Shown: piece after piece, positions 1 to 64,000 of the stretch | Position numbering within the stretch: the first letter of the stretch is position 1 | Layout: the number at the start of each line of letters is the position of its first letter | Source: Companilactobacillus kedongensis | GTDB lineage: Bacteria; Bacillota; Bacilli; Lactobacillales; Lactobacillaceae | Assembly: GCF_003946625.1 (NCBI RefSeq) | Contig: NZ_RHOR01000013.1 | Coordinates: 1-64,000, forward strand | Reading direction: 5' to 3' | DNA: 64,000 nucleotides | The notes under the pieces: model-generated | What the model was told of the DNA's origin: nothing | The model's database searches: none | Seen by the model: only the letters and a program-made list of their open reading frames with translations | Translations under genes and position numbers: made by a program

Positions 1-76
1 CTTTAATTTTTTAATGTTTGGCTTCGACACCTTCATTTTAAAACTATTGGGGGCTTTTTCGTATAACTATTAACGC

Positions 77-103
77 CCACCCGCATAGCGGGTGGTTTTT
101 TGT
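77..103 (+). terminator. Intrinsic terminator
   Basis: Perfect 8-bp stem CCACCCGC/GCGGGTGG with an ATA loop, followed by a T run. It probably ends a plus-strand gene lying left of the window; nothing in the first 60 bases can be assigned. Confidence 0.75.
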
Positions 104-153
104 TTCGCACGCTTACGCGCACTCAACTGGGCCTAAAGGCATAATAAAATTCC

Positions 154-189
154 AAATAAATCAAACTGAATAAGTTTGATTTATTTTTT
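154..189. terminator. AT-rich perfect hairpin
   Basis: A perfect 14-bp inverted repeat (154-167 with 173-186) with a 5-nt loop and a short T run. It lies directly before the marR promoter, so it probably insulates that promoter from upstream transcription. A weak bidirectional terminator is the simplest reading. Confidence 0.5.
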
Positions 190-196
190 AAAAAAT

Positions 197-240
197 ACTG
201 GACAAAGTCCAATAATTAATTATAATGGACTTTATCCAGT
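197..240 (+). promoter_or_regulatory. marR promoter with paired operators
   Basis: A -35 TGGACA (199-204) and -10 TATAAT (221-226) are 16 bp apart. Two near-identical inverted 15-bp arms, ACTGGACAAAGTCCA (197-211) and TGGACTTTATCCAGT (226-240), cover the -35 and the start-site side of the -10. Each arm is itself roughly palindromic, as expected for a MarR dimer. Autorepression is inferred from this placement. Confidence 0.75.
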
Positions 241-254
241 AAAGGAGATCTATT

Positions 255-698
255 ATGCTTTCACCAAAAGAAATTAACGAAATACGATCTTTCAATAGAA
301 AATATACTGACACTCTAGGATTACTAAACAAACAAGTTTTTAACACTGAATTAAGTTTTCCTGAATCACGTGTCCTACTAGAAATTGGTCAAAATACAAT
401 TTTAACTCCAATGGAAGTAGCTAAGAAACTCGATATGGACGCTAGTTACACTAGTCGTATCGTTAACAAACTAGTCAAACTGAAACTTCTGATCAAGAAA
501 ACTTCTAAAGAGGATGCCCGATCCAAATCACTTATACTAACAAAATCAGGACAAGAACTATTCGACCAAATCGATTCTGATTCTAATCGGCAGATTAAAC
601 AATTGATCGTCCATTTGTCAGCCACTGAACAAAAAAAACTTTACCAATCGCTCACTACCGCCTACGATATCTTATTCAAAAATGAAAGTGAGAACTAA
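255..698 (+). CDS. MarR-family transcriptional regulator
   Basis: This 147-aa protein has the usual MarR length and layout. A winged helix-turn-helix spans roughly residues 50-105 (MEVAKKLDMDASYTSRIVNKL as the helices, then a wing around DARSKSLILT), with N- and C-terminal dimerisation helices. Such proteins repress nearby genes until a small ligand binds. AAAGGAGAT lies just before the ATG, and the promoter carries two inverted operator arms, which points to autoregulation. The next gene starts two bases after the stop, so the two are surely co-transcribed. The ligand cannot be read from the sequence. Confidence 0.85.
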   Translation: MLSPKEINEIRSFNRKYTDTLGLLNKQVFNTELSFPESRVLLEIGQNTILTPMEVAKKLDMDASYTSRIVNKLVKLKLLIKKTSKEDARSKSLILTKSGQELFDQIDSDSNRQIKQLIVHLSATEQKKLYQSLTTAYDILFKNESEN

Positions 699-700
699 TT

Positions 701-1132
701 ATGTGGGAAATAAAAGCTTTTAACGAACTATCGACTAAGGAACTATTTGATATCTATAAATTACGTCAGAAAGTCTTTGTTATTGAACAAACTAGACTAT
801 ATAAAGAAGTCGACGATATCGACCTTGAAGCTTTTCACATCTTTAAATATCTTGACGATGAATTGGTGGCCTACGCTAGAGTATTCAAAGAAAATGACCA
901 CATAAGTTTTGGTCGAGTTGTAACAAATAACGACCAACGTGGCACTGGACTAGGGAAGTCATTGGTACATGAAGTATTAGTATTTATCAAACGTAATTTC
1001 CCTAAAGCTAGGATCGAAATAGAAGCACAATCCTACGTTCAAAAGTTCTACGAGAAGTTTAACTTCGAACGTGTCGGTGACGAATTCCTATTCAATTCAA
1101 CTCCACACGTTAAAATGATCTTACAGATGTAG
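701..1132 (+). CDS. GNAT N-acetyltransferase, ElaA-like
   Basis: This 143-aa protein resembles the ElaA/YjcF group of GCN5-related acetyltransferases. The N-terminus has the group's LRQKVFVIEQ stretch (about 22-31) followed by an acidic VDDIDLEAFH segment, and the acetyl-CoA loop appears as QRGTGLG near residue 87. It should transfer an acetyl group from acetyl-CoA to an amine in the cytosol; the acceptor is unknown. It is the second gene of the marR operon, so its substrate may relate to the MarR ligand, but that is inference. The stop is followed almost at once by a short relic of the family-E repeat. Confidence 0.8.
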   Translation: MWEIKAFNELSTKELFDIYKLRQKVFVIEQTRLYKEVDDIDLEAFHIFKYLDDELVAYARVFKENDHISFGRVVTNNDQRGTGLGKSLVHEVLVFIKRNFPKARIEIEAQSYVQKFYEKFNFERVGDEFLFNSTPHVKMILQM

Positions 1133-1137
1133 TTTTT

Positions 1138-1153
1138 TTGCCACCTCCGGCTA
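1138..1153. repeat. Possible footprint of a family-E element
   Basis: The stretch TTGCCACCTCCGGCT joins the conserved left edge seen at other family-E copies (TTGCCG.C) to the conserved right edge (CCTCCGGCT at 39101-39109) with nothing between. It sits six bases after a stop codon, the usual family-E location. It could be an empty target site, a deletion scar or chance. Confidence 0.25.
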
Positions 1154-1189
1154 AATTTATAGTAAACTCAAATTATTTCTAAAAATAAA

Positions 1190-1352
1190 GAGGGGCTGTG
1201 ACACAACTGTTTTCACCTTAAACATGCAGCACAAACGTGCAACAGAACATAGCTTTTTCCGCTTAAAACAAACAAGACTAGCAATCCAAAATCGGATTAC
1301 TAATCTTGTTTGCCTTAATGCTCGAAAGCTGACCATGTTTTGTCACACTCTC
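1190..1352. repeat. Palindromic repeat, family R, copy 1
   Basis: A 163-bp element bounded by inverted TGTGACA (1197-1203) and TGTCACA (1341-1347). The second copy is at 29873-30034. The centre is a 19-bp hairpin (1269-1287 with 1294-1312) whose arm sequence differs from copy 2, while the loop (CCAAAATC) and flanks such as CTTAATGCTCGAAAGCTGACCAT are nearly identical. The two imperfect positions would be C-A on the plus strand but G-U on the minus strand. Confidence 0.7.
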
Positions 1353-1379
1353 AATTTTTATATTCATTAAATATCTAGC

Positions 1380-1493
1380 AAAAGAGTTCAAGTAACGGAA
1401 CCAGTTGTGCGCGTGGAGTTTTACTCCACAGACGATTCCCAGACCAAGGCTGGGGATGGTCCACACAACAGGTGGAATTACTTGGACTCTTTT
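1380..1493 (+). repeat. Family-E structured repeat, copy E1 (short form)
   Basis: Outer stem of 16 bp (1380-1395 with 1478-1493, one G-U). Inside is the family stem ACC-A-GTTGTG with CACAAC-A-GGT, which keeps the A-A mismatch. Next come a GTGGAG/CTCCAC hairpin and a CCCAG/CTGGG hairpin with the family loop ACCAAGG. The GNRA-type hairpin of full copies is missing. It lies between convergent genes. Confidence 0.7.
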
Positions 1494-1505
1494 GTGACAA
1501 AAAAC

Positions 1506-2192
1506 TTATTCCACCATGGCCAACCCGTCAGAATCAAGAATCTTAATTTCAGAATTAGTCTTCTTCTCGATCAACCCCTGCTTATCTAGCGAAGTTAACT
1601 TACGACTTATCGTCTCCGGAGTAGTTCCTAGATAAGTTGCAATATCCTTCTTTTTAAGTGGCAAGACAAATTGAGCTTGCTTCAACCCAGCACCTGTTTC
1701 TAACAAATAGTTAGCCAATCTACCTTCTACACTTGCTGCAGCAGATTCAGTGGTCTGTTGTTCCATTTTTACAAGACGTTTGCCAAAAGCATTCATCATA
1801 TTTAATGCTAAGTCTGGTGAGGTTTTCATCATATTTTGGAAATCTGATCTATGGATCTGACAAACATTTGTATCCATTAAAGCTTGAGCAAAGCTGGTTC
1901 TATCTTTAGAAGTAAATAGTGCTGCTTCGCCATCAAAATCTCCAGTTTGGAGAACTCGTAACATTTGTTCACGGCCATTGGCGGCGATTTGGAAAACTTT
2001 GGCCTGACCATGGGCAACAATCGTTAATACATCTGCTGGATCGCCGGCTTGGAAAATATATTCCCCAGTTTTAAAATGGCGATCCGATACCAATGTAGAA
2101 ATCTTTGCCAAATCATCTGCTGGTAGTGATTGAAAAATCGTTACTAGATCTAAACAGTCATCTGCTTCTTCATGTCCGTGAACTTCTGTCAT
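1506..2192 (-). CDS. Crp/Fnr-family transcriptional regulator
   Basis: This 228-aa protein has the CRP/FNR layout. A cyclic-nucleotide-binding-like beta-roll spans about residues 20-135 (FKTGEYIFQAGDPADVLTIV, later GDFDGEAALF), then a long dimerisation helix and a C-terminal helix-turn-helix around KKKDIATYLGTTPETISRKL (about 177-196). No N-terminal cysteine cluster of the Fnr type is visible, so an oxygen-sensing Fe-S centre is unlikely. It lies downstream of and co-directional with the P-type ATPase/HMA/Dps operon, separated by a hairpin region. A link to metal or redox stress is suggested only by that context. Confidence 0.85.
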   Translation of the reverse strand: MTEVHGHEEADDCLDLVTIFQSLPADDLAKISTLVSDRHFKTGEYIFQAGDPADVLTIVAHGQAKVFQIAANGREQMLRVLQTGDFDGEAALFTSKDRTSFAQALMDTNVCQIHRSDFQNMMKTSPDLALNMMNAFGKRLVKMEQQTTESAAASVEGRLANYLLETGAGLKQAQFVLPLKKKDIATYLGTTPETISRKLTSLDKQGLIEKKTNSEIKILDSDGLAMVE

Positions 2193-2225
2193 TTGTCTCT
2201 CCTGCTTTCTGTTGGTTTTTATTTG

Positions 2226-2339
2226 AAACGAGCTACACGAGACAACTTCCTGCGCTTACTACGAATAACGAGTATGGCTTAAAACGCCATACTCGTTATT
2301 CTAGGTAATACTCAGAAGCTGGACGTCTCGTTACGCTCT
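2226..2339 (-). repeat. Possible reduced family-E element (E0) with a 16-bp hairpin
   Basis: The core is a perfect 16-bp inverted repeat (2263-2278 with 2286-2301, 7-nt loop). Read on the minus strand it is enclosed by CCAGC/GCAGG, the family-E stem with its A-A mismatch, and by GAGAC/GTCTC outside. There is no T run, so it is not a classical terminator. It lies between the Dps-like gene and the Crp gene. Confidence 0.4.
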
Positions 2340-2341
2340 CT

Positions 2342-2893
2342 CTAATCTTCGTCATCCTCTTCGTCTTCAAATCCTTCTTTAGCACTGTTGCCAAGTAGGG
2401 CTTGATAGATACGAATTTGATGATTATTCCAGCCAAGTAATTCTACTAATACTTGAGCCATAAATGGACGATCTTCATTTTCTGCTAATTTGATAGCACG
2501 TGTTACAAACATATTATCAGTTGCAAAGTCATTTACAACTATTTGAATCATGGCTTCTGCATCCAAGTACTTGTTTGCGCCGTTTTCTTCGATCATTGTG
2601 TAGTCTGAATATTCTTTCATAGTTGATGGTGGTAATTCACCTTCATCTAATAATTGATCAGCTACTTTGTCAAACCAAGCGTTGTTTTCATCGATCGTAT
2701 CGTTCAATACTGCTTTGTAATTTTCAGCGTTAGGTCCTTTAACGAACCACTTTAATTGATGCAACTTGATATTGATATATGCGTGATTGGAAACGATATG
2801 TCCAGTCATAGCTCCGGCTGTTGGTTTGTGGTGATCTGCATCGGCTTGCTTTTGTTCTGCAGCAAATTTTTCGTCAATTGTTAGCTCTGTCAT
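2342..2893 (-). CDS. Dps-like ferritin-family protein
   Basis: This 183-aa protein matches the Dps/ferritin-like four-helix fold. It has a histidine-rich first helix (NHAYINIKLHQLKWFVKGPN, about 36-55) and the downstream acidic set DENNAWFDKVAD typical of the inter-subunit ferroxidase site. Dps proteins oxidise and store Fe(II) and protect DNA from peroxide damage. The tail is extremely acidic (EDEEDDED), unusual for a Dps and perhaps a metal-binding or solubility feature. Its ATG overlaps the stop of the HMA-domain gene (TAATG), so it belongs to the metal operon. Direct DNA binding is not evident because the N-terminus is not lysine-rich. Confidence 0.75.
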   Translation of the reverse strand: MTELTIDEKFAAEQKQADADHHKPTAGAMTGHIVSNHAYINIKLHQLKWFVKGPNAENYKAVLNDTIDENNAWFDKVADQLLDEGELPPSTMKEYSDYTMIEENGANKYLDAEAMIQIVVNDFATDNMFVTRAIKLAENEDRPFMAQVLVELLGWNNHQIRIYQALLGNSAKEGFEDEEDDED

Positions 2894-3123
2894 TATGCGA
2901 CTTCCTTTGTCTTGATCTTTTTAACTTCATATCCTAATTCAGTAATAACTTTACCTAAATCTTCACCTGAAACTTTTGATTCATCAATGTTGGCTTTTAC
3001 TTTACCGGCATTGAACATAACCTTAACATCTGAAACTCCGTCTTGATTTTGAACTGCTTTTTGAATTTTTGTCATACATGATGGGCATGTTAATTCGCCT
3101 AATTGTAATACTACTTTTGCCAT
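2893..3123 (-). CDS. Heavy-metal-associated (HMA) domain protein, CopZ-like
   Basis: This 76-aa protein is a stand-alone HMA domain with the metal site written TCPSC (residues 13-17), followed by MTKIQKAVQNQDGVSDVKV. The fold binds a soft metal ion such as Cu(I) and passes it to a transporter. The neighbouring ATPase lacks such a domain of its own, so this protein probably acts as its metal donor or sensor. It lies 56 bp downstream of the ATPase and overlaps the Dps-like gene. Copper is the family's usual ligand, but the metal is not proven here. Confidence 0.8.
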   Translation of the reverse strand: MAKVVLQLGELTCPSCMTKIQKAVQNQDGVSDVKVMFNAGKVKANIDESKVSGEDLGKVITELGYEVKKIKTKEVA

Positions 3124-3179
3124 AATTGATTTCCTCCTAAATGTGTTTAACTATCTTACAAGTTCTATATTAGTATCTT

Positions 3180-5078
3180 TTATGCTGTCTTCACTTGATT
3201 TAAATCAAGTTTTGGAGATTTATTGAAACTTTTTATTCTTAGTAATCTCATAGCGTTAAAGATAACGATCAAAATACTGAATTCATGGACAAACATTCCG
3301 CTGGCCATATGGATAATTCCGACTAATAAACCTAATAGTAATAATGCAACGGTTCCCACGGCGATAATAATATTTTCTTGTGTATTGGCAACGGTCTTCT
3401 TAGCTAGTACGTAGGCATGTGCTAAAGCATCAAAGCTTGATTTTACTAAAACAACATCAGCTGTTTCGATGGCGACATCTGTACCTGTACCCATACCAAT
3501 TCCGATATCAGCTGTAGCGAGTGAAGGTGAATCGTTAATACCATCTCCAACAAATGCTACGTGATGTCCTTCATCAGTAAATTTCTTAACAAAATCAACT
3601 TTTTGCTCTGGTAACAATTCAGCGTGAACTTCATCGACTGGTAATCTGTCAGCAACATGTTGAGCGGCAGCTTTATTATCACCAGTAAGCATTACAACAC
3701 GTTTGATACCAGCTTTCTTTAGAGCTGTTAGTCCTTCAAAAGCATCTGGTCTTAATTGATCATTAACACCGACGACTAATTTCAATTCTTTATCAGCAGC
3801 CATAAGTACGATGGAATCACCTTGATTTACACGATCATTCATAGCTTTTCTAGCTTCATTACTGATTTTTACATTATTTGCTTTCATCAAACGTTCATTA
3901 CCAACCAAGATATTGCCATTGGCGCTTTGTAGTCCTTGACCTTTAACAGTATCAAGTTCTGGAAGATCCTTAGTTGCAGTAACATTTTCTGATTCGATAT
4001 ATTTAACGATCGCACGACCCAATGGATGATCTGATGTACCTTCAACGGCGCTAAGTAGTGCCATATCTGAAGCTTTGTCATTTCCAAAATGGGATAATTC
4101 TGTAACACTCATTTGACCAGTTGTTAAAGTACCAGTCTTATCAAGTACTAATGTATCAACTTTAGAGAAGGTATTTACGGCGTTTCCACCTTTCATCAAA
4201 ATACCATTTTTAGCACCGTTACCAATTCCGGCAACGTTTGAAACTGGAGCACCAATAACTAAAGCACCGGGGCATCCTAGAACTAAAACAGTGATTGCTA
4301 ATGGGAAGTTTTGTGTGAATATCCATACTAAAATTCCGATAACTAATACTGCTGGTGTGTAATATGTAGCAAATTTATCAATAAATCTAGCGGCTGGAGA
4401 AGCACTATCTTGAGCCTCTTCAACAAGTTCAATAATTTTTCCAAAAGTTGTATCTTCACCGACTGAAGTTGTTTCAATCGTGATAGTTCCGTTATCTGTT
4501 AGTGATCCAGCAAAAACCTTGTCACCGATAGTCTTCTCAACTGGTGTAGATTCACCAGTGATTGAAGCTTCATTCATATAACCTTTACCTTCGATGATTT
4601 TTCCATCAACGGGAATCTGACCACCCGGTTTAACAATAACGTGGTCGCCTTCATCAACGTCATCGACGTCAATTGTTTCAATATTTCCATCTTCATCAAC
4701 AACTTCTGCAGTTGTTGGAGCCATTTGTGTCAAATTCTTAACTGAGGAACGGGTCTTTTGTAAAGTTCTTTGTTCCAAATAACTTCCGAATAAGAATAAG
4801 AATGTAACAACGGCTGATTCTTCATATTCACCGATAACGAAGGCTCCAATAACAGCAATCGTTACAAGTAGTTCAATACTGATAACTTTATTCATTAAAG
4901 CTGTCCATGCATGCAAGAATACTGGAATGGCACCGATGATACTTGCAATGATCATGGCCGGCGTTGCGACCATTGGTAATTTCAATAAGTAGTCCGAGAT
5001 TAGACTGATTACGATTAAGATTGCGATTGCCGCAGTCATTTGATTTTGATGTTTCTGAACCCATATATTAAATTTCAT
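3180..5078 (-). CDS. P1B-type heavy-metal-translocating ATPase
   Basis: This integral membrane pump (632 aa from the chosen start) shows all core P-type motifs: TGES in the actuator domain, DKTGTLT (phosphorylated Asp), the HP motif in SDHPLGRA, MLTGDN and GDGINDSP. It should export a metal cation using ATP. The start at 5078 is preferred over an upstream ATG at 5108 because AAGGAGG sits eight bases before it. Odd points: the membrane metal motif reads CPG instead of the usual CPC, and no N-terminal metal domain is present. The C-terminal HEFSILIVIFNAMRLL helix recalls CadA/ZosA-type pumps. The metal specificity is therefore open. Confidence 0.85.
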   Translation of the reverse strand: MKFNIWVQKHQNQMTAAIAILIVISLISDYLLKLPMVATPAMIIASIIGAIPVFLHAWTALMNKVISIELLVTIAVIGAFVIGEYEESAVVTFLFLFGSYLEQRTLQKTRSSVKNLTQMAPTTAEVVDEDGNIETIDVDDVDEGDHVIVKPGGQIPVDGKIIEGKGYMNEASITGESTPVEKTIGDKVFAGSLTDNGTITIETTSVGEDTTFGKIIELVEEAQDSASPAARFIDKFATYYTPAVLVIGILVWIFTQNFPLAITVLVLGCPGALVIGAPVSNVAGIGNGAKNGILMKGGNAVNTFSKVDTLVLDKTGTLTTGQMSVTELSHFGNDKASDMALLSAVEGTSDHPLGRAIVKYIESENVTATKDLPELDTVKGQGLQSANGNILVGNERLMKANNVKISNEARKAMNDRVNQGDSIVLMAADKELKLVVGVNDQLRPDAFEGLTALKKAGIKRVVMLTGDNKAAAQHVADRLPVDEVHAELLPEQKVDFVKKFTDEGHHVAFVGDGINDSPSLATADIGIGMGTGTDVAIETADVVLVKSSFDALAHAYVLAKKTVANTQENIIIAVGTVALLLLGLLVGIIHMASGMFVHEFSILIVIFNAMRLLRIKSFNKSPKLDLNQVKTA

Positions 5079-5131
5079 ATTTTGTTTCCTCCTTAAGCAC
5101 AAATACATTGTATTAGGTTTTTGAAGGATTC

Positions 5132-5151
5132 AACTTGATGGCGGTCAAGTT
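5132..5151 (-). promoter_or_regulatory. Inverted repeat upstream of the metal ATPase operon
   Basis: AACTTGA-N6-TCAAGTT, a perfect 7-bp inverted repeat 54-73 bp before the chosen ATPase start. It is placed like an operator, but the cognate regulator is unknown and it is not a CopY box. Confidence 0.35.
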
Positions 5152-5173
5152 TTGGAATTTATTTGGGGTTTTT

Positions 5174-5210
5174 TTGCCGCCTACGGTAGTGAGGGTGATT
5201 GTCGGCTCAG
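5174..5210. repeat. Truncated family-E remnant
   Basis: TTGCCGCCTACGG at the left matches the outer edge of copy E5, and GTCGGCTCAG at the right resembles the opposite edge, but the multi-hairpin interior is missing. It lies between the metal operon promoter and the decayed MFS gene. Confidence 0.35.
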
Positions 5211-5235
5211 TTTTTTTAGCTCATTATTATAGTAG

Positions 5236-5658
5236 ATTTCAGATTCCACTATATATAGAAGGAATACATTTCCACATGGCCAGACAAAATTACTAGGTGC
5301 AGCATTAATATTAGGAATTCTAACTTGTATACCTCAGATTTTCATAACTAATATTTATATATTTTCATTTTTAAGATTCTTAACAGGGCTTTCAATTGCG
5401 GCGTTACTCCCCGCAGCACAAGCAATTATCACCCTAGAAACTGATCACAAATCTTTAGGAAGAATTTTCAGTTATAATCAAACATTTCAAGCTTTAGGAA
5501 ATGTTTTAGGGATGACTTTGAGTAGTATTATTTCTGCATACTTAGGATATTCTCAAATTTTCTGGTTAGTTGTAATTTTAGAAATCATCGGTCTTTCTTT
5601 AGTACCAGGTACTAGGCAACATACTGTTAATCAAACTTCTAACAAAGTATCATCCTAA
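5236..5658 (+). pseudogene. MFS transporter, C-terminal fragment
   Basis: An open frame runs from 5236 to a TAA at 5656-5658 and encodes a clear transporter tail (GAALILGILTCIPQIF, then FLTGLSIAALLPAAQA and LGNVLGMTLSSIISAYLGYS). This looks like the second half of a drug-efflux type major facilitator protein. There is no suitable start codon or ribosome site, an in-frame stop lies just upstream, and the first half of the protein is absent. It is a 5'-truncated relic of about 140 codons, probably non-functional. Confidence 0.7.
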
Positions 5659-5764
5659 ATGAATTACAGACTAAACATATTAAAGAATTATTACAAATAA
5701 TTTGATATGAAAACTGAACTAGCGATATACTGTTATTCATATACTTGCAGGAAGGTGAACTTAT

Positions 5765-6670
5765 ATGAAACAAGGAACTACTATTATCACTTTAGATAAT
5801 GGCTACCACTTATGGACAAATACCCAAGGCCACGGGGATATTAAATTACTCTGCTTACACGGTGGACCTGGTGGAAACCATGAATACTGGGAAAATTTCG
5901 GTGAAAAACTAGCTGATCTCGGTGTTCAAGTTACTATGTACGATCAATTGGGTTCATGGTATTCAGACCAACCCGATTACAACGATCCAGAAATCGCTAA
6001 AAAATACTTAACTTACGATTATTATTTGGAAGAAGTTGAAGAAGTCAGACAAAAACTTGGTATTGATAACTTCTATCTTATCGGACAATCATGGGGTGGT
6101 CTTTTAGTTCAAATGTACGCTGCTAAATACGGTCAACATTTGAAAGGCGCTATCATCTCCAGTATGGTTGATGAAATTGACGATTATGTTAAACATATCA
6201 ATCAATGCCGTATGGATGCTTTAGGTCCTGAAAAAGTTAAATATATGGAACAAAAGGAAGCCGAAAATGACCTTGATGATGCCACTTATCAAAGTTACGT
6301 TGACGTACTAAATGCAGAATACGTTGACCGTAAGCAACCTGCTGCTATTTCTCACTTGATCAGCACAATTTCAACAGGCGTTTATAATGTCTTCCAGGGT
6401 GACAACGAGTTTGTTATCACTGGTAAATTAAAGGATTGGCATTTCAGAAAGCATCTAAAGGAAATTACTGTTCCTACACTTTTGACATTTGGTGAACATG
6501 AAACAATGCCTGTCGAAACGGCCAAGATCATGCAAAAGGAAATTCCTCATGCAAGACTTGTTACAACACCAAATGGTGGTCACCATCATATGATCGACAA
6601 TGCTCCAGTTTACTTCGATCACTTGGAACAATTCATCAAAGATGTTGAATCAGATAATTTTAACGACTAG
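5765..6670 (+). CDS. pepI: Proline iminopeptidase, alpha/beta hydrolase
   Basis: This 301-aa protein carries the family marks of prolyl aminopeptidases: the oxyanion-hole motif HGGPGG (32-37), the nucleophile elbow GQSWGG (Ser109) and a late histidine in NGGHHHMIDN. It releases N-terminal proline from peptides in the cytosol, a step lactic acid bacteria use for casein-derived peptides. The start has GGAAGGTGAAC upstream. A promoter TTGATA (5702-5707) with TATACT (5726-5731), 18 bp apart, is plausible. It is a single-gene unit ending in a family-E repeat and a terminator. Other alpha/beta hydrolase substrates cannot be excluded. Confidence 0.85.
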   Translation: MKQGTTIITLDNGYHLWTNTQGHGDIKLLCLHGGPGGNHEYWENFGEKLADLGVQVTMYDQLGSWYSDQPDYNDPEIAKKYLTYDYYLEEVEEVRQKLGIDNFYLIGQSWGGLLVQMYAAKYGQHLKGAIISSMVDEIDDYVKHINQCRMDALGPEKVKYMEQKEAENDLDDATYQSYVDVLNAEYVDRKQPAAISHLISTISTGVYNVFQGDNEFVITGKLKDWHFRKHLKEITVPTLLTFGEHETMPVETAKIMQKEIPHARLVTTPNGGHHHMIDNAPVYFDHLEQFIKDVESDNFND

Positions 6671-6684
6671 GTTTGCGATTTTAT

Positions 6685-6861
6685 GTCGTCTACAAGAATA
6701 AAAATATTCACCTGCTATGCGGAACGACCAAAACCTTGGTCTCTGATCTCGATTTGAAGCCTTACCATAAACCGGTAAGTCTCCAAACTCGCCCGGTGGT
6801 GTAATGGCTTACGCCATAACGCCACTACCACAGCTGGTAAATATTATCATTCCTTACGACT
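6685..6861 (-). repeat. Family-E structured repeat, copy E7
   Basis: Read on the minus strand: outer GTC/GAC and GGAAT/ATTCT segments, then ACC-A-GCTGTG paired with GCATAGC-A-GGT. Hairpin one is closed by a GTAA tetraloop. Hairpin two has CTTACC/GGTAAG next to an A-G mismatch. Hairpin three has loop ACCAAGG, whose 8-bp stem needs three G-U pairs that form only in this orientation. It begins 14 bp after the pepI stop. Confidence 0.8.
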
Positions 6862-6890
6862 AGACCAATTAAGTTACAAAAACAAAATAT

Positions 6891-6935
6891 AAGTCGATCT
6901 ATGCAGTTATATGCTGTCTGGGTCGGCTTTTTTTC
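6891..6935 (+). terminator. Intrinsic terminator of pepI
   Basis: AAGTCGATC pairs with GGTCGGCTT (two U-G pairs on the plus strand), followed by seven T. It lies between family-E copies E7 and E8. Confidence 0.65.
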
Positions 6936-6965
6936 ATGCCTCCACAATACTGATTTTGAACATAA

Positions 6966-7012
6966 GAAAACCCCTTAATTTGAATTTTACGTCCAAATTA
7001 AAGGGTTTATCT
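6966..7012 (-). terminator. Intrinsic terminator facing the PanS-like gene
   Basis: A 14-bp stem (6968-6982 with 6994-7008) has one imperfect position, which is U-G on the minus strand and C-A on the plus strand. Its minus-strand product ends GGGGTTTT, so it probably ends transcription of the 7220-8188 gene. Confidence 0.55.
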
Positions 7013-7038
7013 GATTTTTATACATAGATTTTAAATGA

Positions 7039-7212
7039 GTCGGAAGGTCTGAGAATATTCGCCAGCTATAAAAGCGGCGTTATGGCTTCAGCCATTACAC
7101 CGCCGGGCGAGTTTGAAGACTTGTTGAACTTTACAAGGCTTCAAACCGAGGTTCGAGGCTGTGACTCGAACCGGTCCGCATAGCAGGTGAATATTCCCAG
7201 ACCTGGAGACGG
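7039..7212 (+). repeat. Family-E structured repeat, copy E8
   Basis: Outer stem GTCGGAAGGTCTG with CAGACCTGGAGAC, then GCC-A-GCTAT paired with ATAGC-A-GGT. Three hairpins follow: GCGG..ATGGC/GCCAT..CCGC; GTTTGAAG/CTTCAAAC with the A-G mismatch; and GGTTCGAG/CTCGAACC, whose loop here is GCTGTGA instead of ACCAAGG. It is inverted relative to E7 and abuts the 3' end of the next minus-strand gene. Confidence 0.8.
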
Positions 7213-7219
7213 AAAACAC

Positions 7220-8188
7220 TTATCCCATTACAGTTGCTGAAGCCTTAACTCTAGCTTTCTTTTCAGTATGACCTCTCCAATACGATGAAAGAACTGAACC
7301 GGAGATATTGTGCCAAACACTGAAGATAGTGGAAGGAATAGCAGCTGCTGGCGAGAAGTACAGCATTGATAAGGTTGCACCTAGACTAGAATCTTGCATC
7401 CCAACTTCAAAGGTAATAGCTTTTCTCTGAGGGTCTTTTAGACGGATCAACTTCGAGAATAAGAATCCTAGTCCATAACCTGATAGGTTGTGAAGGATAA
7501 CAACTGGGATTACTAATGCTGTTGTAGCAGTGAATAATTCAGCATGGTTAGCTGAGATAACGGCACCGATGATCAAAAGGATCGCTGCTTGTGATACTAA
7601 AGGTAATGCACGTGTTAAATTATCGATTCTTTTACCAAATAGCGTATGGATAACGACACCTAAGATGATTGGAACTAAAACGATTCTGATCGTGCTCATA
7701 AAGAGTGACTGTGTAGGGATCGTTACATATTGTCCGGCATATAGCATCAATAAACCTGGCAAAGCTAGTGGAGCAAGAAGTGTCGACAATGTTTCAATGG
7801 AAACATCCAAAGCAACATCCCCTCCGGCTAAATATGCCATAACACTTGATGATGTACCACTAGGACAAGATCCAACTAAGATAACTCCAACTGCAGTAGC
7901 CCCTGTTAAATGGAAAATCTTACATAATACAACCGCAACTAATGGCATGATCACGTAATGTGCCACAGTTCCTAAGATAACTGGCAAGGGACGTTTAACG
8001 ATCCTGACGAAATCCTCGCCACGCAATGTTAGTCCCATACCAAACAAAATGATTCCTAATAGATACGATGTGTTGGGAATTACCCACTTACTTGCTTGTG
8101 GTAATAAATAATTAAAAATTGCCCAAATAACAACCAAAACTGTAAACCATCGACCTATCCATTTACCAAGTGCTTCTACTTTTCCCAT
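7220..8188 (-). CDS. BASS-family transporter, PanS-like
   Basis: This 322-aa membrane protein belongs to the bile acid:sodium symporter superfamily. It has about ten hydrophobic helices, an early GMGLTL motif and the family's EVGMQDSSLGATL signature in the second half. Within that family it looks most like PanS/YocS proteins, which carry keto-acid precursors such as ketopantoate, or pyruvate-like acids. It follows the ilvBCD block on the same strand, so a branched-chain keto acid or pantoate substrate would fit, but that is inference. It lies 31 bp after the DUF59 gene and may be part of the same operon. Confidence 0.75.
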   Translation of the reverse strand: MGKVEALGKWIGRWFTVLVVIWAIFNYLLPQASKWVIPNTSYLLGIILFGMGLTLRGEDFVRIVKRPLPVILGTVAHYVIMPLVAVVLCKIFHLTGATAVGVILVGSCPSGTSSSVMAYLAGGDVALDVSIETLSTLLAPLALPGLLMLYAGQYVTIPTQSLFMSTIRIVLVPIILGVVIHTLFGKRIDNLTRALPLVSQAAILLIIGAVISANHAELFTATTALVIPVVILHNLSGYGLGFLFSKLIRLKDPQRKAITFEVGMQDSSLGATLSMLYFSPAAAIPSTIFSVWHNISGSVLSSYWRGHTEKKARVKASATVMG

Positions 8189-8219
8189 ATAATCACGCTT
8201 CTTTTCATTTTAAATAAAA

Positions 8220-8555
8220 TTAATTGTAATAACCTAATGTCATTCGTGCGACTTGGCTCATCTTTTCTGGACTCCAAGCCGGTTCCCAAACAATATTGAT
8301 TTTTACTTCATCGACTTCTGGTAGTTTTTCTAAAGATGATTGAATCATTTGTTCCAGTACAGCCGAGATCGGACACCCCATTGTTGTCAAAGTCATTGTG
8401 ACTGTAACGACGTTATCATCCATACTCAACCCATAAATCAAACCTAGATTGACCAGATTGATCCGTAATTCCGGGTCAATGACTTTTGATAACTGTTCTA
8501 ACATCCTGTCCTGTAAATCAGTCACTGCTGATTCTTTTCTCATCTCATCTACCAT
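8220..8555 (-). CDS. DUF59 (MIP18/PaaD-like) Fe-S assembly factor
   Basis: This 111-aa protein has the MIP18/DUF59 fold seen in SufT and PaaD. An N-terminal KVIDPELRINLVNLGLIYG is followed by TMTLTTMGCPISAVLEQMI with the conserved cysteine, then VNIVWEPAWSPEKMS-type sequence (here INIVWEPAWSPEKMS). Such proteins help insert Fe-S clusters. It begins eight bases after the stop of ilvD, whose product depends on an Fe-S cluster, so a role in IlvD maturation is a sensible guess. It is a complete gene of the usual size. Confidence 0.8.
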   Translation of the reverse strand: MVDEMRKESAVTDLQDRMLEQLSKVIDPELRINLVNLGLIYGLSMDDNVVTVTMTLTTMGCPISAVLEQMIQSSLEKLPEVDEVKINIVWEPAWSPEKMSQVARMTLGYYN

Positions 8556-8563
8556 TTAAATTC

Positions 8564-10312
8564 CTACTTTCCGTTTGCTTTACCAAATAACTGATCAGCA
8601 CCTAACATGACGCCACCGGTATTGGCGGAAGTAACCAAATATTGATATCTTGCTAAATATCCAAATCTAACTTTAGGTTGGAATGGTTTTAACTCTTTTC
8701 TGCGCTCTGCAAATTCAGCATCCGAGACATCGACGTCCAAAGTCCTATTAGTGAGGTCGATCGTGATCTCATCCCCATCATGAATCAAAGCAATCTCACC
8801 ACCGGATGCTGCTTCTGGAGAAACATGTCCAACACAGATCCCGTGTGTAGCGCCTGAAAACCTACCATCAGTGATCAAAGCTACGGTTCTGCCTAATCCA
8901 CGTCCGATAATATCTGAAGTAGGATTCAACATTTCTGGCATTCCTGGCCCACCTTTGGGACCTTCATATCTAATAACAACGACATGGCCCGCTTTAACAG
9001 TTCCGTTATCGATCCCTTCAACTGCATCATCATGTGAATCAAAACAAATAGCTTTTCCTGTGAATTTGTGAATATCAGGATCAACACCGGCAACTTTGAT
9101 AACCGATCCTTGTTTAGCAACATTTCCATAAAGGATGGACAATCCACCTTGTTCTGAATACGGATTATCCAAGGGACGGATAACTTCTGGATTCTTAGTT
9201 ACGGCACCCGCTACATTTTCACGGATAGTTTTACCTGTTACCGTCATGCGATCAGGATGAAAGACACCTTTTTTGATCAATTCATTCATCAATACTGGAA
9301 TTCCACCAGCCTGGTGCACATCTTCCATTGTCCAAGCAGATGATGGAGCAATTTTCGCCAAATGTGGAGTCCGTTTAGCGATTTTATTGATTTCTTCTTC
9401 GCTATATTCAACACCGGCTTCATGGGCGATAGCCAATCCATGTAAAACTGTATTAGTTGATCCACCCATCGCCATATCTAGTGCAAATGCATCGTCAAAA
9501 GCATCTTTTGTCATAATGTCACGTGGTTTGAGATCATTTTTAACATTTTCCATAACGCGTCGAGCAGCTTTTCTAACTAGTTCTCGGCGTTCTTCAGAAA
9601 CTGCTAAAGCAGTACCGTTATAAGGCAAAGCTAATCCGAAAGCTTCCATTAGTGAATTCATTGAATTGGCTGTATACATTCCTGAACAAGATCCACAACT
9701 AGGACAAGCATTACGCTCCAATTCTAGAAAATCATCTTTCGTCATCTTGCCATCTTTAAAGGCTCCGACAGCTTCAAAGACACTGGATAATGTGGCGGCT
9801 TTACCATTAGGGTCAACACCAGCTTTCATCGGACCTCCAGAAACAAAAGCACAAGGGACGTTAGTCCTTACTGATGCCATCAACATTCCAGGTGTGATCT
9901 TGTCACAATTCGGCATGTATAAAACACCATCGAACCAATGAGCGTTGATTACAGTTTCAGCAGAATCAGCAATAATTTCACGACTAGGAAGTGAATAGCG
10001 CATTCCGATATGGCCCATAGAAATTCCATCATCAACACCGATCGTATTAAATTCAAAAGGAATTCCGCCGGCCTTTCTGATTTCTTCTTTAGCAATATCA
10101 GCCAGTTCTCTCAAGTGAACATGTCCTGGTACGATCTCAATATATGAATTACAAATAGCAATAAATGGTTTCTTCATATCTTCTGGATTTTTAACTTGTC
10201 CAGTTGCATACAACAAACTGCGTCCTGGAGCTCGATCAACACCAACTTTGATCTCATCACTTCTCTTTTGCATGTCTTTGCCGCTAACATTGAAATTTAA
10301 TGTATCGCTCAT
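8564..10312 (-). CDS. ilvD: Dihydroxy-acid dehydratase
   Basis: This 582-aa protein catalyses the dehydration of 2,3-dihydroxy-isovalerate and -methylvalerate to the keto acids of valine and isoleucine. The Fe-S ligand cysteines are visible in [11 protein letters not shown] (about 125) and [19 protein letters not shown] (about 201-219). The C-terminal half has the expected [11 protein letters not shown] and [10 protein letters not shown] motifs. It is full length with a normal ATG. It is the fourth gene of the minus-strand ilv block, 14 bp after the ABC ATPase gene and eight bp before DUF59. Confidence 0.95.
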
Positions 10313-10326
10313 TTCATCATCCTCTT

Positions 10327-11121
10327 CTACTTTTTTGCTTTAGGATAAACAGCTACCCTAGTGTCATCGATTTTTTGAATGGCAATTGGCCTTTGATAAA
10401 AATTCGACAGTGATCTTTCTGATAATAGGTCGTCCCTGCGACCAGAATTTACGATTTCCCCTGCTCGTAATAGTAATAGGTGTTTAAACACTGGTAAGAT
10501 CTCTTCCGTATAATGTGAAACTAATAATAGTGACGGGCTATCTGGCTTTTCAGCAATTTTTTGGACCCGACTTAGTAATTCTTCTCTGGCAAATAAATCT
10601 AATCCATTACATGGCTCATCTAAAATCAGTAATTGTGGTTTAGCCATCAAGGCTCGAGCAATCAAAACCAGTTGTCGTTCACCTTGTGACAGCACTGCAT
10701 ATGGTTTAGATAACAACTTTTCTCCACCGAGATTTATTAATAGATCCCTAGCCTGTTGTAAATCGGACTTTGTATAGGATTTATAAATGCCAATACTGGC
10801 GAACTTTCCGGATAAGATAATTTTATCTACAACATCCCCTGGGTGTAATTCATCTTGTAACGCCGTGCTGACCCAGCCAATTTTGGTTTTTAGTTTGGGA
10901 ATATTCGTTCCATGACCGAATAATCCTCCCAGTACTTCTAATGAACCACTAGTCGGCCAAAGGTCACCGTGAATCATTTTTAAAAGTGTCGTTTTTCCAG
11001 CACCGTTTAATCCCAAAATTGCCCAATTTTCTTTAGCCCGAACTCGCCAAGATATATCTTTCAAAATTTGTCGATCACCGCGTGTAACTGATACTTGCTT
11101 AAATTCCAAAATATTGGTCAT
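10327..11121 (-). CDS. ABC transporter ATP-binding protein, YlmA/ModF-like
   Basis: This ABC ATPase (264 aa) has Walker [10 protein letters not shown], signature LSQGERQ and Walker [13 protein letters not shown], followed by a switch histidine in LVSHYTEE. The start at 11121 is chosen over a GTG at 11130 because AGGTG lies six bases upstream of this ATG. No membrane partner is adjacent, as is usual for the YlmA type. Its position between ilvC and ilvD is conserved in no way I can verify. Its function is unknown; it could energise an unlinked permease. Confidence 0.75.
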
Positions 11122-11130
11122 AAAATTCAC

Positions 11131-12183
<1,053 letters not shown>

Positions 12184-12197
12184 TTATTTTTTGATTT

Positions 12198-13901
12198 TTA
12201 ATCTAATCCCAACATGTCATCATTTGAACAACCCGGTGCGATCATCGGATAAACTTGTTCCAAACTTGGGATCGTTACATTTACTAAAGCTGGCTCATCT
12301 TTGTCAAAAATTTTCTGTAATTTCGACTCTAAATCATCAGTTTTATTCAGATCATAATAGGAAACTCCATAGGCTCCAGCTAACTTTTCAAAGTTTGGTT
12401 GATGTGAGAAAACCGTCTGTGAACGACGTTGATCATAAAATTCATCTTGCCACTGGCGAACCATGCCTAATGTTTTGTTATTTAGTAAAACGATTTTGAT
12501 ATTTAATTTTTCAGCTGCTAAAACTTCTAATTCCTCACTAGTCATCTGTAATCCGCCATCACCGACAAACAAAACTACATCCTTATCGGGATCGGCGTAT
12601 TTGGCACCAATTGCGGCCGGTAATCCGAATCCCATCGTTCCCAAGCCACCAGAAGTAACTAATTGTCTGGGATAATGGAAAGGATAAAATTGTGCCGTCC
12701 ACATTTGATGTTGACCGACATCAGTTACAACCGTTGCTTGACCATGTGTGACCTTACCAACTGCTTCGATAACCTCTTGAGGTTTTAATAAGTCTCTATC
12801 CTGATCATATTTGAAAGGATGACGAACTTTATTTTTTTGCGTTCTTTCCAACCATTTTCTAGTTGAACGACTCTCAGCTGGTACGGAAGTCATATATTCC
12901 AAAGCCAATCTTGCATCAATAGTTGCTGAATACTTTGTATGAACAACTCTTCCAATTTCTTGAGGATCGATATCAACATGTGCAACTTCAGCATATGGGG
13001 CAAACTTTTCAACATTTGGAACTAAGCGATCGTCAAATCTTGAACCAATATTTAATAGGAAATCGCATTCCTGAAAAGCCATATTGGCTGCGTATGATCC
13101 ATGCATACCGCCCATTCCTAAAAAGAGCGGATCATCATTTTTCAAAACTCCTAATCCTAATAAGGTAGAAACTACTGGAACTTGCCATTGATAGGAAAAT
13201 TCTGCAGCTAACAAACCTGCATTAGCTGCCCCAACACCAGCCCCTAATAGTAATAGAGGCTTTTTAGCTTGTCTCAATTTAACTAAGATAGTGTTAAGTT
13301 GGTTCTTTTGTTCGGCTGAAAGTTTTGGCTTTTCAGACTTAGTTACTGGAGTTGGCAATTCTTCAGAATATACCGCTGCCATAACATCTTTAGGAAGATC
13401 TACTAAAACAGGGCCTTTTCGACCAGATTGTGCTATTTCAAAAGCCTTATCTAAAGTTTTCGATAATTCAAAGCTATCTCTTACTTGAAAATTTGCTTTA
13501 GTAACAGCCTTAGTCATACTGATAACATCTAATTCCTGAAATGCATGTGTGCCAATAGACTCTGTACCAACTTGACCGGTCAAAACGACCATTGGAGCAG
13601 AATCCATCATGGCATCCGCAATACCTGTAATGGCATTGGATGCACCGGGACCACTTGTAACGCAAATGACTCCTGTCTTCCCCGTGACTTTTGCGTATCC
13701 TTCAGCAGCATGTGCTGCCCCTTGTTCATGACGCGTTAAGATATTTCTAAATGACGAAGTATAAAATGTGTCATAAATGGGTAAAACAGCCCCGCCTGGA
13801 TAACCGAATAGAACTTCAACATTATGATCGACTAACGATTGAATCAAAGATTCAGCTCCGCTAATTCGATTTTGTTCACCATCTGACTGTTTTGCTAACA
13901 T
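12198..13901 (-). CDS. ilvB: Acetolactate synthase, large (catalytic) subunit
   Basis: This thiamine-diphosphate enzyme (567 aa) condenses pyruvate with pyruvate or 2-ketobutyrate. The catalytic glutamate lies in RHEQGAAHAAEGYAK, and the cofactor motif runs from GDGGLQMTSEELEV to LLNNKTLGM. The start at 13901 is chosen because GGAAGGAGG sits just upstream; an ATG 18 bases earlier lacks one. The gene heads the ilv block. There is no ilvN nearby, so the enzyme either works alone or its small subunit is encoded elsewhere. A catabolic AlsS-type role is less likely given the ilvC-ilvD neighbours. Confidence 0.9.
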   Translation of the reverse strand: MLAKQSDGEQNRISGAESLIQSLVDHNVEVLFGYPGGAVLPIYDTFYTSSFRNILTRHEQGAAHAAEGYAKVTGKTGVICVTSGPGASNAITGIADAMMDSAPMVVLTGQVGTESIGTHAFQELDVISMTKAVTKANFQVRDSFELSKTLDKAFEIAQSGRKGPVLVDLPKDVMAAVYSEELPTPVTKSEKPKLSAEQKNQLNTILVKLRQAKKPLLLLGAGVGAANAGLLAAEFSYQWQVPVVSTLLGLGVLKNDDPLFLGMGGMHGSYAANMAFQECDFLLNIGSRFDDRLVPNVEKFAPYAEVAHVDIDPQEIGRVVHTKYSATIDARLALEYMTSVPAESRSTRKWLERTQKNKVRHPFKYDQDRDLLKPQEVIEAVGKVTHGQATVVTDVGQHQMWTAQFYPFHYPRQLVTSGGLGTMGFGLPAAIGAKYADPDKDVVLFVGDGGLQMTSEELEVLAAEKLNIKIVLLNNKTLGMVRQWQDEFYDQRRSQTVFSHQPNFEKLAGAYGVSYYDLNKTDDLESKLQKIFDKDEPALVNVTIPSLEQVYPMIAPGCSNDDMLGLD

Positions 13902-13950
13902 AATAGATCCTCCTTCCATAAGTGATTCTCATTTTTTAGGTCAAATTATA

Positions 13951-14260
13951 TAAGAATTAATATATTGACTATATTTTCTAATTTTTCTTTAATTTACCTT
14001 GATTATCACCAATTGATACAATTTCAGCCTCAACACATATTTGCAATTCTTAAAATTCATTCTTGTTAAATGGTTCACCGTCATAACGGCTATGTGATTT
14101 CTTGATTTGCTGATGCCCATTAATCTAAACGCCTTTAAATCACTTGTCAAGCGGCATTATTATGAATTACGTTATCTAAAATGACCAAAAATCATCGGCC
14201 TTATATAGGTAATTTTTTCGGTATTTATCTGTGCTAATTTATTAAAAAAATAATTTTGAA
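13951..14260. other. Intergenic stretch between ilvB and the ilvA leader
   Basis: About 300 bases of AT-rich sequence with no convincing ORF. A TATAAT (13945-13950, minus strand) could be the ilvB -10. I see no T-box consensus (GGTGGNACC) and no good CodY box. Confidence 0.5.
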
Positions 14261-14346
14261 GATTCTATATTGACAATTCTTGACAAAGTGTTAAATTTAA
14301 ATAAATTAAAGGCAAATTAAAAAAGCCTATGAAGGGAGTGCTGAAT

Positions 14347-14601
14347 ATGTCAGACACCAAAACCGAATCAAAAAGTTTAATGTATGATCTATCAGCCGCC
14401 CAATACAATAAGGCCATCGAAAACGATGGTCTTATTGTGCTTGCCCAAAATGTTTTGGCTAATGCTGAAATTATTATTGCCATTATCAAGGCCGTCGCTA
14501 CAACGGCCTTGATTAGTCTGCTATTTGTTTTAGACAATAATGCTCAGTGGAATTTACCCAAACATTTTGGATACCTATCTCTAAATTACAGGGATAATTA
14601 G
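14347..14601 (+). CDS. Small Ile/Leu/Val-rich ORF, possible leader peptide
   Basis: An 84-codon ORF with AAGGGAG eight bases before its ATG. Residues 44-65 read NAEIIIAIIKAVATTALISL in their core, five isoleucines within seven codons, followed by leucines and valines. These are products or feedback signals of the pathway that the next gene starts. The Ile codons lie at the foot of a perfect 11-bp hairpin. The peptide is longer than classical ilv leaders, and its hydrophobic stretch could also be a membrane helix, so a small membrane protein is the main alternative. Confidence 0.45.
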   Translation: MSDTKTESKSLMYDLSAAQYNKAIENDGLIVLAQNVLANAEIIIAIIKAVATTALISLLFVLDNNAQWNLPKHFGYLSLNYRDN

Positions 14602-14613
14602 GATCTAAACGTC

Positions 14614-14649
14614 AAAAGGGTTATCTGCTTAGCAGATAACCCTTTTTTT
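14614..14649 (+). terminator. Terminator between leader ORF and ilvA
   Basis: AAAAGGGTTATCTGC pairs with GCAGATAACCCTTTT followed by more T. It ends 37 bases before the ilvA ATG and after the leader ORF stop, so ilvA expression must pass or bypass it. Confidence 0.85.
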
Positions 14650-14685
14650 ATTACCAAAATTCAAAAAATAACGAGGAAAATCATT

Positions 14686-15960
14686 ATGAATAATACAGCC
14701 ACAAATGAAGTTCTAACCAATGAAGAAGTAAAGAAAGCCTATGACGTACTTAAATCGGTCGTAGTCCATACACCCTTACAATACAGTGACTACTTATCGC
14801 AAAAATACAATTGCAATGTTTATCTAAAACGTGAAGATCTCCAAGAGGTCCGATCATTCAAGATTCGCGGTGCCTATTATGCCATCTCTCAAACTTCTGA
14901 AACAGATAGAAAACGCGGTGTCGTCTGTGCCAGTGCTGGTAATCACGCTCAAGGTGTCGCTTGGACCAGTTCCAAAATGAATATTCCAGCAACCATCTTC
15001 ATGCCAACCACTACCCCACAGCAAAAAGTCGATCAAGTTAAACTATTTGGCGGCAAGAATGCCACTATAAAAATGGTCGGAGATACATTTGACGAAGCTA
15101 ACGATGCTGCCAACAAATTCTGTACTGACAATAATCAGACTTTCATTGCTCCATTTGATGATCTACACACCATGGCCGGACAAGGTTCTTTGGCTGTTGA
15201 AGTCTTCAATGATGCCAGAGCTAACAATGTAAAAGTTGATTATCTATTTGCCGCAATCGGTGGCGGTGGTTTGATCAGCGGTATTAGTACTCACACCAAA
15301 GCAGTCAGCCCACAAACTACTGTTGTCGGCGTTGAACCTACTGGAGCAAGTTCAATGGCTAAAGCCTTTTCCGTCGGACATCCAGTAAATCTTGATACGG
15401 TCGATACCTTCGTTGATGGTGCGGCCGTTAGAAAAGTCGGTCAGCTGACTTATAATACTTGTCAAAAATACGTCGATAGATTGGTTCAAGTACCTGAAGG
15501 ATTAGATAGTAAAACGATCTTGGACGTCTATAGTAAACTGGCTTTAGTTGCCGAACCTGCTGGAGCTTTAAGTATTGCTGCTTTGGAAGTTTATGCAAAT
15601 CAATTGGCCGGAAAAACAGTCGTCTGCGTCGTATCTGGTGGTAATAACGATATCAATCGTATGCACGATATGGAAGAAAGATCTTTAGTATATCAAGGAT
15701 TACAACATTACTTCTTAGTCAGCTTTCCTCAAAGAGCCGGTGCTCTACGTGAATTCGTCAACAGTGTCCTTAATCCTGACGACGATATCACCAAGTTTGA
15801 ATACACCAAGAAAGTCAACAGTGGTACTGGTCCCGTTCTGATCGGCGTACGTTTGGGACAAGCAAAAAATCTCGATCAACTATTAAATCGACTAACTGAG
15901 TTTGATCCTAAATACCTCAATCTTGAGGACAACCAAGCCCTTTATAGAATGTTAGTTTAG
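14686..15960 (+). CDS. ilvA: Threonine ammonia-lyase (threonine deaminase)
   Basis: This 424-aa PLP enzyme converts threonine to 2-ketobutyrate, the first step to isoleucine. The Schiff-base lysine lies in VRSFKIRGAYYA (Lys59) and the phosphate loop is GGGGLISG. The C-terminal part from about residue 340 (HYFLVSFPQRAGALREFV) is a single ACT-like regulatory domain, which marks the biosynthetic rather than the short catabolic form. ACGAGG precedes the ATG. It is transcribed away from ilvBCD and lies behind the candidate attenuator. Feedback inhibition by isoleucine is expected from the family. Confidence 0.92.
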   Translation: MNNTATNEVLTNEEVKKAYDVLKSVVVHTPLQYSDYLSQKYNCNVYLKREDLQEVRSFKIRGAYYAISQTSETDRKRGVVCASAGNHAQGVAWTSSKMNIPATIFMPTTTPQQKVDQVKLFGGKNATIKMVGDTFDEANDAANKFCTDNNQTFIAPFDDLHTMAGQGSLAVEVFNDARANNVKVDYLFAAIGGGGLISGISTHTKAVSPQTTVVGVEPTGASSMAKAFSVGHPVNLDTVDTFVDGAAVRKVGQLTYNTCQKYVDRLVQVPEGLDSKTILDVYSKLALVAEPAGALSIAALEVYANQLAGKTVVCVVSGGNNDINRMHDMEERSLVYQGLQHYFLVSFPQRAGALREFVNSVLNPDDDITKFEYTKKVNSGTGPVLIGVRLGQAKNLDQLLNRLTEFDPKYLNLEDNQALYRMLV

Positions 15961-15969
15961 ACACCAAAA

Positions 15970-15995
15970 AAGCACATCCAAAGATGTGCTTATAT
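15970..15995. terminator. Bidirectional terminator, ilvA/flavodoxin
   Basis: AAGCACATC/GATGTGCTT with a CAAA loop between convergent genes. The T run is better on the minus strand (TTTTTT), so it should serve the flavodoxin gene at least. Confidence 0.75.
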
Positions 15996-16019
15996 AATAG
16001 TAGAAACTAGTTTATTTTT

Positions 16020-16463
16020 TTAGATCAAACTCTTCAAAACATAGTCCGCAAGTTGATGTATACGTGCATAATCATCATCATCTGGATCTTCATTGATCTT
16101 AACTGAGTCAGCCACTTGGTCACCATTACTAGAATTCATTTCCATAGTAAAGTAATCAACGGCACGACCGTAATGAATATGTGATTTAGAACTAGACCCT
16201 AATACTGCAAACTTGGTTTTAGCTAAATCGACATCTTGCAGATCTTCAAAGAAGTCTTGAGCCTCATCAGGTATATCGCCATCGTTATAAGTATATGTAA
16301 CAGTTATAACGGCGTCATATTCAGGTAATTTAAAAGCGTCGGCATCAACTAATTGTTCCAAATCTACTTCTGCACCTTTTTCTTCTAAATAACTCTTTAA
16401 ATTCTCGGCAATTTTTTCATTGCGTCCAGACATACTTGTATATCCTAAAAATATTTTACTCAT
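16020..16463 (-). CDS. Flavodoxin
   Basis: This 147-aa protein has the flavodoxin fold signature: a phosphate-binding YTSMSGRNEKIA near residue 8 that cradles FMN, and an acidic composition throughout. The mid-region ITVTYTYNDGDIPDEAQDFF supplies one aromatic flavin face, and GSSSKSHIHYGRAVD the other loop. It should shuttle electrons at low potential in the cytosol. The gene begins eight bases after the NAD(P)-binding protein gene, so the two are co-transcribed. Its redox partner is unknown. Confidence 0.85.
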   Translation of the reverse strand: MSKIFLGYTSMSGRNEKIAENLKSYLEEKGAEVDLEQLVDADAFKLPEYDAVITVTYTYNDGDIPDEAQDFFEDLQDVDLAKTKFAVLGSSSKSHIHYGRAVDYFTMEMNSSNGDQVADSVKINEDPDDDDYARIHQLADYVLKSLI

Positions 16464-16471
16464 TCAAACAC

Positions 16472-17092
16472 CTACCATCTAACACTGATACGTTCTTTTT
16501 GATGTTTGGCAGCAATTATTTCATCTACAATGGCTACCGCGTAATCAGCGTAACTTATTTTACTTACTCCATTTTTATCAAAAGTCATTTCTTCTCCGGC
16601 TAATACATATTCACCAGTCTTTTCGGCATCAAAGTCGAAATCATCTGCTGGACTAAGATAAGTCCAATTGATATTACTTTGACGTAAAACATCCAAAGCT
16701 TTACCCATTTCTAAACTCAAAGGTTTCACAAAGTCTGGAAAATCAGCTTGTTCAAAACGTCTTTGAGTATGCTCTTTGTTAACATAAAGCGATCCTGCTC
16801 CACCGACTACCATTAATCTAGTGTCAGTTTCTTCCAATATATCGATCAGATGTTGGGTAGAGGGTACGAATTCTTTTACACTGTCACCAAAGAATCCCAA
16901 TGCATCCACTAGAACATCAAAATCTTTTACATCATTATGAGTTAAATTATAGACATCCCTGACTAAGAATTTCTCAGTTGGGGATTTTTTTTCATCTCTA
17001 ACGATCGAAGTAACATCTAGCCCTCGCTTAAATGCTTCCTCAACGATCATTGATCCTTGCTTACCATTCGCTCCAATCACAGCTACTTTCAT
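16472..17092 (-). CDS. NAD(P)-binding protein, atypical SDR
   Basis: This protein of about 206 aa has an N-terminal Rossmann motif GANGKQGSMI (about 6-15) and belongs with small NmrA/YwnB-like NAD(P)H-binding proteins that lack the classical YxxxK pair. The start at 17092 is chosen because GGGAGG lies seven bases upstream; a start 15 bases earlier would place that site inside the gene. It may be a reductase or a redox sensor. It shares an operon with the flavodoxin gene. Confidence 0.75.
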   Translation of the reverse strand: MKVAVIGANGKQGSMIVEEAFKRGLDVTSIVRDEKKSPTEKFLVRDVYNLTHNDVKDFDVLVDALGFFGDSVKEFVPSTQHLIDILEETDTRLMVVGGAGSLYVNKEHTQRRFEQADFPDFVKPLSLEMGKALDVLRQSNINWTYLSPADDFDFDAEKTGEYVLAGEEMTFDKNGVSKISYADYAVAIVDEIIAAKHQKERISVRW

Positions 17093-17236
17093 AAAAGTAC
17101 CTCCCACTACTTTTCACTTTACACAAAAACTACAATAATTCCTAAATATTCGGCTTACAAATATGATTTTTTTAATTTGACGGTATCGGTTACACATGTA
17201 GTATCATTAAGATGATAAACCTTTAGGAGGAAGATA

Positions 17237-17896
17237 ATGGCAAAATACCAAATCTATTTAATTCGTCACGGACGTACTTGGTTTAACCGTTACAATAAGA
17301 TGCAAGGCTGGTCTGATACACCATTGGCTCCAGATGGAGTAGAAATAGCCAAGAAGGCTGCTTTAGCACTTAAAGATGTTGACTTCAGTGCTGCATTTTC
17401 ATCAGATGCCAGACGTGCGATCGATACATGTAAATTGATCGTTGACGCTAATATGAACAAAGATAAGTTGAACCCAACTAAATTAATGGAGTTCAGAGAA
17501 CAATTTTACGGCTACTTTGAGGGAATGAACTCACCAGAGGCTTGGTTTATGGTTGGTGAACCGCATGGTGCCAAAGGATTTAGTGAGATTATTGATAAAT
17601 ATGACCTTAATGCAACCAAAGACTTCATGAAGGAAGCTGACCCATTCCACGACGCTGAAAATGCTGAAGAATACTGGACTCGAATTGGTCGCGGTTTTGA
17701 TGCAATCGATAAAGTTGCTAAAGATGGTGATAAGATCTTACTTGTTTCACACGGAACAACCATCAGATCTATCACTGACAGATACAGCGATGGTCAATTT
17801 GACGTAACGGATAGTCCTAGAAACTCAAGTCTTACAATGCTTGAACGTGATAACGGTAAGAATCTTGTTACTAGTTATAACCAAATGATAATTTAG
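17237..17896 (+). CDS. Histidine phosphatase (phosphoglycerate mutase family)
   Basis: This 219-aa protein has the phosphohistidine motif LIRHGRTWFNR (His10 region) at its start and the second catalytic histidine in LLVSHGTTIRSI (about 165). Phosphoglycerate-mutase-like proteins of this size are often broad phosphatases, not glycolytic enzymes. AGGAGGAAG precedes the ATG, and TTGACG (17177) with TAGTAT 16 bp downstream could be the promoter. It is a single-gene unit ending in family-E copy E4 and a terminator. Confidence 0.85.
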   Translation: MAKYQIYLIRHGRTWFNRYNKMQGWSDTPLAPDGVEIAKKAALALKDVDFSAAFSSDARRAIDTCKLIVDANMNKDKLNPTKLMEFREQFYGYFEGMNSPEAWFMVGEPHGAKGFSEIIDKYDLNATKDFMKEADPFHDAENAEEYWTRIGRGFDAIDKVAKDGDKILLVSHGTTIRSITDRYSDGQFDVTDSPRNSSLTMLERDNGKNLVTSYNQMII

Positions 17897-17907
17897 CCTT
17901 TTGGGTG

Positions 17908-18066
17908 TGCCGCAACAGGTATCGAGTAATTCCACCTGTTCTGCGACCGGCGTGAGCCAAGGTCTCTCGCCTCGATTTTGAGCTTTGCTTACGTAAATCT
18001 CAGAATCGTCGGTAGAGTAAAACTCCACTTGCACAACTGGCTCCATTACTCGAAACATGTTGCTAA
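17908..18066 (-). repeat. Family-E structured repeat, copy E4
   Basis: Read on the minus strand: a 19-bp outer stem with three mismatches, then GCC-A-GTTGTGC opposite GCAGAAC-A-GGT. Hairpins: GTGGAG/CTCTAC (one G-U); TTTAC-GTAA-GCAAA with a GNRA-type loop; and GGCG/CGCC with loop ACCTTGG. It starts 11 bp after the phosphatase stop codon. Confidence 0.75.
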
Positions 18067-18084
18067 GTTAGTATAATCAATGTT

Positions 18085-18128
18085 CCTCTGTGGATTTAGG
18101 ATAATACCTGAATCTATAGAGGATTTTT
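18085..18128 (+). terminator. Intrinsic terminator of the phosphatase gene
   Basis: A 16-bp imperfect stem from CCTCTGTGGATTTAGG to CCTGAATCTATAGAGG, followed by ATTTTTTA. It lies between inverted family-E copies E4 and E3. Confidence 0.75.
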
Positions 18129-18202
18129 TATTCAAAAATCAAAAATAGCCATATTCTCCAAAAAGGAAAATACGACCACTTTATAATATTAAACTGTTAT
18201 AT

Positions 18203-18380
18203 AGCTGGAGATTTTTAGTGATGAAGTCAGTTGTGACAATGGCGTTAGGACGGTGGTTTTCCGTCCTTACACCATTGACGTATTTCGAGATTTGCGTAAG
18301 CAAAGCTCAAAATCGAGACCCCAGACCAAGGCTGGGGTCGGTCCCACAACAGACGTAATCACTAAAAGTCGGAAGCGGCA
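18203..18380 (+). repeat. Family-E structured repeat, copy E3
   Basis: Outer TTTTAGTGAT/ATCACTAAAA stem, then GTC-A-GTTGTG with CACAAC-A-GAC. This replaces ACC/GGT of other copies by GTC/GAC, a two-sided change that keeps pairing. Hairpin one is long (CAATGG..CCATTG). Hairpin two is TTTGC-GTAA-GCAAA with the A-G mismatch. Hairpin three is GACCCCAG-ACCAAGG-CTGGGGTC. It abuts the 3' end of the NiaP-like gene. Confidence 0.82.
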
Positions 18381-18403
18381 TCTAAAACACTAATTACTGA
18401 TAA

Positions 18404-19588
18404 CTAGTCACTAACAGTGTCATGTATTCCAAACAACAATACCAAAATACCAACTGCTAAAACAGCGACGAACATCATAAATACCATTGGAATACTTAAT
18501 CCCATACCCAACAATGCACCAATCAAGAATGGGCCAAGTGTTGCACCGATACGTCCAATTGATTGGGTAAATCCAACTCCAACTCCACGGAATTGAGCTT
18601 CATAATGACTTGGTGTAAAGGCAATCAATGTTCCCCAAGCACCTAGGTTAAAGAATGATAATAACGCTCCACCAATAAGTACAACCGGTAAATCGTTAGC
18701 TGTTCCAAAAATAAATGCACTGATCAATGTCCCCAAAAGATAGATAACCAAAATATTCTTACGACTAATTCTTCCCATTAACCAAGCTGCTAAATAATAT
18801 CCAGGTAGTTGGGCCAAACTCATTAAAAGAGTATAACCAAAACTATTGATCATAGGGATATTCTTTGCAATCAAAACACTAGGCAACCATAGAAACATTC
18901 CGTAATAAGAGAACATAACTACAAACCAAAGGACTGTTAGAACACTTGTAGCTTGTAAATACTTACCAGACCAAATTTCTTTGATTGAATGGAAAATATT
19001 TGAGCGTTCATGCTTAGTATTTTCGTATTCATCTGGTAAGTGTCTTCTCATAACGAAGGCATACAATGAAACGAAAAATGTACAGATAACCGTTACACGC
19101 CAACCAAAAATTGGCATAACTAAGAATGATAGTAATGAAGCTAAGATCCAACCAATAGCCCAAAAACTATCAGCTAAAACTAACATTCTCGATTGTTGCT
19201 TACCACTAAATGAATCAGCCAGCATAGTAGCTGCAACAGGTAGTTCTCCACCTAATCCGACCCCGGTAAAGAATCTTACCAACATAAACATATTCACATC
19301 TTGAGTAAATGCTAATAAAAGATTTCCAACTGAAAATAGGATCAATGTTCCGATCATAACGTGTTTACGACCGAATCTGTCAGCTAAATATCCGCAACCT
19401 AATGATCCAAAAATCATACCCAATGAGGTAACGGCACTAACATAACCGATTTGTGTAGGTAGTAGTTTCCACTCTGCTCCAATGATCGGCATAATAAAGG
19501 ATAATAGCGCAACATCCATGGCATCAAATAGCCAGGCAGTACCAATAACAAATAATAATTTGTTACTCTTAGTTAAAACATTTTGCAT
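18404..19588 (-). CDS. MFS transporter, NiaP-like
   Basis: This 394-aa protein has twelve predicted helices and MFS loop motif GYLADRFGRKHV between helices 2 and 3. Its start (WLFDAMDVALLSFIMPIIGAEW) recalls the aromatic-acid/niacin carrier group that includes NiaP. The gene just upstream on the same strand encodes an NrtR-type regulator, whose known regulons often include niaP. Nicotinate or a related pyridine is therefore the best substrate guess, but the sequence alone allows other metabolite:H+ symporters. Confidence 0.7.
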   Translation of the reverse strand: MQNVLTKSNKLLFVIGTAWLFDAMDVALLSFIMPIIGAEWKLLPTQIGYVSAVTSLGMIFGSLGCGYLADRFGRKHVMIGTLILFSVGNLLLAFTQDVNMFMLVRFFTGVGLGGELPVAATMLADSFSGKQQSRMLVLADSFWAIGWILASLLSFLVMPIFGWRVTVICTFFVSLYAFVMRRHLPDEYENTKHERSNIFHSIKEIWSGKYLQATSVLTVLWFVVMFSYYGMFLWLPSVLIAKNIPMINSFGYTLLMSLAQLPGYYLAAWLMGRISRKNILVIYLLGTLISAFIFGTANDLPVVLIGGALLSFFNLGAWGTLIAFTPSHYEAQFRGVGVGFTQSIGRIGATLGPFLIGALLGMGLSIPMVFMMFVAVLAVGILVLLFGIHDTVSD

Positions 19589-19618
19589 ACTTCATCTCCG
19601 TGTTTATATTTTTTATAA

Positions 19619-19650
19619 AAAAAGTAATTTAGGTACTTTTTACTTTTAAA
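19619..19650 (-). promoter_or_regulatory. Candidate NrtR operator before the NiaP-like gene
   Basis: AAAAAGTA (19619-19626) and TACTTTTT (19634-19641) form a perfect inverted repeat with a 7-bp spacer, and a further TACTTTT follows. It lies 31-53 bp before the transporter start. Assigning it to NrtR rests on gene context only. Confidence 0.35.
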
Positions 19651-19664
19651 ACCTCAAAATAATA

Positions 19665-19685
19665 ACACGGCTTTAAAAGCCGTGT
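19665..19685 (-). terminator. Hairpin after nrtR
   Basis: ACACGGCTTT pairs with AAAGCCGTGT. On the minus strand it is followed by TTATTATTTTGAGG, a weak T run, so termination between nrtR and the carrier gene may be partial. Confidence 0.6.
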
Positions 19686-19693
19686 CAAGTTGA

Positions 19694-20416
19694 TCACTTT
19701 AGCCGGTACACTTTACCTGGACGACCGGCTCCTTTTATGTTTTCAGTTCCTACCTCTAAGAATAAGCGCTTATGAGTCTTACGGAAATTTGAATTATCAA
19801 TTTCTGATAGTGGTACTCGTAAAAGTATCGAATAGATGATCCGAGCCTTTTTTAAGGTAAAAGTTGGACCCAGTATACGTAATATTGTTGGCGAATAGTC
19901 AAGTCGATTCCGGATTCGATTAAACGCTGTTCGTAAAATTAGCGCATGATCAGATATCAGACCATCCAAACTTTTAAATAAATCACTTTGCAGATAGAAT
20001 TCATTTCGATCAATATCTTCATCTAAAGTTTCAAAGGATAATTTACCATGTCTGAGCAAGTAGTTTTCGGAACCGGACTCAACACTGAACCACTGAGCAT
20101 CATCAGCTCCATATCCCGGCACAAGTTTTGGCATATCAGGCAAGTAAATCATATAAGTCAATGCCAATTCCCGTTTTTTTGCCCGGTGAATATCTGTAAA
20201 TGTCGCCAACTGTTCAGTATTAACTAAAGGAAGATCCACACCGATTTTTTCTCGGACTAATCTTAAAGATGATTCTTCAGCATTTTCAGTCTTCCGCAAA
20301 TAGGTTGTCGGTAACCCCCACATTTGTTCTTCGGAATTCTTTAGTAACAGAACTAGTAATTCCTTAGTTTTATTATTGAAACTCCAAATAACATTAGTAA
20401 TACTGATATCCGCCAT
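19694..20416 (-). CDS. NrtR-type regulator (Nudix domain plus winged helix)
   Basis: This 240-aa protein has an N-terminal Nudix-like domain with a degenerate box (the stretch ending SLRLVREKIGVDL lacks the canonical REUxEExGU acidic pair) and a C-terminal winged helix ending GAGRPGKVYRLK, as in NrtR repressors. Known NrtR proteins sense ADP-ribose and control NAD synthesis or niacin uptake. The start at 20416 follows GGGGGC by eight bases; the ATG at 20461 has no such site. The downstream NiaP-like gene fits this regulon. Confidence 0.8.
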   Translation of the reverse strand: MADISITNVIWSFNNKTKELLVLLLKNSEEQMWGLPTTYLRKTENAEESSLRLVREKIGVDLPLVNTEQLATFTDIHRAKKRELALTYMIYLPDMPKLVPGYGADDAQWFSVESGSENYLLRHGKLSFETLDEDIDRNEFYLQSDLFKSLDGLISDHALILRTAFNRIRNRLDYSPTILRILGPTFTLKKARIIYSILLRVPLSEIDNSNFRKTHKRLFLEVGTENIKGAGRPGKVYRLK

Positions 20417-20627
20417 ATTCCATTGCCCCCATTCCCCTATTCTACAATAAAGACCAAGCATTTAACTATGTTTAATTGACTGTCATTATTATAATTGTAT
20501 TGTAATTATTTTAATAAAAAAAGAAATAATTGATTTCTAACCACTATTATTAGAAATAAGACTCTACATGTTAAAAACATTCAGCCTAGTATTGATGCAA
20601 ATTAGATTATTTTGATCACAAAAATTA

Positions 20628-20642
20628 GAAAAAACGTTTTCA
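20628..20642 (+). promoter_or_regulatory. cre-like site upstream of the PEPCK-like gene
   Basis: GAAAAAACGTTTTCA resembles the CcpA-binding cre consensus. It lies 114 bp before the start codon in an otherwise featureless AT-rich intergenic stretch (20417-20755), where no other element could be supported. Confidence 0.4.
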
Positions 20643-20755
20643 TTTCAGCTTTTTATTAAAAAAATCTCATTTTTGTCTAACTTGGTATATAAGTTTTCAG
20701 TAAAATGTTTTAGAATGTAGTTTAAGTCTTTAACTTGAAAGGGGAAATTTTATAA

Positions 20756-22450
20756 ATGTTGAAACCATCAAACGCAGTTGAAACGGACGGGTTCTATATT
20801 AACCCTGACCGTTCAGTCGCTGTAATCAACTATAACGAAGAATATGTTCGTGATATTTTTCAATTGATCAACTCAGACAGTTTTGCCAACTTAGTAAAAC
20901 TTTATCTCAAAGAGGTTCAAAAAACATCCACTAATGATTTTGAAAAATTGGATGCTGAAACTTACACAAATACTTTGAAAGCTATCTTAGTAGATAATAA
21001 AGCTGGATATGAAAACCATGACCGAAGTTTGATCCTAAAAAGTATTGAAGATTTATATTCATTCTATCGTTCATACTTTAGAGTTTCTCTGATCAACAAA
21101 CACAATAGTGATATCGTAAGCAACAACTTTATGGATATTGATAATCGCTTTAACGAAATTGTTTTGCAATTATACCGTGCTATTGAAGAGAAATTGCAAG
21201 GATTCTCTAACCGTGCATATCGTCAAGTTAACGCCGGTACTAACGCTTGTGTCCTTACACAATCTATCTCTTGGCCTACTCCTAAGGGTTACGAAGCACT
21301 ACAAAACATCAGATTCTTGGATACACTTATGTTGCGTCCACCAATGATGATGCACACTAAGAGTAACAAACGTGAAGGTGTCTTTGATGCTGTTAAAGAT
21401 AATCCAATCGCTAAATTTGACGGCGACCAAAAGGATTGGTTCTGTTTCCCTGCTAAAATTGGTGAAAGTTTAGCTTATGTTTACTTCCATCGTGACTATT
21501 TTGTCAGCGGAATTGCTCTAGCCAACTTATTTGAAGTTGCTGACACAGCAAGTATCGAAGGCCAAAAACCAGATGAGATCTTACTATTCGGTTTGGATAA
21601 AACCGAAGGTGACGTTTGCCACTACTATCATGATGAAGAAAATGACCTTTGGGTCGGTGAAGTTCCTTACAATGATAAGACTACTTACTTTGGTTACATG
21701 AAGAAGATGTGTTTAACACTTCATAACTTACACATGATTTATGAAAACCGTCTTCCAATTCATGGTTCAATGGTTAGGATCAGTTTCTCAAATGGTAAAA
21801 CTAAGTCAGTTGTCTTCTTTGGTGACTCAGGTGCCGGAAAGTCAGAATCTATCGAAGCTTTACAAGAAATCGCTGATGATAAGATCTTAAATATCGAAAC
21901 AATTTTTGATGATATGGGTAGTTTTGCCTTTGATGATGAAGGCAATGTCTACGCTCAAGGTACTGAAACCGGTGCGTTCGTTCGTTTGGATGACTTGAGT
22001 AGTTCTGTCGCCTTCAATAACATGGACCGTGGTATCTACCTGAATCCAGAATTAAAGAATGCCCGTGTTATTTTGCCAGCTAATACTTACAAGCGTGTTG
22101 TTGAACATCACCATATCGACATGTGGGTTTACGCCAATAACTACGATGCCGAAATCGGCTTACACCAGTTCCCTGACGAAGATAAGGCTAAAGCAACCTT
22201 CATCGCCGGTAAGAGAAAGGCTCTTGGTACAACTGATGAAGTTGGTATGAGTACAACCTTCTTTGCAAATCCATTTGGACCTGTTCAAGAAGAAGAAAAA
22301 ACTCGTCCCGTTATCGACAAGGTCTTCAACAAACTATATAAAGACAAAGTTTATGTTGGTGAAATCTATACTCACCTTGGCTATGATAAGTCCAAGGACA
22401 GTTTACAAGAATCAGCCAAAGAATTATTAAATCAATTAATGAATAATTAG
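20756..22450 (+). CDS. PEP-carboxykinase/HPr-kinase-like P-loop enzyme
   Basis: This 564-aa protein has a Walker A motif GDSGAGKSESIEAL (about 358-371) in the style of HPr kinase and a following IFDDMGSF block, on a PEPCK-like scaffold. Lactobacillus homologues tend to be labelled PEP carboxykinase, but classical PEPCK signatures are not obvious to me, and the first 200 residues are helical and unfamiliar. It may therefore be a decarboxylase or a small-molecule or protein kinase. AAAGGGG precedes the ATG, and an upstream cre-like site suggests carbon catabolite control. It stands alone with its own terminator. Confidence 0.6.
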   Translation: MLKPSNAVETDGFYINPDRSVAVINYNEEYVRDIFQLINSDSFANLVKLYLKEVQKTSTNDFEKLDAETYTNTLKAILVDNKAGYENHDRSLILKSIEDLYSFYRSYFRVSLINKHNSDIVSNNFMDIDNRFNEIVLQLYRAIEEKLQGFSNRAYRQVNAGTNACVLTQSISWPTPKGYEALQNIRFLDTLMLRPPMMMHTKSNKREGVFDAVKDNPIAKFDGDQKDWFCFPAKIGESLAYVYFHRDYFVSGIALANLFEVADTASIEGQKPDEILLFGLDKTEGDVCHYYHDEENDLWVGEVPYNDKTTYFGYMKKMCLTLHNLHMIYENRLPIHGSMVRISFSNGKTKSVVFFGDSGAGKSESIEALQEIADDKILNIETIFDDMGSFAFDDEGNVYAQGTETGAFVRLDDLSSSVAFNNMDRGIYLNPELKNARVILPANTYKRVVEHHHIDMWVYANNYDAEIGLHQFPDEDKAKATFIAGKRKALGTTDEVGMSTTFFANPFGPVQEEEKTRPVIDKVFNKLYKDKVYVGEIYTHLGYDKSKDSLQESAKELLNQLMNN

Positions 22451-22456
22451 ACAGCA

Positions 22457-22486
22457 AAAAAGCAGATCGCATGATCTGCTTTTTTT
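22457..22486 (+). terminator. Intrinsic terminator of the PEPCK-like gene
   Basis: AAAAAGCAGATC-GCAT-GATCTGCTTTTT with additional T, directly after the stop codon. Confidence 0.85.
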
Positions 22487-22504
22487 ATTATCCTAAATCT
22501 TATT

Positions 22505-22720
22505 TTACTTGAGTAGCTTTTCAACTGCTGGTTTCAAATCGGCTTCGCTCATATCATCATACTTCTTAGCTTCTACCGTTGTTTTATCAGTGTTATGATT
22601 TGATGCTTCCATAAAGTGATCCCAAATAGCATCTCTAACTGGAAGTGTAGAGTCACTCCAATCAAAAACTTCATTCATTTTCATATCTAATAAACTTGTT
22701 TTATCTACTGATACAGCCAT
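22505..22720 (-). CDS. Small conserved-looking protein, unknown function
   Basis: A 71-aa acidic protein with no transmembrane segment and no motif I recognise. It has a strong ribosome site (AAAGGAAG) and ordinary codon use. The sequence begins MAVSVDKTSLLDMKMNEVF and is predicted to be helical. It stands alone between a terminator and a cre-bearing promoter region, which might place it under carbon control. Confidence 0.6.
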   Translation of the reverse strand: MAVSVDKTSLLDMKMNEVFDWSDSTLPVRDAIWDHFMEASNHNTDKTTVEAKKYDDMSEADLKPAVEKLLK

Positions 22721-22877
22721 TATTAAAGCTTCCTTTCTTCATTTACAACTACCATTGTAGGTCATAAAAGTCGAGATGTTTAGCATTTACACCTATTAAT
22801 TTTTAAAGCGTAGAATCGATGTATCTTTTTTTCTGAAATATCAGTTCTACCAGAAACTGTATTGCCATTATTATTTT

Positions 22878-22891
22878 CAAAAGCGTTTTCA
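22878..22891 (-). promoter_or_regulatory. cre-like site
   Basis: CAAAAGCGTTTTCA (minus strand TGAAAACGCTTTTG) is close to the CcpA consensus. It lies about 160 bp upstream of the 71-aa protein gene and just after a terminator. Confidence 0.4.
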
Positions 22892-22907
22892 AAGTCAGTA
22901 TAAAAAA

Positions 22908-22936
22908 ACAGATAGTCGCTAAGCCGGCTATCTGTA
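22908..22936 (-). terminator. Terminator of the exporter accessory genes
   Basis: ACAGATAG/CTATCTGT stem. On the minus strand it is followed by TTTTTTT. It ends the unit that includes the gene at 22956-23165. Confidence 0.75.
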
Positions 22937-22955
22937 TATAATTTCATTCTTAATT

Positions 22956-23165
22956 TTATCTAAAGCATCCCATATAGTAACCTTGATTGAATGGGAACAT
23001 GTGTAACGCTGGTATAACGGTAAAAATAACTAAAACAGCCACAACAATACCAATAATAACGGGAGCTCTATTTTTATTAAATTTAAAAGACTTATTATCC
23101 TTAGAAAAAGCGTACCAAACTAACGCTAAAAGTAGAACTATTATAATAGACGAACTAAACATCAT
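22956..23165 (-). CDS. Small membrane protein
   Basis: About 69 aa with two hydrophobic helices (SSSIIIVLLLALVWYAFS, then a second around PVIIGIVVAVLVIFTVIPAL) separated by a short basic, asparagine-rich loop. The start at 23165 follows AAAGGGG. It lies 36 bp after the lipoprotein gene, at the end of the MacA/MacB-type exporter block, and may be an accessory component. I do not recognise a family. Confidence 0.55.
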   Translation of the reverse strand: MMFSSSIIIVLLLALVWYAFSKDNKSFKFNKNRAPVIIGIVVAVLVIFTVIPALHMFPFNQGYYMGCFR

Positions 23166-23201
23166 GGCTCTATCCCCTTTTTCCAAAAAGAATAGCATGA
23201 T

Positions 23202-23867
23202 TTATTTCGTATGGCTACTGTTTAGTTTGCAATCTAAAACTTCAGTTAAATCTTGTAATTGTTCTACTTTTTCATCATTTTGAATACCTCTTAGATCCAA
23301 ATTATTTAATTTTAGATGATCATTTCTAACGACCCAGAAATTAAAAAGCGGTGCACTGATTTGATATTCACCACGCTTTTTAACGATACCTGTAACAAAC
23401 TTTCCACCTATCTTTGGTAGTGGAAAAGAATTTTTCTTGTACAAATACTCTTTATGTGTGACATCTTTTGAAAAATTACCTTCGATATCTATTTCAATTT
23501 CATCAGCAAAACCAAATCCTGACGGAAAATTTGTTGTTATATAGTGACTAGTTTTTTTGCCCGACAAAACTTTATCGACTTTCACCTGCACCGTAGTAGT
23601 CGGAAAAATTGTTTGATGTTTGTTCTTCTTATAGTCAATGACTGTACCCAGAATTATCGAATCATTTTTCTTCTTTAGATCATGCCAAGTCAAAGGTTCA
23701 TTGCTATAATCCATCATCCCAAAGCTTGGATAGTATTTAACTTTTGTAGTCTTAGCCTGTTGATTCCAACGCTGCTTATTTTTAGATATTGCAGACTGTT
23801 GCTGTTTATTATGCTGACAGCCGACCAGCAGTAACATCGGCAAAATTACCCAAAATATTCTCTTCAT
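23202..23867 (-). CDS. Putative lipoprotein
   Basis: This 221-aa protein has a lipoprotein signal peptide with lipobox LLVGC (Cys17), so it should be anchored outside the membrane. The mature part is lysine-rich with no domain I recognise; LGTVIDYKKNKH and VDKVLSGK suggest a beta-rich fold. The gene starts directly after a terminator hairpin and has no clear Shine-Dalgarno sequence, so it may depend on read-through or on an unusual start. It is probably an exporter accessory gene by position. Confidence 0.6.
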   Translation of the reverse strand: MKRIFWVILPMLLLVGCQHNKQQQSAISKNKQRWNQQAKTTKVKYYPSFGMMDYSNEPLTWHDLKKKNDSIILGTVIDYKKNKHQTIFPTTTVQVKVDKVLSGKKTSHYITTNFPSGFGFADEIEIDIEGNFSKDVTHKEYLYKKNSFPLPKIGGKFVTGIVKKRGEYQISAPLFNFWVVRNDHLKLNNLDLRGIQNDEKVEQLQDLTEVLDCKLNSSHTK

Positions 23868-23873
23868 ATAAAA

Positions 23874-23908
23874 AATAATAGCAGGACTAAGATAGCCCTG
23901 CCATTATT
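23874..23908 (-). terminator. Hairpin between two exporter accessory genes
   Basis: A 14-bp imperfect stem (AATAATAGCAGG with CCTGCCATTATT) that on the minus strand runs into TTTTTTA just before the lipoprotein ATG. It is probably an intra-operon terminator or attenuator. Confidence 0.65.
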
Positions 23909-23930
23909 TGTCAGTATGTATTTTTATTAT

Positions 23931-24386
23931 CTAAACAATACTTATTACAAACCAGATCACATTCCAAATAGTAATTTTGATTTTATTAGATTGATCGACT
24001 TTTAAATTTTTCCAGTTGAGCCAAATCATTGAACCAGCTCCGATTATTCCAATGATCAACTTTTGCCAGATACTAGCATCTTTACTTATGATAATAAAAG
24101 CCAACGAACTTAAGATACTAGTCACGGCTAATCCTATAGTTGTGTTGATGAAAACTACTTTCATATCAGCTTTAGTATTCTTCAATAGAAGATATGAAAT
24201 ACCATATAAAATGGCAAAAGCGACTGTTGCCTCAATAGCAAAAATCAAGAATTTGAATTTCATAGCTGCCATTGGTGCCCCAGAAATATTCTTATCCCCC
24301 AAAAATAACGTGATGATATCTAAAAAGAAATAAATTAAAAATATCCCTACTAAACTTACTTTATCTAATCCGTATAACTTTTTCAT
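23931..24386 (-). CDS. Multi-spanning membrane protein, unknown
   Basis: This 151-aa protein has about five hydrophobic helices with short loops (for example SLVGIFLIYFFLDIITLFLG and ITIWNVIWFVISIV at the end). No enzymatic motif is visible. It begins eight bases after the MacB-like permease gene, so it is part of the same operon and is presumably a partner or regulator of the exporter. Confidence 0.6.
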   Translation of the reverse strand: MKKLYGLDKVSLVGIFLIYFFLDIITLFLGDKNISGAPMAAMKFKFLIFAIEATVAFAILYGISYLLLKNTKADMKVVFINTTIGLAVTSILSSLAFIIISKDASIWQKLIIGIIGAGSMIWLNWKNLKVDQSNKIKITIWNVIWFVISIV

Positions 24387-24394
24387 AACGCCCT

Positions 24395-25549
24395 CTATTC
24401 TTCCTTAAGTAATCCTACAAGTGATGATTTAGCAGCTTTATTTGATGGAATAAAGCCGAATATCAATCCTACTGCTGTTGAAACTGACAACGACATAATA
24501 ATTGCATATGCTGTTACAACTGCCTTGAACGGTAAGAAATGATTGATGATCGACACTAATCCGTATCCTAAAGCAATACCGATCAAGCCACCGATGACAC
24601 AGAGAATAATACTTTCAATTAAGAACTGATTCCTAATATCACCTGAAGTTGCACCGAAGGCACGTCTGATACCAATCTCTTTCCTACGTTCTGACACAGT
24701 AATATACATTACGTTCATAACACCAATTCCGGCGATAAGTAATGAAATTCCCGCAACAAAAGCCACGAAGTAAGTAATATTATTCAGTGTCTTAGTAAAA
24801 CTCTTAGTGATTTGATCAGGATGCGAAACTTCATATTTACCTAACTTGTCATCCTCACCAAACTTTTTCATCTCATTAAGAGCACTTTTGCCAACAACTT
24901 TCTTACTTGCTGAACTTTGAACATAAATTTTAGCTTCGTCTTGTGATATCTGACTAGCAAATAATTGCTTAAAAGTCGTTTTAGAAACATAAATATCAGG
25001 ACGATAATTAAAGTCCCCGATTTTATAAACGCCACTGACCACAAAAACATTATCATTGATAACTAGTCGTTTGTTCAAAGCCTTGTCTTTAAAGATCTTA
25101 TCAGCCAAATCTTTTGAGATAAAAATATTGCTAGTATCATCAGCATCTAAAGTTGATCCAAAACCTTCAGATAGCTTCAACTTTTTAGGAATCTTATTCA
25201 AGTTTGCGGAAGCCTTTTTAGTCTGATGTTGGACTGTCACACTGGCTTCAGGATTACTACTAGTCAATTTGACATGATCAACACCTTTAATACCTTCTAA
25301 AACTGACAAGTCATTTCTCGTAAAACCACTCGTCGTATCATCGTCTGATGATGGTGTAAAAGCCAATGTTACACGATTCTTAGTGTTGTGATCCTGCAAG
25401 CCTTTAGTCTCAACACTTGTAAAGCCGTCCCCAATGGCCAAGATACAAATAACACTGGTGATACCAATAATTATTCCTAACATTGTCAAAAAATTTCGAT
25501 TCTTATTCTTACCAATTGATTTGAGTGCGATCATAACTTTATCTAACAT
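24395..25549 (-). CDS. ABC transporter permease, MacB-like
   Basis: This 384-aa protein has the MacB layout: one N-terminal helix (about 18-40), a large extracytoplasmic domain (about 45-260), then three C-terminal FtsX-type helices with NVMYITVSERRKEIGIRRAFGA between them. It works with the ATPase gene that overlaps it by one base (TAATG) and with the adaptor upstream. Such complexes export peptides or toxic compounds, or signal mechanically, in Gram-positive bacteria. Confidence 0.85.
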   Translation of the reverse strand: MLDKVMIALKSIGKNKNRNFLTMLGIIIGITSVICILAIGDGFTSVETKGLQDHNTKNRVTLAFTPSSDDDTTSGFTRNDLSVLEGIKGVDHVKLTSSNPEASVTVQHQTKKASANLNKIPKKLKLSEGFGSTLDADDTSNIFISKDLADKIFKDKALNKRLVINDNVFVVSGVYKIGDFNYRPDIYVSKTTFKQLFASQISQDEAKIYVQSSASKKVVGKSALNEMKKFGEDDKLGKYEVSHPDQITKSFTKTLNNITYFVAFVAGISLLIAGIGVMNVMYITVSERRKEIGIRRAFGATSGDIRNQFLIESIILCVIGGLIGIALGYGLVSIINHFLPFKAVVTAYAIIMSLSVSTAVGLIFGFIPSNKAAKSSLVGLLKEE

Positions 25550-26220
25550 TATCTTTTCACACTCTTTTCATTATTATATAAACGTCCATCGCGAATAAAG
25601 ACTGTTCGCATTGCATAGTCAGCTACTTCACTATCATGAGTAACCATAATGATCGTTGTTCCTGATTCATTCAGATCAGTAAAGATATTCATGATCTCTT
25701 TACTCGTTTTGGAATCTAAAGCTCCTGTGGGCTCATCTGCGATAATTAAATTAGGCCGATTAACAATTGCCCGAGCAATGGCCACACGCTGCTGCTGCCC
25801 ACCAGAAAGTTCAGATGGAAGATTTTTCTCTTTTCCTTCTAATCCCACTTGTTTGATAACAGATTCAACTAATTCGCGTTTGTTAGTTTGTTTTTGTTTG
25901 CTATAAATTAACGGAATTTCAATATTTTCATAAACACTATAAGTCGTTAATAATTTGAAATTTTGGAAGACGAACCCTAATTGATCACCACGAATTTTTG
26001 ATAGGTAGTTATCATTAGCATCTTTGTAGGATTTTTCTTTTAATAAATATTCGCCAGTATAATTTTGATCCAATAATCCTAAGATATTGATCAAAGTTGA
26101 TTTCCCCGATCCAGATGGACCCATGATAGCTAAAAACTCACCATCGGCTACTTCCAGATCAATATTTTCTAAAGCGACGAATTTACCATATTTCTTACCA
26201 ATATCATTTACTTTGAGCAT
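25549..26220 (-). CDS. ABC transporter ATP-binding protein, MacB/LolD type
   Basis: This 223-aa ATPase has Walker [10 protein letters not shown], signature [14 protein letters not shown] and Walker [14 protein letters not shown]. The sequence is typical of the MacB/LolD/BceA group, which drives mechanotransmission rather than ordinary substrate passage. It lies between the adaptor gene (11-bp gap) and the permease gene (one-base overlap). Confidence 0.88.
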
Positions 26221-26231
26221 CTGATCACCGC

Positions 26232-27137
26232 CTAAAACAAGACTAGCTTATCGCCGGCCTTGATATTTTCTTTAGTGTAGTAATCATTGCCATGCTTAGT
26301 TAGATTCAAGATGATCTTATGTTTCTTATTCTTCTTTAGAAGATAAACTGTATCTTCATCCTTAACTGCACTAGCGGGTATCTTATAGCCTAAAGACTTA
26401 TTCTTGATTTGCACGTGCATACCATAAGGCAAGGTTTCTTCAGTACTTACTTGGAAATGGTAGTAAGAAACAGCCCCTTTGTTGTATGGAATGGCATCTT
26501 TTTGTGAATACGTACCGGTAATTTCTTTACCGTTATTCTTTACGACCGTAACGTCTTTACCGACTTTAACTTTGTCCAAGCTAAATTCGTTTACGTTACC
26601 CAAAATAACTGGATTACCATAAATATAGCTGTTACCTTCGCTGTCTTTATAGTAAGTTCCAGAGATAGGTGCAGTAACTACACGATTCTGTTGCTTATTG
26701 AGTTTATTCAACTTATCCTGTGCATCTGCCAAACTCTGTTGATCTTTAGCTAATTCAATTTGATCATCAACTGATTTAGTCGTATTCTTATTAGCTTCTT
26801 GAATAGATAAGTTGATCTGTCTGATCTCTAAATTGACACTATTGATCTCTCCAGACATATCTTCATAAAAACTGAAGATCGTCTGCCCCTTCATAACTTT
26901 TTGACCATTAGTAACCTGTGTTGAAGCCAATACCTCATCAGTCGACTTAGGCTCGGCACTAACTGTATTTTTTTCATCAGCTTGAACAACACCGGTGAAG
27001 TAATTTGTGTCCTGAGACTTTACCATATAAGTAGTGTATTTGGGTTCAGTTGCAGTTCCCTTTCCTAGAGCCAAAAATATAACTATAGCGACTAAAAAAA
27101 CATTGATGCTCCAGATAGCAATTTTGATTTTCTTCAT
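26232..27137 (-). CDS. Efflux adaptor, MacA/HlyD-like
   Basis: This protein of about 301 aa has one N-terminal membrane helix (IAIWSINVFLVAIVIFLAL) and an extracytoplasmic part with a lipoyl-like hairpin, a coiled coil (about 115-165) and beta-barrel segments (TAPISGTYYKD around 175). The start at 27137 follows GGGGAGAA; the longer ORF lacks a site. It should connect the MacB-like permease to its extracellular substrate. It is the first gene of the exporter operon. Confidence 0.8.
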   Translation of the reverse strand: MKKIKIAIWSINVFLVAIVIFLALGKGTATEPKYTTYMVKSQDTNYFTGVVQADEKNTVSAEPKSTDEVLASTQVTNGQKVMKGQTIFSFYEDMSGEINSVNLEIRQINLSIQEANKNTTKSVDDQIELAKDQQSLADAQDKLNKLNKQQNRVVTAPISGTYYKDSEGNSYIYGNPVILGNVNEFSLDKVKVGKDVTVVKNNGKEITGTYSQKDAIPYNKGAVSYYHFQVSTEETLPYGMHVQIKNKSLGYKIPASAVKDEDTVYLLKKNKKHKIILNLTKHGNDYYTKENIKAGDKLVLF

Positions 27138-27202
27138 ATAATTCTCCCCATACATAGATAGCTTTAAGAATAACAGCTCAGCTTTTGAAATCAAAATCAC
27201 TC

Positions 27203-27253
27203 AAAAAGCGCAACAACAACTATTGGCTTAATACAGTTGTTATTGCGCTTTTT
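27203..27253 (-). terminator. Terminator of nhaC
   Basis: AAAAAGCGCAACAACAACT pairs with AGTTGTTATTGCGCTTTTT (one mismatch) in the gap between the nhaC stop and the exporter operon. T runs occur on both strands. Confidence 0.75.
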
Positions 27254-27324
27254 ATACTTAATAAATTTATATATATTGAATATTAGATCAATTTATAACG
27301 TTTTCGTTGACGTTTTGCCAATCT

Positions 27325-28734
27325 TTAAGCAGTCACTGCTTTGGAAGCTTTAACTGACCTTTTTGAACTGGATAAACGTTTTAGTCCAATTCCTGTGAAG
27401 CCACTGAGGATTGAAAGAATTGGTGATAATAAACTGAAGAAACAGAATGGCAAGAACTCTAAGGTTGGTACACCAAGTGTGTTAGCTGCAAAGGCACCGG
27501 CAACACCCCAAGGGATCAAGTAATTGATAACTGTACCACCATCTTCAAGAACACGACTTAGAGCTAGATTATCTAGTCCACGTTTGTTGAAAGTTTCTTT
27601 GAAAGCTTTACCAGGTAAAATAACTGATAAGTATTGTTCACCAACGAAGATATTAACACCGATACCTGAAAGAATTGTAGCTGTAACTAGTGGACCTGAA
27701 GTTGTTAAACGTTTAGCAAGTGGTTGCATGGCTGTTTGAATAACATTAAACTTCATCAACAAGCCACCTAGAGATAATGTAAGGAAAATCAATGAAACTG
27801 TACCCATCATAGAACTGATACCACCACGAGTAAGTAATGCGTCAACACTAGCATTTCCTGTTTTTGAAACAAAACCTGATTCGATAAATCCAGCAACAGA
27901 TTTAATTGGTGTAGCAGGATTTTCAATGAAGATCATACCGATAGTAACTGTAATATTTAAAATCAATGTAGCAATTGCAGGAATCTTCATAATGGCACAA
28001 GCGAACAAGAGAACGATTGGTAAAATTGCCCACCACGTAATTGTAAAGTTAGCATTTAAAACATTTAAAGTTGTATTAATTTTTCCTAAACTAGCACCTG
28101 AACCACTATTACCAATAACTGTGTACAAGATAAGTGAGATCAAGAAAGCTGGTATTGTTGTCCACATTAAGTTTTTAATATGTGCGAAAAGGTCTGAACC
28201 AGCAATAGCCGAAGCTAGGTTAGTTGAATCTGAAAGTGGTGAAGTCTTATCACCGAAGATAGCACCGGAAATAATTGCTCCAGCAACTAAAGCTGGATTA
28301 ACACCGAGTGTTGTTCCCATTCCGAAAAGTGCGATACCGATAGTTGAAATAATAGTAAAAGCACTACCAATTGAAGTTCCAATCAAAGCACAAACTAGAA
28401 AGACTGAAGGAACAAACCATTGTGCTGAAATCATGTGGAATCCAGCTACCATCATTGATGGAATGATCCCGGCTGCGATCCATGTTCCGATCAAAGCACC
28501 GATCAAGATAAAAATGAATATAGGAACGATCCCGTTTTTAACACCGTCCATAATACCGTTATGAATATCATCCCAACTGTTCTTTCTGATTTTGGCCCAA
28601 AGGATGATTAAACCGATAACTACCAAAACTGGAGTTTGTGGTGAAAGTCCAAATTTGATAACACCAGTACCTAAAACTATTAACATGATTATTAAAATTG
28701 CCATTGATTCTCTAAAACTTACTTTGTTTTCCAT
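27325..28734 (-). CDS. NhaC-family Na+/H+ antiporter or amino acid transporter
   Basis: This 469-aa membrane protein matches the NhaC family, with about eleven helices and the characteristic GAIFGDKTSPLSDSTNLAS segment. In Firmicutes some NhaC-type proteins under tyrosine T-boxes are predicted to carry tyrosine. The T-box directly upstream with an apparent UAC specifier supports that role here over plain Na+/H+ exchange. GAGGAG precedes the ATG. The gene is a single unit with its own terminator. Confidence 0.8.
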   Translation of the reverse strand: MENKVSFRESMAILIIMLIVLGTGVIKFGLSPQTPVLVVIGLIILWAKIRKNSWDDIHNGIMDGVKNGIVPIFIFILIGALIGTWIAAGIIPSMMVAGFHMISAQWFVPSVFLVCALIGTSIGSAFTIISTIGIALFGMGTTLGVNPALVAGAIISGAIFGDKTSPLSDSTNLASAIAGSDLFAHIKNLMWTTIPAFLISLILYTVIGNSGSGASLGKINTTLNVLNANFTITWWAILPIVLLFACAIMKIPAIATLILNITVTIGMIFIENPATPIKSVAGFIESGFVSKTGNASVDALLTRGGISSMMGTVSLIFLTLSLGGLLMKFNVIQTAMQPLAKRLTTSGPLVTATILSGIGVNIFVGEQYLSVILPGKAFKETFNKRGLDNLALSRVLEDGGTVINYLIPWGVAGAFAANTLGVPTLEFLPFCFFSLLSPILSILSGFTGIGLKRLSSSKRSVKASKAVTA

Positions 28735-28825
28735 AATATAATCTCCTCGAATTTTTTGCTATAAATCGTCGAATCAATATCGAGGATTACCGCCTGAAGT
28801 TTCCATATCATTTACCCCCTAAATA

Positions 28826-29111
28826 TAAAAAAAGCCGTTCCTGTTATGTCTAAATAACAGGGACGACTTTTACCGTGGTACCACCCAATTTGAGAATAGT
28901 CTTAAAACTATTGCTCCACTCTTGAGAGATAACGGCTCTCTTTTTTACCGCTTGGATAACCAAGTCGTGTTTGGTATTTCTATACTATATCCTGACCGGT
29001 TCGCATCAACCACCGGCTTTCTTACGCACAGATACAGCATTACTTAGTTCAAACACTTAATTTGTTTATGTGATTGATATGAATATTATCAGTCTTTAAA
29101 TTATAAGTCAA
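28826..29111 (-). promoter_or_regulatory. T-box leader of nhaC, probably tyrosine-responsive
   Basis: The promoter is TTGACT (29111-29106), a 17-bp spacer and TAATAT (29088-29083). The leader shows stem I (GTGTTTG/CAAACAC base, CTGTATC/GATATAG above), a specifier-loop strand reading GAAAUACC with UAC at 28976-28974, and the T-box core GGTGGTACCACGG (28886-28874). The terminator stem is 28831-28847 with 28854-28870, followed by TTTTTTT. UAC (Tyr) is the likeliest codon; a one-base shift would give AUA. Confidence 0.85.
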
Positions 29112-29137
29112 GCCATTTTCTTAATAATCTTCTAATT

Positions 29138-29503
29138 TTATTTATTACTTAAAATGAAATTAGCATTTTTCAAAAGTTTGTTCAAAATCGTATCACTCAC
29201 TCTTCCGACCACTTCTCCATTTCTAGAGTCAAAGTCAAAACAGGAGAAGTTTATTGTGGAGATCATACCATGAACGCCACTTTCCTGATCAGCAAATGGT
29301 ACAAATAGACTATTATTTTCAAGCATTTTTGAGCTCGAAGTAACCCCCATACCAAGAACTAAACCAGTTTTTTGATTATATTTTTTATTTGAGATAACAA
29401 TCATTGGCCTTCGGATGTTACCACGTTTAGAGTCATGTCCGCCCATTTCATGGCCTGAGTGTGGTTCATAATCGATATATATTATTGCCCCTTGATCAAT
29501 CAC
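29138..29503 (-). CDS. MazF/PemK-like toxin
   Basis: This 121-aa protein fits the MazF/PemK endoribonuclease family: an opening beta strand IIYIDYEPHSGHEMGG, then RRPMIVISNKKYN and a GLVLGMGVTSS strand, as in the family's RPALVLS and TSS motifs. It would cleave mRNA when its antitoxin is lost. The antitoxin gene lies 21 bp upstream. It is complete and of ordinary length. Confidence 0.82.
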   Translation of the reverse strand: MIDQGAIIYIDYEPHSGHEMGGHDSKRGNIRRPMIVISNKKYNQKTGLVLGMGVTSSSKMLENNSLFVPFADQESGVHGMISTINFSCFDFDSRNGEVVGRVSDTILNKLLKNANFILSNK

Positions 29504-29524
29504 ATTCTGCCTCCAAATATTTAA

Positions 29525-29788
29525 CTAAATAATCTCTTTACCGACAGCACGACCACCATCAATAGGAAAATCCAGTTCTTTTTTTATTGCTTCAAAATCA
29601 TAATTATCATACTCTCCTGAAAACCAAGGATTTTGTTCTGCAGGTTTATAACTGATACTTCCGTCAGATTCTTTAATTGCTTCAACCATCTCATTCTCAG
29701 AAAATCCTGATTCTTTTGGAATGGTTACAATTAGAGAATTTCCATTTTTTCTAACTTTGAATTTACCTAAATTAACCATTTCTTTCAT
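29525..29788 (-). CDS. MazE-like antitoxin, AbrB fold
   Basis: This 87-aa protein has an AbrB/MazE swapped-hairpin DNA-binding domain at its N-terminus (GKFKVRKNGNSLIVTIPKE, about 7-25) and an acidic C-terminal tail that would wrap the toxin. GAAAGGATG lies upstream of the ATG. A perfect palindrome 31-55 bp before the start is the likely autoregulatory operator. It pairs with the MazF-like gene that follows. Confidence 0.8.
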   Translation of the reverse strand: MKEMVNLGKFKVRKNGNSLIVTIPKESGFSENEMVEAIKESDGSISYKPAEQNPWFSGEYDNYDFEAIKKELDFPIDGGRAVGKEII

Positions 29789-29818
29789 AACAATAACATC
29801 CTTTCAAAAAAAACGTTC

Positions 29819-29843
29819 CATGTACATACTATATATGTACATG
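29819..29843 (-). promoter_or_regulatory. Palindromic operator of the mazEF-like module
   Basis: CATGTACATA-CTATA-TATGTACATG, a perfect 10-bp inverted repeat directly upstream of the antitoxin gene, fitting MazE/MazEF autorepression. Confidence 0.65.
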
Positions 29844-29872
29844 ATTTATAAGTATACGTTTTTGCTCAAAAA

Positions 29873-30034
29873 AAGGTCTGTGACATAATTATCTTCATCT
29901 TAAAAATGCAGCATAAACGTGTAACAAAACATACCTTTTTCCTCTTAAAGCAAATGGCTCCAGTAATCCAAAATCAGATTACTGGAGCCATTTGCCTTAA
30001 TGCTCGAAAGCTGACCATATTTTGTCACACTCTC
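29873..30034. repeat. Palindromic repeat, family R, copy 2
   Basis: Same ends and flanks as the element at 1190-1352 (TGTGACA .. TGTCACACTCTC; GCTCGAAAGCTGACCAT). The central hairpin (29951-29968 with 29977-29994) is a perfect 18-bp stem of quite different sequence. It directly follows the stop of the 30042-30695 permease gene. Confidence 0.72.
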
Positions 30035-30041
30035 ATAATTC

Positions 30042-30695
30042 TTAAGCCATACGATGATCAATATATTTTGAAAGTAATGATAGTGCGTAACATACGACAA
30101 AGTACATTACGGCCATAATTACAAAGACTGGAATAATATAATTAGGGTTTTGTCCGTACACTACTTGACCATGTTGCATCAATTCTGGCACCACGATAAT
30201 TGTTGCCAAAGATGTATCCTTGATCAATGAAATAAACTGACTTACTAGTGCTGGAATCATTTTCTTGTATGCTTGCGGTAAAATAACATGCCACATAGCT
30301 TGTCCTAATTTCATACCTTGGGCACGAGCGGCTTCCATCTGACCAATATCAACGGCCAAAATACCCGAACGAATAATTTCAGCAATCATCATTGATTCAA
30401 AGAAAGTCATCGCAAGAATGGCAGCTGGAATGGTATCCGGTTTAAAACCAAATGCAGGTAATCCAAAGTACGTGAAGAAGATGATCAACAGTAATGGTAA
30501 ATTACGAACAACGTCGATAATAAAACCGATGATCCTTGAAAAATAAGGAATTTTAGCATATCTAATGATCCCTAAAATTGATCCAAATATGAAACTCAAT
30601 ATAACCGAAATTACGGAGATAAGAATCGTGATCCCCAACCCTTGGAGTAGGAATCGTATATTGATCCATGAATAAGCATCTATCCAATTTTGCAT
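30042..30695 (-). CDS. Polar amino acid ABC transporter permease
   Basis: This 217-aa permease has about five helices and the EAA loop (MEAARAQGMKLGQAMWHVIL, about 120-139) that docks onto the ATPase. It is the second permease of a His/Glu/Gln-type importer, the last gene of a four-gene operon. Typical glutamine, glutamate or aspartate substrates are suggested by the binding protein, without proof. Confidence 0.85.
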   Translation of the reverse strand: MQNWIDAYSWINIRFLLQGLGITILISVISVILSFIFGSILGIIRYAKIPYFSRIIGFIIDVVRNLPLLLIIFFTYFGLPAFGFKPDTIPAAILAMTFFESMMIAEIIRSGILAVDIGQMEAARAQGMKLGQAMWHVILPQAYKKMIPALVSQFISLIKDTSLATIIVVPELMQHGQVVYGQNPNYIIPVFVIMAVMYFVVCYALSLLSKYIDHRMA

Positions 30696-30708
30696 AATAC
30701 GTCCCCCT

Positions 30709-31347
30709 CTAAGCTAATTTTCTTTCTAGATGTTGCATATAGTAACTGATTGGCAAAGTAATAACTAAGTAGAACAAACCAACTACGATATACGTATTTA
30801 CTGTTTCAAATGTTGTTGATGCAATCGCATTTCCTTGATACATCAAATCAAATCCAGCAACAAAGGCTAGAACAGATGAATTTTTGACCAAGTTAATGAA
30901 TTGATTACCCAATGGTGGAATTACCAACTTAAAAGCTTGTGGTAAAACGATATAACGCATAGCTTGCCAGAAAGTCATACCTTGAGCACGAGATGCTTCC
31001 ATTTGTCCGATATCAACTGAATTGATACCTGAACGAACAGTTTCAGCGATAAAAGCCGAAGTATAGATCGTCAAACCGATAGTTCCGGCAGTAAAACCGT
31101 TAATTTTAACAATGTATTGTGGAATTACTAAGTAGAAGAACATCGTAATAACCAATAGTGGAATATTACGGAAGATCTCAACATAAACATTCCCGATAAC
31201 ACGAGCAGTTTTACTAGGCATAACCTCCAAAATTGCAAAGAGGGAACCAATGATCAAACTGAAAAATAAGGCCACAAGACTGGATAAAACTGTCCAGCCA
31301 AACCCAGAAATAAACGCTGACCAATTATCTACAAGTAGTTTTATCAT
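30709..31347 (-). CDS. Polar amino acid ABC transporter permease
   Basis: This 212-aa permease is a paralogue of its downstream neighbour, with the EAA loop MEASRAQGMTFWQAMRYIVL. The two permeases form the membrane heterodimer of the importer. Its start overlaps the end of the binding-protein gene by four bases, and 13 bp separate it from the next permease. Confidence 0.85.
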   Translation of the reverse strand: MIKLLVDNWSAFISGFGWTVLSSLVALFFSLIIGSLFAILEVMPSKTARVIGNVYVEIFRNIPLLVITMFFYLVIPQYIVKINGFTAGTIGLTIYTSAFIAETVRSGINSVDIGQMEASRAQGMTFWQAMRYIVLPQAFKLVIPPLGNQFINLVKNSSVLAFVAGFDLMYQGNAIASTTFETVNTYIVVGLFYLVITLPISYYMQHLERKLA

Positions 31348-32171
31348 TTTCTGAGCACCTCCTTATAGTTGAATCCTGGAACGTTTCCAAACCACTTCAT
31401 GATCAGTTTGTTATACGTACCATCCGCAATAACTTCTTTAAGGCCTTTATTGATAGCCTTCTTAAAGTCTCCTTGACCCTTGTTGATACCGATACCATAA
31501 GGTTCAGTTGTGAAGGCACCACCGACTAATTTATAGCCAGGATTTTCAACTGCTAAACCAGCTAAGATAACATTATCTGTTGTCATAGCTTCACCTTGAC
31601 CAGACTTCAAAGCCGATAGAGCTTGCGCAAAGTCAGGCAATTGTAATACTCGAGCCTTAGGAGCTATCTTATGAATATTCTCAACTGAGTTTGCTCCAAC
31701 GGCACTTGTAACAGTCTTACCGTTTAAATCACTAACCTTTTTAATAGATGAATCTTTTTTAACTAAGATAGATTGTCCGGCACTGAAATATGAATCAGAG
31801 AAATCAATAACTTTCTTACGATCTGGCAAAATAGACATTGTTGCGATGATCGCATCAATATTACCGTTCTTCAGTAAAGGAATTCTAGACTGTGACGTAA
31901 CAGTAACGAATTTAGTCTTACCATTCTTACCTAGGACCTTCTTAGTGATAGCTTTAGCCAAGTCGATTTCAAATCCTTTTTCTTGGCCATCTTTAACATC
32001 GATCAAACCAATCAACTTTTGATCGGCCTTAACTCCCCATGTAATGGTGTTAGTTCGCTTGTCGTTTTCTAAAACATTTTGAGATGACAGTGGTTGAGAT
32101 CCACAGCCAGCCAACGTCAAGACAAGGAGTAAAGACGTAATCAAAAGTGTTACATATTTAAACCTTTTCAT
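31344..32171 (-). CDS. Amino acid-binding lipoprotein
   Basis: This 275-aa protein has a lipoprotein signal ending LTLAGC (Cys23) and a bacterial extracellular solute-binding family 3 domain (KGFEIDLAKAITKKVLG early; later IATMSILPDRKKVIDFSDSYF). It captures an amino acid outside the cell for the two permeases. The RxxxIDFSxxY signature is shared by Glu, Gln, Asp and His binders. It lies 15 bp after the ATPase gene. Confidence 0.87.
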   Translation of the reverse strand: MKRFKYVTLLITSLLLVLTLAGCGSQPLSSQNVLENDKRTNTITWGVKADQKLIGLIDVKDGQEKGFEIDLAKAITKKVLGKNGKTKFVTVTSQSRIPLLKNGNIDAIIATMSILPDRKKVIDFSDSYFSAGQSILVKKDSSIKKVSDLNGKTVTSAVGANSVENIHKIAPKARVLQLPDFAQALSALKSGQGEAMTTDNVILAGLAVENPGYKLVGGAFTTEPYGIGINKGQGDFKKAINKGLKEVIADGTYNKLIMKWFGNVPGFNYKEVLRK

Positions 32172-32186
32172 ATCTGTTACTCCCCT

Positions 32187-32927
32187 CTAATGCTTAATAA
32201 TCTTACCTAAGAACTGACTAGCACGTTCATTTGTAGGGTTCTTGAAGAATGTTTCAGTCTCGTCATCTTCGAGAATTTGTCCGTCAGCCATGAAAATAAC
32301 ACGGTTGGCAACTTCTTCGGCGAAGCCCATTTCATGAGTAACGATGAGTGATGTCATATCACTTTGACTTGTAACATACTTAATAACACCTAAAACATCA
32401 TCGATCATTTCAGGATCAAGAGCACTAGTTGGTTCGTCAAAAAGCATACAACGAGGCTTCATAGCAAGAGATCTAGCAATTGCCACACGCTGAGCTTGAC
32501 CACCAGAAATCTGTGAAGGCATATTATGAGCTTTATCTGCTAGTCCAACTTGGTCTAACAAGTTCATAGCCATTTTCTTGTTTTCAGCTTCATTCAACTT
32601 CAAAACAATTCTAGGTGCTAACATGACATTTTCTAGAACATCTTTATTAGCGTATAAATTAAAATGCTGGAATACCATACCAACATCCGTTCTAATTCTG
32701 TTAATATCAGTTGTTTTGTCGGCAATATCACGACCATTAACGATAAGCTGTCCTTCTTGAATAGTCTCCAAACCATTAACTGTTCTGGCTAGAGTACTTT
32801 TACCAGAACCAGAGGGTCCGATCAAAACAACAGTTTCCCCCTTATCAATCTTTAAGTTAATGTCCTTTAGTGCATGAAACTTTCCGTAATATTTTTGCAC
32901 GTCACGAAATTCAATCATTGATGACAT
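32187..32927 (-). CDS. glnQ: Polar amino acid ABC transporter ATP-binding protein
   Basis: This 246-aa ATPase has Walker [10 protein letters not shown], signature ISGGQAQRVAIARS and Walker B CMLFDEPTSALDP, the pattern of GlnQ/HisP proteins. It powers the importer and heads the operon glnQ-binding protein-permease-permease. GGGAG precedes the ATG. The symbol follows the closest well-known family; the true substrate may be another polar amino acid. Confidence 0.85.
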   Translation of the reverse strand: MSSMIEFRDVQKYYGKFHALKDINLKIDKGETVVLIGPSGSGKSTLARTVNGLETIQEGQLIVNGRDIADKTTDINRIRTDVGMVFQHFNLYANKDVLENVMLAPRIVLKLNEAENKKMAMNLLDQVGLADKAHNMPSQISGGQAQRVAIARSLAMKPRCMLFDEPTSALDPEMIDDVLGVIKYVTSQSDMTSLIVTHEMGFAEEVANRVIFMADGQILEDDETETFFKNPTNERASQFLGKIIKH

Positions 32928-33023
32928 AAACTTTTCTCCCTTCTTTTTCCCTATATAATTCTTACTGAAAAAAATGTATTAAAGAAATTTTAATGTTTTA
33001 AAAAACATTTAGCAACAAAAATC

Positions 33024-33111
33024 GTTTAAATGACCCAATTTGTTCGGGTTACTCCCCTCCGATTAAAATCACCTAATCACTGTGATACCACCGTTTGTAT
33101 GCGATTTAAAC
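33024..33111 (-). promoter_or_regulatory. Candidate structured leader RNA before glnQ
   Basis: The gap 32928-33453 holds no gene. Within it, on the minus strand, a perfect 8-bp stem (GTTTAAAT 33111-33104 with ATTTAAAC 33031-33024) closes a region with smaller stems: GGTG/CAC, GATTA/TAATC and ACCC/GGGT. This multi-stem layout resembles a riboswitch aptamer, but I cannot match it to a known class and found no terminator next to it. Confidence 0.35.
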
Positions 33112-33262
33112 CTCTAAATTGAATTTTTATATTTTTTGAAACTTTTTATTCGTTTTTAAGAATAAAGCTATTCCCGAACATAAATTAAATTATTTCTTAA
33201 GTAGTTTTATTAAATAGGCCTAATTTCAGAAAGCTAAATGAAAATCATTTTCATAGACAAAT

Positions 33263-33336
33263 AAAAACTCTTACTTATTCCATATTGAACTACACCCCAA
33301 TAATTGGAGTTCATATTGGAAAAAATAAGAGTTTTT
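33263..33336. terminator. Long imperfect hairpin
   Basis: AAAAACTCTTA pairs with TAAGAGTTTTT at the ends, with an imperfect inner stem and a loop containing CACCCCAATAATTGG. T runs on both strands fit a bidirectional terminator. The CACCCCAAT..ATTGG core recalls the tips of some IS3-type elements, so it could be an insertion-sequence remnant. Confidence 0.45.
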
Positions 33337-33386
33337 GTTTTAGGGGAAATTTGTTGAGGATTTCTCACATTATTTAACGAGGGATT

Positions 33387-33455
33387 GCTCCTCATTTGAG
33401 GAGCTGGGGTCTAAAGAAATATTATTCCGTAGACCCCAGTTCCCCAAAGGGAACT
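33387..33455 (-). terminator. Three consecutive hairpins after the BceB-like gene
   Basis: GCTCCTCA/TGAGGAGC (33387-33404), CTGGGGTCTA/TAGACCCCAG (33404-33439) and AGTTCCC/GGGAACT (33438-33455) follow one another, the last overlapping the stop codon. There is no strong T run, so the role may be mRNA 3'-end protection more than termination. Confidence 0.55.
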
Positions 33456-35238
33456 ATTTTAGAACGATCTTCTTGTAAAGATAACGTGTGACAAAGTAAT
33501 AACCTAAATACAAGACGATGAAGATTCCAAAAGGTATTTCAATATTCATATATGGCTTGATCAAAATCTTAGAAAACATCTGCAATCCGATCAAAACGTG
33601 GATGATACCTAATCCAGCTGGAACTGCGAATAAGACTGCAATTTCTTTGTTGATATTTGAGCGTAATACTTTAGTCCTAGTACCGATCTTGTAAAGCATG
33701 TTATAACGCTTAACGTCGCTACTTGCACCGGACAATATCTTAAACATCAGACAACTGGCCAGCATAGCTAGAAAGGCGATTCCTAAGAATAATCCCATGA
33801 ATTCCAATCCGGAGAAAAATCCGTTGATCAAAAGATAACTATCATACTTACTTGCTCCAGCTTGCTTAAGCTCTGGGAAACGCTTCTGCTCAGCTTGGTT
33901 GATCTTCTTTATTTGAGTTAAATTTTGCTTAAACGAATCTGTTTTGACGAGTGTCAAACTGTTAGCTTTGGCATTAATAGTGTCGAATTTATTTTTATCG
34001 ACCATTTCAACCTTAGCAGTTCTGTATCTTGGTAAATTATTATTCAATAATTCATAAGACGCATCGTCTTTAGGTTTCTTAGTTGAAGCCGTCTCACCGA
34101 CCATCGATTTCATGTTAAATTTTTGATATTTGAACGGTACCTTTTCAAACTCGTCTGACTGATAATAAATCGTATCATCTTTAAATTTGTAAGCGTAAGT
34201 CGTTTCTTCTTTAACATTAAGTTTATCAATTCGTTCTTGTTGAGCATCATTAATATTGTTGACCGTTACATCATAATAGGCTTGTCCATTAACGACCGTC
34301 GAAATTTGATTTTGGAATCCCATTCCTACAGTGATGGCACCTAATGCTAAAGCAAACATGATCGAAACCATCGATAAGATCTTAGTATAATCAGAAATTC
34401 TGAAGCTTAATTGTGACAAGGTGAAATTATTAAGTCCCTTTTGAGCAAATTTCTTATTCTTTTTGAGAGCTGTTATAACAGTTGTAATAACGGCATTGAT
34501 CATAAAGTAAGTTCCAATAACGATTGTGAATAAGGCTACCGGCACACCTAGATAAATCAAAACAGGATTATGACCCATCATGATTATTGCTGTGTATCCA
34601 ATTGCTAGAAAGACAATTCCTAAAATAACTTGAAAAGCTTTTAAAAATTTATTCTTCTTAATACGAACTGGTTGGCTATCCATATGTAGCAAAGTCAACA
34701 CTTTCGTAAGACGAAGAGAAATAGAATTCTTCAGAGCTGAAAAGATAAATATCACTATAAAAAAGGCAAATGTACTTAGTAGTGCCGGCACGTAGAAACT
34801 ATTGAAATGCTTAACTTGCATATCTAATGATTTGATGATCAATTGACTGACAAATCCAGTCGCTACGATACCTATAACGGTACCGATCAATGTAGCAATA
34901 GCGCCGATAGTAAAGGTTTCTACAAAAATCATTCTAGAGATCTTACTACTCTTGGCCCCTAACATCATAAACATTCCGTACTCTTTTTGACGCATACTAA
35001 GTAAAAATCCATTAGCATAATTGATATAGACTATCGTTATGATCGCAAGTAATACCGCTCCAAATCCATAGATAAAACTTGTAGCTGCCGCAGGTGAATT
35101 TGCATTTAAAAATGAACTATTGGTTGCAAGCGACATGAACATGTAAAAGATTGCTGAAGCAATTATCAATCCAGAAAATAGGACACTATAATCACGCATA
35201 CGATGTTTAATGCCGCTTAAAGCTAATTTATTTAACAA
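33454..35238 (-). CDS. Bce-type ABC transporter permease
   Basis: This 594-aa permease has the BceB architecture: FtsX-like helices at the N-terminus, in all about ten helices, and a large extracellular domain between helices (about 310-450). Such transporters remove or sense cell-wall-active peptides such as bacitracin. It is paired with the ATPase gene 18 bp upstream. No two-component system lies beside them, unlike classical BceRS-AB loci, so any sensor is encoded elsewhere. Confidence 0.85.
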   Translation of the reverse strand: MLNKLALSGIKHRMRDYSVLFSGLIIASAIFYMFMSLATNSSFLNANSPAAATSFIYGFGAVLLAIITIVYINYANGFLLSMRQKEYGMFMMLGAKSSKISRMIFVETFTIGAIATLIGTVIGIVATGFVSQLIIKSLDMQVKHFNSFYVPALLSTFAFFIVIFIFSALKNSISLRLTKVLTLLHMDSQPVRIKKNKFLKAFQVILGIVFLAIGYTAIIMMGHNPVLIYLGVPVALFTIVIGTYFMINAVITTVITALKKNKKFAQKGLNNFTLSQLSFRISDYTKILSMVSIMFALALGAITVGMGFQNQISTVVNGQAYYDVTVNNINDAQQERIDKLNVKEETTYAYKFKDDTIYYQSDEFEKVPFKYQKFNMKSMVGETASTKKPKDDASYELLNNNLPRYRTAKVEMVDKNKFDTINAKANSLTLVKTDSFKQNLTQIKKINQAEQKRFPELKQAGASKYDSYLLINGFFSGLEFMGLFLGIAFLAMLASCLMFKILSGASSDVKRYNMLYKIGTRTKVLRSNINKEIAVLFAVPAGLGIIHVLIGLQMFSKILIKPYMNIEIPFGIFIVLYLGYYFVTRYLYKKIVLK

Positions 35239-35256
35239 TTTTTTTCTCCCTCCTCT

Positions 35257-36009
35257 TTAATCGGCAAACGTGCCAAGTGAATCTAAGATTTCTTGATAAA
35301 ATTCACCACGAGTATGATCTTCTTTTTTCAATTCCTGACCGATCTCACCATCTTTGATAAAGATAATCCGGTCACAATAACTGGCTGAAAATGGATCGTG
35401 GGTAACTAAAAGGATCGAAACATTATCTTCGTGATTGATCTTGCTCATAGTATCCAATAAAGCTCTGGCACTCTTTGAATCAAGTGCCCCAGTTGGCTCA
35501 TCACCAAAGACGATCGATGGATCATGTACCAATGCACGGGCAGCCGCAACTCTCTGCTTCTGTCCACCTGATAATTCAGTTGGATAGTGATTTAAGATAT
35601 CAGTTAGACCTAATTTTTTGGAAATACTCATAACCGCCGGATCAATTTTTTTGGAACTTGTATTCTGTAGTGCCAACGGCAAAGCAATATTTTCGTAAGC
35701 TGTTAAATTTTCCAAAAGATTGAAGTCTTGGAAGATGAAACCTATTTTGTTAGCACGAAAGTCAGCCATTTCATTAGTATTCAATTTTGTTATGTCTTGT
35801 CCGCTGATCTGAACTTGACCACTTGTTGGAGTATCTAAAGTAGATAAAATGTTTAATAACGTTGTTTTACCTGAACCAGATGCCCCCATGATGCCGACGA
35901 ACTCACCAGGTTCAACGTCAAAATTCACATCTGATAAAGCCTTATATTGTTTTTCATCAGCCTTACCATATATTTTTTCGATATTTTTTACTTCTACGAT
36001 TTTTTGCAT
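35257..36009 (-). CDS. Bce-type ABC transporter ATP-binding protein
   Basis: This 250-aa ATPase has Walker A GASGSGKTT, signature LSGGQKQRVAAARA and Walker [14 protein letters not shown], as in BceA/YxdL proteins. It energises the neighbouring permease. It is the first gene of a two-gene operon whose promoter region is bordered by family-E copy E6. Confidence 0.87.
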   Translation of the reverse strand: MQKIVEVKNIEKIYGKADEKQYKALSDVNFDVEPGEFVGIMGASGSGKTTLLNILSTLDTPTSGQVQISGQDITKLNTNEMADFRANKIGFIFQDFNLLENLTAYENIALPLALQNTSSKKIDPAVMSISKKLGLTDILNHYPTELSGGQKQRVAAARALVHDPSIVFGDEPTGALDSKSARALLDTMSKINHEDNVSILLVTHDPFSASYCDRIIFIKDGEIGQELKKEDHTRGEFYQEILDSLGTFAD

Positions 36010-36107
36010 TCGATCTCTCCTCCATTTGATATATCTATCTTATGAAATATTGAGTTTAAAGTCGTTTGATTCTCCTTACACTTTCTTACAAATTTGTAAG
36101 TTTGTTT

Positions 36108-36284
36108 GCCGTCTCCAGGGCAGAGAATTTTTACCTGCTGTGCGGAACCGTCCTGAGCCTTGGTCTCAGGACTCGATTTGAAGCCTTACCACAAACCGGT
36201 AAGTCTCCAAAATCGCCCGATGGTGTAATGGCTCACGCCATAACGCCATTCTCACAGCTGGTAAAAATTCTCTGCCCTTCCGAC
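36108..36284 (-). repeat. Family-E structured repeat, copy E6
   Basis: Read on the minus strand: GGGCAGAGAATTTTTACC-A-GCTGTG pairs with its complement at the other end, again with A opposite A. Hairpins: ATGG..ATGGC-GTGA-GCCAT..CCAT (GNRA-type loop); AG-A-CTTACC/GGTAAG-G-CT; and GTCCTGAG-ACCAAGG-CTCAGGAC. The outer GTC/GAC is set off by a GGAA/TGGA internal loop. It follows the terminator of the 36353-36655 gene. Confidence 0.82.
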
Positions 36285-36304
36285 TAAATTAACTGGATAT
36301 AAAA

Positions 36305-36345
36305 AAGAACAATACCACTATGATAAGTAATATTGTTCTTCTTAT
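36305..36345 (-). terminator. Terminator of the 100-aa protein gene
   Basis: AAGAACAATA/TATTGTTCTT stem followed on the minus strand by TTTTTTA. Confidence 0.75.
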
Positions 36346-36352
36346 TTACTTG

Positions 36353-36655
36353 TTAAAATTGAGATACATCTCGATAGTCCCAACTGTGTTGAACATGTAA
36401 TCCTACTCGATTACCTATATCGGCGATTATCTGGATATAGGTTTCTTGTTTTTTATCAAAATGGATTCTTCTAGCCATTCCTTCAGCATAAATAAAATAC
36501 GCTAGTCGATGCATTAACACTGGATCCATTTTATCGTTATCTGATTTATTATAAGTTCTCAATAGAACTTCTTTTGTGTTTTCAAGTCTCGGATCGTCTG
36601 ATTTAGCTAAACTATTATACAGATCATGAACGGCCATCTTCCCCTTATTTAGCAT
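36353..36655 (-). CDS. Small soluble protein, unknown function
   Basis: A 100-aa, helix-rich, charged protein without membrane segments (DLYNSLAKSDDPRLENTKEVL; MHRLAYFIYAEGMARRIHFD). Its size and composition recall small bacteriocin-immunity-like proteins, but I see no diagnostic motif, and there is no bacteriocin gene next to it. The codon use and ribosome-binding context look genuine. It has its own terminator. Confidence 0.6.
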   Translation of the reverse strand: MLNKGKMAVHDLYNSLAKSDDPRLENTKEVLLRTYNKSDNDKMDPVLMHRLAYFIYAEGMARRIHFDKKQETYIQIIADIGNRVGLHVQHSWDYRDVSQF

Positions 36656-36728
36656 GATACATCTCCTACCTTATTCAGTTTTCATTGTATCATCTTAATA
36701 AACCGTTTTCTTCTTGGCAGTTTGCCAA

Positions 36729-37430
36729 TTAAACAATCTCTGGATTTTGCTCAACTAAATCTTTATAGAAGTTAGCATTTGTCATACTAATGTATGGAAT
36801 TACCCAAATATAGGCTATTCCAAAAGTAATCGAACCCAAGAGAAACCAACCAATGTAGCTAAGTTGTAGGACAAAATAACGCCATTTATTTCCATCCATC
36901 AATTGACGGCTCTTAGTAATATAGTCGGTAAAAGTATACTTGTCCCCGTCGCCCCTTGCCTGAATGTCCTTATAGACGTACATCGTCTGTGAATAAGATA
37001 AAACTTTGATACATCCTGGAATAACTAATAATAAAAGCCATAGATACGTAAAGAATCCCTTTATAAAACTAATAACAATTATTCTCCACCAGTCTGGATT
37101 GCGATAGTATGTAAAATTACTCTTGATCGGTGAAAAATCTAACTCAGGATCTCTCAACCAATCTAGACTTCTGAAATAGACTGATTGTTGCAAAACTAAG
37201 TACAGCAGTCCGATAATTAACAAAAAGAAGCTCTTCTTTAAGATATTAAACATAAAATAATTATAGTCGTAAATGACACTTAAATTATTGAATGAAACTC
37301 TCTCATAGAACGTCAGCATTACAAAAAATAAAATTGGTATCATGTAGAGCAATAAGACTTTTTCAAGGTCCTTTTTAAATAACCGTTTAACGTCCTTCTT
37401 TAATTCTTTTCTGGTGCGATAATTTTTCAT
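36729..37430 (-). CDS. DUF975 family membrane protein
   Basis: This 233-aa protein begins with a lysine-rich cytoplasmic segment, then has about five hydrophobic helices. The internal VIPGCIKVLSYSQTMYVYKD and the repeated-helix layout fit the DUF975 family. Function in this family is not established. It is a single gene, divergent from hflX. Confidence 0.75.
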   Translation of the reverse strand: MKNYRTRKELKKDVKRLFKKDLEKVLLLYMIPILFFVMLTFYERVSFNNLSVIYDYNYFMFNILKKSFFLLIIGLLYLVLQQSVYFRSLDWLRDPELDFSPIKSNFTYYRNPDWWRIIVISFIKGFFTYLWLLLLVIPGCIKVLSYSQTMYVYKDIQARGDGDKYTFTDYITKSRQLMDGNKWRYFVLQLSYIGWFLLGSITFGIAYIWVIPYISMTNANFYKDLVEQNPEIV

Positions 37431-37665
37431 GTTTAGTGCTCCCTTCCACCTCTAAAATCATACTAGAGAACCACAATGAACAAAAGACTGTCGCCTTTCT
37501 TCCTATTATGGTGCGTTTTATCAATCCATGTTATTATTTAAGCAGACTATCGAAAGGATGGACCCCGCACATGTGGTTAGAAATAAGATTGATAAATACC
37601 CCTATTTCAAACAAATAATTAAACGGCATTAATACCCTGGGGTTTTGGTGCCACCAGGAGGATAC

Positions 37666-38940
37666 ATGAAAGAATTAAATAACATAAAAGAACGCGTTAT
37701 TGTTGCCGGAGTCAGCCATCTACAGCCTGATTTCGAATATACAATGGAAGAACTGGCTTCATTGGTTGAAGCAAACAACATGGAAGTTGCTGATGTTATC
37801 AAACAAAACGTTAATAGTGTCAGTGCTAAAACCTATTTTGGTTCTGGTAAAGTTACCGAAATCAAAGAAATTGCCAATGCTGATGATGTTACGACTATCG
37901 TCTTAAATGACGAACTAACACCATCACAAATCAGAAACTTAGAGAAAGAAACTAAATTGAGTTTTATGGATCGTACAGAATTGATCCTTCAAGTCTTCTC
38001 TAACCGTGCTCATACGAAGCAAGCAAAGTTACAAGTTGAAATTGCCAAATTACAATATCAATTACCAAGAATTCATCCATCTGGTAATCCGCTGGATCAG
38101 CAATCTGCTTCCGGTGGACTAGCTAACCGTGGTGCCGGTGAAACTAAACTAGAATTAGATCGTCGTGTGATCCGTAAACGCATTACCTATTTAAAGGATC
38201 AACTAAAAACCGTCGATCAAACGATCGATGTTCAAAGTCGAAGACGTACCAACACAGCTATGCCGCTAGTTTCATTAGTCGGTTACACAAATGCCGGAAA
38301 GTCGACAACAATGAACGGAATCTTGAATTTTAATAAAGAAGATTCTGATGATCGTAAAGTATTTGAAAAAGATATGCTATTCGCTACATTGGATACTAGT
38401 GTGAGAAAAATCGATCTTGAAGATAATACTAGTTTCCTACTATCAGATACCGTTGGTTTTGTTAGCAAGTTGCCTCACAATTTGATTGAATCTTTCAAAA
38501 CTACATTAAAAGAAGCCAAAGATGCTGATCTACTAATTCAAGTTATCGATGTCAGTGATGAACATTGGAGAAACATGCTTGAAGTTACTGAAAAGACTCT
38601 TAAAGAAGTCGGTGTTAAAGATAAACCTATGATTTATGCTTTCAACAAGGCTGACCTCAAACCTGATCAGGAATTTCCAAGTATCGAAGGCGACAATATC
38701 TATTATTCAGCTATAGATAAGAAGTCGATCGAAACACTAGTCAATTTGATCAAGCTAAAGTTATATTCAGACTTTAAGACAGTAAATCTTATGATCCCTT
38801 ACGATAAGCAAAAAATTGCTGAACAAGTATTGAGAACTTCTCAAGTTATCAAAAAGGAATTCTTAAATGAAGGTTCACTGATCACGGCTAATCTTAGTCC
38901 AGATGAATTGGCTGAGTATGGGGAGTTTGTTTCAGAATAA
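37666..38940 (+). CDS. hflX: GTPase HflX
   Basis: This 424-aa protein has an N-terminal HflX domain (to about 180) with the VDRTELI-like core MDRTELILQVFSNRAHTKQAKLQVE and RGAGETKLELDRR, then a GTPase domain with G1 GYTNAGKST, G3 DTVGF and G4 NKAD. HflX binds ribosomes and splits stalled 70S particles during stress. The start at 37666 follows AGGAGG; the longer frame upstream is not needed. The stop codon touches family-E copy E5. Confidence 0.92.
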   Translation: MKELNNIKERVIVAGVSHLQPDFEYTMEELASLVEANNMEVADVIKQNVNSVSAKTYFGSGKVTEIKEIANADDVTTIVLNDELTPSQIRNLEKETKLSFMDRTELILQVFSNRAHTKQAKLQVEIAKLQYQLPRIHPSGNPLDQQSASGGLANRGAGETKLELDRRVIRKRITYLKDQLKTVDQTIDVQSRRRTNTAMPLVSLVGYTNAGKSTTMNGILNFNKEDSDDRKVFEKDMLFATLDTSVRKIDLEDNTSFLLSDTVGFVSKLPHNLIESFKTTLKEAKDADLLIQVIDVSDEHWRNMLEVTEKTLKEVGVKDKPMIYAFNKADLKPDQEFPSIEGDNIYYSAIDKKSIETLVNLIKLKLYSDFKTVNLMIPYDKQKIAEQVLRTSQVIKKEFLNEGSLITANLSPDELAEYGEFVSE

Positions 38941-39110
38941 CCGCCTACGGGAGAGAGGTATTCGCCTGCAGTAGGACCGGTACGAGCCAAGGTCTCGTAC
39001 CTCGATTCCAAGCTTTGCTTTCGCAAATCTCGGAATGCGTCCATTCCGTAAGACGTCTACGACGTCCAACGGAATTTTTACTGCTGGCGAAACCTCTCTC
39101 CCTCCGGCTC
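38941..39110 (-). repeat. Family-E structured repeat, copy E5
   Basis: Read on the minus strand: GCC-GGA-GGGAGAGAGGT with ACCTCTCTCCC-GTA-GGC, then TTCGCC-A-GCAGTA with TACTGC-A-GGCGAA. The sequence is new but the A-A mismatch is kept. Hairpins: ATTCCGT..GACGTC; ATTCC..TTTGC-GAAA-GCAAA..GGAAT with the A-G mismatch; and GGTACGAG-ACCTTGG-CTCGTACC. It begins at the base after the hflX stop. Confidence 0.82.
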
Positions 39111-39162
39111 GATCGTAGTTTTATTCAAAAAAGAACTAACTAAAAATACAAAATGGAATTTT

Positions 39163-39205
39163 AATGGCTATATCTCAGATTCAAAAGAGATATAGCCATT
39201 TTATT
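39163..39205 (+). terminator. Intrinsic terminator of hflX
   Basis: Perfect 14-bp stem AATGGCTATATCTC/GAGATATAGCCATT followed by TTATT. It lies between inverted family-E copies E5 and E2. Confidence 0.8.
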
Positions 39206-39225
39206 GTGTCTAACTACAAAAACAA

Positions 39226-39396
39226 GGAGCCGAAGGCTACGAGTGATGGAACCAGTTGTGCAAGTGGAGTCGAACAGTACGTTCATACTCCACCGACGAT
39301 TCTGAGATTTGCGAAAGCAAAGCTCAAAATCGAGACTCCAGACCAAGGCTGGAGTCGGTCGCATAACAGGTGGAATCACTCGTAGCCTTCGGCGGA
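39226..39396 (+). repeat. Family-E structured repeat, copy E2 (type copy)
   Basis: Perfect 19-bp outer stem (39229-39247 with 39375-39393), then ACC-A-GTTGTGC with GCATAAC-A-GGT (one G-U). Hairpins: GTGGAGT/ACTCCAC capped by GAAC/GTTC; GAG-A-TTTGC-GAAA-GCAAA-G-CTC; and GACTCCAG-ACCAAGG-CTGGAGTC. It lies between the hflX terminator and oppA. Confidence 0.85.
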
Positions 39397-39542
39397 ACAC
39401 CCCTAAAATAAAGTTTTAGGCATTTTATGCAACATTTTATTATCCTTTAACAAAATATTAGAGGTTTTTTAATAAAAAGTTCTTGTATTTAATGTTTTAT
39501 GGTGTACTCTAATTATTGTGATGCTTTTAGGGAGGTTAAGTA

Positions 39543-41177
39543 ATGAAATTTAAAAAGTATTTGTTAGCACTATTTCCGCTCTTTGCGATAGCGCTGATTT
39601 TGTCTGGCTGCGGTTCTAACACCGAAAAAGATGACAAGAAAACACTTGCCATAAGTTCGAATGATGTTATCGCAACTATGGACTCATCAATGAATACCGA
39701 TGTCATCGGTTCGCAAAATCTATCCAATACAATGGAAGGTTTATACCGATTTGACGGTAAAAAATTGCAGCCAGCTATGGCCAAAAAAATCGTCAAACCA
39801 ACTAATAACGGTAAAACCTACACGATTGAACTGCGACATACCAAATGGTCTAACGGTAAACCCGTAACGGCCCAGGATTTCGTTTACGCATGGCGCAGAA
39901 CTGTTGATCCAAAGACAGCTTCTGAATATGCCTACATTTATAGTGGAATAAAAAATGCTGATAAAATCAGTGCTGGTAAGAAACCAGTTAACACTTTGGG
40001 GATCAAAGCTCTTAATAAATACAAGCTCCAAGTTGATCTAGAAACACCAATTCCATACTTCAATGCTTTGGTGGTAAATTCACCATTCCTACCATTATAT
40101 AAGCCGGCTGTCGAGAAGGCTGGTAAACAATATGGTCTAAAGAGTACTGGTATGGTCTTCAATGGTCCATTTAAGTTAATTAATTGGAACGTTTCTGATA
40201 ATGACTGGACTGAAGTTAAAAATAATAAATATTGGAATGCTAAAAAAGTTAGATTGAATAAGCTTGAATACTACGTTGTTAAAGATGCAAATACTGGTCT
40301 AAATCTTTATGATACTAACCGTATTAATCGTCTCCAACAAATCAGTGGTGATACTGCCCGTCAAGTTTCAAATTATAAAACATTTAGCTCTGAACAGACT
40401 GCAAGTAACTATTATTTGGAATTAAATCAAAAGAAATATAAATTCTTTAGAAATAAGAAGATCAGACAAGCTATTTCAATGTCGATCGACCGTCAACAAT
40501 TAACTCAAAATATCTTAGGTAAGACTGGTGGTATCGAAGATACTTTAGTACCAGAAAAGATGTCTTACAATCCTAAGACTGGTACCGATTTTACTAAGGA
40601 AAAGACCTTAGATTCTGTAAACAAATATTCAGAATATAATCCTAAACTTGCCAAGAAACTTTGGAAAGAAGGAATAAAAGAAACTGGTCAAAAAGATCTC
40701 AGCTTTACTATTTTAGGTGACGATACTGATGCTGCTAAGAAACAAGATGAATTCCTTCAAGGCCAATTAGCAAAGAATTTACCTGGAATCAAAGTTTCCT
40801 TGCAAAATGTTCCATTTAAGTCACGTTTGGATAAATCTATCAGTGGTGACTTTGACATGGTTGTTTCAGCTTGGACAGCTGACTTCCCAGATCCAATCAG
40901 TTTCCTAAGCTGTTTTACATCTGATAGTTCAATTAATGATGGTAAGTATTCTAATAAAGCTTACGATGCCTTAGTTAAGAAGAGTATGACTACTGATGCA
41001 AACAACGAAAGCGCTAGATGGCAAGATATGCTTGATGCAACTAAGATCTTAACTGAAGATCAAGGTGCTGTTGCTCTCTATCAACTTAACCAAGCCAACT
41101 TGACTAAATCTAATGTTAAAAATTATCGTATTTCACCAAATGGCGGCTATAACCTTGTTACCGTCTACAAAAAATAA
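39543..41177 (+). CDS. oppA: Oligopeptide ABC transporter, peptide-binding lipoprotein
   Basis: This 544-aa protein has a lipoprotein signal ending LILSGC (Cys23) and a family 5 solute-binding domain (MEGLYRFDGKKLQPAMAKKIV; KWSNGKPVTAQDFVYAWRR; SAWTADFPDPISFL). It captures peptides at the cell surface. GGGAGGTTAAG precedes the ATG. TTGTAT (39483-39488) with TACTCT 16 bp downstream may be the promoter. It is the first gene of the opp operon. Confidence 0.92.
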   Translation: MKFKKYLLALFPLFAIALILSGCGSNTEKDDKKTLAISSNDVIATMDSSMNTDVIGSQNLSNTMEGLYRFDGKKLQPAMAKKIVKPTNNGKTYTIELRHTKWSNGKPVTAQDFVYAWRRTVDPKTASEYAYIYSGIKNADKISAGKKPVNTLGIKALNKYKLQVDLETPIPYFNALVVNSPFLPLYKPAVEKAGKQYGLKSTGMVFNGPFKLINWNVSDNDWTEVKNNKYWNAKKVRLNKLEYYVVKDANTGLNLYDTNRINRLQQISGDTARQVSNYKTFSSEQTASNYYLELNQKKYKFFRNKKIRQAISMSIDRQQLTQNILGKTGGIEDTLVPEKMSYNPKTGTDFTKEKTLDSVNKYSEYNPKLAKKLWKEGIKETGQKDLSFTILGDDTDAAKKQDEFLQGQLAKNLPGIKVSLQNVPFKSRLDKSISGDFDMVVSAWTADFPDPISFLSCFTSDSSINDGKYSNKAYDALVKKSMTTDANNESARWQDMLDATKILTEDQGAVALYQLNQANLTKSNVKNYRISPNGGYNLVTVYKK

Positions 41178-41198
41178 TTAAAGTTAGGGAGATTAAAT

Positions 41199-42131
41199 AT
41201 GGCAAAATATATTCTTAAAAGAATTCTTTACCTGTTTTTGACCCTATTCATAATTGCTACGATCACCTTCTTTCTAATGAAGATGCTACCTGGTACACCG
41301 TTCTCTAATCAGAACCGTCTTTCACCAGATCAATTAGCAATCGTTAAAGCACAATATGGATTGGATCAACCAATATTTATTCAATATATTCGTTATATAG
41401 GTGGACTATTCCAAGGAAACCTTGGAACTTCATTCCAATTTAATAATGAACCCGTTACACAACTAATTGGCCAACGTTTAGCACCTTCAATGCAAATTGG
41501 TGCTCAAGCTATGATACTTGGAACTATTCTCGGTATCTTGCTCGGTGCCGTTGCTGCCATCAGAAAGAATTCATGGGTCGATACACTAGCAACTTTTGTA
41601 TCAATTCTAGGCATCTCTATTCCTTCATTCGTTTTGGCTGTTTTACTACAATTCTATCTAGCCTACAAATGGCACATCTACCCAGTTGCTCTATGGGATA
41701 ACTTCCAATCAAGTGTTCTACCAACAATTGCTTTAGCTGCGTTACCTTTAGGTAATGTTGCCAGATTTATGAGAACTGAAATGGTTGATGTTTTGAGTAG
41801 TGACTATATCGAGCTTGCTAAGTCAAAAGGTAACTCTGAATGGCAAGTTGTTATCAAACATGCTCTACGTAACTCATTGATCCCAATCGTTACTATTATT
41901 GGACCTATGGCTGTTTCAACTATGACTGGTTCAATGGTTGTCGAGAATATTTTCTCGATCCCCGGTATCGGTGAACAATTCGTTAAATCAATTACAACTA
42001 ATGACTACCCAACTATCATGGGACTAACGATCTTCTATTCATTCTTATTGATTTTAGTCTTCTTAGTTGTTGATATTTTATATGTACTTATTGATCCAAG
42101 AATCAGACTAGGAAATGGAGGTAATGACTAA
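41199..42131 (+). CDS. oppB: Oligopeptide ABC transporter permease
   Basis: This 310-aa permease has six helices. It starts YILKRILYLFLTLFIIATITF and contains the EAA-type loop ELAKSKGNSEWQVVIKHALRNSLIP (about 206-230), the classical OppB pattern. It forms the channel with OppC. It lies 21 bp after oppA and overlaps oppC by one base. Confidence 0.92.
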   Translation: MAKYILKRILYLFLTLFIIATITFFLMKMLPGTPFSNQNRLSPDQLAIVKAQYGLDQPIFIQYIRYIGGLFQGNLGTSFQFNNEPVTQLIGQRLAPSMQIGAQAMILGTILGILLGAVAAIRKNSWVDTLATFVSILGISIPSFVLAVLLQFYLAYKWHIYPVALWDNFQSSVLPTIALAALPLGNVARFMRTEMVDVLSSDYIELAKSKGNSEWQVVIKHALRNSLIPIVTIIGPMAVSTMTGSMVVENIFSIPGIGEQFVKSITTNDYPTIMGLTIFYSFLLILVFLVVDILYVLIDPRIRLGNGGND

Positions 42132-43150
42132 TGGAAATTCCTCAAATACCCAAGGATAAATTCAAATTATTAAATAATGCGGGTAATAAGGAACAAGAAA
42201 AGATCGGCACACCCGCACTAACTTATATGCAAGATGTTCGTCGTCGTCTTTTCAAAAATAAAGTGGCCGTTGTTTGTTTAACACTGCTAACGATTATTGT
42301 CTTCATCTCTGTTTTTGCCCCAATCATTGCACCATATAATCCTAATGCTCAACATGCTACTCTATCTAACCTTCCTCCAAAATTAGGTAACCTGAATATC
42401 CCCGGATTTAACGGTTATCAAAACATGGGTGGAAAGATGGTCGATGCCTATGCTCAAGTTCACGCTCCTAAAGGCACTTACTACCTACTTGGTACTGACT
42501 ATCTTGGCCGTGACCTATTATCAAGAATTATCTATGGTACTCGTCTTTCACTTATTGTTGCCGTATTGGCTACTTTAGTTGACCTACTGATCGGTATTCC
42601 TTACGGTATCGTTTCAGGTTGGAAAGGCGGAATGACTGATAACGTTATGCAACGTATCGTTGAAATCGTTTCTTCAGTTCCTAACTTGATCGTGGTTATT
42701 TTGATGATGATCATCTTAAAACCTGGTCTTATCTCAATTGTTTTAGCTATTGCTATTACTGATTGGGTCACAATGGCCCGTCTGATCCGTGCGCAGACTT
42801 TCCAGCTTAAAGAGCAAGAATATGTCCTTGCAGCACGTACTTTAGGTGAGTCTTCAACAAAAATTGCTACAAAACATTTGATTCCTAACCTATCTTCAAC
42901 AATCATTATTCAAACAATGTTTACAATTCCAAATGCGATCTTCTTTGAAGCCTTCTTAAGTTTCATTGGTATTGGTATCCCCGCGCCAAACGCATCATTA
43001 GGTACATTGTTATCTGACGGTCAAAAGGCCTTCAGATTCCTACCATATCAAATGTGGGCTCCAGCAATTATCTTGAGTATCATCATGATTGCTACTAACT
43101 TACTAGGTGATGGTCTACGTGACGCCTTTGACCCACAATCATCAGATTAA
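42131..43150 (+). CDS. oppC: Oligopeptide ABC transporter permease
   Basis: This 339-aa permease has an extended N-terminus, a long first periplasmic loop with the GTDYLGRDLLSRIIYGTRLSL motif typical of OppC, and the EAA loop YVLAARTLGESSTKIATKHLIPN. It partners OppB. It starts on the last base of oppB and ends 23 bp before oppD. Confidence 0.92.
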   Translation: MEIPQIPKDKFKLLNNAGNKEQEKIGTPALTYMQDVRRRLFKNKVAVVCLTLLTIIVFISVFAPIIAPYNPNAQHATLSNLPPKLGNLNIPGFNGYQNMGGKMVDAYAQVHAPKGTYYLLGTDYLGRDLLSRIIYGTRLSLIVAVLATLVDLLIGIPYGIVSGWKGGMTDNVMQRIVEIVSSVPNLIVVILMMIILKPGLISIVLAIAITDWVTMARLIRAQTFQLKEQEYVLAARTLGESSTKIATKHLIPNLSSTIIIQTMFTIPNAIFFEAFLSFIGIGIPAPNASLGTLLSDGQKAFRFLPYQMWAPAIILSIIMIATNLLGDGLRDAFDPQSSD

Positions 43151-43173
43151 TAACTAAGGAGAAAGAATAAGCA

Positions 43174-44214
43174 ATGGATAAAATTCTAGAAGTAAAAGAT
43201 CTGCATGTTAACTTTGCTACCTATAATGGTACTGTCCAAGCTATTCGAGGGGTGAATTTCGATCTTGCCGCCGGTGAAACCTTAGCTATTGTTGGTGAAT
43301 CTGGTTCTGGTAAGTCGATCACTGTTCGTTCTATCTTGCAGTTGCTTGCAAAAAATGCAGATATAAATAAAGGAACGATCCTCTATCATGGAGAAGATCT
43401 TCTCAAAAAAAGTAAAAAAGAAATGGATGCCATTCGTGGAAATAAAATTTCTATGATTTTCCAAGATCCTATGACATCCCTTGATCCAACAATGACAATC
43501 GGAAAACAAGTTGCGGAACCACTTTTGATCCACAACAAAGTTTCCAAAAAAGAAGCTCTAGGACGTGCCGAAGAAGTGCTACGTTTAGTAGGTATCCCTA
43601 ATCCTAAAGAGAGAATGAATGATTACCCTCACCAATTCTCTGGTGGTCAAAGACAACGTATCGTTATTGCGATTGCTATCGTTGACTATCCTGAAATTTT
43701 AATTGCCGATGAACCAACAACAGCTCTTGATGTTACCGTTCAAGCTCAGATCATCGACTTATTAAAAGAGTTACAACAAAAAATCGGTACTGCTATCATC
43801 TTTATCACCCATGACCTTGGTGTCGTAGCTGGTATTGCTGATCGTGTAGCCGTTATGTATGCTGGTAAATTTGTTGAATATGGTTCCGTTGATGAAGTCT
43901 TCTACAATCCTCAACATCCCTACACTTGGGGATTGTTAGACTCAATGCCAACCTTGGATACAAGTGAAGATGATCATTTGAATTCAATTCCCGGTACACC
44001 ACCTAACCTACTCAATCCTCCAAAGGGTGACGCTTTTGCACCACGTAATGAATACGCCATGCAAATCGACCTCGAAAAACAACCACCATTCTTTAAAGTA
44101 TCCAAAACTCACTATGCTGCAACTTGGCTCTTACACCCAGATGCACCAAAGGTGACACCACCAAAGGGTATTCAAAAACGCTTTGAAAAATTTAAGAAGT
44201 TAGGAGATAAATAA
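43174..44214 (+). CDS. oppD: Oligopeptide ABC transporter ATP-binding protein
   Basis: This 346-aa ATPase has Walker A GESGSGKS, signature FSGGQRQRIVIAIAIV and Walker B ILIADEPTTALDV. It carries the C-terminal extension with the PYTWGLLDSMP and PGTPPNLLNPPKGDAFAPR segments found in Opp/Dpp ATPases; one expected cysteine cluster there is weak. It works with OppF. It overlaps oppF by one base. Confidence 0.92.
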   Translation: MDKILEVKDLHVNFATYNGTVQAIRGVNFDLAAGETLAIVGESGSGKSITVRSILQLLAKNADINKGTILYHGEDLLKKSKKEMDAIRGNKISMIFQDPMTSLDPTMTIGKQVAEPLLIHNKVSKKEALGRAEEVLRLVGIPNPKERMNDYPHQFSGGQRQRIVIAIAIVDYPEILIADEPTTALDVTVQAQIIDLLKELQQKIGTAIIFITHDLGVVAGIADRVAVMYAGKFVEYGSVDEVFYNPQHPYTWGLLDSMPTLDTSEDDHLNSIPGTPPNLLNPPKGDAFAPRNEYAMQIDLEKQPPFFKVSKTHYAATWLLHPDAPKVTPPKGIQKRFEKFKKLGDK

Positions 44215-45137
44215 TGGCCGAAGATAAAGAAGCAATTGTCCAAGTCAAACATTTAAAACAATATTTCAATATTGGTAAACCTAACGAAGTAAAAGCTGTC
44301 GATGACGTTTCCTTTGATATCTATAAAGGTGAAACTTTTGGGCTAGTTGGTGAATCTGGTTCTGGTAAGAGTACTACCGGACGCAGTATCATCAGACTCT
44401 ATGATCCAACCAGCGGACAAATCTTGTTCAATGGTAAAGATATCAGTAAGATCAAGAGTCATGGTCCACAGATGAAGAAATTCCGCCGTGAAATGCAGAT
44501 GATCTTCCAAGATCCATACGCTTCCTTGAACCCTAGAATGAAGGTCAAAGATATCATCGCCGAAGGCCTTGATGTGCATGGATTAGTCAAGAACGATGAC
44601 GAACGTGACAAACGTGTTCGTGAATTGCTCGATATGGTCCACTTGAATCCAGAACATATGACACGTTACCCATATGAATTCTCTGGTGGTCAAAGACAAC
44701 GTATCGGTATTGCCAGAGCTTTGGCAGTTGATCCCCAATTCATTATCGCTGATGAGCCAATCTCAGCCCTTGACGTGTCGATTCAAGCACAAGTCGTAAA
44801 CCTGATGCAGGACATTCAAAAAGAGCAAGGATTAACTTATATGTTCATTGCCCATGACCTTTCAATGGTTAAATATATCAGTGATAGAATCGCTGTTATG
44901 TACCAAGGAAAAATCGTTGAATTGGCTGATGCCGACGAGATTTACTCTCATCCACTTCATCCATACACGAAGAGTCTACTTTCAGCAATTCCAGTTCCTG
45001 ATCCCGAAATTGAGAAAACTCGTCAAAGAATCGACTTTGACCACAAGAGTTCTTTCCATAAAGGACAAAAATTGCAGGAAGTCATGCCTGGACATTTTCT
45101 ATACTGTGACGACACAAAAGCAGCTACATTTAAATAA
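44214..45137 (+). CDS. oppF: Oligopeptide ABC transporter ATP-binding protein
   Basis: This 307-aa ATPase has Walker A GESGSGKST, signature FSGGQRQRIGIARA and Walker B FIIADEPISALDV, and the Opp-type C-terminal extension with HPYTKSLLSAIP. It is the last gene of the opp operon and is followed by a strong terminator five bases after the stop. Confidence 0.92.
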   Translation: MAEDKEAIVQVKHLKQYFNIGKPNEVKAVDDVSFDIYKGETFGLVGESGSGKSTTGRSIIRLYDPTSGQILFNGKDISKIKSHGPQMKKFRREMQMIFQDPYASLNPRMKVKDIIAEGLDVHGLVKNDDERDKRVRELLDMVHLNPEHMTRYPYEFSGGQRQRIGIARALAVDPQFIIADEPISALDVSIQAQVVNLMQDIQKEQGLTYMFIAHDLSMVKYISDRIAVMYQGKIVELADADEIYSHPLHPYTKSLLSAIPVPDPEIEKTRQRIDFDHKSSFHKGQKLQEVMPGHFLYCDDTKAATFK

Positions 45138-45141
45138 ACCC

Positions 45142-45179
45142 AAAGCGTGTGATCTTAAATTGATCACACGCTTTTTTTG
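45142..45179 (+). terminator. Terminator of the opp operon
   Basis: Perfect 13-bp stem AAAGCGTGTGATC/GATCACACGCTTT with a long T run on the plus strand. Confidence 0.9.
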
Positions 45180-45194
45180 TAATTTAACATACAA

Positions 45195-45389
45195 CACAAA
45201 AAATCCCGCATCGTCTAAAGATGCGAGATTACTTTTTAAAATATATATCTGGGGAGGAAATATATTTTATTCGTATATATAGGGGATTATTTAATTAGGG
45301 GATTAAATAAGGATTTTTCAATTTATGAAGAAAATTTTTTCAGGGATCATTTAGAAACTAGGTCATTCACCTCTTTGCTTTTTGACTAT
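45195..45389 (-). ncRNA. Candidate small RNA A with C-rich loops
   Basis: Read from about 45389 leftward (about 195 nt). Hairpin a: TTATTTAAT-CCCCTA-ATTAAATAA (45310-45287). Hairpin b: AAAATATAT/ATATATTTT with loop TTCCTCCCCAGAT (45268-45238). Terminator: AATCTCGCATC/GATGCGGGATT (45230-45202) followed by TTTTG, where one pair is U-G on this strand but C-A on the other. The C-rich loops are complementary to Shine-Dalgarno sites. A conserved AGAGGTGA near the 5' end is followed by ATG and then an almost immediate stop. Two paralogues follow at 45622 and 45931. Confidence 0.65.
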
Positions 45390-45395
45390 GCTTAA

Positions 45396-45471
45396 ATAAT
45401 AACGTCAAAATATGAAGAGGTTATTTTGAAACTGCGACTAATTAACTAACAATCTGTGAAGAAATTGTGAG
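45396..45471 (-). promoter_or_regulatory. Promoter and phased half-site array of small RNA A
   Basis: -10 TATTAT (45401-45396). Upstream (plus-strand reading) are TATGAA 45411, TGCGAC 45433, TGTGAA 45455 and TGTGAG 45466, at offsets 0, 22, 44 and 55. The same offsets occur in the two paralogues. No good -35 is present, fitting activator dependence. Confidence 0.65.
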
Positions 45472-45477
45472 GTCAGA

Positions 45478-45582
45478 CTATCTATCGATTCCGTATATGC
45501 AATTATTATACGTCCAAGATAAAATATCTTCCATATCGTCAGTATTGTAGTAATTTGAAAGTAATTTATTAAATTGTTCCAT
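45478..45582 (-). CDS. Possible 34-aa peptide
   Basis: An ORF with AAGGAG eight bases upstream of its ATG encodes MEQFNKLLSNYYNTDDMEDI and a further 14 residues with one cysteine. TATACTT (about 45615) could be its -10. It lies between the terminator of small RNA B and the operator array of small RNA A, and it has no counterpart next to the other two units. It is acidic and shows no signal or double-glycine leader, so a bacteriocin is not evident. The function is unknown and the gene might be fortuitous. Confidence 0.4.
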   Translation of the reverse strand: MEQFNKLLSNYYNTDDMEDILSWTYNNCIYGIDR

Positions 45583-45621
45583 TCTCATCACTCCTTATAT
45601 TTCCCGTTACCTTTAAGTATA

Positions 45622-45834
45622 CAAAAAAAGTAAGAACATACCCATGCAGGCAAGTTCTTACTTTCATTCTTGTGAATATATCTGGGGAGGATATATTGTA
45701 ATTGTTTTCTCATATCAGGGATTATTTAATTAGGGGATTAAATTTATAAGTAAAAGTATTTACCTAAGCTTTAACGGAGATTAAAACCTAGAATCTCGTA
45801 TTTCATTCGGTCACCTCTTCTTTGTTTTGACTAT
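45622..45834 (-). ncRNA. Candidate small RNA B with C-rich loops
   Basis: Read from about 45834 leftward (about 210 nt). It shares with RNA A the 5' segment GCATAGTCAAAA..AAGAGGTGA, the ATTTAAT/ATTAAAT hairpin with a CCCCTA loop (45743-45724), and the AATATAT/ATATATT hairpin with loop CCTCCCCAG (45697-45675). The terminator is GTAAGAAC/GTTCTTAC (45661-45630) followed by TTTTTTTG; an inner pair is G-U only on this strand. A mini-ORF of 11 codons (MKYEILGFNLR) follows the AGAGGTGA. Confidence 0.65.
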
Positions 45835-45840
45835 GCTTAA

Positions 45841-45916
45841 ATAATAGCTTTCACCTATGAAGAATTAATTTCTAAACTACGAAAAATTATCAATCAATTT
45901 GTGAAGAATTTGTGAG
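45841..45916 (-). promoter_or_regulatory. Promoter and phased half-site array of small RNA B
   Basis: -10 TATTAT (45846-45841). Half-sites (plus-strand reading) TATGAA 45856, TACGAA 45878, TGTGAA 45900 and TGTGAG 45911 lie at the same 0, 22, 44 and 55 offsets as in units A and C. Confidence 0.7.
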
Positions 45917-45930
45917 GCAATCAATAATTA

Positions 45931-46214
45931 CGCAGAAAAATAGGACCTGCTGTTGGCAGATCCTGTTTTATTTTTAGAAAATATATATCAGGGGGGAAAT
46001 ATATTTTCACTTGTATAATCTCTTATATCAGAGTTATTTAATTGGGGGATTAAATAAGGATTTTGTAGGGATTAAATTTTATAGGGGATTAATCAATTTA
46101 TATTGTATTTATGTAAGTGAGTTTTAAGAAAACATTATCTTGTTTTAAGGGGGATTAAAACTTGATAGGAAGTCTAATATTTCATCCGGTCACCTCTTCT
46201 TTGTTTTTGACTAT
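45931..46214 (-). ncRNA. Candidate small RNA C with C-rich loops
   Basis: Read from about 46214 leftward (about 280 nt); the longest of the three. Hairpins: GTTTTAA-TCCCCC-TTAAAAC (46161-46142); TTATTTAAT-CCCCCA-ATTAAATAA (46057-46034); and AAAATATAT/ATATATTTT with loop TTCCCCCCTGAT (46007-45978). Two further CCCC stretches lie between. Terminator AGGATCTGC/GCAGGTCCT (45964-45942) then ATTTTT; its one wobble is U-G on this strand and C-A on the other. The loop UUCCCCCCU is complementary to the ribosome site of the adjacent plus-strand gene at 46386. Confidence 0.65.
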
Positions 46215-46220
46215 GCTTAA

Positions 46221-46296
46221 ATAATAGCTTTCATTTATGAATAATTAATTGTCAAATTACGAATAAACAAATAATAATTTGTGAAGAAATTGTGAG
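46221..46296 (-). promoter_or_regulatory. Promoter and phased half-site array of small RNA C
   Basis: -10 TATTAT (46226-46221). Half-sites (plus-strand reading) TATGAA 46236, TACGAA 46258, TGTGAA 46280 and TGTGAG 46291: offsets 0, 22, 44 and 55 once more. The outer pair has the 11-bp direct-repeat spacing common for OmpR/PhoB-type response regulators. Confidence 0.7.
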
Positions 46297-46385
46297 GTTC
46301 TCGTAATAATTGAACACTAAATTACAGCGATATTATTATTGGTGTTCTATAATAATGGAGAAAACATCCTTAAGGGGGGAATTTT

Positions 46386-46898
46386 ATGAAATTATCAAAG
46401 GATCAAAAAAGTAACTTAAAATCAGCTATTATAGCTGGAACAATTGCTGGAGTGGCATCTGGCTTTGTTAAACTAGGTTGGGAAAATGTTTTACCACCTA
46501 GAACTGCAGAACGTGACGAAACCAACCCACCTCAGACCCTGCTTCAACAATTCGGTATTCCTAGTAAATGGACACATGCTACTTATACTTACTCTGGACA
46601 TAAATTACCTTGGGTAAGTTACTTAGTTCATTTTGGCTTCTCAACTTCTTTTGCCATCATTTATGAAGTTTTAGCCGAATACAAACCTTTTATCAGAAAA
46701 GGTGCTTGTAGTATTTTTGGATTAGCAATTTGGGCAGCTTTCCATCTTGGAATCATGCCTATGATGAAGACTGTTCCATCAGCCAAAGATCAGCCAACAG
46801 AAGAACATATTTCAGAAGCACTAGGACACATTGCTTGGATGTGGACCAATGACGTTGTTGGGCAAGAATTATATCGTCGTTTAACGTCAAAGAAGTAG
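46386..46898 (+). CDS. YagU-family (DUF1440) membrane protein
   Basis: This 170-aa protein matches YagU: an N-terminal helix after SAIIAGTIAGVASGFVKLGWE, the PPRTAERDETNPPQTLL stretch, then three more helices and a WMWTNDVVGQELYRR tail. E. coli YagU is linked to acid resistance; here the function is untested. The ribosome site is unusually G-rich (AAGGGGGGAA, 46372-46381) and is matched by the loop of the neighbouring small RNA C. TATAAT (46348-46353) may be the -10, flanked by inverted GAACAC/GTGTTC. Confidence 0.8.
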   Translation: MKLSKDQKSNLKSAIIAGTIAGVASGFVKLGWENVLPPRTAERDETNPPQTLLQQFGIPSKWTHATYTYSGHKLPWVSYLVHFGFSTSFAIIYEVLAEYKPFIRKGACSIFGLAIWAAFHLGIMPMMKTVPSAKDQPTEEHISEALGHIAWMWTNDVVGQELYRRLTSKK

Positions 46899-46907
46899 GC
46901 GCTATCT

Positions 46908-48233
46908 ATGAATAAATGGCAAACGTCTATTCCAGAAAGACTCAGCTATGGGCTGAGCGATGCAGCAGATAACTTAGTATTCCAAATGATGACAATGTAT
47001 CTGCTGTTTTTTTATACTGATGTTTTTGGACTGACTCCTAATGAAGCCGCTATCTTATTCGTGGTAGCACGTGCGGCAGATGTCTTTGAAAGTCTCATCA
47101 TTGGTGTCATGATCGATAATACACACTCAAAGTGGGGTAAAAGTCGGCCGTTCTTTCTCTGGTTCTCATTTCCTTATGTTATTTTCGCCGTTCTAACCTT
47201 CGTCACACCAAACTTTTTGCCCCACGCGGGTAAATTGGTGTGGGCCTATGTAACTTATCTTGGACTTGGGTTCTTTTATACGGCTGTCAATTTGCCAATA
47301 ACATCGATATTGCCAACTATGACTGAGAATGAAAAAGAAACTACCTTATTAGGTGTTATCAGACAATTCTTCGGTAGTTCAGTTCAAATTATCGTCGCTA
47401 CCTTCACAATTCCATTAGTTGCCCTATTTGGAAAAGGTGATCAACAAAAAGGATTTCTTTTGACGATAATTTTATTCGGAATTATTTCTTTAGCTTTGAT
47501 TTTAAATACCTTTTTCCACGTCCGCGAGCGTTTTTCTAATGAAGAAATAAATCATCAGCCACTCAGCGCCGTCTGGAAAATGTTAAAACAGAATAAACCC
47601 TGGATGGTTATTTCAGTCGTTATCTTCCTGTACTGGATGACCACCGCTATCAAAAATCAAACGATTATTTATTATTTCAAATACGTAATCCGTCAAGAAA
47701 GTTTAGTTTCACTAGCTAATAGTTTTACTTTGACTGCCTTGATCGGTGTGGTTTCAATCTACTTCGTTGCCGAACATCTAGGTAAAAAAAATACCATGCT
47801 GACAGGGATCGGCACGGCATTTATTGGTCAATTGATTATTACTTATGCAGCATACAGTGAAAATATGCCAGTTTTATTCTTTGGAATTCTTGTCAATTCC
47901 ATTGGTAACGGTTTTATAATTGGATTAGTTTCAATTATGATTGCTGACACGATTCGTTATGGTACAGCCATGGGAATCCAAGCCGAAGGTGTTCTCGCTT
48001 CAACCGATGACTTCGGCGTCAATCTCGGACTCGGATTGGGTGGTTTAGTTACCGCTGAATCCTTGCAGCTAACTGGTTATGTTTCAAATAAAACACAATC
48101 CGCATCAACTATTTCAGCAATTAATTTGAATTTTGCTTTAATACCGCTGGGGTTATACGTGATCATGTTCTTGATCTTGCTTGCTTACAATGAGAGTAAG
48201 ATTCAGGCTAAGATTAATGAGATTACTGAGTAG
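46908..48233 (+). CDS. GPH-family sugar:cation symporter
   Basis: This 441-aa protein has twelve helices and the glycoside-pentoside-hexuronide signature at its start (SYGLSDAADNLVFQMMTMYLLFFYTDVFG) plus the DNTHSKWGKSRPFFLW loop. It lacks a C-terminal IIA domain, so it is of the XynB/UidB type, not the LacS type. The substrate is probably a glycoside or pentoside. It lies nine bp after the YagU-like gene, and the two appear co-transcribed, which is an odd pairing. Confidence 0.82.
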   Translation: MNKWQTSIPERLSYGLSDAADNLVFQMMTMYLLFFYTDVFGLTPNEAAILFVVARAADVFESLIIGVMIDNTHSKWGKSRPFFLWFSFPYVIFAVLTFVTPNFLPHAGKLVWAYVTYLGLGFFYTAVNLPITSILPTMTENEKETTLLGVIRQFFGSSVQIIVATFTIPLVALFGKGDQQKGFLLTIILFGIISLALILNTFFHVRERFSNEEINHQPLSAVWKMLKQNKPWMVISVVIFLYWMTTAIKNQTIIYYFKYVIRQESLVSLANSFTLTALIGVVSIYFVAEHLGKKNTMLTGIGTAFIGQLIITYAAYSENMPVLFFGILVNSIGNGFIIGLVSIMIADTIRYGTAMGIQAEGVLASTDDFGVNLGLGLGGLVTAESLQLTGYVSNKTQSASTISAINLNFALIPLGLYVIMFLILLAYNESKIQAKINEITE

Positions 48234-48299
48234 AAGTTGACTTCTGTTGATAGTCATCTCCATGAATAGTTTTGCATTTAAAATAATTTATATTTCTAA

Positions 48300-48358
48300 A
48301 AAAAGTGAGTTATATACTGCTTGGAATAACCAGGCATGATATATAACTCATTTTTTTA
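48300..48358. terminator. Bidirectional terminator
   Basis: GAGTTATATA/TATATAACTC stem with A and T runs on both sides, between the convergent GPH symporter and DeoR-type genes. Confidence 0.8.
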
Positions 48359-48360
48359 GC

Positions 48361-49137
48361 TTATTCTTGAGCAAAAACTAAGTTTGTTTCTTCAGATAAT
48401 CTTCCAATCAACTCTTGATCAGTTAAAGAATCAGTTATTAAAGTATCTATTTTAGAAACTGGTAAGACTTTATTGATAAAGACATTTCCAAATTTATAGT
48501 GATCTATACCGACTATAATGCTTTGACTATGCTCTGCTACAACTCTAGCTAATTCTGATTCTCCAATATGGATATTCGATAATCCAAATTCAGGGCTGAA
48601 TCCACTACCACTAAAGAAACCAATATTAATATTCAAATATTTAAGGTTATTAATTGCTTCTCTTCCGTAGAGAGATCCCTCATTAGACCTTACTTCTCCG
48701 CCTAAAACGATCAAACGAACACTTTTGCTCTTATAAAGTTCATTTATTATTGGCAAAGAATTAGTAACGACATTGATATTATTCATATTCTTGATCTTTC
48801 TAGCAACAAAAAGACTTGTCGTACCATAATCCAAATAAATCGTGTCGCCTTTTTCTATATATTCTACAAATTTATCTGCAATATCGCTTTTTTCACTAAT
48901 GTGAGCATCCAGTCTTTTGTCATAAGGTGTTTCAGTGATTGGCGTGTTTAATATTGCTCCGCCCCTAACCACTTTAACTAGCTTTTCTTTTTCAAGATCG
49001 TATAAATCATGGCGAATCGTCTCTCTAGTTACCTTTAATTTTTTACTCAACTCTAAAATTTTAACCGAATTACTATCTTTCATCATTTTAATAATATAAT
49101 TCTTACGAGCAGTTCCATCCATCAGCCTTCGTCCCAT
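48361..49137 (-). CDS. DeoR-family transcriptional regulator
   Basis: This 258-aa protein has an N-terminal DeoR-type helix-turn-helix (SVKILELSKKLKVTRETIRHDLYDLEKEKLVKVVRGGAIL) and a sugar-phosphate-binding DeoRC domain (IYLDYGTTSLFVARKI; NVVTNSLPIINEL; LIVLGGEVR). It should repress the catabolic cluster until a phosphorylated sugar binds. Its own promoter has a TTGCAAA/TTTTGCAA inverted repeat (49229-49248), and related TTGGCAA/TTGCCAA repeats lie upstream of the kinase and SDR genes. It is downstream of and co-directional with lacX. Confidence 0.88.
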   Translation of the reverse strand: MGRRLMDGTARKNYIIKMMKDSNSVKILELSKKLKVTRETIRHDLYDLEKEKLVKVVRGGAILNTPITETPYDKRLDAHISEKSDIADKFVEYIEKGDTIYLDYGTTSLFVARKIKNMNNINVVTNSLPIINELYKSKSVRLIVLGGEVRSNEGSLYGREAINNLKYLNINIGFFSGSGFSPEFGLSNIHIGESELARVVAEHSQSIIVGIDHYKFGNVFINKVLPVSKIDTLITDSLTDQELIGRLSEETNLVFAQE

Positions 49138-49228
49138 CTATATTTACTTGTTACTTGATAAAATGAATAAAAGTCTTTTTTAGAATGTGCTTTTATTAAA
49201 TTAACTTATTTACTCGTTAAGCTTATAC

Positions 49229-49248
49229 TTGCAAAGTTATTTTTGCAA
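49229..49248 (-). promoter_or_regulatory. Candidate operator before the DeoR gene
   Basis: TTGCAAA and TTTTGCAA in inverted orientation, about 90 bp before the start. It shares the TTGCAA core with the repeat at 56923-56959, so one regulator may bind both. Confidence 0.4.
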
Positions 49249-49263
49249 TTATTTGTATGATTC

Positions 49264-49317
49264 AAAAATTCCTATTTATCGGTAGATATGAACGCATACC
49301 AATAAATAGGAATTTTT
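49264..49317 (-). terminator. Terminator after lacX
   Basis: A 16-bp stem (49264-49279 with 49302-49317) with an inner GGTA/TACC pair. T runs occur on both strands. It ends the catabolic operon before the deoR gene. Confidence 0.8.
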
Positions 49318-49320
49318 TGA

Positions 49321-50202
49321 TTAGTCCAAAATCATACTATAAGAAAAAATATCTTCTTTTCCAGCATCTAACAAATTGTTACCTTTTTTATCCATAATTT
49401 CACCAGGCTTTCCATATATATCAGGCAATCCAGCAAAAGCTTCCATACAGATAAATGGTGCACGCTCATTTTCAACACTCCATAATGCCAAATATGGAAA
49501 GTCATCTAAGGTTAATTCAATTCTATGATCTGATTTCATAGATGCCAATTGAACAGATTTAATATTCTTGTTTGCCAAAATTATTAACCCGTCATTAAAC
49601 ATCTCATGACTTAGATTTATAACACCATCAATATTAGAAATCGATTTAACTTTCCCATTTATAAATGGAGCTGGCGCAACTTCAAATTGTTCCAATGACA
49701 AATCATTAGGAGTGATTGCCAAATAGAAATCTTCATAACTCTCATCACTACCAAATGGTACATTGAAACCTGGGTGTGATCCTAATGCATAAGACATCTT
49801 CTTATCATCAGTATTTTTAACTGAATAAGTAGTCTTCAATCCATCATTTTGTAATTTATAAGTTACAGTAAATTTAAACTTAAATGGATATATTTTTCTT
49901 GTTTCATCAGTATCAGTAATCGACAATACTGCCTCAGTATCAGTCTTACTTTCAACCTCAAATGTTTGATCTCTACCAAATCCATGTTGTTTCATAGTAT
50001 ATTCTTTACCATTAACTAAATAAGTGTTGTCATTTGATCTACCAATGAAAGGAAATAGAATTGGAGCATGACGTTTCCAATATTTTTTATCTTTATCATC
50101 CCAAATGTAGTTAAACTCTTCCGCATTATTATAAATATGTTGTATTTCAGCACCCTTTTCGCTTATATCAACTGAAAAGTTTTTATTTTTTAATTTGATC
50201 AT
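49321..50202 (-). CDS. Aldose 1-epimerase family protein, LacX-like
   Basis: This 293-aa protein has the galactose-mutarotase-like beta-sandwich with the motifs RHAPILFPFIGRSND (about 50) and ALGSHPGFNVPFG (about 145), as in LacX. The start at 50202 follows AAAGGAAGG; the longer frame lacks a site. The TAA of the kinase gene lies one base upstream. It should interconvert sugar anomers, perhaps of a phosphorylated sugar. It is the last gene of the operon. Confidence 0.8.
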   Translation of the reverse strand: MIKLKNKNFSVDISEKGAEIQHIYNNAEEFNYIWDDKDKKYWKRHAPILFPFIGRSNDNTYLVNGKEYTMKQHGFGRDQTFEVESKTDTEAVLSITDTDETRKIYPFKFKFTVTYKLQNDGLKTTYSVKNTDDKKMSYALGSHPGFNVPFGSDESYEDFYLAITPNDLSLEQFEVAPAPFINGKVKSISNIDGVINLSHEMFNDGLIILANKNIKSVQLASMKSDHRIELTLDDFPYLALWSVENERAPFICMEAFAGLPDIYGKPGEIMDKKGNNLLDAGKEDIFSYSMILD

Positions 50203-50203
50203 A

Positions 50204-51160
50204 TTAACCTTCCTTTGCATAATTCATAGCTTCTACAGTTACTTCATTATAATATTTGGAGAACAAGTTTTTATTAATAAATCCAGTTTTCTTCTCCATA
50301 GTATTAAGTATTCCCGTAGTCATACCTGTCTTCAAAATTTCTTCGTCTGATTTACCTTCAGAAATTGCAACAGATAATCCTGCTAAAGTAGAGTCTCCTG
50401 ATCCCACTGGATTAACAACTTTAATAACTGGGATTTTGACACGATAAAAATTCCCATTGTGTTTAGCAATCGCACCATCAGCGCCCAAAGAGACAACAAC
50501 CCATTCAACGCCATCAAAAATAGGTGAATTTAAGTAATATGGTAATGAATCATAATTATTTCTTTCAAATTTTTCACCTAATAATTGTCCAACCTCATTT
50601 TGATTTGGTTTTATCAAATATGGTTTATTATCATTCAGCAAAGATTCTTTTAACGTCTCGCCTGAACTATCCAAAATAACTTTTACTCCATTATCTTTTG
50701 CTATATCAATCATTTTTGAATAGTAATCATTGCCCAATCCTCCAGGTAAACTACCTGACATCGTTACTAAACCAACATTCTTCAAAAGATTCTTATAATC
50801 ATTCAAAAATCTCTCGTTATCTTCCTCAGATATCACTGGCCCGGATTCTAAGACCTCAGTCTGATTACCGTTATCATGTAATAGAGCAATAGAATTTCTA
50901 GTTTCTTGATCAATATGAGTAAAACTATGTTTTATTTCTTCTTGATCTAGTTTTTTCTCGATAAATTTTCCAAAAAAACCTCCAAGAATACCAGTTGCAA
51001 TAATATCCGTCCCCATCAAATTAATAACCCTTGAAACATTCAATCCCTTACCACCAGCAGTTTTACTGACTTCTTTAACTCTATTTACATCATCTATTTT
51101 TAAATGATCAATGGGATAGGACATATCAATTGATGGATTCATTGTCACCGTTAAAATCAT
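50204..51160 (-). CDS. lacC: PfkB-family kinase, tagatose-6-phosphate/1-phosphofructokinase type
   Basis: This protein of about 318 aa has PfkB signatures: TAGGKGLNVSRV near residue 35 and NPVGSGDSTLAG with the catalytic Asp near residue 255. It phosphorylates a ketohexose phosphate at C1 or C6, giving a bisphosphate. The lacD-type aldolase gene upstream supports tagatose-6-phosphate as substrate; fructose-1-phosphate is the alternative. The start at 51160 follows GGAGAG. Confidence 0.82.
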   Translation of the reverse strand: MILTVTMNPSIDMSYPIDHLKIDDVNRVKEVSKTAGGKGLNVSRVINLMGTDIIATGILGGFFGKFIEKKLDQEEIKHSFTHIDQETRNSIALLHDNGNQTEVLESGPVISEEDNERFLNDYKNLLKNVGLVTMSGSLPGGLGNDYYSKMIDIAKDNGVKVILDSSGETLKESLLNDNKPYLIKPNQNEVGQLLGEKFERNNYDSLPYYLNSPIFDGVEWVVVSLGADGAIAKHNGNFYRVKIPVIKVVNPVGSGDSTLAGLSVAISEGKSDEEILKTGMTTGILNTMEKKTGFINKNLFSKYYNEVTVEAMNYAKEG

Positions 51161-51186
51161 AATAAACTCTCCATTCAATTTTTGAG

Positions 51187-51231
51187 AAAAAAAGCATGTT
51201 TTTCAAAGTTAATAGCTTTGTCCAACATGCT
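51187..51231 (-). terminator. Hairpin between lacD and lacC
   Basis: AGCATGTT/AACATGCT with an inner CAAAG/CTTTG stem, followed on the minus strand by seven T. Although inside the operon it looks like a real terminator, so lacC and lacX may be expressed at a lower level than lacD. Confidence 0.65.
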
Positions 51232-51246
51232 AATTTCTATATATTT

Positions 51247-52245
51247 TTAAACAAAATCAATAACTTTTTCTGTCCAAGGTGTAGCAGTTTCTGATAATAC
51301 CTTATTCAACTTTTCAATATTATTCTTGCCTTGAGTACGCAACCAATTAGTACCTTCTTCAGGCGACTTACCAGCATATTCTTTAACTGCTGGTTTCCAA
51401 GTGGCACGGCCACAGAGAACTCCATTAAATTTAGATCCGGAATCTTTGGCAAATTGTAATTCTTCAACGAACAATTCATTAGTAACACCGGCACTCAAGA
51501 AAATGAATGGTAGGTCAGTAGCATCACTTTGTTCTTTAAAGTATTTTGCTGCTTCTTCTTTAGAATATACAGGTGAAACACCATCATCTGTATAACCTTC
51601 AACGTACTTCATATTTACGGGAACCTCTACCTTTAAAACATCAACATGATACTTAGGATTTGAAAATTCCTTAGTTGTTTCAATTACTTTATGAGGTTTA
51701 ACTTCTGCATAAGCTGCATCTGTAACACTGTCCATAGTTCCATCATATGAAACAAGCTCCAAGAAGAATGGTAGATCAATAGCCACACATTCAGCACCAA
51801 CTCTTTCTATAAAGGCATGTTTACGATCATTGATATCTTTAGATTCATCAGGATCATAATATAGTAGAAACTTAACTGCATCGGCTCCTTCTTCTTTTAA
51901 CAATTGAGCTGACCAATGTTCCAGTAAGTCTGGGAATCTACCGGGCTCAGTAGCATCATATCCTGTTTTTTCATATGCTAGTAGCAATCCAGCGTCATTA
52001 TCACGAACTTTAGCTGCTGACAAACCATATTCTGGATCCAAGAGAATGGCAGATGCATAAGGAGTCAATTCTTTTGAAATAGCTTCCTTAAAGTGAACTA
52101 TTTCTGTTTCATTTGCAGGTGAATTTGACTCTTTTGCGATCATTTTTTTTAAAGATCCACGTTGGTCGATTGCCAATGCACTTATAACATTTTTAGAATT
52201 TGATAATTTTTTTAGATGTTCAACTTTATTCTTAGTTAATGACAT
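51247..52245 (-). CDS. lacD: Tagatose 1,6-diphosphate aldolase, LacD type
   Basis: This 332-aa class I aldolase has the LacD pattern: SALAIDQRGSLKKMI early, a Schiff-base lysine context in GADAVKFLLYYDPDE and PFIFLSAGVTNELFVEEL later. It cleaves tagatose (or related ketohexose) bisphosphate to dihydroxyacetone phosphate and glyceraldehyde-3-phosphate. AGAGGAGAT precedes the ATG. It begins 29 bp after the end of the broken transporter gene. Confidence 0.88.
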   Translation of the reverse strand: MSLTKNKVEHLKKLSNSKNVISALAIDQRGSLKKMIAKESNSPANETEIVHFKEAISKELTPYASAILLDPEYGLSAAKVRDNDAGLLLAYEKTGYDATEPGRFPDLLEHWSAQLLKEEGADAVKFLLYYDPDESKDINDRKHAFIERVGAECVAIDLPFFLELVSYDGTMDSVTDAAYAEVKPHKVIETTKEFSNPKYHVDVLKVEVPVNMKYVEGYTDDGVSPVYSKEEAAKYFKEQSDATDLPFIFLSAGVTNELFVEELQFAKDSGSKFNGVLCGRATWKPAVKEYAGKSPEEGTNWLRTQGKNNIEKLNKVLSETATPWTEKVIDFV

Positions 52246-52274
52246 TTAATGATCTCCTCTGATTTTTTTGAATC

Positions 52275-53630
52275 TTATGCCTTACGAGTCTCCCAATAAT
52301 GCTCAATTGACTCTAATGATTTCCCTTTAGTTTCATAAACATTTCTGTGAATATACCAAACTGCCCATAAGGAAAGTGCCGCGAAGAAATAGAAAATATT
52401 GATTCCGATTGCTTCAAGAATAATTGGGAATAACCAAGCAAAAATAGCATTCATTAAATATTATGAGAATGTAATTAATCCAACACCTAATCCACGAGCC
52501 TTCAATGGTAGAATTTCTGGAACGTATGTCCAAAATACAGGTCCTAAACCAATACTGAAAGCTGCACAGTAAATAATGATACAAGTTACAGCGATAACCG
52601 CATTATCTGACCAAATACATAATCCAATTGAAGGTAAAACTTGCGCTGCTAAACTAAACTCCAATAATTTCTTACGACCGACTCTATCAATCAGTGGTAG
52701 AGCTATCGCAACTGGAATTACTAATGCTAAACCAACACCGATATCAGCTACTACCATGGCATTAGCTAACCCTAAACTCTTGAAAATCTCTGGTGCATAA
52801 TAAACAGCTGCGTTGATACCCGTAAAGACCTGAATGAAGGTCAAAATTTCCAACATGATAATTACTGGTTTGAATTTACCTAGTAATTCACGTAGCCCAG
52901 CATCCTGTGTATTCAAACTGCTCTTAATATCATTGAATTCTGTTTCGACTTCTTGATCAGTAGCACGGACACGTTTCAAAACTTTTTTAGCTTTTTCATC
53001 TTGTCCATCACGAACTAACCATCTAGGACTTTGTGGACTTAACATCATACCGACAGCAAAGATCAATGCAGGTACGACACCTAGTCCAATAGTCCAACGC
53101 CATTCACCATTCGGCATATTGTAGGCACCGATTAGATAAGCACTTAAAATACCAATATTTACACTCAACTGATAGAGTGAAGACATCATTCCCCGAATAT
53201 GTTTAGGCGCCAACTCAGATAGGTAAATTAATCCGTACATATTAGCAATACCTGCGGCAATACCCAAAACAAAGCGTCCAACTAAAATATACGTAACTGA
53301 ACTTGCAAAAGCTGTAAGCAAACTACCTACGATAAAGACAAGTCCACCAATTATTAATACATTTCTACGTTCAATTTTTCTTTCTAATGCTGTAAATACA
53401 ACAATTGAAGGTAAAGCACCAAACAATAGAAGACTAACTATAAGCCCCTTCGTAGATGCATTTAAACCAAAATCATTTGTCATAGGAGGTAAAGCTAATG
53501 AGATTGCTCCAGAATCATATCCATAAAGTAATCCGGCAAATCCTCCTAGAATGGCAAACAAGTAGACGATTGGTAATGTTTTAGGAGTAGCTTCGGCTTT
53601 GGCCTCAGTTTCCTCTACATTATTTTCCAT
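52275..53630 (-). pseudogene. Sugar porter (MFS) with an in-frame premature stop
   Basis: Residues 1-389 form a typical sugar porter (YGYDSGAISLALPPM; GRFVLGIAAGIANMYGLIYLSELAP; DRVGRKKLLEFS; PEILPLKARGLGVG). A TAA at about 52461 then interrupts it after LITFS. The same frame continues without change (YLMNAIFAWLFPIILEAIG .. HYWETRKA) to a natural stop at 52275, giving 451 aa in total. The stop replaces a residue in helix 11, so helices 11-12 are lost unless it is read through. A CAA to TAA change would explain it. It could be a real mutation or a sequencing error. Confidence 0.85.
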
Positions 53631-53681
53631 GATGATCCCCCTTTTAAATACGGACCTTTAATATTTTTGTTTACTAAGAAC

Positions 53682-53716
53682 AATAGGAATCTCAATTTTT
53701 CATCAAGATTCCTATT
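53682..53716 (-). terminator. Hairpin between fucU and the porter gene
   Basis: Perfect 11-bp stem AATAGGAATCT/AGATTCCTATT with only a weak T run on the minus strand. It may be a partial terminator or a processing site. Confidence 0.5.
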
Positions 53717-53731
53717 AAACCACTCAATCTA

Positions 53732-54169
53732 TTATTTAGGGACAACTACACCTTTTCTCAAAATAATATTGGCATACAATGCTGTCTCACTTGTTGCAAT
53801 AGCAGCATAAGCATGAGTACCACGTTCATAGAATTCTGGCTTTTCGAGTTGAATTTCTCTTGTTCCTTTTTTTTCATACTTAGTAATAATTTTTCTATAA
53901 TCATCCCAAATAGTAGGTACGTAAGGATCATCTGGTAGAACAGCCATTAGCATTGTTGGATTATCAACATATGGATCTAGTGGGATCAATTGCATAACAG
54001 CATCCAAAATTTCTGGAATACCATGGCCATCCATTCTTACAACGTGATCTGCAGGTTGACCAAACTTTGGATAGTTTCCATCACCAATTAATAATTCATC
54101 ACCATGACCCATTTCCATAAGTAACTTCATTAATTCTGGGGGTAAAATACTTGGGATTCCTTTTAACAT
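53732..54169 (-). CDS. RbsD/FucU-family sugar mutarotase
   Basis: This 145-aa protein fits FucU: LLIGDGNYPKFGQPADHVVRMDG with the conserved acidic residue and histidine, and a C-terminal HAYAAIATSETALYANIILRKGVV. The family interconverts sugar anomers such as fucose or ribose so that downstream enzymes get the right form. It lies between the aldo/keto reductase and transporter genes, with a cre site in front. The exact sugar is unknown. Confidence 0.82.
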   Translation of the reverse strand: MLKGIPSILPPELMKLLMEMGHGDELLIGDGNYPKFGQPADHVVRMDGHGIPEILDAVMQLIPLDPYVDNPTMLMAVLPDDPYVPTIWDDYRKIITKYEKKGTREIQLEKPEFYERGTHAYAAIATSETALYANIILRKGVVVPK

Positions 54170-54193
54170 GATTAGTTCTCCTTTTAATTTTTA

Positions 54194-54207
54194 TTAAAGC
54201 GCTTACA
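54194..54207 (-). promoter_or_regulatory. cre site upstream of fucU
   Basis: Minus-strand TGTAAGCGCTTTAA is close to the CcpA-binding consensus and lies 25-38 bp before the fucU start, so glucose repression inside the catabolic operon is likely. Confidence 0.6.
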
Positions 54208-54224
54208 TAATCATTTAAAAAAAA

Positions 54225-55244
54225 CTATTCTTTAGTAATTGTTCCATCAATGTCCCAAAGCGCTTGCCAGTCATCTGCACCTGGCCATAGGAATACTTCA
54301 CCTTTAACCAAACGATTATTCTTATCTAAAGTAGCCATTGTCTTCATTTCTTTATCAGTTAATGGATCTTCTGTGATACTTGTTAGGTTACTTTGATACT
54401 CTGCAGGGTAGATTGAGAATGGAATTGGAATACTTCCGCGTTGAAAGGCCCATTTCAAACAAATCAATGCTGGATGAACATTATGAGCTTTAGCAATTGC
54501 AACTAATTCAGGCATCTTCATGTCATCAACATCTTCAGCAACTTTATCTCTATCAGGTCTTGTTGGTGAACCTAATGGCATAAATCCAACTGGTTGAATA
54601 TCATGATCAACAATATATTGATATAGATCTGGTTGTTGGAAAGCAGGGTGTTGTTCAACTTCAATAAGTGTTGGTTTAATACGGCATAATGGTAGAACTG
54701 CTTCCAACTTAGGAATTGTCATACTTGACATACCTAAATTCTTAATCAAGCCTTTATCATATGCGTCTTCTAATTGATGCCATGTATCCATGAATTCATC
54801 GACACTAAATGGTTTTGAATCAGGGTTACGGTCATCAGCATTAGCAAATGGTGCATGATAGTTAGGGAATGGCCAGTGAATAAAGTATGCGTCTAGATAA
54901 GTTAATTGAAGGTCTTTTAGTGTCTTGTCAATTGATTTTTCGACTTCACGATGCTGGTCGTTCCAAACTTTTGACATAATGAATAAATCTTCACGTTTTA
55001 CAGTTCCTTTATCAAAAGCATTTTTGAATACTTTTCCGATTAAATCTTCATTACCATATACAGAAGCACAATCAAACAATCTATATCCAAAATCAATTGC
55101 TCCAGCTACAGCATCACTAATATCTTCAGCTGAAAAATGATCAGAGCCGAATGTTCCCATTCCAATTGCAGGCATTTTTTCTCCAGTTGAAAGTGTGTAA
55201 CTTGGTACAGTACTTGGATCAATTGATGTAATTTTATCTGACAT
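54225..55244 (-). CDS. Aldo/keto reductase
   Basis: This 339-aa protein has the AKR tetrad: Asp and Tyr in FDCASVYGNEDLIG, Lys in FIMSKVWND and His in YFIHWPFP. The C-terminal cofactor loop reads PIPFSIYPAEYQSNL, slightly unlike the usual IPGS. It would reduce a sugar to a polyol, or the reverse, with NAD(P)H. The start at 55244 follows AAGGAG by eight bases. Its place between the FGGY kinase and mutarotase genes supports a sugar substrate. Confidence 0.85.
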   Translation of the reverse strand: MSDKITSIDPSTVPSYTLSTGEKMPAIGMGTFGSDHFSAEDISDAVAGAIDFGYRLFDCASVYGNEDLIGKVFKNAFDKGTVKREDLFIMSKVWNDQHREVEKSIDKTLKDLQLTYLDAYFIHWPFPNYHAPFANADDRNPDSKPFSVDEFMDTWHQLEDAYDKGLIKNLGMSSMTIPKLEAVLPLCRIKPTLIEVEQHPAFQQPDLYQYIVDHDIQPVGFMPLGSPTRPDRDKVAEDVDDMKMPELVAIAKAHNVHPALICLKWAFQRGSIPIPFSIYPAEYQSNLTSITEDPLTDKEMKTMATLDKNNRLVKGEVFLWPGADDWQALWDIDGTITKE

Positions 55245-55267
55245 TTTTGACACTCCTTGTTTTAAAA

Positions 55268-56782
55268 TTATTTCATTAAAATTTTTAAATTATTATAAAT
55301 TTGAAGGTATTTTTCAAAACCTTCCTTATATATGGCTCTATTATCTGGATTAGGTTCATAGACTTTCTTTATTTCAATAGTCTTATCAATTGCATCTTCA
55401 TAACTTGAATATGCTCCTGTAGCAACTCCGGCCAGAATTGCAGCCCCAAGAGTTGTTGCAGTATCAGAACCTGGAACTAAAATTCTTTTACCTGTGACAT
55501 CTGCCTTTATCTGTGTCCAAAAGACGCTATTGGCAGCTCCACCCATTGCATATAATTCTTGGATATTTGCTGAAGATTCTTCAGCAATTTGTAAATTATG
55601 TTCTAGAGAATAGGCCACTCCTTCATAACTAGCACGGATCATATGTCCTCTAGTTTTTGAGAAATCTAATCCGTAATAAATTCCCTTTGCTTTAGCATTC
55701 CAAATTGGTGATCTTTCTCCCGACATATATGGGAGAAAAATCAATCCATCAGCACCAGGATCGGTTTTAACTGCTGTAATATCCATTTCATGGAAAGGAT
55801 TAGAACTATTTTTTTCAGAATTTATTTGTTCTTCCTTACAGAAATTTTTTAGCAGCCAACGAGCAACTCCGGCACCACCAACTGTTCCTCCCTGCAACAA
55901 TAATTTGTTGGGAATAACATGTCGGCTCAGAATCAATCGAGGATCGGCTTGATATTCGTCTTCATCTAAACAAATACTCATACCACCTGATTGACCACCT
56001 TGTTCTTGCGTTTGTCCTGAAGAAATAACTCCAGCACCCAATGTTCCACAGGCGGCATCAAGTCCACCCGCTACAACTGGAATCCCCATAGGTAATCCAG
56101 TTTCTTTTGAGGACTCCGAATTAATAACTCCAATAACTTGATCACAGTCCATCAATTCAGGGAATAAATCTATATCCAAACCAAATTGCTTTAGTAGATC
56201 TAAATCATATTCACCAGTTCTCATATTGTAGAAATACAATCCGTATGATTGTGATGGATCTTGTGACATAACTCCGGTTAATTTATAGCCAATGAAACTA
56301 TTAGATTGTAAAAACTTTGCGGTTTTATTAAAGATATCAGGTTTATTTTCTTTTAACCATAGAATCTTAGGAAGTGAATATGTCGGATGTAAATCATTCC
56401 CAGAAACATTAAAGATCTTTTCTTTCCCGATTTTCTGTCCTATCTCATCACAAATCTTATCGGCTCTTGTATCCATCCAAATTGGAGTTCTATCCAAAAC
56501 ATTTCCTCTATCGTCAACAGGTATCGCTGACCAGCTTTGGCCATCAAGACCAATACCAGAAATATCATTTAGATCAACTTTTCCTTGTTCCCTAATTCTT
56601 TGAATAGAACTGCAAATTCCATCCCACCATTCCATAGGATCTTGTTCAACCCAACCATCATGCGGATAATATGTGTTATGATCCGATGATTCCTGGGCAA
56701 CAGCTTCTCCTTGTAAGTTGAAAAGAGTAACTTTACAAGATGAAGTTCCAACATCTATACCTAATAAAAGTTTGTTTGCCAA
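55268..56782 (-). CDS. FGGY-family carbohydrate kinase, xylulokinase-like
   Basis: This 504-aa kinase has the N-terminal phosphate loop GIDVGTSSCKVTLF, GLDGQSW and the conserved GGLDAACGTLGAG, and the C-terminal MGGAANSVFWTQIKADVTG signature. It phosphorylates a ketose or polyol. The start codon is TTG at 56782 with GGCGG upstream; no better ATG exists. It is the first gene of the minus-strand catabolic operon and faces the SDR gene across a 538-bp regulatory region. Confidence 0.82.
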   Translation of the reverse strand: MANKLLLGIDVGTSSCKVTLFNLQGEAVAQESSDHNTYYPHDGWVEQDPMEWWDGICSSIQRIREQGKVDLNDISGIGLDGQSWSAIPVDDRGNVLDRTPIWMDTRADKICDEIGQKIGKEKIFNVSGNDLHPTYSLPKILWLKENKPDIFNKTAKFLQSNSFIGYKLTGVMSQDPSQSYGLYFYNMRTGEYDLDLLKQFGLDIDLFPELMDCDQVIGVINSESSKETGLPMGIPVVAGGLDAACGTLGAGVISSGQTQEQGGQSGGMSICLDEDEYQADPRLILSRHVIPNKLLLQGGTVGGAGVARWLLKNFCKEEQINSEKNSSNPFHEMDITAVKTDPGADGLIFLPYMSGERSPIWNAKAKGIYYGLDFSKTRGHMIRASYEGVAYSLEHNLQIAEESSANIQELYAMGGAANSVFWTQIKADVTGKRILVPGSDTATTLGAAILAGVATGAYSSYEDAIDKTIEIKKVYEPNPDNRAIYKEGFEKYLQIYNNLKILMK

Positions 56783-56922
56783 TTAAGTACCGCCTTTCTA
56801 GACATGGAAACCAATGATCATTATTTAATGAACACTCACCTGCAATTCCTAAAATCTCAATTATTCATTTGTTGTTAACAACTTTATATCTCGTGCACTA
56901 CACCGATATCGTAGCATATATT

Positions 56923-56959
56923 TTGGCAATTGCAATAATTAATTTGCAATACTTGCCAA
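56923..56959. promoter_or_regulatory. Extended inverted repeat in the kinase/SDR divergent region
   Basis: A 37-bp repeat bounded by TTGGCAA and TTGCCAA with two TTGCAA copies inside. It lies 140-180 bp upstream of the kinase start. Together with 49229-49248 and 57129-57148 it suggests the DeoR-family repressor's operators. Confidence 0.5.
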
Positions 56960-57128
56960 ATTGACAAATAAATAATGGATTTATTGGCTTGTATCCTCTT
57001 ATTTCACAAGCGATCGCAATATAAGCATAGCTTATTAAATAAATTAATCTTTTTTTGGTAACCGAATATTAGTATATATTTGAGTATCATCATTATTTTG
57101 CAAACAAAATTTGTCATTGCTGTAGACT

Positions 57129-57177
57129 TTTGCCAAATTTGTGGTAAATTTGACTTGTACGTAAATTAAAGTATTAA
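57129..57177 (+). promoter_or_regulatory. SDR promoter with upstream inverted repeat
   Basis: TTTGCCA-N6-TGGTAAA (57129-57148) touches a -35 TTGACT (57150-57155), then 16 bp and a -10 TATTAA (57172-57177). The rest of the 56783-57320 gap is AT-rich and carries a short TGACA/TGTCA stem, with nothing else I can name. Confidence 0.55.
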
Positions 57178-57320
57178 TGACAAGTTTTTTTGTCAAATGG
57201 TGTTTTCGTACTATCTGTTATTCATTAATCACCTCACTTTGTTGTTCGATACCACAAATTTATATCTACTACACTTAGCTTCTAAATTTATCGAAATCAT
57301 CAAATGGAAGGAAAAATATT

Positions 57321-58130
57321 ATGACAACAGAAAATAATTGGTTAGAGATCAAAGGTAAAACATTCATCGTAACTGGTGGATCTTCCGGAATTGGGGCTGC
57401 TATTGTAGATGAATTATTGTCAGACAATGCAAATGTCGTAAATGCTGACTTAAAGGAAGGACCTACCTCAAGCGAAAACCTCTTATATATAAAGACAGAT
57501 GTTACTAACGAAAATGATGTCAAAAACGTAGTTGACGAAACTTTGAAAAAATTTAAAACAATTGATGGCCTAGTAAATAATGCCGGAATCAATATTCCCA
57601 GAGTTTTAGTAGATCCTACTGACCCCAACGGCAAGTATGTTATCAATGCAGCTAACTTTGATAAAATGTTCAACGTAAACGTAAAGAGTACTTTCTTGAT
57701 GTCATCTGCAGTAGCTAAAATATTAGTTGACAAAAAAGATGGATCAATTGTAAATATGTCGTCTGAATCAGGACTTGAAGGGTCTCAAGGCGCAAGTATT
57801 TATTCAGGTACAAAGGGAGCTATCAATGGATTTACTCGTGCATGGGCTAAAGAATTAGGACAATACAACGTTCGAGTAATTGGTGTTGCACCAGGTGTTC
57901 TTGAAGCAACTGGTTTAAGAACAATTGACTACGAAACTGCTCTAGCATATTCAAGACATAAAACTGTTGAAGAACTTAGAGCTGGATATTCTAAGACATC
58001 GACTATACCTATGGGAAGAAGTGGTAAATTAAGTGAAGTTGCTAATCTGGTTGCTTTCTTCTTATCAAATCGTGCTGGTTATATGACTGGACAAACCGTA
58101 AATGTTTCAGGTGGTAAATCACGTGGATAA
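57321..58130 (+). CDS. SDR oxidoreductase, sorbitol-6-phosphate dehydrogenase-like
   Basis: This 269-aa short-chain dehydrogenase has the cofactor motif TGGSSGIG (about 18-25), NNAG and the catalytic YSGTK (Tyr-xxx-Lys) after a serine in NMSSESG. The PDPNGKYVINAANFDKMFNVN-like middle and GYMTGQ..VSGGKSRG end resemble SrlD/GutF proteins that oxidise sorbitol-6-phosphate. It is divergent from the FGGY kinase operon and probably acts in the same pathway. GGAAGG precedes the ATG. Confidence 0.75.
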   Translation: MTTENNWLEIKGKTFIVTGGSSGIGAAIVDELLSDNANVVNADLKEGPTSSENLLYIKTDVTNENDVKNVVDETLKKFKTIDGLVNNAGINIPRVLVDPTDPNGKYVINAANFDKMFNVNVKSTFLMSSAVAKILVDKKDGSIVNMSSESGLEGSQGASIYSGTKGAINGFTRAWAKELGQYNVRVIGVAPGVLEATGLRTIDYETALAYSRHKTVEELRAGYSKTSTIPMGRSGKLSEVANLVAFFLSNRAGYMTGQTVNVSGGKSRG

Positions 58131-58260
58131 ACAAAATGCGTTACAGTATGCGAAACTTCGTATATTGTGGCGCTTTTTTATTTCTTAATATTTATATATT
58201 TTACTAAGCTCATAAAAATCAGACAATTTAATAGTTCTGATTTAATTGCAAACTATTCAA

Positions 58261-58307
58261 AAAAAAACGACCTCAATGATGTTTTACTCATCATTGAGAT
58301 CGTTTTT
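58261..58307. terminator. Bidirectional terminator
   Basis: A 20-bp near-perfect stem (58261-58280 with 58288-58307) with A and T runs, between the convergent SDR and GNAT genes. Confidence 0.85.
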
Positions 58308-58864
58308 TAAAATTTATAAAAGTATTCTAAGTCCTCATAGTTTATTAACATTATTGAACTAGATAAGTTTAATGGTTCTTCCCATGGTTTTAAATAATTG
58401 AATCCTACATTAGAATAAAAATCCATTGCGTTAAGTAGTGCCTCTAAGTAAAGCACCTTAAATCCTATATTGTATTCAAAATCAGCATCTATTAAATCAC
58501 TAAATAAATTAGTCATAATTTGTTTACCCAAGCCCTGATTTTGATACTCTACATCAACTGCAAAGTAATGGATTTTTATTGCACTGAATTCAGTCATTGT
58601 CTCTTTTACTTTTGATTTTTCATATGAATCATTTTCATCCATTTGTATTGAAGATGCAGATAGAGTATAAAAAGCTGCTATCTTTTTATACTCCTCATCA
58701 TAATAAATTACTGTAGCTAAATTATTCTCTTCATCTAGACCTAGAGCATCCTTATAAAAAAAATCATTCAGCTTCACATCTCCACAGTTGAACGACTTTA
58801 TATCATTTGAAATATTAACAAATGTATTTAATCTTATTTTCTTTAATTCATTACTACTAGACAT
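58307..58864 (-). CDS. GNAT acetyltransferase, toxin-like (TacT/AtaT type)
   Basis: This 185-aa protein has the FNCGDVKLNDFFYKDA opening typical of GNAT toxins that acetylate aminoacyl-tRNA, and the acetyl-CoA loop VEYQNQGLGKQIM (about 103-115). TacT-like toxins block translation. A 53-codon ORF overlaps its start by one base and encodes a small basic protein, as expected for an antitoxin. An ordinary acetyltransferase is the alternative, as the partner is not of a type I can name. Confidence 0.7.
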   Translation of the reverse strand: MSSSNELKKIRLNTFVNISNDIKSFNCGDVKLNDFFYKDALGLDEENNLATVIYYDEEYKKIAAFYTLSASSIQMDENDSYEKSKVKETMTEFSAIKIHYFAVDVEYQNQGLGKQIMTNLFSDLIDADFEYNIGFKVLYLEALLNAMDFYSNVGFNYLKPWEEPLNLSSSIMLINYEDLEYFYKF

Positions 58865-59025
58865 TATTTGATTACAAATTTTGACTGTTTTGATTCCGAT
58901 TTTAATCTTCTAAGCTTTAGTTTTTTTTCTTCCGACATGTCCGTCTTATTAATGACCTTCATCATTTGTTCTTTTTCTAGCTTATTACGAGCAGTTACAA
59001 CCGTATTAATTGAAATACTTGCCAT
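58864..59025 (-). CDS. Small putative antitoxin for the GNAT toxin
   Basis: A 53-aa ORF (MASISINTVVTARNKLEKEQ and a lysine-rich remainder ending QSKFVIK) with AAGAGGTGA upstream. Its TAA overlaps the ATG of the GNAT gene. The short beta start MASISINTVVTARN and following helices resemble a small ribbon-helix-helix-type DNA-binding antitoxin, though the match is by eye only. Translational coupling favours a functional pair. Confidence 0.6.
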   Translation of the reverse strand: MASISINTVVTARNKLEKEQMMKVINKTDMSEEKKLKLRRLKSESKQSKFVIK

Positions 59026-59126
59026 TTTGCGTCACCTCTTTAAGATATACTTTTGTCTATTGATATTAACATCTTACCTAATCCCTTACAACAGGATAAA
59101 AAAATATAAAATCATAATAGTTTTAA

Positions 59127-60083
59127 TTAAATCCTCAATATGATCCGCTTCCCATGATCTGATCCTTCCTCAAGCATTTTATGAGCTTCCCCTGCTTTTT
59201 CCAACGGCAACTCTAATACTTCATCATCCAAGAGCTTTCCAGACCTAAAGTATTCATTTAAAGCTCCTCCTGCTATTTGTAGTTGCTCTAAACTGGCATG
59301 GCTAATAACGAAGCTTTTAATACTTTTACTACCTGTATAAAACTCTCGAACATCAAAGCTGAAATGATTATCTTTAGGAGCCGTGATCATACCTATCTGT
59401 CCATAGAGATTTAATAAATGAAGATTATCATTCAGGCTTACTTTACCTGAGGTATCAATAATATAATCAAACATATTTTTTATCTCAGACACATTTTGAT
59501 GATAGTCGATCAGTTGACTACTACCTAATTTCTTCAAACGGTCAAAATCCCTACTATTACTTGTCGTAGTAATAGACAATCCCAAAATTTTACCAATCTG
59601 TACCAGTTTTGTTCCAACATGACCAGCTGCACCTTCAATTAATATTTTCTTATCTGATTGAACTCTCAAAATACTTGTTAAAAGTATTTGTGCGGTTGCT
59701 GAAGAATGAACTGACGCAATTAATTGCTTCTCATCAACATCAGGTGCTTTTAACAAACGATTATTCGGAACAGCCGCAAACTCACTACTGATTCCCTTTC
59801 GTCCATCGTAGCCCATACTATTGGTCCAAACTTTATCGCCAATTTTAAAGTTCTTTACCTCTTTACCAACTTCTTTAACTGTACCTATAGCATCTCTGCC
59901 AATTACAAATGGAAATTCCAGATCGGTCTTAAAGCCACCTGCTCTAACAAATGTATCCACATGATTTACTGAAACATAATTTACTTTAATCAATACATCT
60001 GTAGGCTTAACTTCAGGAATAGCTAAATTTCCTATTTTTATCTGATCATATAAGCCTGTATTTTCTATATATGCTGCCTTCAT
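59127..60083 (-). CDS. Zinc-independent alcohol dehydrogenase/quinone oxidoreductase family
   Basis: This 318-aa MDR protein has the GroES-like N-domain (VSVNHVDTFVRAGG; FVIGRDAIGTVKEVG) without zinc-ligand cysteines, then a Rossmann domain with ILIEGAAGHVGTKLVQIGK. It should use NADPH to reduce quinones or enals. It is a single gene followed on the minus strand by the GNAT module. Confidence 0.82.
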   Translation of the reverse strand: MKAAYIENTGLYDQIKIGNLAIPEVKPTDVLIKVNYVSVNHVDTFVRAGGFKTDLEFPFVIGRDAIGTVKEVGKEVKNFKIGDKVWTNSMGYDGRKGISSEFAAVPNNRLLKAPDVDEKQLIASVHSSATAQILLTSILRVQSDKKILIEGAAGHVGTKLVQIGKILGLSITTTSNSRDFDRLKKLGSSQLIDYHQNVSEIKNMFDYIIDTSGKVSLNDNLHLLNLYGQIGMITAPKDNHFSFDVREFYTGSKSIKSFVISHASLEQLQIAGGALNEYFRSGKLLDDEVLELPLEKAGEAHKMLEEGSDHGKRIILRI

Positions 60084-60095
60084 AATTTCTCCCGA

Positions 60096-60123
60096 TAAAA
60101 AAAGACCGCCAAATGGCAGTCTT
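60096..60123 (-). terminator. Terminator of the NlpC/P60 gene
   Basis: AAGACTGCC/GGCGGTCTT hairpin (minus strand) with TTTTTTT. Confidence 0.8.
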
Positions 60124-60160
60124 AGATTTTAATTTTGAATTTATTGTTAAATTACTTATC

Positions 60161-60904
60161 CTAGTTTACGTGAACAGCAAATGAAGGCATGAAGTAACTT
60201 GATACTGTGGCAATCTTAACTGAATCACCAGGCTTTGGAGCAGCGATGTATTGGTTGTTACCAAGGTAGATACCTACGTGGTATGTTGAACCTTTGCTAC
60301 CCCAGAATAATAGATCTCCGGCTGAAGCTTGTGATACTGATTCTTGTGTACCGGCACCCTCTTGGGCAACAGTGTATGAACCAATGCTCTTACCTAATGC
60401 TTGTTGGTATACGTATGATGTGAAACCTGAGCAGTCGAAACCACTTGGTGTCTTACCACCCCATACATAAGGTGTACCAATGTATTGTTTTGCAGTACTG
60501 ATAACTGATTCAGCACTTGATTCTGTTGTAGCAGCTTGTGTTGATGAATCGTCAGTTGCTGCATCAGTATTTGTGTCTGTTGAAGCAGTGTTTGTTGTAA
60601 CGTCAGATGCTTGTACCCATGCGTCAGTACCGATGAAGTACCAGATGTTACCTTGGTCATCCATAGCTTCTTGACCTACAGCCCAAGGAGTATTAGCAGC
60701 AATAGCACGTCCTGTTGTGTCACCATCTTTAGAAGGTGTCTTGTAAAGCATTGCAGTCTTGTTAGCAGTAACTACTGAAGGTACATTGTCTGTAATGATT
60801 TGTGTAGCAGCATGTGTTGTTAGACCTGTCATACCTAAACCTGTAACTGCTAATGAAGCAGCGGCTGTAAATGAAATTAGACTCTTTTTAATTTTAGTAT
60901 TCAA
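60161..60904 (-). CDS. Secreted NlpC/P60 peptidoglycan hydrolase with SH3-like domain
   Basis: This 247-aa exported protein has a signal peptide (to about residue 32, ending THAA), an SH3-like segment (about 38-100), a Thr/Ser/Ala-rich linker (about 103-132) and a C-terminal NlpC/P60 domain. The catalytic Cys is in GFDCSGFTSYVYQ, with the His in TYHVGIYLGNN. It should cleave D-Glu-diamino acid bonds in the wall. Upstream are 11-bp-phased TGTAAC-type half-sites like those of WalR. Confidence 0.9.
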   Translation of the reverse strand: MNTKIKKSLISFTAAASLAVTGLGMTGLTTHAATQIITDNVPSVVTANKTAMLYKTPSKDGDTTGRAIAANTPWAVGQEAMDDQGNIWYFIGTDAWVQASDVTTNTASTDTNTDAATDDSSTQAATTESSAESVISTAKQYIGTPYVWGGKTPSGFDCSGFTSYVYQQALGKSIGSYTVAQEGAGTQESVSQASAGDLLFWGSKGSTYHVGIYLGNNQYIAAPKPGDSVKIATVSSYFMPSFAVHVN

Positions 60905-61024
60905 AATTGAAATCCCCCGAATGGTTTGTTTTTTATTTGTTTTTTTTAAATGTTTAAATTTTCTTAATTAATGTTTCCTTATCACTCAACGATGACTATA
61001 ATACTCTCCGAATATTTCAGAATT

Positions 61025-61052
61025 GTTACAGTAATTGTATAAGAATGTTACA
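61025..61052 (-). promoter_or_regulatory. WalR-like direct repeats upstream of the NlpC/P60 gene
   Basis: On the minus strand TGTAAC (61052-61047), TATACA (61041-61036) and TGTAAC (61030-61025) are spaced by 11 bp. A -10 TATTAT lies at 61003-60998, so the repeats cover the -35 region. This is the WalR/PhoP style of operator for cell-wall hydrolases. Confidence 0.5.
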
Positions 61053-61074
61053 CTTTATTACTTTAATAATACAA

Positions 61075-61114
61075 AGAGCCTCTAACCACTGATATAACAG
61101 TGATTAGAGGCTCT
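61075..61114. terminator. Hairpin between gmk-like and NlpC/P60 genes
   Basis: A 17-bp stem AGAGCCTCTAACCACTG with its complement and one imperfect pair. The T run is weak, so it is a probable terminator of the minus-strand gene at 61130. Confidence 0.65.
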
Positions 61115-61129
61115 CTTCAAATGTAACAT

Positions 61130-61687
61130 TTACTTGATATTTAGGGCTTGAATTAGCTTATCAACGCTCATTTCGGTAATATTCATGTCTTTATTGATGA
61201 TTTCGTATGATTTTCCCTGTAATTCTCGCGGTATTTTAAGGTCACGATTGAATTCTTCACTGTTGATACGTTGCACGATTCTATCAGGAGTATCCCCACG
61301 CTTCTTCAATCTCTTAGCTAAATTAGGCAGATCCAATTCCAAGAAAATCACGATTGCCTGTTTTCCATATTTCTTCTTATAAGCAATTGCTCCTGCTGTG
61401 TCGACTACGATACTGGCAACGTCAACTTTTTTCCACATTGACTCTAGCCCTTCTTCTGAAGAGCCATATTTGTGTCCACTATATTCGACTCTTTCCAAAT
61501 AGTGTTTTTCTGAAAAGCTCTCATTTGTTTCAAAGTAATAATCAATACCATTTCTTTCACCAGCACGCGGCATTCTAGTAGTATGAGTAATTACATTTGG
61601 AATTTGGTATTTTTCTTTTAAATAATGACTAACAGTAGTTTTTCCTGTACCACTAGCCCCAGTTATGACAATAATTTTCTTATTCAT
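61130..61687 (-). CDS. Guanylate-kinase-like protein
   Basis: This 185-aa protein has a P-loop GASGTGKTT and the guanylate kinase segments THTTRMPRAGERNGIDYYF and VEYSGHKYGSS. It may phosphorylate GMP, but housekeeping Gmk is usually about 200 aa and linked to rpoZ. This gene stands alone, so it may be a paralogue with another nucleotide substrate. The family assignment is solid, the substrate is not. Confidence 0.75.
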   Translation of the reverse strand: MNKKIIVITGASGTGKTTVSHYLKEKYQIPNVITHTTRMPRAGERNGIDYYFETNESFSEKHYLERVEYSGHKYGSSEEGLESMWKKVDVASIVVDTAGAIAYKKKYGKQAIVIFLELDLPNLAKRLKKRGDTPDRIVQRINSEEFNRDLKIPRELQGKSYEIINKDMNITEMSVDKLIQALNIK

Positions 61688-61774
61688 TGTGTTATCCTAG
61701 CTTTTAATTTGAATTTTCTATTCTACTATATTAATATACTATGCTGTTAAGTAAAAATTTAGGAGATCTCGTAC

Positions 61775-61984
61775 ATGAAAATAGAAGATTTGAAAGTCGG
61801 CGACATTTACGAATGTAAAGTAGATGAGGACATGGATCATCCATTCAAGGGAAAAGTCGAAAAGATTTACGAACATTCTGCTTTGATGGAAATTACTGAA
61901 AATGATCCTAAAGATAATTCCAATAAAATGGAACTAAATAATAAAATCGTTGTAAGTATCAAGAAAATGAAGAAGATCAAGTAA
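61775..61984 (+). CDS. Small DUF2187-like protein
   Basis: A 69-aa protein starting MKIEDLKVGDIYECKVDED and having a beta-rich KOW/SH3-like pattern (GKVEKIYEHSALMEI) as in DUF2187 proteins. The function is unknown. AGGAGAT precedes the ATG, and it has its own terminator. Confidence 0.65.
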   Translation: MKIEDLKVGDIYECKVDEDMDHPFKGKVEKIYEHSALMEITENDPKDNSNKMELNNKIVVSIKKMKKIK

Positions 61985-61988
61985 GCAA

Positions 61989-62026
61989 TAGAGGGAGTAT
62001 CGTTTGACGATACTCCCTCTTTTTTT
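61989..62026 (+). terminator. Terminator of the DUF2187-like gene
   Basis: AGAGGGAGTATCG/CGATACTCCCTCT perfect stem with a run of seven T. Confidence 0.88.
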
Positions 62027-62654
62027 ATTTGTGACTGACGGTAATAAACGAACGTGCGGGCACTCTTAATACTCGGTATTCTGTTGCCAATCGACCTGCC
62101 TTTAGACCTAGTCCATTGACAAAGTTCTTCTTATATTTAGCTTGGGCCGTTATTACATAAGCAGATTGATACTTATCATCCATCTCCTTAAACTTATTTA
62201 CGGGCCAACTGATACGCACACCTGAAACATTAAATGGCAATGTAGCATCAGAAACTGTAGCATCTCGACTGGAAACATTATAAGTAGAATTATTTACCCA
62301 GTATTGGTAAACATCATTATTCCCATGAGAATTACCTTTACTGATTTTTACATAGTAACCTTGACCATCATCGGTTGTTTGAATGATCATCGGTTCATAT
62401 TTGTAAGACATTGAAATATCTTCTTTACTACTTAAATCAGCATTTGAAAATAGACAAGCATAAAGCATCCCTACGACGGCTGCAATAACGACAATAATTT
62501 CAATTAAGTCAGTCAAAACTGTTTTCCAAGTGATTTTTTCTTTTTTTACTACCAAGAGTTTTAGATGTCGATTTCTTATATTGAAAACGACCCAAACTAG
62601 CAAGGCAATGACAATAATCCATGCAATGATCCCTATTAAATTCCAAGAACTCAT
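62025..62654 (-). CDS. Membrane protein with extracytoplasmic domain, LVIS_2131-like
   Basis: This protein of about 209 aa has two N-terminal helices (NLIGIIAWIIVIALLVWVVF and a second around IIVVIAAVVGMLYACLF), then a Ser/Thr-rich extracellular part of about 130 residues ending VPARSFITVSHK. It resembles the uncharacterised lactobacillar group named LVIS_2131, from memory only. The start at 62654 follows GGGAGAA; the longer frame adds 14 residues without a ribosome site. The function is unknown. Confidence 0.65.
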   Translation of the reverse strand: MSSWNLIGIIAWIIVIALLVWVVFNIRNRHLKLLVVKKEKITWKTVLTDLIEIIVVIAAVVGMLYACLFSNADLSSKEDISMSYKYEPMIIQTTDDGQGYYVKISKGNSHGNNDVYQYWVNNSTYNVSSRDATVSDATLPFNVSGVRISWPVNKFKEMDDKYQSAYVITAQAKYKKNFVNGLGLKAGRLATEYRVLRVPARSFITVSHK

Positions 62655-62807
62655 AATTTTCTCCCAACTAAAATTAATTGTCTGAAGTACTTTCAATTTT
62701 AACTAATAAACCTATAATAGTCATTACGGTAATTTTACCACGATTTAGAACAATTATATAAAAACGAGAGCTTATCTAAAAGCAATATCACCGCATAGTT
62801 TTAACAT

Positions 62808-62877
62808 ACATCATATAGTATATTATTAAAATTTCAGTAACAATATGTTGTGTTAAGTAGAACAAATGTTTTATACT
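62808..62877 (+). promoter_or_regulatory. nrdHIE promoter with two NrdR boxes
   Basis: Box 2 (62838-62853; reverse strand ACACAACATATTGTTA) is close to the NrdR consensus, and a weaker box 1 (62808-62823) lies 30 bp upstream. -35 TTGTGT (62849-62854) and -10 TATACT (62872-62877) are 17 bp apart, so box 2 overlaps the -35, the usual way NrdR represses. Confidence 0.65.
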
Positions 62878-62914
62878 AGAGCATGACATTAACATCAAAA
62901 AGAGGTATCAGAAC

Positions 62915-63145
62915 ATGAATAACGTAGTCGTATATAGCAAAAATAACTGCATGCAATGCAAGATGACAAAGAGATTTCTCAGTGAACATAACGTTAACTT
63001 TGAAGAAAGAAACATCAATCAAGATCCAAAGTATTTAGACTTCCTAAAACAACAAGGTTTCAAGAGTGTGCCGATCGTTATGCAAGACAATAATGACCCT
63101 ATCGTGGGCTTTCGTCCAGACAGTTTAAAGGAACTTGTAGGCTAA
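62915..63145 (+). CDS. nrdH: Glutaredoxin-like protein NrdH
   Basis: This 76-aa thioredoxin-fold protein has the redox motif CMQC (residues 12-15) and a WSGFRP-like end written IVGFRPDSL. It donates electrons to the class Ib ribonucleotide reductase. It overlaps nrdI by one base, in the standard nrdHIE order. Confidence 0.93.
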   Translation: MNNVVVYSKNNCMQCKMTKRFLSEHNVNFEERNINQDPKYLDFLKQQGFKSVPIVMQDNNDPIVGFRPDSLKELVG

Positions 63146-63519
63146 TGGTCGACATCGCCTTTTACTCAATTACTGGCCAAACAAGACGCTTTGTAAATAA
63201 GCTTGGTCTTAAAGGATATGAAATAAACGATGCCGATCCATTCCACGAAATGGGTCGGCAATTTGTTCTTATTGTCCCTGCTTACGATGATGATATGATG
63301 GATTCAGTAGTCGATTTTCTTCAATACAAGACTAACAAAAGCAATTGTATCGCTGTCGCTGGCGGCGGTAATCGGAATTTTAACACTCTGTATAACCACA
63401 CGGCAAGAGATATAGCTACTGGACTAGACGTCCCAGTTGTTTTCGAGTTTGAATTTAATGGCACCAATAAAGACGTAGAAAATTTTAAGAAAGTAGTGAC
63501 TGACCTTGGGACTAAATAA
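63145..63519 (+). CDS. nrdI: Flavodoxin-like NrdI
   Basis: This 124-aa protein has the FMN loop SITGQTRRFVNKL and VAVAGGGNRNFN-like motifs (here IAVAGGGNRNFNTL) of NrdI. NrdI helps build the dimanganese-tyrosyl radical cofactor of NrdF. Its last codons overlap the start of nrdE. Confidence 0.93.
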   Translation: MVDIAFYSITGQTRRFVNKLGLKGYEINDADPFHEMGRQFVLIVPAYDDDMMDSVVDFLQYKTNKSNCIAVAGGGNRNFNTLYNHTARDIATGLDVPVVFEFEFNGTNKDVENFKKVVTDLGTK

Positions 63520-64000
63520 TCTAGATGTAACTAAAGTAACTTACTTTAAATTAAATAATGAGATCAACATCCCCGTAGACGGAAAGATTCCTTTAAATAA
63601 GGATCAAGAAGCTATCAAAGCTTTCTTCAGCGAAAATGTTGAACCCAATACTAAAAAGTTTGCTTCCTTCAAGGAACATATCGACTATTTGATCGATAAT
63701 AATTTCATCGAAAAAGAAGTAATCAGTGAATACCCCTTTGATTTCATCGAAAAACTTTATCAAAAATTACTTGATAAGCACTTTCAATTTAAATCATTCA
63801 TGGCCGCCTACAAGCTTTTTAACCAATACATTCTCAAAACCGATGATGGTGATCTATATTTAGAAAACTATGAAATGAGAATTCTTTTTAATGCCCTTTT
63901 ATATGCTCATGGCGACCAAGCTTTAGCTCAAACTCTAGCTATCGAAATGATCGAACAACGTTACCAACCGGCTACACCTTCATTTTTAAATGCTGGTAGA
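63506..64000 (+). CDS. nrdE: Ribonucleotide reductase class Ib, large subunit (partial)
   Basis: An open frame from 63506 runs off the end of the window and encodes 165 residues of NrdE, including VTYFKLNNEINIPVDGKIP near the start and LEMIEQRYQPATPSFLNAGR-type sequence at the end (here AIEMIEQRYQPATPSFLNAG). It reduces ribonucleotides to deoxyribonucleotides with NrdF. The start seems to be TTG at 63506, as an in-frame TGA lies just upstream, and it overlaps nrdI by 14 bases. The rest lies outside the window. Confidence 0.88.
   Translation, partial: MGLNNLDVTKVTYFKLNNEINIPVDGKIPLNKDQEAIKAFFSENVEPNTKKFASFKEHIDYLIDNNFIEKEVISEYPFDFIEKLYQKLLDKHFQFKSFMAAYKLFNQYILKTDDGDLYLENYEMRILFNALLYAHGDQALAQTLAIEMIEQRYQPATPSFLNAGR

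Follow-up and report, generated by a model that had tools for sequence, protein, structure and literature searches.

Three paralogous minus-strand units, most probably genes for trans-acting small RNAs (sRNAs; hereafter family A), lie between the end of oppF (45137) and the start of a DUF1440 gene (46386) in a 64,000-nucleotide stretch (the window) of a Companilactobacillus kedongensis contig (NZ_RHOR01000013.1). Together with a second, shorter family (family B) they would form one activator-switched regulon of anti-Shine-Dalgarno RNAs, with oppB and oppA as the best predicted targets; we assign this reading a probability of about three in four. The units share a common promoter architecture, hairpins or single strands that expose C-runs, and intrinsic terminators. 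The source genome consisted of 37 contigs, and Pfam annotation of the neighbours covered seven proteins.

The original prediction had placed three such units at 45195-46300 and expected transcripts of about 195, 210 and 280 nt. Units with repeats, promoters and terminators were found at 45198-46298, and the terminator calls gave 193, 213 and 280 nt (counted from the C of CATAG to the called terminator). Every unit comprised a promoter, a conserved 5' segment, hairpins with AU stems and C loops, and a terminator with a T-run. A 93-nt promoter/5' block was repeated directly three times (80-83% identity), and around the C-rich loops a 32-nt block occurred three times and a 21-nt block twice. The motif TATTATTTAAGCATAGTCAA was present on the minus strand once per unit (45382-45401, 45827-45846 and 46207-46226). 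The features were as follows.

46386..46898, plus strand: DUF1440 gene (Pfam PF07274), divergent from unit A3, with Shine-Dalgarno sequence TTAAGGGGGGAATTTTATG
46238..46298, minus strand: unit A3, activator box of 11-bp phased TTCAYA-type half-sites (R1 box model, 51.6 bits, E 2e-13 in the whole genome)
46221..46226, minus strand: unit A3, -10 element TATTAT, 9 nt past the proximal half-site TTCATA
45936..46215, minus strand: unit A3, predicted sRNA of about 280 nt (fold z -4.3, terminator call)
46149-46153, 46084-46087, 46044-46048 and 45991-45996, minus strand: unit A3, four runs of at least four C (C4+ runs)
46174..46185, minus strand: unit A3, mini-ORF MKY*, preceded by AGAGGTGA (sequence and family tally)
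45858..45916, minus strand: unit A2, activator box (R1 box model, 44.2 bits)
45841..45846, minus strand: unit A2, -10 element TATTAT
45623..45835, minus strand: unit A2, predicted sRNA of about 213 nt (fold z -2.9, terminator call)
45733-45736 and 45684-45687, minus strand: unit A2, two C4+ runs
45771..45806, minus strand: unit A2, mini-ORF MKYEILGFNLR*, preceded by AGAGGTGA (sequence and family tally)
45413..45472, minus strand: unit A1, activator box (R1 box model, 46.3 bits)
45396..45401, minus strand: unit A1, -10 element TATTAT
45198..45390, minus strand: unit A1, predicted sRNA of about 193 nt (fold z -3.8, terminator call)
45298-45301, 45282-45285 and 45251-45254, minus strand: unit A1, three C4+ runs
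45358..45366, minus strand: unit A1, minimal ORF MT*, preceded by AGAGGTGA (sequence and family tally)

The strongest new evidence for the sRNA set was the shared promoter. With a profile of the promoter/5' block, 88 units were found in 40 fetched loci and the window. In the aligned upstream regions, TTCAYA-like half-sites followed each other in 11-bp steps, the last one 9 nt before the -10 element. TTCATA-N9-TATTAT was present in 66 of the 88 family-A units and TTCGTA-N9-TATTAT in 12 more. In a subclass of units 22 bp were missing upstream with the phase kept, as read from the alignments. When the genome was searched with a box model derived from family-A units, the three units of the window and one further copy, on contig C2, gave the best four matches; among the weak matches, three on contig C35 (E 0.007, 0.03 and 0.23) led to family B. 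A model built from both families recovered all six units. It additionally matched the promoter of a putative small mRNA on C14 (E 2.4e-6), another candidate C-rich RNA, located on C23 (E 0.09), and an antisense site inside a gene (C23:32763, E 0.03), and it returned the C2 copy (L103) at E 2.5 only. With a relaxed regular expression for the box, 83 sRNA-type sites and 3 others were found in 0.91 Mb, in loci mostly selected for holding units. At one locus (L295) a histidine-kinase gene was located near a chance-level box match (E 2.3, inside another gene), which was not counted as evidence.

Family B consists of three shorter putative C-rich sRNA genes on contig C35 of the source genome, with the same type of box and RNAs of 94-107 nt, and was present in 36 of 36 genomes of the genus. 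Its RNAs are laid out as a 5' hairpin, CUCAUCCCC(CC)UAUAAC, UUUAAUCCCCUA and a terminator whose loop is of UUCCCC or CUCCCC type. The transcript model of family B also matched unit A1 (45238-45317, E 0.008). Among 65 family-B matches, 16 were without a box by regular expression and a few other box matches were misplaced; several box-less middle copies carry a different upstream repeat, as judged by eye. For folding, 58 units were used, 7 of the 65 matches having no recognised 5' end. Locus L299 was left out as a copy of L298. Consensus folding of a MAFFT alignment gave 0 pairs, and the transcript model R3 is therefore a sequence model without structure.

R3, which also excludes the promoter, matched 31 of 251 genomes of the family, 19 of them in ten other genera. 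Loci were obtained for 18 of these 19, and a box was found at 11 of the 18, in four genera. A box was called when a TTCAYA-type half-site (at most 1 mismatch) stood 9 nt before a TA...T -10 element and a phased second half-site was present. At spacings of 5-8 and 10-14 only 0-3 of the 18 loci qualified, and the box occurred in none of 4792 random windows (overlapping, taken from the flanks of the same loci). Since the promoter is not part of R3, the boxes in other genera are independent evidence. The seven other-genus loci without a box look like chance matches.

Units related to family A were found by DNA search in 35 of 36 Companilactobacillus genomes, with one genome (G007) having none. The same units were present on other contigs of the genus, for example of Companilactobacillus keshanensis. 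The exact core pattern was found in 25 of 26 genomes of the genus, compared with 2 of 371 genomes of the family outside it. Copy number and length vary among species, with a median RNA length of 278 nt. A terminator was called for 84 of the 88 units, and the remaining 4 were left out of terminator-based counts. Among loci selected for containing a unit, the DUF1440 gene directly adjoined one in all 34 that hold DUF1440, and in many the last unit converges on the opp operon.

The window units folded more stably than dinucleotide shuffles (z -3.8, -2.9 and -4.3 for A1, A2 and A3). At least one C4+ run was present in 82 of 84 family-A units (mean 3.06, against 1.61 in shuffles), with as many as seven per RNA; the run was absent from the other 2 and from the C2 copy (L103). 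In a sample of 28 units (every third of the 84 with a terminator), 68 of 91 C4+ runs lay within a local hairpin loop, compared with 58 of 184 in shuffles, and the mean probability of being unpaired was 0.92 against 0.77. For family B the corresponding values were 0.98 and 0.86 (58 units); scarcity of G keeps the shuffle value high. Hairpins that combine a C4+ loop with an ungapped perfect stem of 6 bp or more occurred in 80 of 84 family-A units, compared with 4-15 of 84 after full shuffling and 15-25 of 84 when the C-runs were fixed and the rest was shuffled, so the C-loops exceed chance expectation. Around a conserved UUCCCCG loop the stems vary in a compensatory manner (AGAACUA/UAGUUCU, AGAGUUA/UAACUCU and AUGAGUUA/UAACUCAU; homology assigned by eye). 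Conservation, loops, compensatory stems and the second family support the earlier proposal of multi-copy sRNAs with anti-Shine-Dalgarno C-loops similar to csRNAs and Rsa RNAs, as far as sequence can indicate.

The 5' segment had been described as conserved; by its sequence it is a good ribosome-binding site, and in most units a mini-ORF follows it, neither of which had been noted earlier. A Shine-Dalgarno-like motif was found in 78 of 84 family-A units, and in 69 of 84 an ATG followed within 14 nt, at identical spacing in 58 of the 69. Exactly three codons make up 28 of these 69 mini-ORFs (MKR, MVR, MKY etc.). Motif or ATG was absent by search in 15 of 84 units, at least one of which (L058) was a scripting miss: it was mis-anchored and scored as lacking the motif although carrying it. 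Family A could primarily encode small mRNAs or leader RNAs: the conserved 5' ribosome-binding site would drive the mini-ORF, the function would lie in its translation or in its peptide, and the C-rich hairpins would do no more than tune it. The frequency of the motif and the constant spacing are in line with this, as are two promoter-sharing loci of the same genome that resemble true small mRNAs (L333, a 33-aa ORF MKKHPILV... preceded by AAAGAGGTGA; L103, AGGAG and then MKNIKTGTKGLP...). However, the peptides are conserved neither in sequence nor in length (2-22 codons), 15 of 84 units are without motif or ATG by search (the miss at L058 included), the hairpin-borne C-loop is kept in 80 of 84 units, and nothing comparable to the motif and mini-ORF was seen by eye in family B. 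We consider this explanation unlikely, and the sRNA reading is preferred, with a 5' end in family A that may be bound by ribosomes and perhaps thereby stabilised.

Conservation owing to a protein-coding frame, the alternative named in the original prediction, was rejected: no long frame accounts for it, the mini-ORFs are too variable, and the 34-aa ORF between A2 and A1 (MEQFNKLL...) had no Pfam match. In a sister locus (L066) the counterpart of this ORF is only a shorter related stretch, as judged by eye.

For target prediction, the single-stranded part of family B was paired with 57 leaders of the window, and 300 sets of shuffled sRNAs served as control. Three leaders are relevant here.

41171..41208, plus strand: oppB leader, best predicted target, TTAGGGAGATTAAATATGG against UAUUUAAUCCCCUA (rank 1 of 57, -19.4 kcal/mol, 6 of 300 shuffled sets as low)
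39515..39552, plus strand: oppA leader, second predicted target, TTTTAGGGAGGTTAAGTAATG (rank 2 of 57, -19.3 kcal/mol, 18 of 300 shuffled sets as low)
60161..60904, minus strand: gene for a secreted hydrolase of NlpC/P60 type with TTG start and leader CGGGGGATTTCAATTTTG (Pfam PF00877 for the L057 homologue)

The DUF1440 leader ranked third of 57, yet 153 of 300 shuffled sets were as low, which is no better than shuffles. The leaders of oppF, oppC and oppD ranked 24, 42 and 47 of 57. When whole RNAs were used, long interrupted duplexes dominated the ranking of the 57 leaders (DUF1440 first, oppA third, NlpC/P60 34th, oppB outside the top 16); the order of targets hence depends on letting only the single-stranded portion of family-B RNAs pair. 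Compared with the other genes of the same loci, oppB came out top in 16 of 25 genus loci and among the top three in 23 of 25; oppA was among the top three in 11 of 21 and NlpC/P60 in 13 of 20. The oppB leader GGGAGATTAAATA(A)TG is nearly invariant, and unit A1 carries the same UUAUUUAAUCCCCUAA motif.

The NlpC/P60 gene adjoins other family-A units in several relatives, and its leader is strikingly conserved (GGGG in 24 of 25). It was nevertheless rejected as prime target: it ranked 12 of 57, and its pairing was no better than with shuffled sRNAs (174 of 300 sets as low; the start used in both rankings was 60901, 3 nt off 60904). Co-evolution of G-rich Shine-Dalgarno sequences with family A was likewise rejected. 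Shine-Dalgarno-like GGGGGATT sites were present in 91 of 91 genomes of the family, from 40 genera, and exceeded the reversed control in 88 of 91 (the exceptions being G036, G098 and G122). Being present in all genomes and genera tested, these sites did not arise with family A, and they represent pairing opportunities, not proof.

The same C-rich loops could instead titrate a protein, such as one with a KH domain or a cold-shock protein, and so act as a sponge. C4+ runs repeated up to seven times per RNA and alike in kind would suit decoys. Against this, the motif extends into UAUUUAAUCCCCUAA, which matches the oppB and oppA leaders past the G-run, and analogous RNAs of other Firmicutes work by base-pairing (PMC4132741, PMC9217828). 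A sponge appears quite improbable compared with antisense seeds.

Promoter box, -10 element and T-runs all indicate the minus strand. The strand had previously been argued from U-G pairs on the minus strand that correspond to C-A on the plus strand. This holds for the terminators as folded (by eye) and fails for whole units, in which the sense strand was the better-folding one for just 3 of 28 units in family A and 2 of 58 in family B, probably because G-runs also pair with U. As the antisense strand usually folds as well or better, the strand call rests on promoter and T-run. A functional plus strand, titrating CsrA with GGGGA/AGGA loops in the manner of CsrB/RsmZ, is scarcely credible: the reverse complement is rich in GGGGA loops and the sense strand was the better-folding one in only 3 of 28 units, yet the promoter elements and T-runs indicate the opposite strand. 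Barring another GGA-binding protein, the decoy was ruled out because CsrA (PF02599) had 0 matches in the source genome (0/1), whereas among 14 control genomes the search picked out three, those of E. coli, B. subtilis and T. maritima. Similarly negligible is a functionless, decayed repeat array or promoter debris, which would fit the varying copy number and length and the copies without C-runs, but not the occurrence of units in 35 of 36 (A) and 36 of 36 (B) genomes, the compensatory stems or a spacing-exact promoter in other genera too.

The RNAs were compared with known systems. The original prediction could not place the family among known ones, and a search of the window against Rfam agreed: no family reached its gathering score, and such matches as fell on the units scored far below threshold. 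Family B scored 32.7 bits with OrzO-P (gathering 60); its best match by E-value was FsrA (RF02273, 27.9 bits, E 0.004, gathering 80). FsrA of Bacillus subtilis has a 5' hairpin, a C-rich single strand and a C-rich terminator loop, as family B does; it is Fur-controlled, whereas the present RNAs have a phased-repeat promoter.

C-rich motifs that cover the Shine-Dalgarno sequence are a defining feature of csRNAs. Such exposed motifs were found here, with Shine-Dalgarno complementarity by prediction only. The csRNAs of Streptococcus (CiaRH) are, like the present RNAs, multi-copy short RNAs with direct repeats just upstream of the -10 element, through which csRNAs are activated. The CiaR box (TTTAAG-N5-TTTAAG, 10 nt to the -10) was not found; the repeats are of TTCACA/TTCATA type at 9 nt. 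In contrast to csRNA promoters, the present box combines TTCAYA-type half-sites with an 11-bp phase over up to five turns and a spacing of 9, and family-A RNAs are longer (median 278 nt) and have a 5' mini-ORF. The geometry used in csRNA promoter searches was TTTAAG-N5-TTTAAG-N10-TATAAT, and homologues of CiaH were reported absent from Lactobacillus (both PMC3091779).

LhrC1-5 of Listeria resemble the present RNAs in being multi-copy; their redundant CU-rich motifs, two-component control and target oppA have a counterpart here in the C-rich motifs, the presumed response regulator and the predicted pairing with oppA, as low in 18 of 300 shuffled sets. Dependence on LisR and induction by envelope stress characterise LhrC. 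PMC4132741 describes LhrC as LisRK-driven, with three redundant CU-rich motifs (stem-loop, single strand and terminator), and PMC5880928 reports repression of oppA. The LhrC family was absent among the Rfam matches for positions 44900-46700 of the window (to E 5) and for L298 3180-5080 (to E 2). According to PMC4132741, the LisR consensus was not known as of 2014, so that the present box is not comparable with that of LisR. RsaE/RoxS have UCCCC seeds like the present RNAs, for which an oppB target and response-regulator control are predicted as well: RsaE/RoxS are driven by ResD/SrrA (PMC4409812), and RsaE pairs with opp3B in S. aureus (PMC9217828). With the RsaE model (RF01820) family B scored 20.9 bits (gathering 79), and the window had no match. 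By their anatomy the present RNAs look as if they act like csRNAs, LhrC and RsaE, with sequence membership in none of the families that could be compared. Among the literature matches listed, in which subscription papers were thinly covered, there was no C-rich sRNA of such a type in lactobacilli; in the main text of a lactococcal sRNA paper (PMC13109727) a term search returned neither 'C-rich' nor 'UCCC'.

In the proposed mechanism, a response regulator of the OmpR/PhoB family would bind the phased half-sites and switch the RNAs on. Like csRNAs, LhrC and RsaE/RoxS, the RNAs would then keep ribosomes from binding, their exposed UCCCC(C) motifs pairing with G-rich Shine-Dalgarno sequences. Firing of the sensor would then likely reduce oligopeptide import, because oppB and oppA of the adjacent operon head the predicted targets, and perhaps yield fewer secreted wall proteins with GGGGG-type Shine-Dalgarno sequences. 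More weakly, a ribosome at the 5' Shine-Dalgarno sequence and mini-ORF of family A could shield the RNA from 5' exonuclease. A bolder and rather doubtful extension is that Lactobacillaceae own a two-tier response-regulator sRNA regulon, in which short csRNA-like B and long ribosome-associated A address the same peptide-uptake and surface-protein mRNAs, and a three-codon ORF parks or recycles a ribosome and so stabilises or times the RNA. If this were true, translation itself would stabilise or time an RNA with up to seven anti-Shine-Dalgarno motifs.

The finding holds, is larger than first described and concerns a promoter-defined set of putative C-rich sRNAs in lactobacilli. It now joins a promoter signature with two RNA families, the range of genomes in which they occur and targets open to testing, and the box offers a way to look for the regulator. 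This suggests that lactobacilli, bacteria of wide use in food, possess sRNA switches of their own, comparable to those of streptococci, Listeria and staphylococci. It further suggests that C-rich RNAs driven by response regulators and restraining opp expression arose separately in several lineages of Firmicutes.

Three additional C-rich sRNA genes of a second, shorter family (family B) carried a promoter box of the window-unit kind, with TTCAYA-type half-sites in 11-bp phase and the proximal one 9 nt before the -10. These genes and the further features considered here were located as follows (G000, the C. kedongensis genome; L-numbers, fetched loci):

L298:3210-5045 (G000 contig C35), plus strand: the three family-B genes
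L310:2700-2800 and L311:2689-2810, both minus strand: examples of box-less middle family-B units
L337 (G000:C23:132945-133003), minus strand: box TTCACA-N9-TATTAT
L103:1345-1590 (G000 contig C2), minus strand: unit resembling the window sRNAs (family A)
Window, about 45488-45590, minus strand: 34-aa ORF MEQFNKLLSNYYNTDDMEDILSWTYNNCIYGIDR between units A2 and A1
Window, 60161-60904, minus strand: NlpC/P60 gene with TTG start (cluster 6 in relatives)
G000:C14:20833-20897, near the L333 centre, minus strand: promoter box and CATAGTCAA/AAAGAGGTGA leader, then a 33-aa ORF

In several species, middle family-B units were without the TTCAYA box and had GGGCTATCC...GATAAGCC upstream instead, as if they answered to a different regulator. 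The RNA downstream of the L337 box combined CTCCC with a CCCAACCTTCCCCCCTGATAATTGGG hairpin and is a possible third C-rich sRNA type.

The L103 unit contained no C4 run and encoded MKNIKTGTKGLPIGKPFLF..., in a frame extending into its own terminator. At the 3' ends of several family-A RNAs a short frame, alike among them (ATGAAAAAT...AAAAGAGCT.GCC....GGC.AGCTCTTTT), ran into the terminator stem; in others the 3'-terminal frame read ...LLAGFF. These frames (units of L051, L055-L057, L068, L076 and others) could represent small peptides or a mere shadow of the terminator stem.

The 34-aa ORF between A2 and A1 was preceded by a good SD, and its Pfam search gave zero matches. The NlpC/P60 leader CGGGGGATTTCAATT was nearly invariant across the genus, and another family-A unit adjoined this gene in several species. 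L333, which shares the box and leader of the window sRNAs but has the ORF MKKHPILVLTSLSAVAAVCGKLIKTHNDKKLFN after them, is possibly a small mRNA of the same regulon.
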